64,000 nt of DNA from Bryoerythrophyllum caledonicum. Taxonomy: Eukaryota; Streptophyta; Bryopsida; Pottiales; Pottiaceae. The position numbers and the translations under genes are program-made. Shown here one piece after another: positions 1 to 64,000 of the stretch; position 1 is the stretch's first letter, and every line of letters starts with the position of its first letter. The DNA is taken from assembly GCA_963971425.1 (NCBI GenBank), contig OZ020526.1:6413976-6477975 (forward strand), read 5' to 3'. The notes under the pieces are model-generated. The model saw nothing but the letters and a program-made list of their open reading frames with translations. It searched no databases and had not been told where the DNA came from.

Positions 1-3000
1 AAAATTGGGAAAGAAAACCGCACTCGATTTGGAGTTGCGGTTCATTTGACCACACTGTCGGAACGGTCGGCAGTGTCCCTAAATTGGCCTATTCTGGGTT
101 TTTTGGCCATAACTCTCTCATTTTTGAAAGTTTTTGAACATGTAATATACTGTTGAAAGCACCTTGAAAACGCGCTTTCAACGATATAAAGCGCACAACG
201 AACACCTTAGGGCCGACCAAACGGCGGTCGGCTTTGTAGTCCGCGGAGCAAACGCCCAAGGATGGAACGATGTGCGGTTGGCGAGGCGGACGACACGGGG
301 GACGCCCAAATGGCAAAAACCGACCGCCGAACGAACGACCTGGTGGTCGGCCATTCCAATATGCTTATGGTTAGTAAAGAAAGAAAATGAATCAACATTT
401 CTTATATAGTCTATTTTAAGTAGAACCACTATTCACAAGTTCTATTCTTTATGTTTCCAAGCGCATAGGATATTTGGAATGGAGTATCCACTTGTATTCG
501 CATAAAATCTTCCAGACATTCCTCTTACTAGTAATGCATATGACTCTTTTTCCTTATTTAGAGTGCACGTGCAATGTCAAACTATCCGGAAAAAAAAGTT
601 TTAAACCACTTTTGTGTTGCCAAAGAGCAGAGAGAAGTGGAGGAGAGGGGAGGGAGTTGCTAAAATTTGAGGCTTGGTGGCGTGGTGGCCGTCCGCAAAG
701 CTCTGGAGGCGGACGGCATGGCGGTCGACCACTAAGTGCTGAATAACTGATCTCAAGTCGATTGATCAAGGATGTTCGATCGACATCGAGTGGAGCGAGA
801 CCGTCCGATTAGGCGGACGCAATCGAGTGCGTCCGCAATCGAACGACCATCAATGGATGAGATTGATCGGACGACTACGATTCATGGTGTCGATCGTGCG
901 GCCGTCCGATCGAGCATTATGGCCAAGTCCGTTTGCCATCGGACAGCCTGAGCAATCTCAAGTGAGGTTGGGCGAAGTCCAAGACATGATACTGACTTAG
1001 ATGAAGATTAATTGTACATGGGCACGTTGTTATGTAGTCTATATGGATAATGTCTTGGTGCATGAACACTATTCTGTAAATTTTGAAGGTCGTTTTTTAA
1101 GATCTTCTAGTAGATGTTTATTTCTACATTGCGGCCATGTCAATGTAAACAAAGAATATACATTGTATGTTATTCGTTTTTAAATAAACTTGGTTGATTA
1201 TTTTTTGTATAAGTGGATGTGTGGAATGAGAAAATTTTATACATTCCAACGTCTCCAACATTACATTTGAAAGGAGTAATTATTTTTGCAAGGATGTATA
1301 TAGTGAATTTGGAACTTGGAGAAAGGTGCAACTATTTAACGATACTTTCCAAAATCATAATGTCGATAATGTTCTACAAACAATGTGATTATCTTAGCAA
1401 TGTCTTAAAATATTTCCAAACTCTACACCATTTCGGGGTGGCAATGTTTGTGTTTCAGATAGAATTGGAAGTTGGGGGTTTGAACCAAGGTTGAACTTTC
1501 TAAACACACTTGGAATCAAAAAAGAAGCGCAGAAGTTAAAAGATGAAGTGTTGGACCGGTTGAATCGGACTTCCTCGTTCATGTGAAAACCCATATTTCT
1601 AATACACAATGCTCTTGAGATTATATTGCCAATTTCGGAATGGTATGGCATCTGAGAATCCGACAAAGAACCAACGACTTCTAAATGGATGAAGTACTCC
1701 ATTGGAAGAGTTCATCCGCATTTAACGCATCCATTAGTTATCCAATGGACTATTGCCATACCATCTTGGAAGGAGCATGTCAAAAAGGAGAGCGTAAAAG
1801 CCCTCAAAAGCACTTATTAATGAGATCTCAAAATTTAGAAATACACTACAAGGTCGAGCTCACAAGCTTAAATCATTGGATGTGGACCATTTTTAAATTT
1901 TTAGAATGCCACAATAGAATTATGGAATAGCCCAATAGTGCCGCATTTAAATAAAAGGTACGGATATAGTCCTAGTGGCAAAAGGTAATGGCTAGATCTT
2001 CCATAGTTAGGTATGGCAATGGCATGTATTCCGAAATTTACATGTTAAGCGAGATATATTTGGAAAATCAACCACCATCAAAATTTGAATATATCCATGC
2101 ATGAATTTCATATCGATAAACATGCTATATGGAATATCACTCTTGCACCTATTATGCTACTACGATTGATTGAAATTGATTATGCGTTCAAGGAAAAAAC
2201 AATGATTATTTAGAATAATTGTTTTTATTATTTTCGTCAGAAAGACCACACTACTAGTTATTGTTGGAAACACTATTGGCAAAAAACTTGTAACAAGAAT
2301 TTGAACTCATCTTACTCTTGAGCCATATAAAATTAACTCCTGTGGACCTAAGTGCACTTTATGGGGTTTATTATGTTTACCTTGACTACGATCATCTTTC
2401 AATTCAAGTGGTTAAATTTCACGAAATTTTGACCACATCATCTCGTATAAGTTGAATTTTTTTTCCTATCCTTACATTTTCAATAAGTTTCTTTTTGCAA
2501 GCTAAACCCCTAAAATTCTTTGAGTATTTCTCATTAAAAACATAAAGAACGTACGTTTACTTTGTGCAAAAAGAAATGAGGGGAAAAAAAGCTTGAAGCT
2601 CTACTTTAACCATGACATCTTCAACAATACATTTAGAATAACATGCTTTCAAAATTTCATGAAAGTAGACGGTACAGATTGAGAGATTATACAGTTTGAA
2701 GCAAAAAACAAGGTTTTTTTTTCTCTTCTATGTGTTTTGTGGATCATCTCCCTTCGAATTTTTATGATGTCAATTTCGAGCATTAGTTTAGGATCAAATT
2801 TTCTACAAAAATTTGATATACAATGTTAGTTCCTTGCAAGAAGAATCAAAGAGAAATATAGGGTGCAAAATATTCAAAAACATTGTGGAAGTGATTGGGG
2901 TTCAAATACTATCATAATATATGTATATATTTTTTTTGTGGTGAACCTAATTTGTCATAAAATGAGAATTCCAACAATAAAAAGGATGACATATATTGTA

Positions 3001-4900
3001 TCATGTAGTCAAATAAAACTATAGAGCAGAAACATTAAAAAAAAAATTAAGTATAAAAAGGATTGTGTATATATTCAAAAATTAGTAATTAGTGTTAAAA
3101 GTTCATATCAATTAGTCTAAATAGCTAAAAGACATATTAAGCCAAGACTTCATTAAGAGTTAGTTATGATTTGAAGAGGTGCATCCATTTAATGAACGGT
3201 TGTGGAAGTTAAAGAAGTTATAATACACACCTCTTCCCAAGAGGTGTGTTCCCCAAAATTTAGATTATAAATAGCATTGGAATTACAATAATTTCACCAC
3301 TACCACGTTGAAGATTGGAGTGTGTCGTAGCTTTGGAAGCTAGTTTTCTTGGTTGCTATATGTATTTGATTATGATTAATATATGTGATTATTCATTGTG
3401 TAATTATTGTCTTAATTTTGTGAATTGAGTCATTTGTAATACATTGAATATTAATACTTCATCATAAATTAGAGAATTACTCTAATTTGTCTAACTAATA
3501 CAATTTTGTGTATATGAAGATTAATTATACACATTGTGATGAGATGTAAGTGTGATTGAATTAAATTAATGTAGAACTTGAGTGCAAGTAAGAGTATGAT
3601 TTGATTGAAGCTTTGAGTGGCATTGTAGACTCTGGATTAAAAAAATGGGTTGCTAAGCGAGCTCCATTTTTTCTGGTGAGGGGGGAGGAAGGACATAGTC
3701 TCAGAAGCAAGTTTATGGGCGACAAGTGTGGCTAGCCTTGTTGAGAGCCCCCGTTTATTGTAGATCTTAGTAGCAGAGAGGTTCAGGATGCAATGAATTG
3801 TGTTGGGAAGAGCTCAAAACATCAGATCTGGGGTTAGCTGATCTCGAATCGCACATGAAGGCTTAATCTTAGAAAAATAGATCTGAGAGCGAGGGTTTGG
3901 TGATGGTGCAAAGATCCTTGTCTGGTGGGAGTTAGAAGTCAGATCTAACCCAGATCCAGTGAGATAACAACAGATCTGCTACCTCTCAAGTCTCTTCCTC
4001 CTCCTCGACCCAGACACTCCATACACAAGATTGAACAAGGGATCGACGCAACAAGGGTAAACGGCAGCAACTTATCGCCAACACATGTTATACTTTACTC
4101 ATCTTATTGTTCTCACACATTATTGATCTCTCTTAATAGATGCTCCACACACATTAGTCATAGCACTAAGCACAAACATCTTGCTACTAATCCTTTAACC
4201 CATAGGCACAGCACTAGAAAATTTGTATCTACGCAGCGCACGCGGAAGCACTGGAAATTTTTGTGCAGAACTACAGGACGAACAAGAGGAGCACATCAAC
4301 ACACCAACCCGCCCCACAGACTGGAGGCGTGGTATAGTTGCCCACAAGACTGCAGCTCCAACCCGGAATCACCCCGCGCGCCCCCACAAACAACCTGCGT
4401 CACCAACACAATTCCACAATACATCAGCAACAACAACAAGCAACCTCGAAGTAACCTGTGGCAGGCAATCAACAACCAAGCTACAACAACACATCAACAA
4501 GAACAGCACGCGCACGAAAAGATAAAACGAACAAAAGATGTAAGTGCACCTACACAACCATCAATTTATCTCTCGATCCACCTCCAATCTCTCTACATCC
4601 TCTCTTTCCCCGCAACAGGTTCCCTCTCCCCACGGTCCTCCATCCCTCATCCCTCCCTCTCTCTTCCTCCTCCCTCCCCCCTCTCTCCCCCCCCAACCTC
4701 ACCAACCTCAGCTCATCCTCCTCCCAAGACCCTTCCTGCAGCCCCCTCTCCCCCCAAACCCATCACTGCCCCCCCTCCAAACTCACCCCCACTCACACAC
4801 CAAATCCTCTACACACCCCAGCCAGCTCCCCGCGCTCCCCACATACCCCAACCGACCTCCTCACCCTCGACACACTCCTGTAGACCACAAGTAGACCCCA
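1..4900. other. Gene-poor AT-rich region with GC-rich palindromic islands
   Basis: No coding region can be supported here. Stretches at about 190-360 and 640-960 are GC-rich and made of GGCCGACC, GCGGACGG and GTCCGC words, many arranged as short hairpins (212-232, 688-717, 813-836). The rest is AT-rich, with a perfect 11-bp-arm hairpin at 3225-3249 (ACACACCTCTT / AAGAGGTGTGT, 3-nt loop). From about 3640 the sequence becomes less AT-rich and then pyrimidine/C-rich, and may be the start of the LINE 5' region, but no 5' boundary of the element is visible. Confidence 0.6.
212..836. repeat. Cluster of short CGGAC/GTCCG hairpins
   Basis: Three perfect short inverted repeats are visible: GCCGACC/GGTCGGC (212-218 with 226-232), GCCGTCCGC/GCGGACGGC (688-696 with 709-717) and GCGGACGCA/TGCGTCCGC (813-821 with 828-836). 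The same CGGAC vocabulary returns in the arrays at 12760-12830 and 13894-14090, which suggests a dispersed GC-rich repeat family. Confidence 0.6.
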
Positions 4901-4930
4901 ACTTAAACCAAAGCCCACAAAAAGAAACAA

Positions 4931-5280
4931 GACCCCCCCGACTCACCCAAGCTTACAAGACTCCCCGACGTAACATACAGTCCCCTCTGACCCAGACTCA
5001 CAAGATTCTCCGACGTAGTGAAAAGACTCCCCCGACCCAGACTCACAAGCGTAACAAACAGTCTCCCCCGATCTAGACCCACAGAACTCACCGATGTAGT
5101 GAACAGACCCCCCCCAACCCAGGCTCACAAGACCCCCCGGCGTAGCAAGCAGACCCCCCCGACACAAATTCACAAGACTTCCCGGCGTAGCGGACAGACC
5201 CCCCCCGACCCAGACGCACAAGACTCCCCGACATAGCAAACAAACCCCCCCGACCCAAACCAACAGGCTCCCCAGAAACA
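4931..5280 (+). repeat. LINE 5' tandem monomers, unit about 45 bp
   Basis: About eight degenerate head-to-tail units are present. Each begins with a C-tract (ACCCCCCCGACCCAGAC), continues with TCACAAGACTCCCCG, and ends with a CGTAGCAAACAG-like block. Units are about 45-47 bp, with one shortened copy near 5026-5061. The array lies upstream of ORF1 in the same orientation, the place where other LINEs carry promoter monomers. A looser series of GGCGCGCRCAAG-containing blocks follows at 5440-5640. Confidence 0.8.
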
Positions 5281-6160
5281 AGAACCCACACCCCTGCTCC
5301 AGAACGAGGCCCCCCTACTAAGAAAACAAGACCGCCAGACTTACTCGTAAAAAGACACACAAGCTAGACTCCCCACGGCACAGGTGGCACGAACCAGAAA
5401 AAAGAGATCGTTCTCACCAAAAATAGGAGCTCCTCTGCCGCGCGCACAAGACAGGCGGATTCCACAAGGAGTACATGATTGGCAGGCTCCTGAAAGCGAA
5501 CAAAAACATCTCGCTCCACGGCGCGCGCAAGGCTGACGAACCCCAAGACGCGAACAGAACCTACACATTCTACGGCGCGCACAAGCCCAGCTGCCTCCAA
5601 GGAGAGTTCGGATTTGGAAAATCCCGCGGCGCCTACAGAATCCTCGGACTCCACGCGAGAGACCCCTACAACGGACCTCCCATAATCAACAGGATCACAC
5701 GAAGTAAACAAGATCACCCAGCTGGAATATCGACCCGCGCAGTACACGCATAGGCCCACTCCCTACGACCTAAAGCGTTCACAACTGCAGCCTTCCCCCC
5801 TCCCCCCCCCTCTGGCCTGAGCCCCTGTTCCCCTCTACAACCTCCCTTCTCTCCAACTCCTCCCCTCTTGCAACCTTCCCCCTTACCCCCCTACGACTCC
5901 CCCTTCCCCCAGCGACCTACCATAGAGACCCTAACTCATTCCTAAATCCTCTTCTATCTAAAGTTGAGACCCTCTTCTCCATTTATGACCTCCTTCTCCC
6001 CCCATTATTTCCCGAACCTCCTCACATTACCCTCTCTCTAACTTCCTTCCTTTTATATTCAACCCACCTTACTTCAACCCCCATTACCCTCTACCTAACA
6101 TCTCTCACTCTTTATCTAATCCTTCCCACCACCAATACCAATAGAACCCGACAAAACCGC

Positions 6161-8281
6161 ATGAGTACTGGAAATCGGTGCTAATCTACCCCTCGCATAG
6201 CTACTACGAAAAAAAATAGCGGAGTAGAAGCACATAGAAGGACCAATAGTGTAGAGTTCCAAGAAAATCCTAAAAACAACCCACGCCCTAGACAAACCAA
6301 ATCTACCAACACCTCTAGAACAGAAGCCACACCCGCCAAAACAAGACCGGTGACCTCAAAACAATTGGCAACCTCATCTCTAGAGCGTGATCTCACCCCC
6401 AAACCACGAGGTAGGAAGAAGAAGGCACTGGAAACTAACCCCAACCCACCTCAACAACAACAACCAAAGTCCCCAATCCATCTCTCAGACGACCAAGAAG
6501 ACGCCCCTCTCACATTCTCTAGAACGAGCCAAAAGCGTAGGATTACCACTTCTCTCCCACTATCTCCTGACCACACAAATCAACCCTCCTCCATCGAACC
6601 TTGGAACACTATGGAACAACTTCAGAAGGAGCCCAACAGTACCACCGAAGCCATGGACATAGAAAATGGAGAAACCATCTCTAAGATGATCTGCAAGGAT
6701 AAAACCTCTATCCTCAACCCCCTCAAAGTACAACACCCTGCAAAGAAACAAAGAGGTAGCATCCCAGACCCAAACCCTAGCAGTAGCACCCCAGACAAAT
6801 CCACATTCCACTTCTGGTTGGGCTTCCCCAGTATGGAGAAGCTTGCGAAGGACGCAAACCTCGACCCACTATTTAGTGGTGAGAGCGTTCCTGACATGAT
6901 GATCAGAGGGGTACCCAAGTCAAAGGCAGAGGAAGCCATGAGTGCCACAATATCATACCCAAGAATCCCACAAATGCTATATTATAAGGTTAGGGAAGAT
7001 GGTGTTGAGGGGCAACATTATAACCTCACACAACTCCCATTTGATATTGCCACTAACCCTGATACTGGCCTATCATATGATTTTCATGTAGCCATCTTGT
7101 TCGAACTACCTAAGACCCCACTATTCCACGATGATGTCAAGAGGCTTGCTAAGGAGAGACTCACTAAGATGGACATTCCCCTTGGTACTAACCTTTTGGA
7201 TCCCCTTGCCATCCACTGCAAAGGAGTAAAAAATGAAGGACAAAAACATGTCTTTTCAGGACTAATCAAGATGCACCTCCTCAACCCAGCAACAGATGCC
7301 ATCTCTCTACTCAAGGGCACACGCTATTTCATGTTACAACTGGACCCCATGGGACCGCTGTCCTTGGGAAAAGTTTGCAATACATGGCACGCGGTGGCAC
7401 GTCAAGGTCTATCTGTCAACATCAAGAGCGACAACCTATGTGGTATTCCTGCTCATACCTTGTTTCTTAATGGCTTCACTCGTAACCTTGAGTTTGAAAT
7501 CATTGATGTCCAGAAACAGGAAAAGGAGCCCTTCGCATGGATTGTGGTACCCACTCCTACCCAAGCGAAGAAACTAGCGATGCACCAGATTACGACCTTC
7601 CATGAGATCATCCCCGCGAAGCTCAGCAACTCTGGAACCTTTACAACCAATGATAGGGCCAAGAGGGATGCGCTTACACTCGCATTATCTCAGCTACCAA
7701 TCCTGCTGAGCGTGGTTGAAACCACGAAGGCCATCACAAAAGCTTTGGAGGCCAAGAGCATTGTCAACATTTGGTTCCACCGGCAGATTAGTGGCAAACA
7801 CAATGGCTCTGCCAATGTGCAAGTCACTAATCCTATTGTCTATAGACAATACCTTAATCAAACCTTCAATATTCGTTGTCACGAAGTTGAGATTCGACCG
7901 CACCGCCGTAGTCTTGATGGCAGTGACCCCCCCTCCACCACCTTGGTAGAGAAATGGGGATTCAATGACATAAACACTGCCTTGGTGAACACGGTAGCCG
8001 CCATCAACCCCACCACCGTTCCCAACACCAACATACACGAAAAGATGGCCGCTATTGTGGCGGATGGCCACGAAAAACTTCGCTTGGAGCTATCCACTCT
8101 CAAGAGAGACATCATTCGAGAGACTAGAGAATACACAGACGCCCGCAACGCCGAGGTATACTCTAAACTTGATGATGTTGAGAAACTAATGAGCGCCGCT
8201 TTGTCTCTGATGAAGGGTATCAAAGCCAATCAAGAGAAGTCATCCCTCCCCTCCTTGGATGACCCGTCAAACGTGGATTGA
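6161..8281 (+). pseudogene. LINE ORF1 protein, one premature stop
   Basis: The frame opens at ATG 6161, meets a TAA at 6182-6184 after seven codons, and then stays open to the TGA at 8279-8281, about 706 codons in all. The first ATG after the stop is at 6611. The N-terminal 150 residues are basic and rich in P, Q, S and T. A globular section of roughly 350 residues follows. The last 90 residues are charged with heptad-like leucines and look like a coiled coil. No CCHC zinc knuckle is visible. Position and composition fit a LINE nucleic-acid-binding ORF1, but the family was not recognised by motif. Codon and base use is far less G-poor than in ORF2. Confidence 0.65.
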
Positions 8282-9254
8282 CCAAAGACCGCCCACGAAC
8301 TCTTCAACAACATGGTGATCACCAAACTCCTACACACCTAGCTACATCTCTCTTGTTAGTCACATCTCTTTCCATTACTTCATATATCCACCTCATTACT
8401 CCCTTTTCCCCTCTCCACCTGATAGTATTGTTAGTGATATATCTCATTAAAATCACTTCTTATTGCTCTCTCCACACACCTAGCACCCTCATCACTCTCT
8501 CTACACCTTCTACCTCCCTAGAACTTGTAGCTCCCTATAGGTATTTCCTTGTAAACACATGTCATTGGTATGAGTATAAACCCACGAAAAGGCCACAACC
8601 TCCCTCATGGGCTCCTCTAACTTTTATGACAAAGTTACATGATCAATACCACCACAAAAATATACACACTTCTTGTCATTGCCAATGGCATTGGCATATT
8701 ACCAAAATTTCTACTACCACACACATAACACACACCAAAAAACACAAAATACCACCACAACCTTGCCAACAACAAAAGCAACTAACCACAAACAACACAT
8801 ATAAACATCCTCACACCTCACTACCAATAGATTACAAAACACTACTATTACCTAACACACTCATTCAATTATCGTGCAAAAACAAACACCAACCGCAAAC
8901 TACGCTACCACATATGCTCATCACCCAAAACGCTAAACACCTCGTCCACTCACACACTATCACAAACACATACCCCCAAAATCAATACACCATAAACAAC
9001 AAACATACTACACTGACCCACCACACCACACCAAGTATACACACATCCATTACCAAACCCCACCCCCGTTAAACACAGCAACACCGAGTCCACAACATAC
9101 TCTAATCACAATTCCATCAACTCCAAAAAAATGCCCCACAAGAAAACCAACACAAACAAAAATAAAAATAGACAATAAAAATGAAATAGACATCATAACC
9201 ACAAGGGAAAACAATATACTACACATTTATACAAAAACAAAAACATCTAATAAC
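8282..9254 (+). other. LINE inter-ORF spacer, A/C-rich
   Basis: This spacer lies between ORF1 and ORF2. It is very poor in G on the plus strand from about 8700, full of CACACA and AACACC words. A stop-free stretch at 8278-9072 has a non-ATG start and low-complexity H/T/N-rich translation, explained by composition alone. No gene is supported. Confidence 0.6.
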
Positions 9255-12200
9255 ATGAATGCACTCACTACCCCTACATTGACCAAAAACACAAATACTT
9301 TGATAAATACTTTGACATACCCAACCAAAGACCCACATACACACTCAAACACACATAGTCTCAAAAAAATAAAGAAACATCCAAAATCCACACATAAAAA
9401 AAAAGCTCTAAAACACAACACCAAATCCAAATACACAAAACTCCTACTACTCCTAGGTGGAGACATAGAAACCAATCCAGGACCAATGCCTAACATGTTA
9501 AAAACACACCCCTCATCACATAAGAAAAATGCCAAAATATACTTTATACCAAAATACCATAATACTACATCCGGAATATAAACACATCGCCCAAACATTT
9601 GCACCACTATTAAAAGCAACACATGCACTACATCATTCACACAACACCACACACCCAAATATTGCCCAATACATACAAAAACAAAATATTCACCCACCAA
9701 CACACATATTATATGCTCTAGTAATAACCACCCATCCAAACATAAACGAATGTAACCATCTTCTAAACCTACAAAACCCGAATACAACTACATGGACAAA
9801 CACACTATTACAAGCTTTATCAAACCTACAAAATCCACCCGAAAGACATATCCATATCCCACACCCTTTTACAAAATTCCTTGCAGAAAATCAAAATATC
9901 ATAAACCACGGAAACTCAATACACAACGAATTATATAACTTCATACATAGCCAAACAATACCACCCTCAAACAATACAATAAAACAAAAATTTCCATACC
10001 TCCCTAACAATCTAATCAACGAAACACTAAAATGTTTAGATCCCATAACAGAATACACCCACCCACCCCCTCCCCCCCTCTTCCTCCCCCCACAAAACCA
10101 ATACACCAGCACAAACAACGACAAATACAAACATCATCACATGGAACACATCATCCCTCAACACCGCTCTCCCTAGCTTAAAAGCTGTGACCACATATAT
10201 AGAATCGCCACCGGCCCTAATAACCATTCAAGAAACAAAAATATCAGCCACAAAATCTATAAAATACATACAAAACACATTCCAAGAATATAAACTTATC
10301 TTTAATAACACACACGCACTAACGAGATGTATCCTACAACGAAGACCATATACACCGGGTCGCGGTGGCCTCCTTACACTAATACACAAAATATATGCCT
10401 ATCCGAGCAACATCAAAAAAATCCCTACCTCAATGCACATATCTCCCTACCTACAAATAATAAAAATTTCTAATCAACCTCTACAACCTTGGATAATCTT
10501 TCACATGTATATGCCATCCCACCCAGATGATAATAGATTTATCATAGACATTCAAAACAATATAACATCACAAATAAATTTAAACCCAAACCATACTTAC
10601 TTGATATGTGGAGACTTTAACAGAGACATATCACTAATTGGTAGACAAAATGGAAATTCCACCACCCCCCCTCAAACCATAGACTACGAATGGCGACACT
10701 TTACAAAAATCCTAAACTTTACCTACATAAAAACGGACACCCAATACTCTAGACAAGGAGGCTATAACTATAGTAATTGGAGCCTTATAGACGGCTTCTA
10801 CATAAACACAAATAACAATACACAATACACCTCCACTACAAACAAAGACATTATTCTAAACTCGGACCACTCGCCCATACAACTCCACATCCCAAATAAC
10901 ATATTAATAAGTTGTACCCCTATAAACACGAATAATACTATTATACGTATACTTAACCCGATCCCAAAAGATAATTTAGAAAAATTCAACACAAAGTTCT
11001 TTGAAGAAAACTCCATACAAATTGACTCTCTCATAAACATACTTAAAAATAATAACCAACTCACCCAAATTCAATGGCATGAAGCATGCCACACCCTAGA
11101 CACACTCATCAACAATATCTCTAATACAGTGGAACAAACTTGCAAAGCCCAACCAATACCACAAATGACAAACCGAACGTCACAACAAGGAGGTTATTTA
11201 CCCCGTAAACTTTCCAAAATTTGGAAACAACACCTAACTACATACCATATAATACGAAAAACCATCAGAACGGTAAAAAACCACCCACAATGGCGTAACC
11301 ATCCCATATGTAATGAACTACTAGCTTTATACCACACCCAAATCCCTGCTCCACCTCCCCCGGAACTTTCCCATGATACATGGATAAAAGACATTGCACT
11401 AATCGCTAAAAATGGAAATATTCAAGCCCGGAAAATAACTATAAAATATTCAAAAGACAATATTAAAAAACCCATCTCAAAATACAGACAATTATACGAA
11501 ACTAGCCCTAGGAAAATAAATAGAAAAGTTTTTTGAAAACTAGAAACCCCACCAGTAGATTGTATCACAGATCAATATAACAACATTCTAACTAGCCCGA
11601 AAGACATTGCAAACATAATATACAACCAACAAACAAAAATCAACAGACCCACGGTACCAACATGCAACTACCAACCACAACACTCAGCCGAATGCACATG
11701 TGCAGTGCGTCAGTACCCATGGCATGACCTCGACGGTTTTACTTTAGACAAACGAGGTGAACCAGAAATCCCATTACACACATACTTCAATAGAGCTATA
11801 TATGACACATGTCTCCATAACCTTGAAAACAACAAAACCCCAGGGCCAGACCGCATACCGAATTCAATACTCAAACACATGCCTCCAAGATATAATAAAT
11901 TACTATTTCTATTATTTTCTCATTGCTATAAACAAAAACAAATGCCAGCCTCATGGAAAACAAGTGCAACAATCTTACTAAACGAAAAAGGTGATCCCTC
12001 AATTCTACCAAATCATAGACCAATTGCATTAGCCAACACAACATATAAACTCTTCACTAGTACACTCACCTATATATTATCCTCATACGGTGAAAATTTT
12101 AAAACACTACACGATAGCCAAAAAGGATATAGAGCAGAGAGAAGTACCTCTAGACAAATACAAACAATAATAGTTGCACTCGAAGACGCAAAATTCACAA

Positions 12201-12748
12201 ACCAAGACATATATGTTTTATATGTTGACTTCAAAAACGCATTTGGATCTATAGACCACGGCCGTCTATTAGCAATAATGACTGATGTTGGATACCCCAA
12301 AGATGCAATTACACTAGTTGGAAATATATACTCCCAATCATCTACTTACTACACCGGAGAGCACTTTGGTAAAACTAAGTCCATCCCCATCCATAGAGGC
12401 ACTATACAAGGAGACACCCTTAGTCCATACTATTCATAATATTTTTAGAGCCACTACTTAGATGGCTAGAGCAAGGCAATTATGGATATACGTTTGGTAC
12501 ATCACAAATCACCATAAACTCCGCCGCATATGCCGATGACCTTGCTATTATAACTAACAAAACCACATCTCTACAAACACAGATTGATAAAATCGATAGA
12601 TATTGTAAATGGACGGGTATGGACGTAGGCGTCCCAAAATGCACTGCTACTGGATGCCCGAACAAATCCAAAATAAATCCAACTACATTTAAAGCCCTAA
12701 TGCAAGCTTCTAACATTAACTACCGTGGTCAACCAATCCCCATACTCA
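9255..12748 (+). pseudogene. LINE ORF2: 2A-like leader, AP endonuclease, reverse transcriptase (broken, 3'-truncated)
   Basis: ORF2 is recognisable across three frames. It starts at ATG 9255 and has a frameshift near 9530-9580. A second near 10100-10130 leads into the endonuclease, whose motifs are WNTSSL (about 10144), QETK (about 10230), ICGDFNRD (about 10605) and NSDHSP (about 10858). An in-frame TGA at 11534-11536 precedes the RT domain. RT motifs include KTPGPDRIPNS (about 11835), NHRPIAL (about 12010), VDFKNAFGSID (about 12225) and GTIQGDTLSP (about 12400). A frameshift near 12430-12440 then leads to the catalytic AYADDLAI box (about 12527). The reading frame ends at about 12748, where foreign sequence starts, so the C-terminal part is lost. 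The copy cannot encode an active enzyme. Confidence 0.85.
9441..9485 (+). other. 2A-like ribosome-skipping motif at N-terminus of ORF2
   Basis: The translated motif is a run of five leucines followed by GGDIETNPGP, matching the D(V/I)ExNPGP consensus of 2A peptides. It sits about 63-77 residues from the ORF2 ATG and upstream of the frameshift near 9530. In the established 2A mechanism the ribosome skips the last Gly-Pro bond, so an N-terminal leader of about 76 residues would be released from the ORF2 polyprotein. Activity here is inferred from the motif only. Confidence 0.8.
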
Positions 12749-13693
12749 GGGTTGTTCGGCTGTCCGTCCGTTCGGTAGTGTCCGTCCGTCCGGTTGTCTG
12801 TCCGGTAGAGGCTGTTGTCCGTTCGATAAGGGTCAACCCTGGTTTGACCATGAGTCGAGGTCCATCCTCTTTGCCTGGAATTAGCGTGTAGCCTTCACCC
12901 GTTACAGCGTTGGTAATTCGCCATCGACGTTTGTGCCTAGAACTTCGAGACCGTTTAACCTCGTATTTTAGGGTATGCCAGTTTGAAGTCAGAAAAACCG
13001 GTGGATCATTGTATTCTTCAACCGTGTTATCTCCTGCGGTACGAATATCAAAATCAAATCGCCAGTAGACATGATGATGGTGGCGATTGCAGACACAGGA
13101 ATCATTGACTGCTGTAAAACCAAAACGGGGACGAATGGTTCCATTGGCATGAAGCCGCCACTCGCTAACGTAGCGATACCAGCCTGCTTCCATTTCGCTG
13201 ACTAGGACAACCTCCTGACCCTCGACATAAATGGCAACGCCCAAGAAGTTACCGGTATCGCTGCCGGTATCGAGAATCGTCTTGGCTGGGGTCGAACAGA
13301 GCCTAAATCCAGGCGCTACATCTGTTCCTCTAGCTTGAATCATCCCCTCCTCATACTGCCAGTCTCGATAGGGACCACAAATATCTTGATCATAGCGGAC
13401 GTTCAAGATGGGAACATGCGCTCGGTAAAGCACTCGCTTGCCCCGATACTCGACATAGCGCAGCTCAACGCCTGAACCATTTGTGCCAGATGAGGCAGCA
13501 GGTCTGACCGCCTGAAATTTCCATAGAGTGCTACCGCCCTGGCTCACTGTAACGTTCACCTGTCCAGCCGTTCCTTTATCAGCTGTCGGTTGGTCTGCAT
13601 CATTAGGCGCACCACAGACTTGATCTCCGGCACGAGAACTCGCAGGGGATCTATTTTCAAATCGCGTGACTGTGCGATTTGCCAGGTTGACAC
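12729..13693 (-). CDS. Partial copper-amine-oxidase-like protein, bacterial in appearance
   Basis: One long uninterrupted frame runs on the minus strand from the gap edge to about 12729, so the N-terminus is lost in the gap. The translated segment resembles the C-terminal catalytic domain of copper amine oxidases: a strand LRYVEYRGKRVLYRA, then GVAIYVEGQEVVLVSEMEAG, WRLHANGTIRPRFGF, an HHHHVYWRFDFDI block equivalent to the HxH copper ligands, and WRITNAVTGEGYTLIPG near the end. The cofactor Tyr context (normally N-Y-D/E) reads W-Y-R, so classical oxidase activity is doubtful. The last residues run into the GTCCG array and the TGA lies in LINE sequence, so the natural end is unclear. Base composition (about half GC, no introns) differs from the flanking A/C-rich LINE. 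Possible origins are horizontal transfer, contamination joined by misassembly, or a captured gene. Confidence 0.5.
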
Positions 13694-14100
13694 NNNNNNN
13701 NNNNNNNNNNNNNNNNNNNNNNNNNNNNNNNNNNNNNNNNNNNNNNNNNNNNNNNNNNNNNNNNNNNNNNNNNNNNNNNNNNNNNNNNNNNNNNNNNNNN
13801 NNNNNNNNNNNNNNNNNNNNNNNNNNNNNNNNNNNNNNNNNNNNNNNNNNNNNNNNNNNNNNNNNNNNNNNNNNNNNNNNNNNNNNNNNNNNNGACGTAG
13901 CCGCGGACAACCCCGGACAGCCCGAGACAGCCCGCGGACTGCCACGGACAGCGCGCGGACTGCCGCGGGCTGCCCGCGGACTACAAGCGACAGTGGTTCG
14001 GACTGGCCGCGGACTGAGCGCGGACTAGCAGCGGACTGAGCGCGGACAGCCTTCGATGACGGAGTGAGGCGCGGATTGGCGCGGACACTCCTTTGACCCA
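12749..14100. repeat. Segment bounded by inverted GTCCG / CGGAC arrays, with scaffold gap
   Basis: The left edge (12760-12830) is an array of GTCCGTCCGTTCGG-type words. The right edge (13894-14090) is an array of the complementary type (CGCGGACTG, CGGACAGC). The arrays are thus inverted relative to each other around a CuAO-like ORF and the N gap. A near-palindrome GGTCAACCCTGGTTTGACC lies just inside the left array (about 12830). The segment abruptly interrupts the LINE. It may be a transposon-like unit with captured DNA, or an assembly chimera. Confidence 0.5.
13694..13893. other. Assembly gap (200 N)
   Basis: Exactly 200 Ns are present, a typical placeholder length, so the true distance across the gap is unknown. 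Confidence 0.99.
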
Positions 14101-14258
14101 AGCTGAAAATTACTGCGACAAGAATTTACCGCAGTTGATGACATGTCTGCACATGTGGCATGCAGATTCCTTTCTGAATCCAACGTGTCTCTCCAGAGGT
14201 AAATGTGAAAATTGTGTTTTCTGCCATCAAAATGGCCCCGTCACAGTAAAGTCACGAT

Positions 14259-14310
14259 CCGTCACAATGTCATGCCGTCATTGTGTCGTGACATCGTGAC
14301 ATTGTGACGG
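14259..14310. repeat. Perfect 14-bp inverted repeat
   Basis: CCGTCACAATGTCA (14259-14272) is perfectly inverted at 14297-14310 around a 24-nt loop. Further GTCACGA/TCGTGAC words lie within and around it, so longer imperfect pairing is possible. Confidence 0.8.
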
Positions 14311-14847
14311 AAATTGTCCCCGTCACGACACAATAGACAACCCTGGTTCGATCTGGCGGCCGTGAAATGTCCACATTGTTCCACGCGGAATCGAACGGTC
14401 GATATTGGCCCGTGCCGACCGATTTTGCCGTCCGCCCGCGCCGTCTGATTTCAGTAAAAATAATTTCACTAAAAACATTTACTGTGGCCTTGGATTAATG
14501 ATTTTTTATCCCACGGACGATGTCTCAGGACACTCCCAGACCTCCAAGGACGTCGGATTTCAACTTCAGATTTCAACAATGTTGAGCATCACCGTGGTAC
14601 TATGGTAGGAAAAATAATTTGTAATGAGGAAAAGAAAATTTGGATAAAATTTTGGAGAACCAAAAGTCAAATTCAGAATTGAGTACTTTTGGTGATATTT
14701 AGATACTTGAGAGCATTCATTAGTACAAATGGGACTCTTTTTGACATTTCAATATAAAGTTTAAACAGTTGATCAAGTATCAAATATCAAGTATCTAACA
14801 CTTTGGATTTGACACTTCACCAAAATGTGTCACAACTCACATGCATA

Positions 14848-15256
14848 GGGCCCCTTTACACCAAAAAGCTTGGGCTAAAACCCATGAACACAAGTAGTAC
14901 TTTGTTCGAGGGATGAGACCATTGTAAATTTGTAAGTAGGGTACCATGCTTGAAACATGCAATTCAACAAATATAAATGATTTGCTGGAAAAAGTCTCCC
15001 TGAATTTCCTCTTGGACTTTGGGTTTGGATACCTCCGAGACCTTCCTAGCAAATACTACCCTTAGGTCCAGGAAGTCACTATCCACTTCAACCATGTAGG
15101 ATTCCAGCAAGGATTTTCATCCATTGAAAAAAGTTTGAGCTGCAACCAAAATTTGATTTGGTGTAAACTCAAACGCAAAGTACCATGGCTACCTTCCAAT
15201 CAAAGCCCTCCACCTCTTCAAGCTCCAACCCAAACTTCTTTGGTGTAAACAGGCCC
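14848..15256. mobile_element. MITE-like element with about 28-bp imperfect TIRs
   Basis: The left end reads GGGCCCCTTTACACCAAAAA and the reverse complement of the right end reads GGGCCTGTTTACACCAAAGA. Similarity continues to about 28-30 bp. The 3-bp direct repeat ATA flanks both sides (14845-14847 and 15257-15259). Length is 409 bp, and the interior has no coding capacity. TIR style and 3-bp target duplication suggest a PIF/Harbinger-type MITE, but the superfamily is an inference. Confidence 0.7.
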
Positions 15257-16752
15257 ATAGTGTCAAGAACAACTCCATTTGTACTAGAGGTCAGAAGTGT
15301 TTTGAAAATCAAAACAACCAATCATTGAACGTATTATTGAGAGGGAATCCTTATTCTTCTAAAACTAATAAATAGTTGCCACCTTGGTGGCTAACCTGCT
15401 ATGGTCCTGATCAAGATTCAATGAAGTGTGCAACATAGCAACATCACAATTGGTATACACAAATTGCAATAATAGAGATATTTGTCAGTTCTATACTTAA
15501 AAATGTTTGGAACATATGCTTTGCATGTGCAATTATTTTGCATGCATACCATTTCAACACAACACAGAGGTCTATCACACACTGAGCTGAGGGTGGCATG
15601 TTCATGCTCCAGGATTGGTTCACTGGAGACAAAGAAACTGGCCTTTGGGATCACTCTCAGCTTCAGGGTCAGGCAACATGTTGTGATCAAACAGAGGCCA
15701 GACTGAGACTGAACAACAGCTACTCTGGAGGCGCGATGGCGTGACCTCACATCTTTCTTAGAGTGGTTCAACTATTCAATAATGTGACTAATAATAATGT
15801 ATAACTGCACGTACTTGGGGACTTAATTAGTGTAAAAGCACGTAAACAAACAAGATATAAAATACCAGTCAACGCACATCTGTACAGTAGATTACCAAAA
15901 CCGTGTGCAGTGAAGTTGAATCGTAGAAAATACTCATAGTACAAAACCGCATGTCCAGGATCTGAAAGAAATGAGGAGTTTCTGAGCGGACTCTGGGCAA
16001 AATTGAAGAGTCCGTTTCCCTGCAGCTAGACTTGAATACGCAGCTTATGGAAAATAAATCATCATGAATGCCTCCAAAAGCTGTAGCATCCTTACACCAA
16101 GTACAAAACCACTGATGAGCTGTTTCCACATCACGGATAATCAGAACAGAGAATGCAGAGCCGTGATACGACTCAGACTTGACTTTTCCTCTTACCACAT
16201 GAGCAAAGTAGTACCATATTCTGCAATTGTATCTAATAAATATTCTTAAAGTATTTACGCCCAGGCCCATGACAGTCTTCCTCAATTCTGCATTGGCTAC
16301 TCAGGATTGCCTCAATCTTCCCTTGTCACAATAAAGACTATTAAGTTCTCGCCTCTAATTTCCACAAGCTGATTAAGTTAACAACATGGATGTTATTGTG
16401 TTCGAGCCTGCAATTCTCCAGCTGGTCATGCAGTTTTTTTTGTCTGCTTCGCCTCATAACTACAAGCTCGGAATCCCAAGCACAGTACAAAGTCTGACTT
16501 GCATCAGCTGCCATCTGAAGGCAATCGCCGCCCAAGTGTCTAGGATGCAATGATTCAGCATTGGTTTCATTTCAGAAGTGTTAGAGAGAGATAGAGAGAG
16601 TGATGTGAGCCTACGAATCAGGCATTTGCGTTTGTTGGGATACATGCCACATATCGATGTGTAGCTCAAGTATAGTTATCCATGTGTTCAGCTGAAGTTG
16701 TTAGCCTATAAATAGACATACAGTTTGGCTACATATTCGGAACTTCCTAAAG

Positions 16753-16891
16753 CTGACCTTTTGCTTGGCAGAACATCCACTTCTATGTGCGGGTTTAGGA
16801 GCATTACATTCGAGTTTTCGTTTCTAAAAACTGACCTTTTGTTTGGTAGAAGTTTCACTTGCGAGTGCAGTTTAGGAGCATAATATTCAAG
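16753..16891 (+). repeat. Direct duplication upstream of pectinesterase 1
   Basis: Two diverged copies of about 61 bp are spaced by 78 bp (from 16753 and from 16831). Each starts CTGACCTTTTG, passes TTGGYAGAA and ends TTTAGGAGCAT followed by ATTCRAG. They end about 25 bp before the ATG at 16917 and so probably lie in the promoter or 5' UTR. Confidence 0.75.
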
Positions 16892-16916
16892 CATACTTTT
16901 TTTCGAGAGATTTTCG

Positions 16917-18387
16917 ATGGGAGCTGAAGACGTGAAGACGTGGAGGTCAAGAGCGGCAACATCGCACCTGTTTGTGATGTTTTACATCACAGTGCTGCTG
17001 CTCTTTTCCGAGCAGGCGCATGCCAGCCGCAGCATCTCACATGATGTGCCTTCAGCCAAGTCGGAAGTGGAGGCGGATTTTCTGAACTGGGTGGCGTCAG
17101 TCGGCGCCAAGTCCAGAAGTTCCTTGACATCATCACCATCTCGCCTTCTTCCCATAAGCAGCTTGGCAGCCGCCCCTCTAGTCTATTACGTGGACGTCGC
17201 GGGATACGGGAACTTCAAAACGGTGCAGGAGGCTGTCAACGTGGTCCCGGACGGCAACTCCATGCAGGTGCTCATCGTCGTGAAGCAAGGCACTTACAGG
17301 TACAATCCTTGTAACAAAGGAGTGGTTTTTTGTCATGAAGTTTGGTTTTCAAACTGGTTTGCTGTTTTGGTTGCAGAGAGAAGGTGACCATACCCAAGTC
17401 CAAAGGGTACATCACCTTGCAAGGCGCAGGGCGCAACGTGACGTTCATCGAGTATGACATGAACGCGGCGACGGCCGGGAGCACATATGACAGCGCCACA
17501 GTTGCCGTCTTTTCAGATTACTTCGTTGCAAAAGACATCAGCTTCAAGGTATGCTCACATCCGAGCGGAGCTGCATGTGTGGTGTTTCGTTCTTTTTCAT
17601 GGCTTTGATCGATGTTTCCGGGGCTGTTGTTTGTAGAACTCTGCGCCGGCGCCGCCAGCGGGCGCGGTGAATCAGCAGGCGGTGGCGCTGCGCATCACGG
17701 GCGACTGCGCCGCGTTCTACAGCTGCGGCTTCTACGGCTCCCAGGACACGCTGAACGACGACATGGGGCGCCACTACTACAAGAACTGCGAGATTGTGGG
17801 CTCCATTGATTTCATCTTTGGCGATGCACAGTCTCTCTACAAGGTACGTCGAGTGTACGTTTCTCGATGTGACCTTCGTTAAAGGGTGATCCTAACGAAT
17901 TCTTCTATTGTTGTAGGATTGTACTCTGAGTGTGAATGCGGCCACGTACGGCTCCGTGACGGCGCAGAAGCGGGAGTCGAGCAGCAAGAGCACCGGGTTC
18001 TCGTTCGTGGGGTGCAATCTGTTGGGGTCGGGGCAGGTGTATCTGGGGCGGGCGTGGGGGCCATACTCGCGCGTCGTCTTCGCGTTCACGTTCATGCAGG
18101 ACATCGTCATCCGCGAGGGCTGGGACAATTGGAACGTGCCTGATAGACAGCGGTATGTCCTCTTGAAACGAATTTCTTCTCATGTTTTCTGGAGGTTTCC
18201 GTGAGTTGATCATGTGTGTCCATGACGCGCATGCAGGACGGCGTTCTACGGGCAGTACAAGTGCTCCGGCCCGGGCGCCACCGAGCTAGGCCGCGTGGAC
18301 TGGTCGCATGAGCTCTCGGATGCCGAAGCGGCTCCGTTCCTCTCCCTCTCTTTCATCGATGGCCAAAACTGGGTCACCGACCCCTAA
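16917..18387 (+). CDS. Pectinesterase (pectin methylesterase), secreted, type without PMEI domain
   Basis: The enzyme de-esterifies cell-wall homogalacturonan (carbohydrate esterase family 8). Five exons are 16917-17299, 17377-17548, 17637-17843, 17917-18152 and 18237-18387, all with GT-AG junctions and in frame, giving 382 residues. Residues about 20-38 form a hydrophobic signal segment. The CE8 signatures are all present: GTYREKV across the first splice, [17 protein letters not shown] (catalytic Asp), [10 protein letters not shown] (catalytic Asp) and [13 protein letters not shown] (substrate Arg and Trp). The N-terminal part before the catalytic domain is too short for a PMEI pro-domain. 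It faces the paralogue at 19125-20555 tail to tail, and the last three exons of both genes have identical lengths (207, 236, 151). The start is the only ATG giving a signal peptide. Confidence 0.93.
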
Positions 18388-18559
18388 ATCTTTATTCATT
18401 TTGGATCCGAGGTTTCGATCATTGTAGTCCCAAGCTCTTAGTCTGGGGATTGCCATGGTGTGGGTGCTCCTTTCACGCATTCGGGACAACTTGAGTGTGT
18501 AGCACGTCCAAATCGAGTCGGGTGTTGGGTTGTGTGTTACAGTGTTCAACAGAAATTAA

Positions 18560-18900
18560 GCCGAAATTAGGATTAGGGCAAGATTCTAGTGTCAAGCATC
18601 ATGATGGTGTTTTTGGCTCTGCTTTGAAAGATAAAGGAGAATTCAGCTCCTGCAGATTCCATATCTGCTGATGATTTGCTTGAAATTGCATCTCAACTCG
18701 TGTATGTCGATCTGGGTATGTGCCCGTTAGCAGGTTAGCCTGGTTAGGGTTAGAAGATTAGCGTCAAGCACCATGGCTGCGGGTCATGAAAATGGTTCGG
18801 GCTCTATTTTGTATGATAAAGGCGAATTCGTCTTCTGCAGATTCCATATCCGCTGATGAATCGGTTGAAAGTGTAACTAAATTCACATACTGGCTCCTAA
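18560..18900 (+). repeat. Diverged tandem duplication downstream of pectinesterase 1
   Basis: Two copies, offset by roughly 170 bp, share GTCAAGCAYCATG, GATAAAGGMGAATTC and CTGCAGATTCCATATCYGC. No coding sense was found. Confidence 0.6.
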
Positions 18901-19124
18901 ATTTTATTGCAACTGCACGTGCTTCAGTTTCAGATTTATGGCACTAGCTGAATTCAGTCTTCAACGAAGACATTTTGGAGCTCGAGATTCATGGTTTGGC
19001 CTCTCAATAGATCAGATCCTATCCTGTCTTTCAATACGTCACAAGGGATTTCACATTTTTTATCGCAGGAGAACTCCAATCTAATTTGCGATTTCAGGTC
19101 GGAAGAACATCCGCGTCTGTTTTG

Positions 19125-20555
19125 CTACGCTTCGGGGACCCAGCTCTCACCATCGATGAAGGAGAGCGAGACGAAGGGCGCAGCTTCAGCATCGGTGAGT
19201 TCTCTTGACCACGACACTCTGCCATACGACGCCGATCCAGGCCCAGTACACCGATACTCTCCATAGTATACTGTTCTGCAGGCGCAGCTGCATTCTGTTA
19301 GTAGGTCACAAGTAGCGGCAACTGTCATGAGAAAATAACTGACTTACTGCTGCCTTTCAGGGATGCCCCAGTCCATCCACCCTCGCGTGTCCACCACGTC
19401 TGCCATGTAGGTGAAGGAGAACACCACGCGCGAGTATGGCCCCCAAGCCCTGCCCAGGTACACTTGCCCGGAGCCTATGACGCTGCACTGCACAAAGGAG
19501 AACCCGGTGTTCTCGTTTATCGTCTGTCGCTTCTGTGCTGTCACAGATCCCGAGCCAGCTGACAACACGTTTATGGTGCACTCCTACCAACCCTCTGAGC
19601 TGTCAGTTGGACTTACATGACCTTTCTAGAATGCAGTATCTGTGTGTCCTTTCCCTGGTCACTCTCTCACCTTGTAGATGGAGAGACCATCGCCGAAGAT
19701 GAAGTCGATGTCGCCCTGGATGAAGCAGTGCTTGAAGTAATGGCGACCTCGGTGGTCATACAGGGTGTCTTGGTAGCCAAGGAATGCGCATCCGTAGAAC
19801 GCCGCGATGTCGGACGTCACTCGCAACGCAACAGCCTGGCGTCTCACGGCGCCAATTGGTGGCCCAGGTGCAGAATTCTGCACATTACGACATGTCACGT
19901 TCAAGATCACTTGCAAATCGCGTGACTCTGCAGAAACTTGTGGTATACTTGTTATTCAATTCTGGGTTGGTGAAGGAGTTCAGTTGGACCTGGAATGTGA
20001 TGTTGCGAGCCATGAAATTGTTGCCACTAATCCCGACTGTAGCACTGCCCAGGGTGGAGTTTTGAGTAACGAATGCTGTGTCGTTCCAGTCAACAATGGG
20101 ACCCCCGATCCCTAAGAAGGTAATCATAGGCTTGTTTTTCGGTATGATCACTTTCTCCCTGCACCACAAAAGGGAGTTCAAAGTCAACATGTTCATAGCT
20201 ATCCTGAATTGATGAATAGGAACACGTACCTGTAAAACCCGGAGTTAATCTGCACGGTGATGCGGTAAGGTCGAAACTTGTCCCGCGGAATGGAGTCCAC
20301 AGCTTCGGAGATAGTACGAAAGTCTCCACCCCCGTTCTGGTCCACAACGATGTAAGGCTTGGATGCCACTTGCGAGCGCATTTTCCAGTCCAACCATGTC
20401 ATGTCGTGAGCTGGTCCCCCACCTACCTTTCTTAGTTTCAACTCATGTCGCTCTCCCACACGCCCCACCCATGCCATGAATTCATCCCTGCTACTACCCT
20501 CTACAAACACAACAGTGCACACCACACCAAGGAATACCACTATCCAACAACCCAT
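19125..20555 (-). CDS. Pectinesterase (pectin methylesterase), paralogue of the neighbour
   Basis: Second CE8 pectin methylesterase, on the minus strand. Exons in coding order are 20230-20555, 19990-20158, 19671-19877, 19348-19583 and 19125-19275, giving 362 residues. The ATG at 20555 begins a hydrophobic segment ([13 protein letters not shown]) suited to a signal peptide. The open frame extends upstream only to a GTG. Signatures are [33 protein letters not shown] and [14 protein letters not shown], so all catalytic residues are present. Exons 3-5 match the lengths of the convergent neighbour exactly, indicating local inverted duplication from one ancestor. Exon 2 and the N-terminus are more diverged. 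No PMEI pro-domain is present. Confidence 0.93.
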
Positions 20556-23500
20556 GGCGTCCAACACACCATTCCTTGCAGGGAGCCTACACAGAGCTAT
20601 CACCTTAAAGCCTTCAGGAGCTTGAGCTTCTCATGTCACGAGATGTGCGAGGAAAGTACTGTTCGATCAAGCGAACTGAATGCAATTCAAGAGAGTGGTT
20701 GCAAGCGCACTGTACGTTTACACAACTGGACAAAAATGACCATGGAGGAGATCCATGCTCTTTGGAGTTTAAAGAAACGTTCACATCATGAACAAGCGGG
20801 TGTAGGTGAGATGGCTGATGATGATGGCTCGAATTTCCCAGTTACAAAAGAACATGGTTGCTGGGAAAATTAAACGGCGTGACAATTGTGATCTCTTCGA
20901 AGCCAAATTTTTCTTCCAGGCTGGTTTGCGAATTTATGTCTTGCTACCGGTATCGGTTCATGCATCATCCGTATCACTGACTTGCTCAAGTTAACCGTTG
21001 GATAGATGTAAGAAATGAAGTGCATTACAATGGACAAGAATGATTGCAAACATGATTTCCAGACAAAGGGAGGTAGTCTGAAGAGAATGACATCTCCACC
21101 GATAGAGAATGTTTCGTTTTGTCTAGGGTTTCGTCTGCGAGCTCAGGGATGCTGTAGACTTTGTTTCAATGAAGGAGCTGAGCCGATCTTCCGAAAGGGT
21201 TTGATTTCTGAGAATAACATGTCAGATTCAACGAGCAACATATCACCCATCTTCAAATCGGCAACAGACCCCTCATTTGGGGCAACAAGAGCTGGTTCAT
21301 CTCATGTGCAGATACTTGAAGTCGCTGGGAAACGAGCCCTTTCGACGCATGATCATGGTAGACTGACGAGTTACCCACATACCCAAGTTCAGATACTAAC
21401 GATTCAGGCATCCAGTGGCCACTTTGGAGATTAGGGTTCTTGTTGAAATTCATGATACCAAGGATGGTGTGGATAATCGGTTGAGCCTGTCTGTGGAATT
21501 GGCGATTCACGCGCGTTACGGCCTCATCGATGCCGCTTCAGCAGTCTGACAGGATGACCTAATTGCACTTTGGCGTGGGTAATTGGAGCATTCAAAGATT
21601 TGTTAGCTGATCGAACCCTGGGCACCTTTCAGTGGCAGATTCCCAACGTTCATAAACAACGTTAATCACATGACATAAGCTGCGCAGCTTTCCAAAGGGG
21701 CACATGACTCCATCGAAAGGGTTGAGCTAGCTGCAATGATTGACTGCATGGATGATTTAACTATGTCACAAAGCGAGTCCAGACGTCGTTCCGGTGGAAT
21801 CCAATTACTCTCTTGCCGCAGCTAGCGCCGTACCAGCTAGCGGCGACGTCACGGCGTCAATCACAGAGCCAGTACTTTTCGTGGAGCTGCCCAAGTTGAG
21901 GTCGACGTAAGTGGTTTTTGTTGGACTCGTTCCAGATCCAGGTTCGGACACGTACGTTGCAGGTAGGCTGGAATGTTTTGACGCGCCACGAGGTGGCTAC
22001 CTTTAAACTCAGTCACAGGTGAGAGCTGCAGGGATCAAAAAGAGGCTGTGATGATTGTAGCCTGATCCAAAGGCAGCTTCCATGAAGCGCGCTCCAGGGC
22101 ACACAATTATGCTACCAACAACACAAAGGGCCCAGAGCTTTTGTTCTGGTTGAACTCCTCGAGGCCTGCTTTTTCATCCCGTTGCGTGTCATGCTTTCTA
22201 GATGATGAGCTTGCAAGTGGTCCTTGTGAAGACAAAGTCGCCTTTGAAAACAAGTCAACATCGGTCAAATTGCAAGTCCACTGCACTGAAAATTACTTTG
22301 GAGCATCTGCTATGGTGGCGTGCGTCGTCGTCATCGTCGTCGTCGAGAAATCGGAAAACCCGCGAGATAATGCCCCCACTTTCGGGACGACACAAATATT
22401 CAATAGACATTCCCAATGCTATCGCTCTAATAATGGTACTGCAACGATAGTCTGGAGCTTTCGTTGCCAAAATTATCACAAAGGTGGAAAAATACCCCAC
22501 GCCTCTATATTCCAGGGAATATCTTCAACGGAAAATTATTATATTTCGCAGGCTCCACCTTTATATCATTTTCAGTACATTCAAAATATTATCAGGTCGG
22601 AAACTTTACCACATCCACTGAATACAGTGCGGATTCATTATTGATGTGGATCACTTTCTCTAAATCACGTCAAGTACATGCATGTCAAGTTCTGATTCAC
22701 CATTCATTTCCAAATGTGTGGCAGTTGATTGCATGTAAATTTCTAATTTTAGTTTAGAAACTCCAACTACCCTCGTCCACACTATATACAAAGAACGGTG
22801 TAGTTATCCCCTATTCTTTGCACTTTTTTTTCTTTTCTTTTTTCAACTTTCTAGATGATGCATAGAACTTGCAAATGATTTCAAGTCTTGCAACTGGGGG
22901 AGGTGAAAGGCATCAAGCAAAAAAGGGGGGGAAGAGAGCAAGTGATTGCACAATGCGCTGATGACAAGTCGTTCATGTTGTTAGGAGGACACTACACTAA
23001 ATTTATGTTTAGCGGAATCCAAGGCGTTTTAGAGGAATCTCTACTCCATTGATTAAACTGTCATTATAAACTTTTTGAGAATGTAACTATATGATCTTCT
23101 TCTATGTTTATATGAGAATGATGTGGTAAAACATTTGTGGATTTTGATTGTACAGATTGAAAGATAATTTGCACCTAGTAGGACAATATAATTTATGATT
23201 TATGTTGCTAGACCATATGATTTATAATTGCTACAAGTTCTTGCTTGAATGAATAATTTTACCAACAATGACGACTATGATCACCTTCTTTGTGTAGTAT
23301 AGATAGTTGTGTTTTAAGTAAAAATATTCATCTAAGTAGAAAGACTATAGCACTTTCAAATCATATAGCGTAGATAAACTAAAAATCATTTTCACTATAT
23401 TAGGCACAATGGCTTGGGATTTCAACATGGCAACCCTAAAGACCAACCTACACTCGCTTTTCAAGCGATTGGAGGTGCAACGTGGAAAGTAGAACGTCAT

Positions 23501-24266
23501 GTCTTTCTCCCTCTTCACAACCACCTTTTAAGGTGATGGATTAGTCCCGCAGCCTTATTAATCCCTAAAGACCAAAAGTCCGGCTTCTAGTGATTTCTAG
23601 TGGTTTCTAATGAAGGCTTGCCATGGGACATATTGTGTTCAATGTGGGAAAAAAAAATAGGGAGGAATGCTACCACGTAGATTTTGGCTAAGGTGGTAGA
23701 ACTATTGGCATGAACAATGGGTCAGGAAAGAACCAAGGCTTCTTTGGCCATAAAGAATGGCAAAGATGATATTTTTGAGAAATTTGTGGCGGTAGGAACT
23801 TCTTTAAAACTTATATGTTAGCATGTGGTAAATTTCTTGTGAATTTTGATTGTATGGATCGAAAGATGATTGCAATCAAAGTGACCAATCCTCTCCCCTT
23901 AGGAACACTTGGTCTTTTAGGGGTCGAATTGGTGCTATGAACCATTTGCAAAATAATAAATTTTTTTGTTGAATAATCTTGCAATGTCTCATCATCTTAG
24001 AGAGGCAGTATGGGGTGGCTTTGGTGAAACATAGTCTCTTAAACATCATAAGGTGCCATTGGTGGCCACAATATTGTACATGTTATATGGTGTCGTATTT
24101 GAACATGATAAGGTTGAGAAATCAAAATGACCTCCAAAATTTGAAATATGTTTGTTAAAGAATCTTCAATTCAAAGGTGTAACTCTTGCTACGCTTTAAT
24201 ACATTTTTGTATTCTACACTCTGGTGGACATTGGTTTAGTGGTGGAACGAACAGACACTTCATTCA

Positions 24267-24293
24267 CTCCGGTCCCCTAAACGTGGACCGGAG
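24267..24293. repeat. Short perfect hairpin
   Basis: CTCCGGTCC (24267-24275) and GGACCGGAG (24285-24293) form perfect 9-bp arms around a 9-nt loop in an AT-rich repeat region. Confidence 0.75.
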
Positions 24294-24479
24294 TTCTTCT
24301 TCTTCTTGTATTCTACACAAAAAAATATTCCTGACTAGCATTTAACCCCTAAAAGCCCGTGGCGATTTCACACCAAAAACACTTCAAAATTGTTGATTCT
24401 GGTGCAATGACTACGGAAGGAAACAAAACCTTATATTTATTCTTTTGACCGTAGGATCTCTATAAAGATTTACTAAGTT

Positions 24480-25080
24480 ACACACTCACAAAATTTCATA
24501 CTCTTTGACCACACGGATTGAAAGATTATAGTGTTTGAAGTCAAGAAAATGGTTCATTTTCTTCCTTGTGTTGAGTGGATCAGCAAACATTGACTTCGCT
24601 TGGTATTAAATTTCCTCACTACACAAGGAGACTAAATCTTTTACCATTGTGTTGAGCATGATGTAAGTTCCCTATTCAACAATTTTTAGAGGTAGAGAAG
24701 GGGTGTAGCATATTCAAAACAAGTGTGCAAGGAGTGAAGGTTCAAAAATTGTCAATTCACAATTTACTTTTTTGAGAATTTCATATGTTTTAGAATGATA
24801 ATCTAAACGGTCAATAAGAAGTTTTACACCACACATTGTTGTAGAAAAAATAAAAAGTGAAAAATATGAAGATCTCTAGGTTTTATGTAAAAACGATGAA
24901 GTTTTTTTTTCCCCGCTTGCCCAAAATGTGTAAAAATGAGTTAAGATGTTTTTTTACAGAAAATACAAGAATTTTTTTCTCACATCTTCAAAGAACGTAA
25001 TATTCTCTACATGTATGGAAAATCTCAATGTCAATAGAGACTTCTAGCAAAATTTTGGAGCTGCCCGGAGTCCCCATTTC
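24480..25080 (+). repeat. Dispersed AT-rich repeat, copy A
   Basis: This stretch is clearly similar to 34010-34465 in the same order: CACATATTCAAAA-like, GTCAATRAGAAG.TTTACACCACA, AAAAATATGAAGATCTC, GAAGAAGTTTTTTT, TTTTTTACA, CAATAGAGACTTSTAG, and GAGCTGCCCG at the end. A weaker third copy lies at about 2650-2960. No coding capacity or defined ends are visible. Confidence 0.6.
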
Positions 25081-27331
25081 TAACTTTGAGTGGTACCAAC
25101 TTTCAAACCATGAATCCAATAAAAAAAAATAAAAAAATATCTCCATGAAGCTCTTATCACGGACAATCTAGCATAAGAGTTTCAAAAATAAATTTTTTTT
25201 TTCGAAGTTTAGGAACCTGTCCAAAATCCAAAACGTACGCCCCACATACACTTGGGCTCTTAGGGGTTAAGGAATAACATAAGTCCTTGCTTCGTTTGAG
25301 GACAGGAAGTACACATGGGTTCTCTCTGGGTTCGGGTGTCCAAATGCTGGTTGTTTTGCTTACTTTGTCTTGGTCTAGTCCTTGTGCATCCCGCTTGGCC
25401 ATAATTGGTCGAGTGGTTGCATTTTTTCTTCATGTGCAACCAATAAATATCCATTTGTTTCATATATCATATACATGTTATATGCACAGTAAGGTTCGGC
25501 ACTGACGACCGAGTTTTTTTTTTTTTTTTTTTTTTTTTCTCCCTCAAAATAAAATTTGATTACAAAATGAGAACCACAACAGAAAAACCAGGACCACAAG
25601 CCAAGGCCGGACGTGCAATAGACTAAAAGAAAACGCACTTGTGGAATTCTCTAACCCAATGACATGGTCGTCAACTCGACACATACCGCCTCATAACGAT
25701 GGGCCGATCGGCGTCAAGATGGTCGTGTCATGTCACAATCTTAAGATGGTGCAGCATTTGGAGCATGGCTTTCACTTGTTCCATCCGAAGAAGTAGTACT
25801 ATAATTACTTTGGAGAGGAGATAAAACTCCCTGGAAAGACTAATAATATTGGTGTGTGCAATATGCGAAATCCAGGATTACCTGGGGAATCTGGAGTGTT
25901 CACTGCTGACCTCTCCAGCGGTGGTCCCACTGTTGTGCTATAATGTCAAGCGAGTCAATAGTGCTGTGGACTCTCCAATGCACGGGTTGACTATCATGTA
26001 CAGGACCCGCTAATTATAAACCAGGCGCTCGCTGGCACCGTATAGACCCGATCCCCTATTCTTAGCAACGCGACGTCCAGTCGCCCACGTCCACAACCAA
26101 AAAACTGCAAATGCACCTAAGAAACAACAATCAAACCCTGCTCTTTGCCGCTAATTTGCCATGAGTATTCGTCGGTAAGCCCAATACGAACTGTGCGTCA
26201 CTAACTTCAGCCAGCAGCTTCACCGTTTCAGGAAGCAGTGGAAAGCGCCCCCGGAAGTTGCAACCGCAGAAAAGTGTTACATTTCCATTCTTTTTTTTTT
26301 TGCCTTTTTCTCTTTCAGCCAACCTAGTTCCTGGATTTGAGATGTATGATTGCACTGTACTGTACAGCCGCTGATAAGCTGAGTGGGGCAGTTTCGCCTC
26401 AACTGTTGATGCACGATGGCACTACATCACATAGAGTAGGATTTGAAGAAACATGATCGATCAGGCTCTTACGTGATGAATTTCCAGCCTGCATTAGATT
26501 TTCCCTGAAAGTCGCCAAAATACACAAGATCGTCACCCCGTATCTTGTTGTCTTATGTTAGAAACCGGGACCACATCCACATGGTGATTTGCTTTGGGTG
26601 TGGGGAACTACTAGTCAACTCTTAGAGACCTTAGGGTACTTTGGGGGAGCTTTAGCGAGCATGGGGTAGGGCCAAAGAGCATTAATGACCAAGCATTTGA
26701 TTGGTGCAGAAAAAATCTTTCATGCTCTCTTTCTTTCCGTAGTTACATCACACCCTCTCTGGCACCATTTCCATGCTGACTTGCTCTTTCGTACACACTT
26801 TCAGGGAAACTCTATTATGAGTTAATATTCTGTGATGTAACACGGGGGGATACTGTATGCCTGCATCCTGGCGTGCCTGAATAGTTTATATTATGTCGAC
26901 AGCAGGGCCTTCTCTCGAAAAAGAAATCCACGAGGATTGCAGGGCCTTTTCTTTGCCCAGCTTCCGTTGACTCGTTTCCTCTCACCTTGCGAGACTCTGG
27001 TCTCTAGCTGACTTCGGGTTGTTTCTAGCGGAGTCGTCGACGTCTCTCATGGTATCTTCAACCGGGAGTCAAGTGCCGATTCTTGACATCATCGTCTAGC
27101 GTTCGTGTGCAACCTCGTTTCTGTGACGGCTCTAGAGCAAAGCTCGTGGTAGTAGTAGTAGTAGTACTACAGACCAATTCTTCGTTGCTGTAGTACGCCT
27201 CTAGAATTGACTTGTCAGATCTCGGTTGTGGATGTTGTGGTGCAACAGGGCTCGCGCCGGCGACCCGGTTCAGCGGTGCCTGCAAGTCGTGGATTCATGC
27301 ACAGGCTGCTCGGTCGATTCAGTTTGGCGTG

Positions 27332-30087
27332 ATGGATCCTCCTAGTGATCCTCCTAATGAGCAGCCTGAATCTTCTTCACGGGCGCCTGATGCTGGTGAG
27401 GGTGGGTCACGTCGAGAGGAGGACTCATGGTGCGCAATCAGCGAGTCGCCTTCGTTGGCGAATGTTCCCTCTCCGGATATGGATGCGAATCTATGGCAGG
27501 GTGGAGCTGCTGCTGCTGCTGCTGCTGGCGCCGAGGAGCTCGTCGAGGCGGCTGCCGTGGGCACTGGTCCAGGTGCGGTGGTACCGTGGTGCTCCGACGG
27601 CGAGCACGGCCACGGTCCGTCGAGTAGTAGCGTCGGAGTGCCCAGGTTTCAGGCGGGCTCACCCAACTCAATGTGCAGCATACGAGACGTAGATTTTGGG
27701 GCCCCCGGCTACCGATTCGGGATGCTCCCGACCCAGGCGCTTGGGCGGCAAGGGTCACTGGAGCTGCTGGCGGAGTCGTGGGCGCAGATCGCGCAAGACG
27801 AGCTCGTCGAGCGATTCTCGCAGGAAGAGCTCCAGCATTTCCAGGAAGATCTCGAGCAGTACCTGATCTTGGACTCCGACCCGGCCGCGGCCGCGCTCCA
27901 CGCCCAGCAGCAGCCCTTGCACCCGCCCGGCGCGCTCGGCACCCCGGAGACGCTAACTAACGACGAGTCCGCCGAGATCTCCTCGTCCTTCAGCATTGGC
28001 GACACGCCGGATGAGCCTGGCGCTGTTGTCACGTCCAGCGGCGAATCTCAGGGCGCTTCCGCCGCGCCGTCGCCTGGGATTCTCAAGCGGAAGGGTCCGG
28101 TTCTCGATCCTGGTGGCGCGGCCAGCGCCTCGCCACAGACGCCGACGACGTCGCAGCAACAGTCCATGTAAGCTCACTGATTGAGCCCTGATTGCACGGG
28201 CTCCCGGTTCAATGGAATTTAGGTTCAACGCCGGTATTCTAATCCGGGAAATTTTAATTTAATCATTTAAATTTCTTATCCCTAGTTGTTGACCTGTAGG
28301 ATGCATAATTGACATGATAACCTGGCACATGGGGGTTTTCGGAAGATGTTCTTAATCCCCAGATGTCAGAGACCAGATGGGACTCTTAAGAGTTTGGGTG
28401 TGATTTTGATTAGGCGTTAATTCAATCGTGTATGTTAGTTTTTACATAGTAGGGTTGCACAGCAGTCAAAGTACTGTCAAAACTGATAATCTCTTTGATG
28501 GTCTTAACCCTTTCACAGGTGCCGCTATTTAAGTAACCTGCAAATAGTTCATTGATTTGTTGAATTTAAGTCATCTTGTATTTGGGATTCAATTTGTCGT
28601 CCAATTAGTAACCTTTAAATGAGAGTCCTATTCTTTTAGGATATCTCCTTCAGGGGTCACATAGTTCAACGCAAACAGGGTCCACTGTGGATAATATCAA
28701 ATAAGTGTGGGGGTTGAGAAGTTGTTGAGAGGACGTTATATTGGGCGGTGGAAGGACGTAGACTTGTGGGTTAATTTGCTTTATGAATCCGGGGACATTT
28801 ACGATACAGATGATTAAGTGGTTGGGACAATTCGGGATAGATTTTAATCCTGTTGAGTAATACTGGGAGGATTTTGGTGCAGGGACACTTTACAGAAAAA
28901 GTTGAAAGTGCCAGCGGCAGAGAGGCCAAGCCTTCCGCGCACAACTCCGCCACGATATGCTATTCAAACCAGGACGGAAGTTGACGTTATAGACGACGGG
29001 TACAGATGGCGCAAGTACGGTCAAAAGCCTGTGAAAAATAGTGCGCATCCCAGGTTTTCATCTCATCTCGATGCTTTAGTTCTACGGTTTTTCATATGAT
29101 CAGAAAAGGTTTTAGCAAAAAATTCTAAACCTAAATATGGTGGAGCCATTCATTGGTGGAAATGGTGGCTGCAGAAATTACTACAGGTGCACAACTGCGA
29201 ATTGCCCAGTTCGCAAACGGGTGGAGCGCTCCACCGAGAATCCTAGTCATGTGCTTACAACATATGATGGCTTACACAACCACCCGGAGACGGCAAGCAC
29301 GGGTGGCGCTCATGCCAGGGAATTGAATCAGGCTCTCGGAAACACGGTTGCTAGCAGCAATGCGGATCAGGATGTGCCTGTGCCAGCTCGCGTGAGTTCT
29401 CAGCCGCCAGCTGCGCCACTTGGACCCATGCCGCCTCGATTACCTCCCAGCAACTACATCGAGCCCAACATTATCAGCCATCTGCTTGCAGTTGGTAACC
29501 AAGTGGCTCCGGACCAGTCGCGGCGGTGGAGCCATCCTCCGCAACCGCCAGCGGGCACATCGTTTCAAAGAATCATAGATCTCCTTAGGGCACACCAACT
29601 GTTCCGGATGCAATATGGAACCCAGTACCCACTTCTTTCCAATATGCTTAACCTGATGCGCAACTTCCCCCCGCGCGGGCGCCCTCCCATGATGGACCCC
29701 CGATTGGACCCTGGAAGCTTGGCAGGTTTGTTCCCAGCTCAGAGTTATAATTCCATGCGGTTAGGTGGACAAGTGCATCAGGATCCTAGTCCAGGTTCCG
29801 CAACAGACCCTCAGGCGCAACAGCAACAAGGTAACCAGCGTGCATCCCCAAGCACCACCTCAGGGACAACAAGCTCCAGCGCAGGTGGTCCGAGTGCAGG
29901 CCCGAGCAATCTAGACTATATATCAATGGCACAGCGGCTTTTGTGGCTGCAAGCGCTGATGGGAGAGGGATTTGGTATTGAGACCGGGCATAATTCTAGT
30001 CAACAACCTCCTGCATCTGATGATTCAGGAGCTGCAGAAAAAGAAGGCCCGGGGGATCATCCCGATATCGGAGACCCTCCTGCTTGA
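27332..30087 (+). CDS. WRKY transcription factor, group IIc
   Basis: Plant transcription factor that binds W-box DNA. Three exons (27332-28167, 28883-29053, 29175-30087) join in frame to 639 residues. Exon 1 encodes a long acidic, low-complexity N-terminal region with a polyalanine tract. The single WRKY domain spans exons 2 and 3: [21 protein letters not shown], then [14 protein letters not shown] and LHNH. Zinc spacing is C-X4-C-X23-H-X-H, as in group IIc. The intron falls directly after the HPR codons, the conserved PR-type position in this group. The C-terminal 240 residues are P/Q/S-rich. The frame is also open upstream of the chosen ATG to 27212, starting with another ATG, so a 40-residue longer product cannot be excluded. 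A GTAGTAGTAGTA microsatellite lies upstream at about 27147. Confidence 0.93.
28168..28882 (+). other. Large intron 1 of the WRKY gene
   Basis: A 715-bp intron with GT donor (GTAAGC) and AG acceptor. No nested gene is seen. Confidence 0.8.
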
Positions 30088-30790
30088 CACCAGGCTCCCT
30101 GCTGCAATCAGTTCAAGCGATGTACATATGTCGTCGGTTACAGAATTACAATTGAATTGTAGTCAGCGGAAAGCATTGTTGACGGTACGTAAAGCAACCA
30201 TTTTTCCAGTACTGTTACATCTCATGTGACTAACTTTGGGTAGTTTTCCCTTCTCACCCAGTGCCTGCCAAATAGAATCTGTTGTTTCCGAGCTCTGTGC
30301 TTGCTGGGAACTCAGATTTCACAAGTTGTTAACAACTAATTTCATAAATTTGAACGCGCTTCATTCTACCCAATGGGGATGTCGGTTTTGTATGGCCAAA
30401 ATAGGATGATGATCATCAGACTTGGAGAGACCTTTTGACTTAAGTGGTCCATTGGCACGGAAAACAAGCAATGTAGACCCAAATTGAGGAAGTTGCAAGG
30501 ACTTGAATCTGGGAACCAACTGGTGTTGATGGTGAATTGTTAAGTTGGCGTGGTTGTAACTTGGCCGTTTCGAAGACTGTGCATTTACTCTCGAGCATGT
30601 GAATCTGTTTCTGCTGCTATCGTATCTGTAGCTGTTTTCCAGCAATCGAGGACAGGACAAAGTGGGCTGTAAACTACTTCAACTCTGGCACAAACTAGAT
30701 GAAGTTTCCAACTCCTATACCTGTTCGTGAGCGGAGGGAGTGGGATGAGCATGGACGGGTATTAGAAGGGGGAGGTGAGGATGGCAAAGC
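30088..30790. other. Intergenic between WRKY and U2
   Basis: Probably includes the WRKY 3' UTR. Nothing else is recognised. Confidence 0.5.
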
Positions 30791-30975
30791 ATACCTTCTC
30801 GGCCTTTTGGCTAAGATCAAGTGTAGTACCTGTTCTTTTCAGTTTAATATCTGATACGAGGCTCATCGAGCCTTATGATGTTAATCTAATTTTTCCACGG
30901 ATGCGGATCCATCACGCAGCTTGCTGCTCGCGTCGTGATGGCATAGCACTACCTCCTTGGCCGGCGCAGCCTCAT
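30791..30975 (+). ncRNA. U2 spliceosomal snRNA (3' end approximate)
   Basis: The sequence starts ATACCTTCTCGGCCTTTTGG, as U2 does. It continues with GCTAAGATCAAGTGTAGTA, in which GTAGTA (30823-30828) is the branch-point recognition sequence. TTTAATATCTGATA and the stem-loop GAGGCTCATCGAGCCT follow. An AATTTTTCC Sm-like site is at 30888-30896, and a 3' stem-loop has CCATCACG (30909-30916) pairing with CGTGATGG (30934-30941). It differs slightly from the canonical sequence (ACCTGTTCTTTTCAG). No clear plant USE (RTCCCACATCG) is seen upstream, and only GTATTAG is at the expected TATA position, so either a diverged promoter or a pseudogene copy is possible. Confidence 0.85.
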
Positions 30976-31359
30976 CTCCACTTCTACCGCAGGTACCCAA
31001 TTCTAACCTCAAACAGCAAACACCTCATCCTCGCAGGATTCTTCTTTGTGGAGCTGCCTTGTGCGTAACATATACGAATCTGATGACGAACCAGATGCTT
31101 CTGTTTCAACCGGATTCTGGCCTCCTAAGATAATGTGAAACTCTGTGTCGACACTAGGAATGCTGTGGCGTCGATGTCGCGAGTTCATCAACCGACATGG
31201 TATAGTTACGCGTTCGTGAGCAAGAATTAGCGTAATTGCTATTATTGTAATTTATACAACATTGCAACTTTCACCAGTTGCCCTGTGCAAGGTGAGCCTC
31301 CTCATGATCCGTTTTGCGACTAGACTCCGATTCGCTTTCAACCGCGTCGTGGGGTCCTC

Positions 31360-32673
31360 CTACCACAACGAGTTCGGCAGAATGAGGTTCGTGTTCCCAA
31401 TCAGATTCGCTAACCAACAAGTCGGGAAATGGACGTGATATGAGTCTTGTGCATAATTGGAGGAGAATGAGTCTCGTGTAGGACTCTGGGGCGCCCACGC
31501 TGTACATCTCGGCACATGGTTCCACACTTGCGTCTCCAAATCCAGCACACACGCATTCTTGCTCCTTCTTGACATCAGCATCACAGAGTTTCTGAAGGCA
31601 ACTCCTGTCACTTCCAAAGTGGGCTTCAAGCATGCCTCGTTCTCAAGCATCAGCACGGTCTCATCTTTTGAGAGCGAGAATGTTGTCGTGACCGTCATCT
31701 CCGGCACCAAAATCTCGTGAAGCTCCAACTTGAAAATAGATTCTCCAGAGTCCATCCACCCGAGATAGTATAAGCGATCCGTTGTTGCAAAGAATTGGAC
31801 CTCAGGGGGACAATCATCCATGTTGATGTTGATTTGCTCCCATGTGTCCGTGGCCAAGTTATAGCGCGAGAGTGAGCGAGGGATCTCCACAAGATGTCCG
31901 CTTAAATAGCCCCAACTGGCACCAAAGAGGACATAGAGGAAGCCATTCAAAACAACAACTCTTAAATTGGGTCCAACTCCACGCGTGGCAATACAGAACG
32001 GCTGAGATGTAACGCGCCACTCATTTGTGACCGAGTCATAGATCTTCATGAAAGGCTCGTTGCGCATCTCCTCCGTTGGGTTGAGTCTGGAGATGACATG
32101 TTGGTTGATGAAAAGCACTTTAAACGTGGAGGTGACATTGTCAAGGACGGAGATGAGAATCGGGAGGACCCTGCTATCGTAATTGGAGAGGGACGACGAG
32201 TGGCATTTGACACTTGGGAGCTCTTTTGAAGAGATGCCAACAGGGTTATAAATTTTGATGGCGAATGTTGTCCCTCCCGTCACGCAATCAGAGAGCTTGT
32301 CAGCTGGTGTCACATAGCGGCAGACAAGCCCATCGTTCATGAAAGCAACTCGGTTGCTATAGTCATGTTGGCGCGGGTGCAAGGGCGCGTGGTTGTCGGT
32401 GAAGGTCCTCCAATTGTAGGATTCGAGATCCAAGAAACTCCAGTCCTCACGAAAGTAGTTGTTGTCTAGGATCCAACAACGCGTGGCAATGAAGGGCGTG
32501 GAGGGGCTGTGGGCAGCTCTTTGCGTGTGGGCGATGGCAAAGCGCGCGCTGGTGATGAGGTCGTTCCACATCTTGGAAACGCAGCGGAGCTGACAAAGCT
32601 CACGCACTGGGAGCAAGAGGAGGATGTCTTCCACAAGATTGTCTGCGAGTTGGCCCCATAGTTTTGAATCCAT
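31360..32673 (-). CDS. F-box protein with kelch-like / beta-propeller C-terminal region
   Basis: Intronless 437-residue protein, probably an SCF ubiquitin-ligase substrate adaptor. An F-box occupies about residues 6-50: LADNLVEDILLLLPVRELC, then LRCVSKMWNDLI, matching the consensus with the LP, the RCV and the invariant W. The rest has spaced segments such as WSFLDLESYNWRTF, MKIYDSVTNEWRV, LSRYNLATDTWEQI and ACVLDLETQVWNHV, each with the D-x-x-x-x-x-W pattern of F-box-associated kelch-like blades. The ATG at 32673 directly precedes the F-box. The substrate is unknown. Confidence 0.88.
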   Translation of the reverse strand: MDSKLWGQLADNLVEDILLLLPVRELCQLRCVSKMWNDLITSARFAIAHTQRAAHSPSTPFIATRCWILDNNYFREDWSFLDLESYNWRTFTDNHAPLHPRQHDYSNRVAFMNDGLVCRYVTPADKLSDCVTGGTTFAIKIYNPVGISSKELPSVKCHSSSLSNYDSRVLPILISVLDNVTSTFKVLFINQHVISRLNPTEEMRNEPFMKIYDSVTNEWRVTSQPFCIATRGVGPNLRVVVLNGFLYVLFGASWGYLSGHLVEIPRSLSRYNLATDTWEQININMDDCPPEVQFFATTDRLYYLGWMDSGESIFKLELHEILVPEMTVTTTFSLSKDETVLMLENEACLKPTLEVTGVAFRNSVMLMSRRSKNACVLDLETQVWNHVPRCTAWAPQSPTRDSFSSNYAQDSYHVHFPTCWLANLIGNTNLILPNSLW

Positions 32674-33425
32674 TTCCGAAATGAAAAAATGATTGAACTG
32701 AAATATATATTAATACTAATTTTTTAATCATTACATCTCTTGAACATTTGTCTAATTGGATGAGTGCAAGTCCTTATAACCATAAGCAAAAAACAGAAAG
32801 TACAAAGAGTTCCTGAAGTTGAGATGACTGTTCTGAACGAACCAATAGTTGCGCCACCAAATTTAGACTGTCACTGCAGTTGGGCCACCTTTTCATAAAT
32901 CACATATACTTTTACAAAAACTGACTTTTCATGCTATCAAACTACACCTTTACTTTTTATGTTACAACTCCACATTTTACTTAAATAACGACGTCACGCG
33001 TGAAGATTTTGAGAGAGATTTTGATCGACGTGTGCTGACGTTATTCCCAAAGTGCTGCTTCGAAGCTGAATTTTCACTCGTATCATCAGGTGAGTTCAGT
33101 TGACAAGCTTCAACTGTCTGTGCCATAATCTCCGATATTGTATTCCCTTCGTCCTCGCCCTCCACTTCTTCCCTTCTTTGCCTTGTCTCCCCCATCACCT
33201 CCATCTTCACATTCTGCCAATTCATATATATATACATGTATAGCCATCACCTCTGCTGCCTCTCAGTTTGGTGTATGGCTACTGCTCGGAGTGGGTAATA
33301 TTTTGCAATCTTGAGCCTGTGTTGGTAACCAAGTCAATGCTTTGAAGCCAGTAAGCGAGCTTACAACGTATTGTGGGTGAGTTTCATTGAATAGAGTGAG
33401 GTTTTCATGGTTTCCGTTATTTGGT

Positions 33426-33640
33426 TTTGTTGATGTTAAAACCTATTCTCTCTGAATTTTTGTGGTTTGGTAGACCACGACGTGGTTTTTCTCGTGGAAC
33501 GAACTGAAAACGTTAGTTTCGTTGATACTGAAACCGATTTCCTTTATTTTTATTTTTTGTGATTTGGTAGATTGAGATGTGATTTTTCTCATGAGCGCTT
33601 GGTTTCACTAACTTGATTTCGTTGATGTTGGACCCCATTT
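33426..33640 (+). repeat. Diverged tandem repeat, period about 100 bp
   Basis: Units start TTTYGTTGATRYTRAAACC, pass TTTTTGTGRTTTGGTAGA and end GTGRTTTTTCTCRTG. Two copies and a partial third are visible. Confidence 0.55.
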
Positions 33641-34009
33641 TTCCAGAAACAGTTCCAAGTCCTCAACAACTGTTCCAAAAGCACAACCTGGTGTGGACTT
33701 GCTGAAAATTAGTGTTTCTTGTACCAATTCACACTTTTGGGAGATGTCACGAGTGGGTGTGTTTCATTGGTCACTACATACATCACTATCTTTTGCCCAC
33801 ATACTTTGGCGCACATCCTCACCACATTCGTTGGAAGCGCAGGGTTCCAAGGAACTTAAATTAGGTTGTGGATCAAATAGAGATGAAGTATGAGTCCACC
33901 AATTTGCAAATTACTCCAAAAATGACCACCTTTGGGCCTCTCGTACTTAAAGGGTTAAAATTGTGAAGGATTTGGAACTAGTCAAAATAAATCCATCTCA
34001 TGATTGTGT

Positions 34010-34465
34010 TTCTTTTGTTACATCATGTTGGGATCAAGGATGGCCTTCTTGATCGATATTTCTAGCAAATCACAATTTGTTGGAGTTTGGACCACATATT
34101 CAAAAAAATTGTGTAAAGAGTGGAGGCTTAAAAATTACTATTTCACAAAAAAATAAATTTATGAACTAAATATGTTTTAAAATGAGAACCCAAAGGGTCA
34201 ATGAGAAGGTTTACACCACATCTTGTATTTGGAAAAATATAAAGTAAAAAAACATTAAGATCTCCAGTTTATATGTGGAGAAAGAAGAAGTTTTTTTGGT
34301 ACCTTCACCAACAATGAGTGGAAATGTTTGGCTTGGGTTAAAATTCTTTTTTACACTACAGATAAGATAGGTTCTGGCAATGTAAAAAAATAAATTAAAA
34401 ATAGTACAGAAAGTAATAATGCCAATAGAAACTTGTAGAAAAACTATTGAAGCTGCCCGAATAGT
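34010..34465 (+). repeat. Dispersed AT-rich repeat, copy B
   Basis: Same ordered motifs as 24480-25080, in the same orientation, ending GAAGCTGCCCG immediately before the 22-bp tandem array. Confidence 0.6.
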
Positions 34466-34466
34466 A

Positions 34467-34565
34467 GTCGACAGATACGAAAACGCCAAATCGACGAACG
34501 AGAACGCTAGAGTCAACGAACGAAAACGCCAGAGTCGACGAACCAGAACGCCAAGTCGACGGAGA
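34467..34565 (+). repeat. 22-bp tandem repeat upstream of membrane-protein gene
   Basis: About four units of TCGACGAACGAGAACGCCAGAG with few changes. It ends about 150 bp before the ATG at 34717, so it may sit in the promoter or 5' UTR. Confidence 0.8.
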
Positions 34566-34716
34566 GTGAAGGATTAGGGTTCAAGCTTCGGAGACGACCA
34601 AGTTTGCAATCCTCGCGCCATGGTTTTCACGCTCTGCAACAGCATCCGGTGAATCTCAAGCTCTCCGTCGAATTCCCCTCAATCTCATCTTCTCGTCGAG
34701 CTCCTGGACCCTCAAC

Positions 34717-36699
34717 ATGGCTGTCTCTCGCACCTCCAAGCTGCTGCTTCTCGTGGTGCTGTTGGTGTTATCATGCGATTGCGCGATTGGGTACCACACG
34801 GGTGACGTCGTGCCCGTCTCGAGACGCGGCCAGTTCCACGGCGTAAGATTGATCAGAACCAATTCTCTGCGATTATTGTAGTTTCCTCATTTTTGCATGT
34901 TTTCGGTGTTGGTTGGTTTTCTGATTTGGTGACATCGTCGTGGAATCTGTGATTCTCTCTGACCTTATCGTACTTTTTGTACCTTAGGATTTCCTCTTGA
35001 CAGGGTAGATGTTTCACGCGATGTAGAGTATGCTGATTTTAGGGTTTGATTGTCAGGACCTTGTGATTTTCCTGCTTGGAAGTTTTTGCCCTGTATTAAT
35101 GTTCTACCGTTTGCAATGGAGAGCAGCAAACTACATCATGGACGGATCAGCTTGGTCGCCATTGCCCGCACTTTGGTATCGATACAGAGGTTAGACAGGC
35201 CCTTATATTGTGTTAGGTTGTAATGTGTGGAACCTTGATTTGTAGCGTTATATTTGCAGAGACAAGGAGGTCTGTTCAGCTGCTTGAGTCCTCAAGTTAT
35301 GCACTGGATGCACATTATTCTAATTGATGTGATGTAATCTGGAACAGGTTGTGATGCCTCTTCCTAAGCCTGTAGGTATGAGTACGGAATCCGAGAGCTT
35401 CAAAGTGTGAGTGCTCTTACTCTGTTGCGCCTATATTTATTGGTACTTGATGGTACGTTGGGGTGATACTTTGCGATCAATTTTTCTATCGCAATCATTT
35501 GGGGACATTTTTCTTGCTTAGGTGTTACATGCTGACAAGTAGTACATTGAGCGTGTGCAGATCTTTTCAATTCGGTCGAGAGAAGTATTTCACTCCCTGG
35601 CTGCTGGTAATTGGACGCAAACAAGTGCCTATGCTCGAGGTTACTCTGGTGAGTTGTCCATCTTTAGCATGTTGGTTTTTCACCTTCATATCTTGGAATG
35701 CCATGTTTTATTTGTACCTGTGAATGCAGTCTGAAAACTGGGCCTTTTTTGTTGGCAGAGAAATTCCGGGGGAGACTTGGAAGGAGTGACTGCCAAAATT
35801 GTACCTATGCCTGAAAAGTGTGAGTTTTGACTAGGTTATGTTGATAAATGTTCATGCTTCTAATACTTTTGAATATTCACTTCTTCCAGCGTTTTGACAA
35901 GCCTGACCAGTATAGGATGTTGATGTTTATGCCATAAAATTGACTTTGGTACAGCTCGATACAGATCATTTGGGATTGCAGTTTGAGAATTTCCTTTGGT
36001 TTGACTTTTTCAGACTTGAAGGAGCATGAGTCGATTCGGCGGAAGTTTGAAGATCCCGCGGATTGGCCCAAGCATATCCTTGTGCACTACACATGGTAGG
36101 GTTGGTCTTGTCATCCCTGATGTAACAGGAAAGTGATATTGTTTTTGTATACTGATAGAGAGCCGTTAGTCGACAGAGATTAGTGAGGTTTGTGCACGCT
36201 TATCCTTCTCTTATATTCAGCTCTTGTTGTTTTGTTGTAACGCAGGGTGGAGAAGTCGGAGATAGATGTCGTTGGTGGTCTTTATGTCCTCTTCTTTTCT
36301 GGTGAGTCCCCTTTTCCTGTGTAGCAATCATCAGCCCGTTTCACCTCTTCAAGTGTATTAATGTGAATGAGATAGACATCTGGTTTGGAGCTCCTAATTC
36401 CTCACTGTCTACATTAATGTTCTTTTTGTTTTTCAGGAAATGTACTGTTTGTAATCACTGCGATCTACATCCTCCAATCATCAAAGGATAAGTTATCCAG
36501 GTTTGCTTCAGACTGTTTCCTTCTCTTTTTACAAGTTCTGCGTCTATCCTTGTTGTCCATTCCTCTATGCTTAAGCTGCCCTTAGTTCTGCTTGAAGCAA
36601 TGTCAATACTTCTGTACTAACATGCGTGTTTCATGTAGGTTTTTGAACGAGAATGTTGTGCAAACCAGCATGGTTGGCGAAGTACCGAAAGCAGATTGA
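34717..36699 (+). CDS. Conserved single-pass secretory-pathway membrane protein, function unknown
   Basis: Nine exons join in frame: 34717-34842, 35127-35189, 35348-35406, 35561-35648, 35759-35819, 36014-36095, 36246-36301, 36437-36500 and 36639-36699, for 219 residues. The N-terminus is a clear signal peptide (about residues 1-25, KLLLLVVLLVLSCDCAIG). A lumenal region follows with YHTGDVVPVSRRGQFHG, LGRHCPHFGID, and FGREKYFTPWLLVIGRKQ. Near the C-terminus there is one membrane span (GLYVLFFSGNVLFVITAIYI) and a short cytosolic tail. The pattern is that of a conserved plant type I membrane protein, and from memory similar proteins exist across land plants, but no biochemical role is known to me. 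The family name was not recognised. Confidence 0.85.
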
Positions 36700-37332
36700 A
36701 GCAGGCCTTGAGTGTACAGCGACTGCATGTCATGAATTGAGGTTTTGTTTTTATTATTCCACGGTGGCGGTTTGCAAGAGTTCATCAAGACGTGCCTGTG
36801 CCCTAGGAGTCTGAAATCAGAGATATGCCATAGTACAAGAACGTAGGAGAGAGCCTTGCTAAATAATGCAATTAACTAATCGTAGGAGACCATCCCAGGC
36901 GAGCTTCAGAGTTCGTATGAAGAACTTCAGCGCGACTTGGGGTCGGTTTTTTCGAGTACTCCTTTTCTTGGTGGACTCCGTACCTCTCCATTAGTCAAGT
37001 AGGTTTGATTTTCTTCATTTAAATCTTTGATGCCTCTGTTAGATTCTTCTGGAGGGCGGAGTACTGCAGATCACCGCCTGCTTGAAATGGTCTGTGGCAA
37101 TCTTTCCGTACAAGAGTCGAGGAGTGACTTTTCATCTCTCTAGAAAGTTTTGCGCCTCGGTTGCGAGTGCCGCATATTTTCACGTTGTCTCTGGTCCTCA
37201 TGGTCTTTATAAACTCATGCCGTTACAGCTCAATCATCCTGTCGTTTGCTGTATGTTTCATGCAATCGCTGGTCATCTGTGGCGTCTCTAACTTTCTAAC
37301 CATAGATGCTGGTGACGGTAATTTTTGTTCAG

Positions 37333-38162
37333 AATTGTTACCTTCGAGATGATGGCAACTCAACCATCATAAACACTTTCATGGTGTGAGTGTGGCAATG
37401 GGCTTTCGAGGATGCCTGTTGTGCACCTGTTCGTCGATGCCACTAACACGGATATTTCGCAGGATGGAGAACGTTAAGTGCGAACGGCCCACTGAGCGAA
37501 TATATGTCGACTTCAAAAGAATATCGTTCGAGTTTCGCAGATCAGAGAGGTGACTTTGATTTCAGTTCTCATCTTTGTATGCTATGTTCCGATGGGCATA
37601 CAACCTCCAATTGTGCAGGAACAATGTATTCATGTTGCTCTTTCCGCTTTTCAAGGTTGTGGGGACTTGGGTAGGAAAGTCAAGGAAGTCTGAGTTTGAG
37701 TAGGATGCCAAAAGGTGCAAGTGAGGAGATCTGATTACCGTTCAAGTCCGTCACAATCTTCCAAGTCATCCCGTGATTTCTACGTGTAGAGAGGAGGATG
37801 TCAAGAGTCTTGAATCAGTTATTTTGGTTACGTTCCATAACCTTCCATAAAACCGGCAGGTTTTCATTCCGAGTGTTTCAACAGGATCATTGCTGTAAAT
37901 TCTTATAACCCCGGAGAAGCACCTGACGCCATTGTGTGCCAGGTTTTTCCAGCCATCGTGCCTACAATTTCTTGGTCATTTTGTACCTCAAAATGAGCCG
38001 AGCTGTGTAGCTGTGCATGGCTCTAATTTTTCCCTGTCGCAACTCTTTTTGGCAACTCTGACAGAGCTATGGCACCACTTCTGAGAAAGTCACTGTGGAC
38101 TTCAAGCTCTATCGACTAGTCAATTGTACGATCAATCTGAACCTCGACTGTGTACACGCAGG
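37333..38162 (+). other. Candidate exons of an unrecognised gene
   Basis: Three splice-flanked blocks (37333-37385, 37463-37549, 37619-37655) join in one open frame. Two more (about 37885-37942, 38065-38162) join in another. The translated blocks include CERPTERIYVDFKRISFEFRR and SYGTTSEKVTVDFKLYRL, which share a V-DFK core. Cysteines and N-x-T sites suggest a secreted or lumenal product. A continuous link between the two groups, or to the next gene, was not found. They may be part of the gene at 38231 in a different transcript, a decayed upstream paralogue, or chance. Confidence 0.35.
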
Positions 38163-38230
38163 GTTTACTTGTTATTATGCAATGCTTAAATTGTAAGCAA
38201 ATTCAGTGCGTTTCGCAGGATTAATCCGCC

Positions 38231-39295
38231 ATGTCATCCAAGTGCAAACTGGACGTGTTGCCAAGGCAGCCCATCCCCAACTGGATTGACAGCATCACCA
38301 AGAAGTGGAAGTATGTGGATCCAGGCCACAGGTTTTGCGTTCCCGGGTTCAAAGCCGCCAGCTTCACCCCGAAGAACAAGGCTGATAAGTACAACGGCCG
38401 CACCCACAACTGCATGGCAGCCGTCACCTTAAACACTGGCACCCGCTATGCGGTATGATCAACTCACCTTTGTGTCCTCCCAAGCTCTACATTGCTGTGC
38501 TCTCAACTGACATACCATGTAGGTCGACGCTAACAATCATTCGTGTAATTGCAACAGTATATGCATCCTCATAGGAAGACAGGGTTTAAAGCTGGAAACG
38601 CTTATGGCAAAACACCACTCTTCGATGGACTCACGTAAGCTACTCTCTTGAGATTTGGGACTAATGAAGTAGCAACAACGGTATCACTCTCACTGGAACC
38701 ACCTCACACCACAAAGAAATTCCACAACTTGCATACAGGTGGGTGAAAATTTCATCACTCGGCATTAAATTCTTGCAGGACAAACAACTACTTCAACCAC
38801 TTGGTTCGGAAGGTGGGCGAAGAGATGGACCACATGTCCAAGAAGCTTTGTCCATTCAGTTTAGACGCCGGCCGCAACATGCCTCGGGACAAGACCCACA
38901 ATGACGTTGGATTGCATTGCTTCGACCGTCGAAATGCAAGCTATATCACGTACAAATCTTGCTGTGAAAATTTCATGTCGTAGCCTTTAATATTAGAAAC
39001 CTTGAGCTCGGACACCTTATTTCTAACTTGCTTAAATTGCTTGGTGGATCAAGGTTGGAAAGCGGAGATCGGAGGGACATGAAAACGCCGTTAAGCACTC
39101 ACCAAAGGTTCCATGTACTTCCCAGCAACAGGACTGGGCTTTCCAATCCCGGCATATTTGCTGGTAACGTCAACTTGCACAGAACTCCCTGAAATTGTTT
39201 TCTCTGGTTAGAAGCAGATGAGCTCACAGCAGGGAAACGCATGATTCTTTGCAGAGAAAACGGTCATGATGCACAAGCACCAAATGGGAGAATGA
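38231..39295 (+). CDS. Unrecognised multi-exon protein with two possible 3' ends
   Basis: Exons 38231-38452, 38558-38634 and 38779-38983 give 167 residues ending at a TAG. If a weak donor (GTAGCC at 38980) inside the third exon is used, two more blocks (39054-39163, 39255-39295) continue in frame to a TGA, giving 216 residues. The protein is Lys- and Cys-rich, with no evident signal peptide or membrane segment; segments include FCVPGFKAASFTPKNKADKY, MHPHRKTGFKAGNAYGKTP and KTPLSTHQRFHVLPSNRTG. The ATG context is GCCATG, and an in-frame stop lies four codons upstream. I do not recognise a family. The ordered splice sites and frame retention over five exons support a real gene. Confidence 0.5.
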
Positions 39296-39504
39296 GGACG
39301 TCATCCACCTGATCGTGTTCTAGATTCTGTAAAAACTCTTTCTAGTTTTCGGCAAGGATAAAACCTTCTGCAATAGACCATCTTGTAACGAATTATAAAA
39401 GAATACGACTCAGACGGTGCACTTTACATCTGTTAATCAGACAGTGGGTTAGCAGGACTAACCCTTCGGCACCAGGGATCATCACGGTCGAATCCACGTT
39501 TCCC

Positions 39505-39576
39505 AGGCCCCACCGAGATTCGAACTCGGGTTTTTGGATTCAAAGTCCAAAGTCGTAACCACTGGACTATGGGGCC
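39505..39576 (-). tRNA. tRNA-Gln (anticodon UUG)
   Basis: On the minus strand the 72-nt sequence folds as a tRNA. The acceptor is GGCCCCA paired with TGGGGCC. The anticodon arm TTGGA-CTTTGAA-TCCAA carries anticodon TTG. The T arm has the GTTCGAATC box (B-box, TTCGAAT). No intron is seen and CCA is not encoded. It matches eukaryotic nuclear tRNA-Gln(UUG). Confidence 0.95.
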
Positions 39577-39967
39577 CGCAGTCGCGCTCGGTAGAGGCAG
39601 CGCGCCCACTCGAGACAGACGCGCTTATTGTCTTGTCAGCAGTGTGTCTATAACTAAGTCAAAGGTGAGAAGGAAACTGGTCGCCAAACTTGACTCATTC
39701 TCGACGTTCAAGCAACTTATCTTTTCCCATTCTATCATTCCAGAACATGTGATCATGAGACGTTGTCATCATCGACGCTCCGATTTCTGCACTAGAATTG
39801 AACCCTTTCTCACCGAAATCTCGAACATCCGCCATCGCTCAATCCTCTGGTAAGTGAGAAAACTTGTGAATTTGAAGTCATCTAGCTTGCATTGCTTGAG
39901 GTTTGGATTTCTAGATGGGTTGGGGTTGAGGATTCGGTGATGGATTGACAGGTTGTGAGAGTTAGCG

Positions 39968-40963
39968 ATGGCGATGGGGGTGAGAGTGGCGAAGACGGTG
40001 CCGGCGGTGGCGATAGCAGCGTTGACAGGCGTGCTGTTGATGCGGCATGTGGGGGAGGGGCTGAAGATGCTGGAGCGGGGATGTCCCGACAGGGCGGCGT
40101 ACTCGTGGCGATCGAACGTCCCGGTGGTGGACAAGTTTCTGTGCGTGGCGGTGAACTTCTTCGTGCACGGCGTGCGATTCGACGAGGGGAAGGTGGTGAC
40201 AGGATACGTGGGGACGCTGCTGGTGTCGGTGATGGCATTCATGGCGGTGGAGGGATCGCGCCTGAAGTCGAGCCTGGCGCTGTCCGCGACGTGGGTGCAC
40301 GGGATCCTGCTGCAGATCACTGGCGTGTCGGTGTCGTTTCCGGGGCTGTGGCTGCCGGTGTACTTCCTCTCCGACGGCGGCAACCGTGAGCATAATCAGA
40401 TTCACCGGAAGAAAGTCTCCCTCTTCCGCGTGGCCGCCATCGCCGTCGCGTTCCTGTTCCTGTGGCTCAACCTGATCGCGCTCTTCTTCCCGCTCAACAC
40501 CGACAAGAAGCAGTCGGCCTGTCTGCTCTTCCTCGCGATGCCGTTCGCCGTGACCGTGGCCTACCTCCCGTTCCCGACCTCCCCCGACGCGCCGCAGCAG
40601 AAGGGCCACAAGGGCGTCATTGCGCTGCACCTCCTGCAGGCCGGGTTCGCGCTCACCTGGCACCTCGTCGCCGTCCTGTTCGTGGTGCGCGACCCCGCCA
40701 TCCCCGGCCGCATCGCGCACCTCTTCACCTCGTTCCGCACCGAGGAGTGGCCCGTCTACTTCCTGCTCGTCGACTTCGTCTCCTTGTTCCTCTCCTTCCT
40801 CTACCTCACTGCGGTCGAAGACGGCGTGTTCATCGCGCTCCTGGAGCTCGTTGGAGGCATCGTGTTCGGACCCGCGTTTGCCGTGTCCGCGTACTGCGTC
40901 TACCGCGAGCAGTGCACCTCCAAGGCAGTCTCTCGAGTCAGGAGCAAGACGAAAGAGAATTAG
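39968..40963 (+). CDS. Polytopic membrane protein of unknown function, fungal-like
   Basis: Intronless 331-residue frame, GC-rich in codon third positions, with about seven to nine hydrophobic spans: residues about 10-26, 50-68, 80-98, 104-132, 152-176, 186-204, 222-243, 267-285 and 288-312. Conserved-looking segments include VPVVDKFLCVAVNFFVHG, SFPGLWLPVYFLSDG and the acidic FRTEEWPVYFLLVDF. The arrangement of an N-terminal span, a PxVDxFLC motif followed by a hydrophobic FF segment, and a W-x-HGxLxQ region recalls a family of fungal integral-membrane proteins, but this is from memory and unverified. The tRNA-Gln gene lies 390 bp upstream. Absence of introns differs from most neighbours. Confidence 0.75.
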   Translation: MAMGVRVAKTVPAVAIAALTGVLLMRHVGEGLKMLERGCPDRAAYSWRSNVPVVDKFLCVAVNFFVHGVRFDEGKVVTGYVGTLLVSVMAFMAVEGSRLKSSLALSATWVHGILLQITGVSVSFPGLWLPVYFLSDGGNREHNQIHRKKVSLFRVAAIAVAFLFLWLNLIALFFPLNTDKKQSACLLFLAMPFAVTVAYLPFPTSPDAPQQKGHKGVIALHLLQAGFALTWHLVAVLFVVRDPAIPGRIAHLFTSFRTEEWPVYFLLVDFVSLFLSFLYLTAVEDGVFIALLELVGGIVFGPAFAVSAYCVYREQCTSKAVSRVRSKTKEN

Positions 40964-41706
40964 GGTTCCATGTCTCCCTGATCTTTGTATATTAGTCAAC
41001 TTCTTCATCCTCCTTCCTCGACCTTTTTCTCATGTATTTTAGATGATTTCGAAAGCAAGACCGCCGGACCACGAAGCGAATTGTGGCAGGCGATCAATTT
41101 CGTTTCGTGTTCTTTCACGTGTAGCCCCTCAATTGTGAGTATTCAAGGAGTGCTTGTAATCCGGAAGCTTCCTTCTGGAGCTTGTCGTGGTTCTTCTCTG
41201 ATAGTACCAAGTTCCGGACGTGAGCTCATTGTTGTATCTAACTTCTGAAGCTATGTTTTCCGTCACTGAATCCTCACTGCAATAGTTGTCGAAAATCCGC
41301 CATTACGCATGTCCTCTGCAGATTTCTGAGGAATGCCAGACTGAATTTCTTCCCCGACCTGCAAAAGATACACATCCCAGCAGGACCAGAGTTGCTGTAC
41401 TATCACTTTCATGGTTTTCAATAAGAAAGTGCACCCAAAACCAGCATTGTTTACAAAATGCGTCATGAAATCTAGTCACCAGCGTAGATAATGTCGGTGA
41501 TATCGTCCCTGTCTTTCTTGAAATGTGCCGAGTCTTTTGGCAGCGAGGTCACAATATACTGAACGTCATGAAAATTTTTGCCTCAATTATGATTGCTGCG
41601 GTGCGCACAATGCAACAGATGAGGGTTGAACCAGTCAGAGTGCTAGGTTGCAGAGCACGAATCCGCAGGTGATGGTGAGGTATTGGGTTGTTGATCAGGT
41701 TGTTCG
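40964..41706. other. Intergenic region
   Basis: Includes the probable 3' UTR of the membrane-protein gene and the upstream region of the O-fucosyltransferase gene. Nothing else is recognised. Confidence 0.5.
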
Positions 41707-44250
41707 ATGGGGCGTTTCAGCTGGGGCGTGGGAGTCAAGAGCCGGAAGGAGACGGCGGACTCGGCACCTGCTTCCGAAGAGGCGAAAGGAGATGCAACCC
41801 CAACTTCATCCCCACCTTCGCCATGGACGGTCGCGCCCAAGACCTGCTGGATGCTGGGATTGTGCGCCGCGGCGCTCTTCGGCTACTTCGTGGAGGCGTC
41901 GCCGGCTCGCATCAGCAATGCCATGTTCAGCAACCATCTCTTCTCGGAGTATCGCGCCCCTCGCCGCTTGCACATGGCTTTGCTCCATAGCCGAAGGGCT
42001 TCTCTCAACACGGTGAGCTTCTCTCGAACTGAATTTTCTTAAATCATTTCTTAAAACCTTTTTCCAGGGTTGAATTGATATTGGGTTGGTGTTGCAGATT
42101 GTGAGGGACCCAGTTAGGTCGTGGAGCCCCCCTCCCAACAATGGTTGGAAACCTTGTCTCAACCATAGTCGAGGTAAGGAGCTGTAACTGTCGTATGTCA
42201 CTTTGCCACAATCTTCTTGTAATGGTTGCCAACAATTTGCTACTCCCTCTGTTCCAACATCACATGTATTTTCTTTCTTGTGCAAAGTTGCTCGTATTTT
42301 GAAACGGAGGGAGCACAATATGTAGCAAATGTTTAGCATGGACTGAATTTCACTGCCTTATTAAAGCGAGCCAAAACCTAAAGCTGGAGTGAGGATGGTG
42401 CTCTCTAACATGGTGGTCTTTTCTTGGCTGCAGCAGCATCTGGATCACAGAGTGGCTACTTGCAAGTGACGTGCTCCGGAGGCCTGTTTCAGATTCACAT
42501 CTGTGTATGCACGAGTTTCTTCTCACTTGATATTGTTAATTGCGCGGATTTGATTTTGTTACTGGTTCGTCAGGGAACTGGGGTTGTGACGATGGATTGT
42601 TGCTTGATGCGAACAGATATGCAACGCTGTGGCAGTAGCGAAGCTGGTGAATGCAACTCTGCTGATCCCGTACTTGAGAGGATCGTTAGTGTGGAACGAC
42701 CCGAGTCAATTCAATGATATATATGACACCGACCATTTTATTTCATACTTCAAGAACGATGTGCAAATCATACGAAAATTGCCGGAGGAGTATGCCTGGA
42801 GTACTCCTGATTTCTACGCCGAGCATTGTCTGGACAGGCCCAACTGCCTGACTTATGTTCGCAAGCATAGCACCATGAGTTGGTACCTTGAGAAGCTGCC
42901 ACCTCTTTTAGAAAGGTAAGGATAAAATCTTCTTCAAAACATTGGTTATGGTTTCAACTCTGTCACATCTTGATTGGCATCTTTCAGGCACGGTGTGGCG
43001 GTTCTAGATGGCCCTACGCAATTCTCTGGTTGGGATCACAAGCTCACATTCGAGGGCCTGCCTGATCACATCACAAAGCTGCGATGTCGAGCCAATTTTG
43101 AGGCCCTTCAGTTCGTGCCTGCTATTCAAGAGTTTGGGAAGACGCTGGTGGACCGGCTCCGAGCCAAGGGTTTCCTGGTTCAGAGTCCAATCCTGTCTCC
43201 GAGGCAAATGCCTGCACCTCAACCATGGTGGTCTGCACAAGATGAGGACGTATTTCCAGGTGTGTGAGTCTAAAAACCACCAGGGTTTAGGGTTTATCCT
43301 CAGGTTTCAGGCCTGATGTTGATAACTTACTCTTGATTAAAGAGGTGGGGGAAGGTTTCAGGCAAGTCCAATGGGGGCCCGGTGGGGCGATACCTTGGTC
43401 TCCATGTGCGTTTTGAGAAGGACATGATTGCACACTCGGCTTGTTATTACGGCGGAGGCCGGGCTGAGAAGCGCGCCCTCGCTGCCTTCCGAGCGAAAGT
43501 GTGGCCGTAAGTGTTTTCTATCCCTATCATGCGGATGTCTGACTACATCTTGGGGGCCTTAGAGAATGGTTTTTACAAGCAATGCCTTGCTTTGCAGGAG
43601 AGGCGTTAGCAAGACTCAGTATAAACCAGAGAATCTCCGTATGAATGGAAGCTGCCCTCTGACACCAGATGAGATGGGACTTCTGCTGTCTGGGCTTGGA
43701 TTTCTCAACTCCACTCCCGTCTACATGGCGGGCAAGGTAACCACTCACTCTTCCAAGTTTTATACGAAGCTTGCAAGTGTTCCTGAACTAGTGAAGCTTA
43801 TGAAGAAATTGGCTGCAGGATTTGTACGGAGGGCAGGCCCGCATCAAGCCCCTGAGAGAGATCTTTCCCTCGCTCCACAGTAAGTACACCTTGGCGACCA
43901 AGAAAGAGCTGAAGCCGTTTCTGCCATTCTCTCACAAGCTGGCGGCCTTGGACTTTCTGGTTCTGCTCAACAGCGATGTGTTCATGTCCAATGCCGCTGG
44001 CAACTTCCCCAATGTTCTGAGCGGGCAGAGGACGTTCTACGGGCCCCGGAAGTCTGTCCACGCCGACAAAAGACTGCTGGCGGAGCTCTTTGCAAACAGC
44101 TCCGTCACGTGGGCAGAGTTTTCCTCCAGAGTTATTGAAGGCCATCAGCACAGATTAGGTGCTCCTGTTCGCCGCATGCCCAAGTACTCCATCTTCAGGT
44201 ACCCTGCTCCGGATTGCATGTGTCAAGCGCCCGTCCCAGCCGCGGAATAA
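41707..44250 (+). CDS. Plant protein O-fucosyltransferase family (GT65-related), Golgi type II membrane protein
   Basis: Eight exons join in frame: 41707-42012, 42098-42173, 42434-42504, 42617-42915, 42988-43259, 43362-43506, 43598-43736 and 43819-44250, for 579 residues. A membrane anchor lies at about residues 47-63 (CWMLGLCAAALFGYFV). Family signatures in order are SGGLFQ...ICNAVAVAKLVNATLLIPYL (donor-binding N-terminal motif), GRYLGLHVRFEKDMIAHS (H-x-RFE), GFLNSTPVYMAGKDLYGG, and LAALDFLVLLNSDVFMSNAAGN (the late D-F-x-x-x-x-x-SDVF-x-x-x-x-x-GN block). Family members transfer fucose to proteins or act in cell-wall glycan assembly; the substrate here is unknown. The GGLN position of most members reads GGLF. 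Intron 2 holds a short Stowaway-like repeat. Confidence 0.92.
42243..42313. mobile_element. Very short Stowaway-like MITE remnant in intron
   Basis: It begins CTCCCTCTGTTCCAA after a TA and ends TTTGAAACGGAGGGAG, giving inverted ends of about 15 bp typical of Stowaway (Tc1/mariner) MITEs. The right-hand TA duplication is not intact (CA). Only 71 bp long. Confidence 0.65.
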
Positions 44251-44734
44251 GATACATCTCAACATCACCTTGCGATCCATTGTTGGAACCTCGGCGATTT
44301 TCTGTACACGTTCCTGGTCATGAATATCCATTCCCAAAGCAATGCTAGTTTAGAAATCAGACCACTGACAACTCTGCTCCTTCAGTCATTTCGCTATTTT
44401 GTGAACTTCATTTGCTAACCAACAGGATCCAAACGGAAGTACCGCGTCACTACAACCATCCTTCTATTCGTCTGTGGAAAACAGGAGCAAGGATTCAATC
44501 ACGTTTCGTTAGTGCCGTAGATCAACCTCACTCTCGTGAAATTGTGAACCGGGAAGCATGACTTTTACAAATTCTTACAGACTTGTACAAATTCATCTTA
44601 TCAGCTGAATTGGTATAAGCTCAGCTCAAACCATTTTGTAAACATCAAGCTCTAACTTGGCATCAATCACTCTTCTTCTTCAAAGTATGTCAGTCTAAGT
44701 GTGCATTCGAACCACAGCTTGTTTGTTCTTCTCT

Positions 44735-44810
44735 ATTCACAATGGCGGCAACGTCTATTCACAATGGCGGCAACGTCTATTCACAATGGCGGCAACGTCT
44801 ATTCACGATG
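44735..44810 (+). repeat. 22-bp tandem repeat, each unit carrying an ATG
   Basis: Units ATTCACAATGGCGGCAACGTCT occur three times, with a partial fourth. ATGs fall at 44742, 44764, 44786 and 44808, exactly 22 nt apart. Confidence 0.9.
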
Positions 44811-45041
44811 GTGTCTGGATCCCTGGTTGCGAGCACCTTGTCCTCATTTGCGGCGTTCGGTGCTTCCCAAGCACAATTCGCTCCTGTTCACAATGTGAGC
44901 AGCGCTCGCACTATAGCTTCCGAGGAGGAGACGCCTGTTGCGAAGTGGGTGCTGAGCTCTGTTGTGGCAGCTGGTTTGGCCATCGCCTTGGCAGCAACTT
45001 GTAAATTGTGGTTTCTCAATACAATTCACTTTTTCGAATGA
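44742..45041 (+). CDS. Small putative membrane protein, possibly organelle-targeted
   Basis: A 99-residue frame starts at the first repeat ATG and passes in frame through the ATG at 44808, which alone would give 77 residues (MVSGSLVASTLSSFAAFG...). The 77-residue form looks like a Ser/Ala-rich targeting segment, then an acidic patch (EEETP) and one hydrophobic span (VLSSVVAAGLAIALAA). The composition resembles small nuclear-encoded organelle membrane proteins, but no family was recognised. A possible donor (GTAAAT at about 45000) leaves the 3' end uncertain. Confidence 0.35.
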   Translation: MAATSIHNGGNVYSQWRQRLFTMVSGSLVASTLSSFAAFGASQAQFAPVHNVSSARTIASEEETPVAKWVLSSVVAAGLAIALAATCKLWFLNTIHFFE

Positions 45042-45391
45042 TATTCTTGGTGTGACTAGTTCTTGGGTTTCGCTTCTTGGATTCACCCTGGTTTTGCACT
45101 CTTGATGTGTGTGCCTCATTTTCAGAGAGAAAACAGGTCTGCCTCTGTGAGTCATCTCTTCCAAAGCGGTGTACGTCAAGCAACAGATACCTTGCTGATG
45201 CTTTCATGTCACCAAGATTAGCATGGCAAGTTTCTGGAGCCCTGCGGCATTGTACTCAGATCTCCTGCTCCTCTTGATCATGTATCTGCCGCACTTTCAA
45301 AGAGGAAACAGATCCCATGTGCTTGCCTCTGTGGATCATTCCTGCGGTAAATCAACATCTGGCAAATTCTCTGGAACCTTCTGGCTTGATG

Positions 45392-46306
45392 TTATCTGCC
45401 GGCCATTTCGTGGATGAGGAAGTTGCGGCCATGGAACAGCCGCCAGGCCGAGTTCTCGATGTAGGCAAACACGCCATTGATCCTGCGGTAAATGTCCTCG
45501 GAGGTGGCGATGGGGATGGCCAGGAAGTAGTAGGCGAAGAAGGCTTCGAAGATGCCCAAGAGGGAGCCCGCGACAACGTCGCAGAAGAAGTGGCGGCCGA
45601 GGATGATGCGCGAGGACGTGGTGGCGATGGCCCAGCCCGTGACGTGGCTGCCAATCACGCTGATCAGGATGGTCTCCGCGGTGGGCACGAACTCCGGGAG
45701 GATCTCGATCCGGGTCCGCAGCTTCTCCTGCAGGAACGGCAGCCAGATTCGATGACACTGATCCTTCCACATCGGGATGTAGAGCCCGAACATGGTGACC
45801 ACCATGAGCGCGCGCGTGGAGTGGCCGCTGGGGAACGACCAGTGGTCCACCTGCACCGTCATGAAGTGGTTGCGGTTGTACACCGGACGGGGCCGCCGCA
45901 CGATCTTCTTGATGATGGACACGAAGATGAGGTCGAACACGAACGCCATGAACAGGTTGAAGAAGAACATGCGGACCTCGGGCGTTAGCTTCGTCTTGGG
46001 CGCCACGAACGTCGCGGCAGCGCACGGGATCAGGAACACGCCATCCCCCGAAAACTCCAGCGTGCGCAGGAACACGTAGAAGAAGATCCCCAGCCCGTGC
46101 TCGTGCACCCACGCCGAGAATTTCCGGTCGAAATCCACCACGTGGTCCAGCAAGCTCGGGCTCGCGCCCGGAGTCGGCGCGCAGTCGCTTGCGTTCGGGT
46201 TTTGCCCGCAGTGGACCACTTTGGGCTCCATGGTCGACTGCGGCCCCTTCCGCGGCGTCGTTGCAGGATCCGACGACGCCCCTCTTCTCCGCGCCATTCT
46301 TGCCAT
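45392..46306 (-). CDS. PAP2-type lipid phosphate phosphatase (LPP-beta / presqualene diphosphate phosphatase-like)
   Basis: Membrane enzyme predicted to dephosphorylate lipid phosphates or isoprenoid diphosphates. Intronless; 304 residues from the first ATG (46306), or 279 from the internal Met at 46231. The PAP2 catalytic triad of motifs is complete: KKIVRRPRP (motif 1), SFPSGHSTRA (motif 2, catalytic His) and SRIILGRHFFCDVVAGS (motif 3, nucleophile His and Asp). Hydrophobic spans surround the motifs (for example IFFYVFLRTLEF, FFFNLFMAFVFDLIFVSII, FEAFFAYYFLAIPI). A GTG extends the frame eight codons upstream but is unlikely to be used. Confidence 0.9.
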   Translation of the reverse strand: MARMARRRGASSDPATTPRKGPQSTMEPKVVHCGQNPNASDCAPTPGASPSLLDHVVDFDRKFSAWVHEHGLGIFFYVFLRTLEFSGDGVFLIPCAAATFVAPKTKLTPEVRMFFFNLFMAFVFDLIFVSIIKKIVRRPRPVYNRNHFMTVQVDHWSFPSGHSTRALMVVTMFGLYIPMWKDQCHRIWLPFLQEKLRTRIEILPEFVPTAETILISVIGSHVTGWAIATTSSRIILGRHFFCDVVAGSLLGIFEAFFAYYFLAIPIATSEDIYRRINGVFAYIENSAWRLFHGRNFLIHEMAGR

Positions 46307-46953
46307 TGCTCGACTGCGACTGGGACACACCGACTATCTCATCGCCTCCATACCCACAAGAACCGTTGCTTCCATTTAGGACGTTGCATTTCGAATCTCC
46401 CTCTGGCGATGGGGTGCGTCGCTTGAGTAGAGCTTCGTCCCAGTTCTCACCATTGCACTTCATCCCGTTCTTCTCCTTCCATCTCCACAAGCACCGATGA
46501 ATCCCTCGCGCTTGCATAAATCGAGCATTCCTGATTCAAGCACCTTTGATGGACCACAATATTCATGGTGTCCTGGGATTCTCGCAGGAAATGCCAGATA
46601 AACAAGAACACACCCTGGGAGATTATCAGGTGGAACTTACTTCGGTTCATATGGAATCAAAAGACGGAGCACGACGTAGGGGATCGGAGCTTCTACAATG
46701 GAGTTGCTCTTCTTCAAGCATGGCAGACGAATGTGCAAATCATACAAGATCAACGGATCCATCATCATCACAAGGCAGGTGGCCATCAACCCAACTGCAG
46801 TTCACAGAAAAAGGTAGACAAGTCGGTTTATGTACAAAATATACCTTGAAGTTTACCATCTCCATTGGCCATCTCCAGGCAGTTCGTTGTGACTGATATG
46901 AGGGGCTGCTGGTTTGTAAAAACAGCAATCGTACTAGAAAGAACAAACTTGGT

Positions 46954-48639
46954 TTAGGAGATGACTTGAGATTCTTTCCCCACTTCGTTCAGCACCTTGA
47001 GGTTGTCGTTGTGGGAGTGCGTGAATCCGATCTGGCGTTCCTTGGCCACTGTTTCCTGCGACCTAAACGCCACAACCCAGGCGCGTCGCCAGCTGCTGGA
47101 CGAGAAGTTGCCGCCCGAACCGTGCAAGATGCGCTCGTGGTGCACTGTGACGTCGCCCCTGTCAATCTCGGCGGGCTTTGGTGTATCGTTCTCCGACAAA
47201 GTCGCGGCCAAAGTGTGCGACTTGTCACGGTCGCCGTGCAGCGGCCCGTGATGCCGTAAACTGCTCTCCAAATGCGAGCCCCGGACAAATTGCACACAAC
47301 CATTCTCGAGCCGAGAGTCGTCTATGGCAAGCCAGAAGGACGCCGTCCGAGTGTCTCTCGTCACCGGCCAGTACGCTAAGTCTTGATGCCTATGATCACA
47401 ATTTCGGTACTCGATGAGGTCTAACAATCGTAAGACAGGAACAAGTAGAAGAAGCCTTTTTCTATCTTTGATGCAAGCAAGTATCAGAAGAACATCAACC
47501 ATGATTGCAATGGAACACATTTCATGGAATAAGAGCTCCCGTTTTACGTCACCTACAGAATTATACAGCTCTGCGAAAGATAACTCACCATTTGAACTCG
47601 GCATCCGGTTTGTTAGGTGGCTTGGCTAGCAACTGGTCATAGTCCAAGACCATGTCAGAGCCCAGCAACTGTTCAGTAATCGATGCAGCTCGTTTCTCAT
47701 ACATGCTCCCCTTGAGACGGGGATTATACCTACAAGATAGACGTGCATAGATGTAATTTCCAATGCTTTTCATTCTGAAAAATCAAGCGTCGACACCCTC
47801 CACATGTGACGTGCATATTGAACTGAAACTGGAGATACATGAATGGAAGCGATTCAAGCAAAGGGGAATTATGTACCTGGATGGCAGCATGATGTTGATG
47901 ATGGAAAAGCTCTCGATGGGCTTCGTGTAGTCGCCTGACATGTCACAGAAGTCCCGGCCCTCCACATGCACTTCTCGCCTCACAAACGCCATGAATTCTT
48001 CTTCTAGATCACGCATCTCAACCTCTGACAACACTCCCTGCAGGAGGACAACAACCACCGAAGTTCATAATTCCTTTGTATCAAAAACAATTGGTCAACT
48101 ACTGAAGCGTAGCCAACTCTTCCGTCAGATCATTGTTCTCAGCTAAACGCAACTAGATAACTAACCCTAAAATCACACTGATCCAGGTTCCATTGAGCAA
48201 GCTAATCAGCTTGACATGATATCCAAAAAGACAGAAGCGAGTACTACATCTCCCACTTCCCCCAAAGTAGAGTCTCCCACGCATTGTATCACAACCCGTA
48301 CAACTCAACCTGGATGTTACCACTCCAATACAGAGATACCAATTCACCATCGCCCTTGCCTAAACCATGTCGCCAAACCTCACCCAGAAATCAACATGAA
48401 TCACACTCTGTTTCCGAGACCCAATATCACCACAATCCCTGTTCAGAAAACGCAGATGAACACCCAACCGAACATCGTAGTGCACTGGAACGGCTTCAGA
48501 AAGCATGACAAAACATGAGAGATAACTTTCAATAATTGAATACCTTGAGATGCACATATCCATCGTTCCTGTACTTGGCGATCTCCTCCTCGGTGACGAT
48601 ATAGCGATCGCCCTCGCGCCTGGCCTCCGCGTCCGCCAT
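46954..48639 (-). CDS. Phytanoyl-CoA dioxygenase (PhyH) family Fe(II)/2-oxoglutarate oxygenase
   Basis: Four exons in coding order (48544-48639, 47877-48037, 47589-47729, 46954-47389) join in frame to 277 residues. The N-terminus reads MADAEARREGDRYIVTEEE, followed by YRNDGYVHLKGVLSEVEM, the usual start of a PhyH domain. The iron-binding H-x-D lies in KWHQDLAYWP, split by the last intron, and the distal His in VHHERILHGSGGN. The following WRRAWVVAF has the Arg expected to bind 2-oxoglutarate. SFWLAIDDSRLENGCVQFVRGSH is the family's core strand region. Substrate is unknown; plant members include phytol-degrading phytanoyl-CoA hydroxylase, but this protein could have another role. Confidence 0.92.
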
Positions 48640-50811
48640 CGCCGTGATCACACACAAGTTGAACGCACGAGACAACACGAAACACAACCAACTCGACGTC
48701 GATGCTTCTCCTTGTGCATTTTTTGGATAGAATTAACGGATGAATAATTTTTCATTCATTCGAGTAGCGTGCATTCGTCGACTGAGACTGGATCATTCGT
48801 TTGGGAGAACAAGAAGAAGAAGAACTCTGGTCTTGTCAATATAGTGTTTGTTCATTCGCTTCGCTAAGAGCACCTCCATCCCAGGCGGGGAAAGAGGGCG
48901 GAGAATTTCGCAGATGAGAGGACGGAGAATGACTATGAAATTTGGGGATGGAGGTGTGGATATCGGCACTGGAGCGGCAATACATCTTGGAAATGAACTG
49001 AGAATTTCACTTGGCGTACAGTGATTAGACGAGGCGACACGTGGTGTACAATGATTAGACAAGGGGAGCACCATATGTTGGCTTGGGGACAATATCCATT
49101 GGGCTTCAAGTAGCTTAGTTTAGAGCATATATCACATTTCCATCACTTGGGACATGGATCGTGAATAGATTTGCAAAGGACAAAGAGTTCATTTTTTTCA
49201 GACTTATATTTGTCATTGAAGCAATTTAAGACTTTTGGAGGATTTGTTGCTACAACGTTTATCATTTGCAATAAATACTTATGTCACGGTTTTAAGTAGT
49301 CCCAAATAAACTTCATTTATATTGGGCTTTTATCAATCCTTCAGCGGATTGGAAAGCTTTATTGGGCGTTGGATTGCATCAAAGAATTTTTTTGATTGAA
49401 GCATGCAGGTAATTTAACCAAGTTTGTCAAATATGTCTACCTTGGAATTTCATGTGGAGTTATTATTGTGGGAATTGGCTTTTTTATTGTAACTCTACCG
49501 TAGGTTACAAATAGAAATATGTCAAGGGATTTTGATTTTTTAACAAAACCTCTTTTGAAGCAAAAGGGTTTTATTAACGGAGTATTGGCTCAATGATTAT
49601 ATGTTGCTTCACAAGTCACGGTTGCAAATGTTTCTTCATCAGCTTAACAAATGAAAACATCATGCATTCTAATTCAAAAGAGCCTCAACTTTTGTCTTAT
49701 CCTTTGATTCTTTTTGTGTGCTCTTTGAGTTGAATATTTTAGACTCTTAGGTATCATACGTATCACATGATACAATCAAGCCCCTTTATAAAAGCATCTG
49801 ATACAACAACAATTTCATTATAACAAGCACCTTGGATCAGAACTAATTTTCTCTCTATACAACAACAACACTTGTTCTAGCGTGCATTACCCACACTTTC
49901 CATTACAACAAACGCTAAAAATAGCAGACTTTATGTATAGTAGGTAGAACAAAAAAGGTTGATGTAAAGAGAACTAACTAGTACATTCTTTTTCATTGAG
50001 TCATGTATGTTTCCAACCATCTTCACATTAGCTTTACATGATTTAGGGAAAAATAGCAAGACAACATGTCAAGGAACTTTGGTAGTGATGGGTGTTGTAG
50101 TGATGCAATTTCCTCCCCCCCTTAACATATCATCGGAGACAAATTAAGTACTAGAATTGATCAAATCACACCAACATTGGAATATACTTATCTCATCATT
50201 TATGCTTTTTTCCTTGCAAAACCAGTAATGTTAATTATAAGTGAAAATCTAGATTCTACAAATCAATAAATACTGATAGTCTAGTTAGTTTGAACAGATT
50301 CACATATTTTATACATACATTTGCAAATTACAATTTGTAGATACTTTGATGCCTAACATCAGACAATCACTGAATCTAAAGTTGTCATAGATTCAGCAAC
50401 CACATCGTAGAGCAGGTGTCATATTTGCGGGACTAATGACAGGTTTAGGGTCCACACGCCGCTCCGAGACACACGAAAGGACTCTCAAGAACCGTCACAA
50501 CACTCATAAACCATTAGCGGCTGGCATGTACATTTCAATGATTTCTAAGTGTTAGGCCCTTGTAGATAGCAGCGCATCCGGGTTCCCTGACGGATTTACG
50601 TGCGCTCTTCGATGACACAACGATGGAGCAAGTGCAGCGGCGACGAGAGCGCAGGATTTCGTCGTCACTCGCGCTTGGCGAAGCAAATCGCGCAGTGGAA
50701 TTCTCTCTCGAGGGCGTTGTCGTTGCGGTAGAGGACCCATTTGGATTGGTGGGGTTTTTTAACTGCTAGCCAGCAGCGGAGGAGGCGAAGTGTTGGTTGT
50801 TTTGTGTGGCG
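48640..50811. other. AT-rich intergenic region
   Basis: No gene is supported between the PhyH start and the next ATG. The sequence is AT-rich from about 49100 to 50400 and no repeat structure stands out. Confidence 0.55.
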
Positions 50812-52271
50812 ATGGCGGAGGACGGATACAAACCCTGGTGGGCGATCGACAAGGCGGCCTGGCGGGAGGCCTTCGCGCCGTTCTACAAGTTTGCCAGCAT
50901 CGCCGAGCGCCGCGACACGCCGCTGCCGCCCTGGAGCGAGGCCGACGTGCAGGAGTTCATCAACTCCGACCCCGTCTACGGGCCGCAGCTCAAACTGGTA
51001 CTCCTACTCTTTCTCTCGGTTTCATCCTCTGATCGTATTGCCTAGAATCCGTGCGAAATTCTGAACCAATGTGGTCAATCCCCGGGTTTTCACGTTTTTA
51101 GGGTTTTGGGGTTAGAATGATTGATTACGAAGTAGTACTTTCACCGCATCCTTGTTTCTGTAGCGATTAATCTTGTGTCCGATTTCTTGACTTTAGGTTT
51201 AACATGCATGTTGAAAGGAATGTCTTCGTTGCATTTCTTTAGAATGTTGTTGAGTCACTTGTACTTGTTCTGGTTCGCTTGTTATGTCTACTAGGATTTT
51301 ATCGAATTTGTGGTTGCATTTGATTTTTTGAGGTGGAAGGTATCGATTGGTGGTCTACATTCTCCGAATTCGGAGGCAGCTTGTTTATTGGTACAAGTGC
51401 TGAGAGGGCATCAACTTCTGCTGTAGTTCCTTGTTTTTGGTTAGTTGGTGTTGGGGTTGGTAGTTATGAAGTCAGACCTGGCAAGGGTAGTGCTTGAATA
51501 ATTAAGATTGGGAACTTCACAAAAACCTCCTTTAAATCTCTTTGGACTATTTGAATTGTCTTTGTAGTATGGGTTCTTATTGTTTTGAATCTTCCATGTA
51601 TTGAATGGAATCGTTTTACACCACAAAATTAGTTGCTGTGAAAGCAGTTTTTCCATCGCTGACCTCCATATCTGGTTACTTTTTGATCGGAGGGACCAAA
51701 GAATTGAGAAGAAGTACCTCGTGTCATTGTTGCTGTCATTTGAGTTCTCACCTTGCGGTTGGGATATAGCATTCAGCATTAAAGAGCAGATCATGAGAAG
51801 TAGTAGTAGTTGTTCAAGATGGTGTGGCGAAGTCTGGCTAGCCTCTATGCGTTTGGCTTCAAATAAGCATGACCTCACATATCCCTCACACAACCAGAAC
51901 GTACTCAATGATGTTTAGTCTGTTGCTGTGATTTTTTATGTGCTTTCACGTAGGCCACCATTTTATGATTGGTGTTACTAGTTTGACATGCGCCAGTGCA
52001 GTTGTGTGTTAAGCAGTGGTTTGGATTGCAGGTGAGGCAGGGAGCCACGATTGCAAACTACGGAGCGGTTGCCGGAGGTCTGGCGACGGCTGGTTTGGCA
52101 TTCAGGTACTCGAAGAACGCTCCCGGAGCGTTGATGGCGTTTGTTGGAGGCGCAGCCATGAGCTGGGCGATCGCGGAGGAAGGGGCGAATTTTGGATTAG
52201 GTCTGTACAAGTTCAACTGCATGGACGCCAACCTCAAATTCTTGGACTGGTGGGAAAGCAAGCAGGGTTGA
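50812..52271 (+). CDS. Small conserved plant membrane protein, possibly mitochondrial
   Basis: Two exons (50812-50997, 52032-52271) join in phase 0 to 141 residues across a 1,034-bp intron. The N-terminal half is soluble (YKPWWAIDKAAWREAF, LPPWSEADVQEFINSDPVYG). The C-terminal half has two Gly/Ala-rich spans (NYGAVAGGLATAGLAFRY and MAFVGGAAMSWAIAEEGANF) and ends LKFLDWWESKQG. From memory it resembles a small plant protein family (Arabidopsis At2g46540-like); a mitochondrial inner-membrane location is plausible, but neither is verified. The start is in a GCGATGGCG context and gives the shortest complete frame. Confidence 0.8.
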
Positions 52272-52549
52272 GCAGCTGGTGTAAAGGCTACAATAATCAC
52301 GAGGCTGAGGAGTTTGAAGGTGTAGTACATCTTTTCAAAAACCAACACGCATGGAATCCTAATAAAAACTTTTATCCGGAAGTTATTAATTGGTGTGTTG
52401 GGAATGCAAACATGGTCTTTGACGATCCCTGAGTTGAATGTAAACCTGGTCCAGTGTGAAAAATCTGGTGCTCAAAGGGTCATACTTTTTTAGTCGCTTC
52501 TGTAGTGGGATTTGAAGTATAGCTCTTGGTGCTGTCTGACTAGACTTCT

Positions 52550-52709
52550 GGGATATATACCAATGGAACTATCCATTTGGAAATTCCTTTGGTATATAAT
52601 TCATTTTTTATTGGTTTAGTATACAGGTTATATACCATTTTATCAGTCTAATATCCATTTGGAATTTCTGTTAGTATATAATCCATTTTCTTCCATTGGT
52701 ATATATCCC
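52550..52709. mobile_element. Short foldback / MITE-like element with 18-bp perfect TIRs
   Basis: GGGATATATACCAATGGA (52550-52567) is perfectly inverted at 52692-52709. Inside, ATTTGGAAATTCCTTTGGTATATAA-like words recur. No target duplication could be identified, so the mobile status is an inference. Confidence 0.6.
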
Positions 52710-53324
52710 AAAAGTTTCCATGTACTAATGAATGCCTTGTTTCAGATATTAAACTGATAGGAGCAGATATTGAAGTGGAACAAATGGATTATATACCAAT
52801 CTGAAATTATATCTGAAAATATGGATTATACTATACCAATGGAAAATAACCTTTGATATGAAGTGATTCGTGAATGCTTACAAAGAATTTTTTCCCAAAA
52901 GTCTTCCTAAAAGAGGAAAGAGAAGATGTTAAATATGGAAAGAGATTGAGCATGAGAGATTAACATCCTCTCTTTTAGTACACAAATATGATACAGTAGT
53001 ATTATGGCAATTAATGCTCCTAGATCCTATTTAATGCAAACTATAGCTCCCCTTGTAGGTTCCTACACCTCTCTCTAGCAAAATCACCCTCCTACAACAT
53101 CTAACCATTCCATATTCTCAATGCCGTTAGGCGTGAGGAGAGGCAACCCCCTTTCCATGCAGCCCTTATTAAGTAGACGCACATGACGACCATATGGGCT
53201 GCATCTTCCAGATATGGTCCCTAAAAGTCCGAGTTGGGCTCCTCATGGTAAAATACGATATGGTTCCTAACCAAACCAACTGGTGACCCTATTCTGATTT
53301 ACCTTTTCAAACCGTATTATTCAC

Positions 53325-53440
53325 CACAACGTTCCCAATGTGTTCCCACATTGTTCCCAAAGTTCCCCACTATGTTCCCAATGTGTTCACAACATTCCCA
53401 CATCTCCCGATGCGTTCCCCTTGTTCCCAGAGAGTTCCCA
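53325..53440 (+). repeat. Degenerate GTTCCC tandem repeat
   Basis: About nine GTTCCC words spaced roughly 10-17 bp apart, many followed by AATGT or ACATT. Confidence 0.6.
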
Positions 53441-53469
53441 ACACATCCACACTAGTAACGAAGTTTATA

Positions 53470-53493
53470 CAGTCTACCCTCTTTAAATGATAC
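53470..53493 (+). repeat. Left TIR of pogo-like element
   Basis: 24-bp terminal inverted repeat, identical to the reverse complement of 56674-56697, preceded by TA. Confidence 0.95.
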
Positions 53494-53832
53494 CTCGATA
53501 AGTGTTATTCCTCAATAAATGTTATAAAAAATCTCGCTCCCGAAAAATTAACACTACTAAGTGTTATGTGTTAAGTGTTAACACATTCTCCGCTCCCTCC
53601 TTTGTTAATTTCACCTCGATAAGTGTTATTTTTTAGAAAAACGACATTATACATCTAATACATGGAGGCCATATTTATTTACACACTTTTATCTATAATC
53701 CCATAACTTTTGTACTTAACTTGTTGCATTTTCTATTGAAAAATGTAGTGAATTCGGTGTTTACGGTCTCTTTGATTGAATGTCATTTAGTATTTGAACA
53801 TTGGAAGGGGTTTGGGAGAGAGTTTAGAGGTT

Positions 53833-54620
53833 ATTGGGAGAATTTGGAGTTGTAGTGGGGAGTCGGATTTGGGGAGTTGGAATTGGAGTCGGGACAGGGA
53901 GTTAAGAGTAGGAGTCTAGAAGGCAGGGAGTCTGCAAGTCCGAACAGGGAGTCGGGAGTCTGCAGTTCGGTAAGGGAGTCGGGGTTCAGGGAGTCGGTTG
54001 GAGTCCAGGGAGTCAGGGTCCAGGGGGTCGGGGAGGGGAGTCGAGAGAGTCTATTGTTTTTTTTTTTTGTGAATGTCAGTTGGTGTATGTATTGCATTGG
54101 GTTCATGTAGATCAATTCGATAGCTTGGCGTCTCGTCTTCAAAACATTGGGTACCGCACTAACTCTATTTTGTAGATACGTTGTATTTTTTTACATCTAC
54201 AGTCTTAATACTCATTTTTTAGCAGGTAGTTTTAGGGTAAATGATTGATTTTGTGTCTTGTCACGTCCTACTAAATTTTCTCCTTTGTGCTATTGAAGGG
54301 TTAAACTCTCGAGTGGATCAGTGGAAATGTCCATTGAAGAACACGGTCAAAGTTTAATTAAGTCGAATTTTACTCCTGAGCAATTTAAGGATTCTATCTT
54401 GCGAGTGAAGGAGCACATATTGGCCGTGAAGGAGCACATTTGTTTTTTTGGTACAAAAACATACCAAAGTTTGAATTGTGAGTCGGGAGAGTCTGGGAGG
54501 GGAGTCAGGAGAAGGATATTGTAGGGAGGGGAGTGGGTTTAGGGTTTAGGGTGGGGAGTCGGGAGAGGGAGAGTGATAGGGAGGGGAGTTTAGAGAGGGA
54601 TAGGGAGAGGGGGGCCTCAA
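53833..54620 (+). repeat. GGAGTCGGG minisatellites inside the transposon
   Basis: Two blocks (about 53833-54055 and 54478-54618) consist of degenerate GGGAGTCGGGAG, GGAGAGGGA words. They lie between the left end and the transposase ATG. A short frame between them (54321-54524) is not credible as a gene. Confidence 0.75.
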
Positions 54621-54626
54621 TCAAAG

Positions 54627-56279
54627 ATGAGTGTACCCGTGTCTAGCATTGGGCGTCCGCCAAGAGTTGCCACGGTCAAGGGCCGTGAATTTACATTACA
54701 TGAGCAACATGAGATCATTTCTTATCGTGAAGAGATATTGGCTTCGGGTCACAAAATTACCAACAAAGCATTATGTGAGTGGGCGAATATCAAGTTCAAC
54801 AATATTGCTTCTCAAGTCACGATTGGTAGATTGTTGAAACGGAAGACATCGGTGACTTCTATTGGTTTGGGTGATATGGGTACTTCCAAACGTATGAGGA
54901 AGGCACAATGTCCGGAAGTAGAGACGGTGGCTTTCAATTGGTTTGTGAGAATGCAAGAGAATGGTGTTGCATTATCGGATGATCTTGTGATAGCTTCGGC
55001 AAAGAGATTCTATGCAATATTACCGAGAGATGAAAGTGAGAAGGAACTTCAGTTTTCGAATGGATGGGTACAAAAATTCAAGAAGAGATTTCAGATCAAA
55101 GGTTTTGTTCGTCATTGAGAAGATGCTTCAGCGGATACTTTTCTAGCGGTTTTGCAGCAGATGGAGCATATCAAGGCTATAGTATCTATATACGACATTA
55201 AAGATGTTTTTAATATGGATGAGACTGGTCTTTTTTACAGATTAGAGCCTAATCGAACTCTAGCTACAGAACGAGTGTCTAGGAAGAAGAAACTAAAAGA
55301 GCGCATTACGGTGGCTTTGACTGCAAATGGGGATGGAAGCATTTGTCTTCCTCCATTAGTAATAAATCAGTATTTGAAACCAGAAGCATTTACTTCAAGG
55401 CATATTTTAAATCCAGAAAACTTAGGCATTACGTGGTTCGCGAATAAGAAGGCATGGATGACAACAACGATCTTTGAACAATTTATTATGGATTTTGAAA
55501 GGAAGATGGTTTTGGCAGGAAGAGAGAAGGTAATTCTCCTTGTTGATAATTTCTCTGGTCATCAATTGCCAAGTGTAGCTTCACGGTTGAGGGTGACAAA
55601 ACTTTTATTTTTGCCTCCAAATACAACAAGTCGTTTCCAACCTATGGATGCAGGCATTATAGCCTCTTTTAAGGCTCATTACAGGAAATCAGTGATAGAG
55701 CATCAATTAGAATGTGTTATGGCAGAAAAAGAATTCAAAATTCATGTGTATCATGTAGTGATTATGGTTGAAAGAGCATGGCGTTTTGGGGTTACAGCTC
55801 AAACAATTAAGAATTGTTGGAGCCATATGGGTATTTTTTCCAATGCTATAGTGAATCAGGGAGAAGAAGTTAGCTGTCTGACAAAGGTTGCTGAAGTGGC
55901 GGCCTTGCTTGAGGGATTAACATTGTTATCATCTGAGACTGAAGAAGATGATACTACGGAGGCTTAGGAGTTCATCAATTTTGAGCTCGAATTTGATTTG
56001 AATAATCCTTATCAACCCACTGATGAGGATATTTTAGACTATCTACCCTCTGAAGATCAAGATTGTGATTTAGATGAGGATACGATAGATGTTGAAGATG
56101 TGATAAGGTTTAATGATGCAGAGCGTTGCCTTGAGACTTTGAAGAATTTCTTGCAACAACAATCGGAGAATGTTCATTCGGATGTGAAGAATTTACAAGA
56201 TCTACAGAAGAAAATTTGCAATTGGCGCATGAAAGAATCTCGGCAAACCACAATAGATTCTTATTTTGAATCAACGTAG
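54627..56279 (+). pseudogene. Pogo/Tigger-type transposase with two in-frame stops
   Basis: One continuous frame of about 550 codons from ATG 54627 is broken only by TGA (55116-55118) and TAG (55965-55967). The N-terminal part has a CENP-B-like helix-turn-helix (FTLHEQHEIISYREEI, then NIASQVTIGRLLKR). A second DNA-binding helical region follows (ETVAFNWFVRMQ to ELQFSNGWVQKFKKRF). The DDE_1 catalytic domain shows FNMDETGLFY (first Asp), LLVDNFSGHQ (second Asp) and PPNTTSRFQPMDAGIIASFK (third Asp), the D-D-D pattern of pogo/Tigger/Jerky enzymes. The tail is acidic (YQPTDEDILDYLPSEDQD). The first stop falls between the DNA-binding and catalytic domains, the second at the acidic tail, so the copy is probably inactive unless stops are read through. 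Confidence 0.92.
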
Positions 56280-56673
56280 TTGATTTATTATTCATATTTT
56301 TTTGTACTTTCGCTCTATAGTTTTATAAAAGTTTTGAATCTATGTTTGACTTCTTACAAATTGAATCTTTGATATTTATATGCAATTATTTTCTAAGTAT
56401 TATAAAAGTTTTAAAACTATATTTGAAGTCTTAGAGAACTTGTGATTTTTAATATTTGTTACACATTCATTTTTTGAGTATTATAAAAATTTTAAATCCA
56501 TGTTTGAAGTCTTAGAAATGTGTTTTTTCATATGTACTGTTCATTCATTTTTTAAGTATTATAAGTTTGATACCTCGATAAATGTTATAAATTTATTTCT
56601 CATTGCTTATAAGTGTTATTTTCGATATGTGTTATACCTCGATAAGTGTTATGCTTTTGACCGCTCCCGAGGA

Positions 56674-56697
56674 GTATCATTTAAAGAGGGTAGACTG
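56674..56697 (-). repeat. Right TIR of pogo-like element
   Basis: 24-bp terminal inverted repeat, identical in reverse complement to 53470-53493, followed by TA. Confidence 0.95.
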
Positions 56698-57226
56698 TAC
56701 TTTTAAAATTCTATTCAAATTTACCTTTTTGTTAAGTGGGGCCCACCACAATTCGTTGGGGCCCAACGCAGGCTCATCCGCACACATGTGCATGAGCTTA
56801 GTAGCGAGGCACGCCCAGGGACCGACCGTCCGTCCCCACTGGCAGATAAGCAATTGCGAAAGGGGTCGTTCATCGCCATTCAAACTCAATGTGTGGCAAC
56901 CAAGACGGAGACGTCGTCATCGCGACCCGCCTCCATTCCTCCGCCATCATCATCGACAACCTACCAATGACTGTTCGGCCTCAATCAATCTAACACTGAC
57001 CAGTGCTACAAAATGAACCTTTCCCTTTCACCGCAACAATCACCGAACAAGAATCCAATATCAAACACACCGTGCAGAAGAAAATCTAGCATGGCATTCC
57101 CATTGCACCTGCTTTTTCAGCTTCAGCTGCCGCTTCTCCATTTCTTATCCTCTGGGAAGGGTGTGGGGTGTGCATTCATGGAAGGGTGCTAGTTGGTGTG
57201 CAGGATTGTGAGCTTGGGGAGTAGCG
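56698..57226. other. Upstream region of CER1-like gene
   Basis: GC-richer sequence between the transposon and the CER1-like ATG, so the transposon lies about 530 bp upstream of the start codon. No promoter element could be assigned with confidence. Confidence 0.5.
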
Positions 57227-60200
57227 ATGGCGAGTAAGCCGGGTGCTTGGACGGAGTATCCGTGGACCAACTTGGGTGCTTGGAAGGTGAGTAGATTCTG
57301 GCTACTTGACGTGAATATGGAGATTGTCAGTTTCGAGACCACGATTTGTGTTTGCATCTTTCTGCGAGAGTTGCATTGGACCGACGTTTTGTTGTTTGCA
57401 GTACACGCTCTTCGTTCCGTATGCCGCGAAAGCGGTGCACACCGCGGTCTTCGACGGGCACGACGCGGACAACTGGTGTTTTCACATGCTGGCGGTCTCG
57501 CTCCTGCGCTACCTGCACGGGCAGGTCTGGATGAGCGTCTCGCGCTGCCACTGGCTCACGGGCAAGTACCGCATTCAGACCAAGGGGGTCTCCTTCGACC
57601 AAGTGGACCGCGAGAGCGCCTGGGACGACTACATTCTCCTGCACGTCGTGGTCGCCACGCTCGTGCACGCCATCCTCCCCGGATTCTCCAACTTCCCAGT
57701 GTTTTGGGACTCGCGCGGGATCCTCATCCTGCTGCTGCTGCACATGGGCCCGACTGAGTACATCTACTACTGGCTGCACCGCGGGCTGCACCACCACGTG
57801 CTCTACAACAAGTACCACTCGCATCACCACGCCTCGTTCATCACGGAGCCCGTGTCAGGTATGTGGACCTTGCGGAGAGGTTGTTGTGTTCTTCGTGATT
57901 GAATTCTGAGTCTTGGTGGTTTTTTTTTTGGTTGCTGTGCTAGGTTCTGTGCATCCCTTTGCGGAGCACATGATGTACACGGCAAACTTCGCGATTCCGC
58001 TGCTGGGGACGTGGGCGCTCGGCGGCGCATGCATGGGCATGTTCTACTTCTACTGGCTCTTCTTCGACCTCATGAACGCCATCGGCCACTGCAACTTCGA
58101 GTTCTTCCCGCCCTGGGTCTTCAAGTACTTCCCGTTCGTCAAGTACCTCATCTACACCCCAACGTACGCGACGCAACCCAAACCCAAGTTCTAGAGAAGG
58201 CTACATTTCCTCTGAGATAATCGCTTACCCTAAACCGTTTTTCAGGTTTCATTCGCTGCACCACTCGCACGTCCACACGAACTTCGCGCTGTTCATGCCG
58301 CTGTACGACTACCTGGGCGGCACCGCGGACAAGGTGTCGGACGAGCTGTACGAGCAGGTGCGCGAGGGGAAGCAGGAGGCGCGGCCGGACTTCGTGTTCC
58401 TGGCGCACGGCACGGAGCTGCTGTCCACGTTCCACCTCCCATTCGGGATCGCCTCGTTCGCGGCGTGGCCGTACGCGCCCAAGTGGTTCCTGTGGCCGCT
58501 GTGGCCCCTCACGCTGCCCATCCTGGCACTCTTGTGGCTGTTCGGCAAGGTGTTCGTGTCGGATACGTATAGCTTGAAGGCGCTCCGCACGCAGACCTGG
58601 GTGGTGCCCAGGTTCGGATTCCAGGTGATTCAATAGTGAAACTTGACTCGCCGACCCTCTCTCTGATCTTTGCTTTCATCATGAATGAAAAGTTGTTAGA
58701 TTGTCATGGTACGGATTTTAGGTTGATTGAAAATACACTTTCTAAGTTGGATCTGACTGTGTCATGATCACCGTCCTTTGTGGCTGCAGTACTTTCTTCC
58801 GTTTGAGAAGCAGCGCATCAACCGTCTGATAGAGCAAGCGATCCTGAGCGCTCAAGAGCAGGGAGTTCGTGTGATTAGTCTCGGTGCTCTGAACAAGGTC
58901 AGCGACTACTAACAAAGTTCAAGGCTCCTAAATAGTATCAATTGGTCGGTATTCTTTTTTTTATCTGTCCTTATCTGTTTCAACAATCTCCACAATAGAC
59001 TTGCAATATCAAGGGAAGAGGATCATACTGTGATTAGAGGATATTGAACTAACTTTGAGCTGATTTCCTTCTAGAATGAGAGCTTGAATGGAGGTGGGAC
59101 CTTGTTCGTACGGAAGCACAAGGACTTGCGCATCCGAGTGGTGCACGGCAACACGTTGACTGCGGCGGTGATCCTGAACGAGCTGCCCAAGGACGTCAGG
59201 GAGATCTTCCTCACCGGGGCCACTTCCAAGTTGGGTCGCGCCATCGCCCTCCACTTGTGCCGACGCGGAGTGCGCGTCCTGGTAAGTCATGAAATCCAAT
59301 GCCCATCAACCTCAAGCAGAAGTACAGTAGAATAACGGTAACCGACAATACCATAGGTGAAAATAGAAAGCCCTTGTATAGGAACCGCTTCCATCTTTCC
59401 ATCGGTGCATTCATTCACCTCCTTTCTAAAAGTTTCTAGCCATTCATTTGAGGTTTCATGATAGACCCGGTGGAAAGAAGGAAAGGCTTTCTACGACTAG
59501 GTCTAGGTTTCTATCGTTTCACCTACAGTAACGTAAAGTTGAGGTTTCCAGCTAGTCATTTGAGGTTTCTACATGCTGTGGACAGATGTTGACGACGTCG
59601 CGGGACCGGTTCGAGGCGATCCAGGCGGAGCTTTCGCCGGAGCATCGCGAGCACATGGTGCAGGTGACCAAGTACCAGGCGGGGCAGGCGTGCAAGACGT
59701 GGGTGCTGGGCAAGTGGGCGACGGCGGAGGAGCAGCGCTGGGCTCCGCCGGGGACGCACTTCCACCAGTTCGTGGTGCCGCCGGTGCAGGAGTGCCGCAA
59801 GGACTGCACCTACGGCAAACTCTCCGCCATGCACGTGCCGCAAGACATGAAAGGCTTGCGCTCCTGTGAGGTAAACAACACCTCATCATCGCCATATCTC
59901 TGAAAACACATAACCTCGACCTGAACCCTAAACCCTACTATCTTGACAGAATACCCTCTTCTTCTTTTTTCTGCTCACCATCGTAGTGTATCAGATGCAT
60001 GAACAGTGTAGATGGTTCTAAGTTTTCGAGAGAGAAGATCCATTAGAGTTCTGTGAAGTCAACCTCTATCCATATAACCCTAACGTTAAACCCTAACCAG
60101 AAACTCACTCAGTTTTTGTCCAAATCAAACATATGAGGTGTTTTATGACTTGTTTTTTTGGTTTTTTTGTTTTTTTTGTTTTCTTCAGATGACAATGCCG

Positions 60201-60347
60201 AGGGGTGTGGTGCATGCTTGTCATGCTGGGGGGTTAGTGCATGCCTTGGAAGGATGGGAGCACCATGAAGTGGGCGCCATTGATGTGAGCCGCATTGACG
60301 AGACGTGGGCTGCCGCCATGAAACATGGATTCAAGCCTGTGTGTTAA
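57227..60347 (+). CDS. CER1-like very-long-chain aldehyde decarbonylase / wax synthesis protein
   Basis: ER membrane enzyme family that makes cuticular alkanes. Eight exons join in frame: 57227-57286, 57402-57858, 57944-58163, 58246-58624, 58790-58897, 59075-59281, 59586-59870 and 60189-60347, for 624 residues, the usual size for CER1/CER3 proteins. The N-terminal fatty-acid-hydroxylase-type domain has the histidine clusters [15 protein letters not shown] and [13 protein letters not shown], fitting an intact di-iron site and so CER1 rather than a degenerate CER3. Hydrophobic spans include [18 protein letters not shown] and [18 protein letters not shown]. The C-terminal WAX2 domain has [18 protein letters not shown] and ends with [22 protein letters not shown] and HGFKPVC. 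The start is the first ATG after a stop and opens with [13 protein letters not shown], as in the family. Confidence 0.94.
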
Positions 60348-63039
60348 AAAACCTTTGCGTGTAATTTAGTGGAAACTGTGTGTAAAGTTTACAGGAAGTT
60401 GATTCTTTAGTTGAAGTTCTGGCACTTGAATTCCCATTTTTCCAGTGGTGTTAGGAACTAGGGGTTAATCACTTTTAGTCACAAGTAGTTTCAGAAAGGG
60501 TGATACGCTTTTGTTAGAGAAAGTGCTGCTTCCATTCTTAAGCTCAAGATGGGATGTTGTATTATGTTTCAATGGATATTTACGCTTGAATCTTGTTTGG
60601 ATTCACTAGAGAGAGGGATGACCAATAAACGTTGTCATTCCACCCTTGACGATAATTTTGGCCTTCTCTTTGGGCTATGTAGTAAAGATGGATTTCTATA
60701 TAGTGTAGTTTGAAATCTTTGGCTTTTTTACACTTTAAATCATGAAGATTATCTTTGATGGAGTCAAACTTTTGTGAGAAAAATAAGTTTCAAAGTCAAC
60801 TTTTACCATTGTTAAATGATTGAAATTAATTATTTTCTAGTGAACGCAAATTGAGTACTTGCTACCATGGGATAGTATTTTCTACTAATTTCAAAGATAT
60901 AGAGGATCTCTTGGAATGAAAATAATTTCTTGTTCCGCAGTTCATGTTTTGAGGCCTCGAAGCAAGAGTATAATTTGGTGAGGGTGTGCATGTGTAATGG
61001 TTGTTTTGGATAGCAGAGCACAACCCTTGTGACTTTTAAGGGTGGCCTTGCAGGGCTTGAGCATGCCTAAGCGTTTCCTGGAAGAATTGTTGAACACTAC
61101 TAGCAATCTTGTCACTCCTCACTTACTATTTTAAGAATTTTAGAAGTAAGTGTTTTGATCCGGTCACAATAAAGAAGGAAAAAAATCCTTTTCTACATTC
61201 CTCATAAGTATAGGGCAACAGTTTTGGAGTGAGGAGCGACAAGATTGCTTGTAGAGGAAGATGGTCGTAGTAGAAACACGTGGTGGGATTAAAATGTCCT
61301 CACAATTTGCACTTGTATGCATGGCAAGCATCTAAGAAAGTAAGCATAATGCTGCGGTTTTTTCCCATATAAAAATCTCAAAAATAAATTAAAAAATGTT
61401 GAGTTTAGGATTAGAGACTTGAGGATTGTAATTTTTTATTACTAGTTATGTGGGGGATGAGTGTATGTGCACTATTTCTGCAAATACACTCACCCCTCTC
61501 ATAAGTTATAGCCAAATCTAGCGCCGGTTGATGGAGGTGGTAAGAACTTAGTAGACACTAGATGTTAGTAGTGGATTTAGTAGAGATTTGGTAACTTCAA
61601 CCCAATTTCATCTCCATCCACATGCCATCATTTTCTAAAACCTGAGTGCCAAAAACCGCCATGTAAGGGCGTTGTACCAAGTTTTGTTATAAAGCATTAC
61701 ACAAGATTCTATATATAACAAAACCAAATCACTAGAAAATCAAACAGCAACATAGCATTTTCAAGCACATCATTCCATGGTACTATGCCAAGTGTACATC
61801 CCAAATTTAGCAGCTACTAATCTACCTCGGTAGCATGTCATGAACCTCAAAATGGTGATTTGAAGTTGAGACACGCTAGCAGTGGTCATACCGCAAGAAT
61901 GGTAAGGTTATAGTCAGCTAAGGTTATAAGTTAGTCACAACATTATAACTCATTAGAGGTATAGCTTATGGGGAGGGATGAGTGTACATATTCTAACGTG
62001 CATCAAGAAGGGGATAGACCACTATAAACCACGGTTACAGGAAATAGTATGGGTGTCTCCAAATAGTGTGGTCCACACTTCATAAGGAGCATTCCCATCT
62101 AAAGACGTGGAATAACTTATTCAAGATACTGAAAAATCATGCATAAGGGTTCCATAAAACTTCAATGTGTTTAGGGTTTGGGGCACTAAACCCTAAAGCG
62201 CATTGTACACTAAGGAAATTGATGACGTCCTCCGGAAGATAGGAAAGGTCTCCAGGATAAGATGGAATAGAGTTGGGTGGAATCTGCCTTCGTGTAAGTT
62301 GATGGGGGACTTGAGCGTGGGCCTGGGTTTCATTATTAGAGAGCACACTTGGACGAAGCAGATGGGCTCCATGTGCCTCTTGCTTGCACACTTTGGGCGC
62401 TGATCTAAATACATCCGTTTTCTATTCTATGGTTGAGAGGCCCAGAGTATCACGAGGTGGCAACCGTGGGACGCTACGATAGCTCAACAGAGTTTCTATT
62501 CATACAAATAAATTAGTATGTGACATAGGCAGAGAGCCCCGACAACTTAAGGTGTGACTATTTCCACACCTTGTTGAATTCGAACAATACTACACTCCAT
62601 CTTCCATGTGTACAAGTGTAAACTAATCAATCACCGCCCTGGCAAACTCTTCCGGGAAAAAAAATGTTACCTCGAGGAACGGTTCCACTCAAAAGAATAT
62701 CATTTACTACAAACTATATCCCTCACAGCCACAGTACTGGTGAAAACTCCAAGCCCTTGAGGTTCTTCTCATGCCACAGAAGAGGGCACACTGTGTACAA
62801 GATCATCTGTAGGGAGGAAAAAGCAATGAATGATCAGCAGCGGGAACATGTTTGGAGCTGACTCAATCCTGGTCACAAAAGAACTGAGAGAGAACAAGGA
62901 AGGAAGGAAGAAGCCGTCTCACCTTCAAGTTTGGAGGGTGAGTAAGTTGCAGCCAGAAGTTTTTCACCGGCTGGACCTCAACAAAGTTTAAGATTATGAT
63001 CACGTTGTCCTAAGTTCGTTTCTTCACACTTGGCAGGGT
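60348..63039. other. AT-rich intergenic region
   Basis: No gene is supported. Short frames at 60830-61021 and 62137-62414 have no recognisable features. Confidence 0.55.
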
Positions 63040-64000
63040 TCAACAGCTTCGCATGGCCTCTCCCTGGCGGAGCATCCCTCTCTGAGAGGTATACGATCTC
63101 GTCTGTTGTTGATGGCCGTTGCCTGGTTGGCGGTCAGGCTCATTGCGCATCACCGTCGAACCGTTGGACAGCGGAGAGCCTGAAGCTGCGGTGACCTCCT
63201 CCTTGCAGAGGACGCCTGAATCCACATCCAGCCCCTCCGCCAGCAACTGACTCAGCTCCTTCAAGCCCAGAGCGTGCTCCAGCCGCTTCTTGTTGCGAAT
63301 GCCATTTCGGCAGTCCAGAGAGACCTTCACTGGTGCTGCAGCAGCAACAGTTGCTGGTTTTGGCTCGACGGTGGATCCCATGGGTGAAGAAAGCGAGTCG
63401 CCATTTGGAACATGCAGTCCGTTGTGGATTTGTTGCACACCATGATCGGCGATGATCATGACCGGTGGAGCTGGTCTCTGGAACCGCGGCCCTATAAGAG
63501 TGGCAGGAATGATGAGTGCCACGGGCGGACGGATCGAGCCTGCACCCATCTCGACGCCACCTGCTACTGGAAGGGCAAGCGATGGTCCGCCAGACTGCTG
63601 CCAACTGTTCGGTGACAGGTCGCCTTTGTGCCATGTCGACGGATTCGGCTGTCCATCCGGAATTCCAAGCACTTGCGCGGGGACAATGTTGCTAGGTGCG
63701 GACTGCGCAGGTGCCTGCGGCTTTTCTGACGCTTTATGAAACAATAAGTGCGCAATGGACCGGTCGATGGGGTTGGTTTGCGTCTCCACCATGTTCATGT
63801 TTATCCTGCACATACATACGGACCAGCTATTGATCACAATCCTGTCCATGCAGAATTTATGCTCTAGAAGTACCAGGCCGTTTCAACACCCAACACTACT
63901 AGCAACATACCCTGTCGCTTCGCGCTCGAAAAAGTATCACTCTTCACTGAGAATACAGAAATATATAAATGTACCTGGATACCCTGCTTGATGAGCAAGG
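63040..64000 (-). CDS. 3' end of an unrecognised gene (partial, runs off the window)
   Basis: The last exon runs from an AG acceptor at 63805 down to a stop at 63040. The preceding exon ends at a donor (GTACAT) after 63975 and continues beyond the window. The last exon encodes about 255 residues, starting INMNMVETQTNPIDRSIAHL, then Pro/Ala-rich sequence and a more conserved-looking stretch CRNGIRNKKRLEHALGLKEL followed by SQLLAEGLDVD. The tail is Gln/Ser-rich. No domain was recognised; it looks like the low-complexity C-terminus of a larger regulatory or structural protein. A frame starting in the intron (63849) exists but is probably not the true start. Confidence 0.5.

Follow-up and report, generated by a model that had tools for sequence, protein, structure and literature searches.

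A probable StopGo (2A) recoding site at the start of ORF2 in a large LINE family of a land plant

We report a 2A-like motif directly upstream of ORF2 in a LINE of a land plant, and we consider it likely to be a natural StopGo (2A) recoding site of a large, apparently recently active, family of non-LTR retrotransposons. This reading is built on features present in the DNA itself, namely the motif, its position, its open frame, its number in the genome, its synonymous variation, the point at which residue conservation begins and the decay of its upstream duplicates.

In the proposed mechanism, a leader of variable sequence and low complexity would first be read by ribosomes in the 2A frame. At the sequence [K]-L-[L/I]3-[G/S/C]-G-D-I-E-T-N-P-G↓P, the nascent chain would stall the peptidyl transferase centre; after the Gly residue the leader would come free, and translation would resume at Pro. 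The ORF2 protein (ORF2p), comprising the endonuclease, reverse transcriptase (RT), PCIF1-like and RNase H domains, would thereby begin uniformly at P-M-P-N. Skipping and its efficiency, like the place where leader translation starts, are what we infer, and the activity of the family is inferred from identical copies.

The motif and its element in the analysed window

The window, i.e., the whole analysed stretch of 64,000 nucleotides, is located on contig C15 of a genome of 437 Mb in 894 contigs. A WRKY domain and an F-box protein are encoded in the window, and outside it the genome also holds a LEAFY domain (best E = 1.3e-27; the same search matched 0 of 14 control genomes); the host is therefore a land plant.

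Positions 9441-9485 of the plus strand translate to LLLLLGGDIETNPGP, in agreement with the preliminary description, which had reported an L-rich stretch with GGDIETNPGP. The DIETNPGP core conforms to the 2A/StopGo consensus (D/G/C/N)(V/I)ExNPGP, and it was the single match to [DGCN][VI]ExNPG when all six frames of the window were scanned. A second bare NPGP was located on the minus strand, at 62329. The frame that holds the motif contains an ATG at 9255, is open further 5′, and closes 31 codons past the motif with a stop at 9579-9581, after a frameshift. The coordinates of the element are given in Table 1.

Table 1. Features of the LINE copy in the window.
Feature	Position	Strand	Basis
ORF1 of the element, 643 aa, no Pfam family	6350..8281	+	identity to ORF1 of L041, L044 and L042
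A/C-rich spacer/leader, from ORF1 to the 2A motif	8282..9440	+	sequence; family-wide traits
Stop-free frame holding the motif, 214 codons	8937..9578	+	translation
L-rich stretch LLLLLGG, immediately 5′ of the core	9441..9461	+	translation; L/I and G kept in 31 copies
2A/StopGo core octapeptide DIETNPGP	9462..9485	+	translation; genome counts; sample drawn without pattern selection
Predicted skip point	between G (ends 9482) and P (9483-9485)	+	
Conserved ORF2 start (MPNMLKTHPSSHKKNAKIYFIP, thereafter out of frame) to the stop of the motif frame	9486..9578	+	translation; relatives
Remaining ORF2 N-terminal domain, in a different frame in this copy	9502..10173	+	relatives, where the matching residues are in frame
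APE-type endonuclease part of ORF2, closed by an in-frame stop at 11534-11536	10049..11533	+	PF03372, E = 1.8e-5
ORF2 segment, first part of RT	11537..12436	+	PF00078, E = 5.5e-13
ORF2 segment, last part of RT, after another frame change	12424..12740	+	PF00078, E = 1.2e-8

The preliminary description had also placed a canonical 2A-like core at the N-terminal edge of a plant LINE ORF2, and the core, the APE and RT domains and the plant genes all uphold that assignment. It had missed that the upstream reading frame is ORF1 and that the copy is dead. Judged by its sequence, the copy in the window is dead, as ORF2 continues in several different frames once the motif frame has ended, and its 3′ part is gone. 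Similarity to ORF2 stops at about 12740, and the PCIF1-like and RNase H parts are absent, as seen by eye in comparison with the ORF2 of relatives. The frame downstream of the 2A motif is broken in this copy, while relatives are open on both sides.

Architecture of the family

The order of the element is ORF1, a hypervariable A/C-rich spacer, and the 2A motif joined to ORF2. The window ORF1 is 87% identical to an ORF of L041, 44% to one of L044 and 33% to one of L042, each of which lies 5′ of a 2A-ORF2; a Pfam search of ORF1 gave no match. Several copies were fetched twice and carry two labels (L012 = L039, L025 = L040, L027 = L041, L016 = L042, L026 = L043, L035 = L044). In L043, ORF1 and ORF2 form one frame through a poly-Q tract, which is probably due to a deletion in that copy, since the C-terminus of ORF1 is missing. 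We also observed that in L044 the region 5′ of ORF1 (7156-8499, minus strand) is open in the ORF1 frame, with 448 codons before the presumed start codon.

The 2A motif runs straight into PMPN and then into a conserved domain, about 210 residues long, which is 57-87% identical to the first of six aligned copies. In L040/L076, ORF2 contains, in this order, APE, RT, a PCIF1_WW-like domain (PF12237, E = 3.5e-12) and RNase H (E = 4.4e-13). In L040, PF03372 and PF00078 share a single frame, as expected of an APE-type non-LTR element; in the window copy, the two are split. The PCIF1-like domain, RNase H and the C-terminus are also present in the more distant L042, at 61-73% identity and with a frameshift. 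When solved structures were ranked against the RT, which is a ranking of PDB entries only, R2 proteins came first (E = 5.8e-30), ahead of 8c8j (E = 2.9e-20), presumably human LINE-1 ORF2p.

The PCIF1_WW-like domain of this LINE ORF2 lies at L076:271-687 (plus strand) and is also seen in L042/L097. PF12237, which we take to be the fold of the mRNA cap-adenosine methyltransferase, had 2614 candidate places in the genome, and all 150 that were scored exceeded the cut-off, not necessarily all of them in LINEs. The NPPF motif that we associate with PCIF1 seems to be replaced by AHPHNE in the LINE ORF2, and the domain may therefore be inactive.

Abundance in the genome

The degenerate pattern GAYRTNGARNNNAAYCCNGGNCC, which stands for D[V/I]ExNPGP, had 880 forward and 837 reverse exact matches, i.e., 1717 genome-wide, and the reversed pattern, used as a control, had 2 + 0. 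With MPN appended, the pattern had 780 + 728 = 1508 exact matches, with 0 + 0 for the reversed control. Flanks of this one LINE family were present in all 34 matches that were read with their surroundings (the first 30 listed, all on contig C1, and four without MPN).

The motif has only eight residues and the window copy is a pseudogene, which could point to a chance match or to contamination of the assembly. Chance is ruled out by the 1717 matches against 2 in the reversed-pattern control, and contamination by the spread of the matches over numerous large contigs in a genome that carries plant genes; we regard the likelihood of either as practically nil.

Sampling without the motif pattern

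A sample independent of the motif was drawn with a 173-aa query from the region 3′ of it. The best 150 of 3638 candidate places were scored, and the query matched all 150. Diverged relatives were represented by 20 consecutive matches below 95% identity, with three near-repeats passed over; these were 87-92% identical to the query and thus represent one part of the family only. All 20 carried the motif or a decayed form of it at the expected place. Of these, 14 had an exact motif, in frame with the downstream sequence in all but one, and six had an altered core. As a cross-check of position, on contig C1 below 34.2 Mb a pattern match lay at the expected offset for 9 of 11 query matches, the two without it being C1:15990252 and C1:29192313.

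Of the best 150 of the 3638 candidates, 41 showed 100% identity to the query; for 33 of them, a single frame runs on for 3087 codons without a stop. We retrieved 30 of the 41, and every one had the exact motif at a constant offset. Over 3519 bases, 22 of the 30 were identical (reference included), five differed at one base, and three differed at 280-695 positions in an ungapped comparison. The identical copies suggest that the family was recently active. The conservation among relatives for which the preliminary description had proposed a check is borne out. As for intact members lacking NPGP, which would have spoken against its proposal, none was seen in this non-exhaustive set, all 30 retrieved copies of the recent subfamily having the exact motif; six of the 20 diverged cores are altered, in copies that may or may not be otherwise intact.

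One copy of this recent subfamily has an open frame at C1:3619848-3629108, of which 739 codons lie 5′ of the motif. No ORF1 turned up in the 4 kb 5′ of its motif, and the 5′ region is joined to the 2A leader in one frame. The subfamily without ORF1 (L040, L039) may depend on ORF1 in trans, or it may have originated from a spliced transcript; with respect to the latter, the junctions, compared with the minus strand of L075/L040/L076, are too diverged to tell. We must also note that this plus-strand copy (C1, about 3619848-3629108, the L040 region) is apparently nested in a minus-strand copy of the same family, between the ORF1 and the 2A motif of the latter.

Conservation at the motif

Conservation was examined in 31 copies, comprising 30 selected by the exact pattern and the window copy, which fall into 20 clusters at 90% nucleotide identity. 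The intactness of the core in the 30 holds by construction, and related copies in the set are not independent. We therefore considered the positions outside the search pattern as well. Each of the positions -6 to -3 was occupied by L or I in at least 30 of the 31 copies, position -1 was G in 30 of 31, and the MPN directly after the core was kept. Codons in and near the motif varied synonymously, and the x position of the core was free, with T, K, Q, A and I found when these copies, the genome-wide pattern matches and the sample drawn without the pattern are taken together.

Among 20 cluster representatives, mean pairwise residue identity was 0.08-0.31 at positions -50 to -21, 0.09-0.51 at -20 to -9, 0.34-0.9 at -8 to -1, 0.81-1.0 in the core and 1.0 in M-P-N. 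Past M-P-N it was uneven (0.18-1.0; past position +10, 0.18-0.9). On these alignments, residue conservation begins within about ten residues of the core.

The motif is contiguous with the conserved N-terminal domain of ORF2, and it could accordingly be an inherited structural peptide at the N-terminus of ORF2p that causes no skipping. We consider this improbable, as the residues that are kept are those of the StopGo motif with its x position free, conservation drops so close to the core on the 5′ side, and the second modules found further upstream (see below) have decayed.

An ATG stands directly 3′ of the motif in 31 of 31 copies, outside the search pattern. The main rival to StopGo is that ORF2 starts at this ATG, by scanning, by reinitiation or through an IRES-like A-rich leader, with the motif as a mere flank of the start codon. 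Scanning would suit both the A/C-rich, G-poor composition of the leader and the last 100 nt 5′ of the motif, where no ATG was present in any frame of the 31 copies, and the leader residues beyond the motif are nearly unconstrained. Nevertheless, the context of the ATG is weak: every one of the 31 copies has C at both -3 and +4, the former imposed by the pattern's Pro codon. Initiation at this codon also leaves two observations unexplained, i.e., the conservation of L-rich-G-D-I-E-x-N-P-G-P through synonymous codon changes and the depletion of stops in the 2A frame over 600 nt, described in the next section. Such a start is unlikely in our judgement, if somewhat less so than the structural peptide.

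An open leader of no fixed length

Within the 600 nt 5′ of the motif, the 31 copies had 58 stops in the 2A frame, compared with 369 and 318 in the other two frames. For the 20 cluster representatives, the counts were 37 versus 221 and 202, and the 2A frame had the lowest count in all 20. The observed/expected N/S ratio was 0.23-0.30 downstream versus 0.55-1.24 in the leader (pairwise among the 31 copies, varying with distance and identity class). Because of this depletion of stops and these ratios, we conclude that the leader is kept open in the 2A frame, with its residues hardly constrained. The lengths of indels modulo 3 did not discriminate, since a clear excess of multiples of three was seen neither in the leader nor in the downstream ORF2.

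The number of in-frame ATGs in the open stretch ranged from 0 to 10 per copy, with none in 14 of 31 (1.5 kb examined), and no upstream start common to all 31 copies was found in the open stretch within 1.5 kb. The preliminary description had proposed a leader of about 76 residues. The ATG that would give this length exists in the window; the fixed length is not supported, as the copies have no common start. The leader is hypervariable and, in some copies, contains decayed 2A modules. Leaders vary in length, sequence and start codons while the motif and its frame stay, and we therefore suppose that the motif standardises the N-terminus of ORF2p.

One subgroup has its 2A frame shifted by -1 with respect to ORF1. 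This frame is open across the ORF1 stop in five of eight copies (L010, L016, L018, L031 and L032) and not in L011, L015 and L030. Neither a start codon nor a slippery heptamer that might couple ORF1 to ORF2 was recognised by eye at the ORF1 stop or junction of this subgroup.

Decayed second modules

A second 2A-MPN-like module was present within 1.5 kb 5′ of the motif in nine of the 31 copies, in the same frame in six of the nine; the one in L038 is a weak match. The core was lost in all nine, e.g., as NPRP, NRGP or GIPGP. Five of the nine are alike in form and probably have one origin. The module adjoining ORF2 is intact in all nine copies, yet it was itself selected by the pattern.

We tentatively propose, as an idea that may well prove wrong, that the 2A serves as a plug-in socket, or insulator, at the N-terminus. 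The element would repeatedly capture new upstream sequence, be it a promoter, a leader, tandem repeats or even an older 2A-ORF2 start, and StopGo would trim any leader that is translated, leaving ORF2p with a constant P-M-P-N start. If true, this would explain a leader that keeps its frame and is free in its residues, the lack of a common start, and the decayed 2A modules, and it would mean natural StopGo in a land plant in more than a thousand copies.

Comparison with known systems

Heras 2006 reportedly dealt with the 2A-like sequence of the trypanosome L1Tc element, and Odon 2013 is said to have covered 2A-like sequences in non-LTR elements of multicellular organisms. In the literature we searched, which excluded these two works and Rao et al. 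2025 (Cell Rep), any of which may list one, no plant element with a 2A was found. Relatives in viral contigs were likewise absent among 223 stretches matching one of two peptide patterns. In non-LTR elements as such, 2A sequences are already known.

Three papers cite 2A sequences in APE-type non-LTR elements of trypanosomes and animals (PMC5972666, PMC12846837, PMC11512398). Judged from citations rather than from an alignment, those elements and the plant LINE share the core motif, the APE and RT domains and a motif in frame with the enzyme ORF. The plant LINE differs in its land plant host, in the PCIF1-like domain of ORF2, in its long hypervariable leader without a common start, and in the decayed modules of 9 of the 31 copies.

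A 2026 survey of StopGo describes L-rich classes, motifs 2 and 6 (LLLLSG-like, p12 = D), in RNA viruses, with motif 6 active in rabbit reticulocyte lysate, and leaves 28% of known StopGo sites unclassified (PMC12846837). By eye, the plant motif resembles these classes in the L-rich hexapeptide that ends in G before p12 = D. It differs in that, among the 31 copies, p10 is G (19), S (7) or C (5), where A, S and C are named in that text, which places the G of the window copy outside, and p15 is T (27) or K (4), where S is named. The carrier here is a plant retrotransposon, and there RNA viruses. The survey also states that there is no evidence for natural use by plant viruses, though 2A works in plants (PMC12846837).

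According to PMC4981915, a sea-urchin 2A located at the N-terminus is active in plant cells too (Nicotiana). The 2A signal sequences of sea-urchin NLR proteins are, like the motif described here, N-terminal (sequences unaligned); they double as secretion signals, whereas the plant LINE 2A follows a long polar leader. L1 and RTE are the two LINE superfamilies named for plants in PMC9033089. They share with our element the APE endonuclease and the RT, and RNase H also occurs in plant LINEs. Our LINE is distinguished from them by the 2A, the PCIF1-like domain, and an RT that is nearer to solved R2 proteins than to 8c8j in the PDB ranking.

With its 1717 intact motifs, and with copies that do not differ over kilobases, the family would demonstrate that StopGo is used naturally within a plant genome. 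It would also offer biotechnology many plant 2A variants shaped by natural selection, and a means to ask why a LINE should require a fixed start of its ORF2 product. The decayed modules further upstream, of which six of nine share the reading frame, would serve as built-in controls.

Other elements in the window

A copper amine oxidase-like fragment (12732-13691, minus strand; PF01179, E = 2.7e-6, right at the cut-off) sits at the 3′ break of the LINE and adjoins a gap of 200 N at 13694-13893. At 54627-55967 of the plus strand, HTH_Tnp_Tc5 and DDE_1 domains are encoded in two adjoining ORFs, which we take to be a Pogo/Tigger-like DNA transposon.
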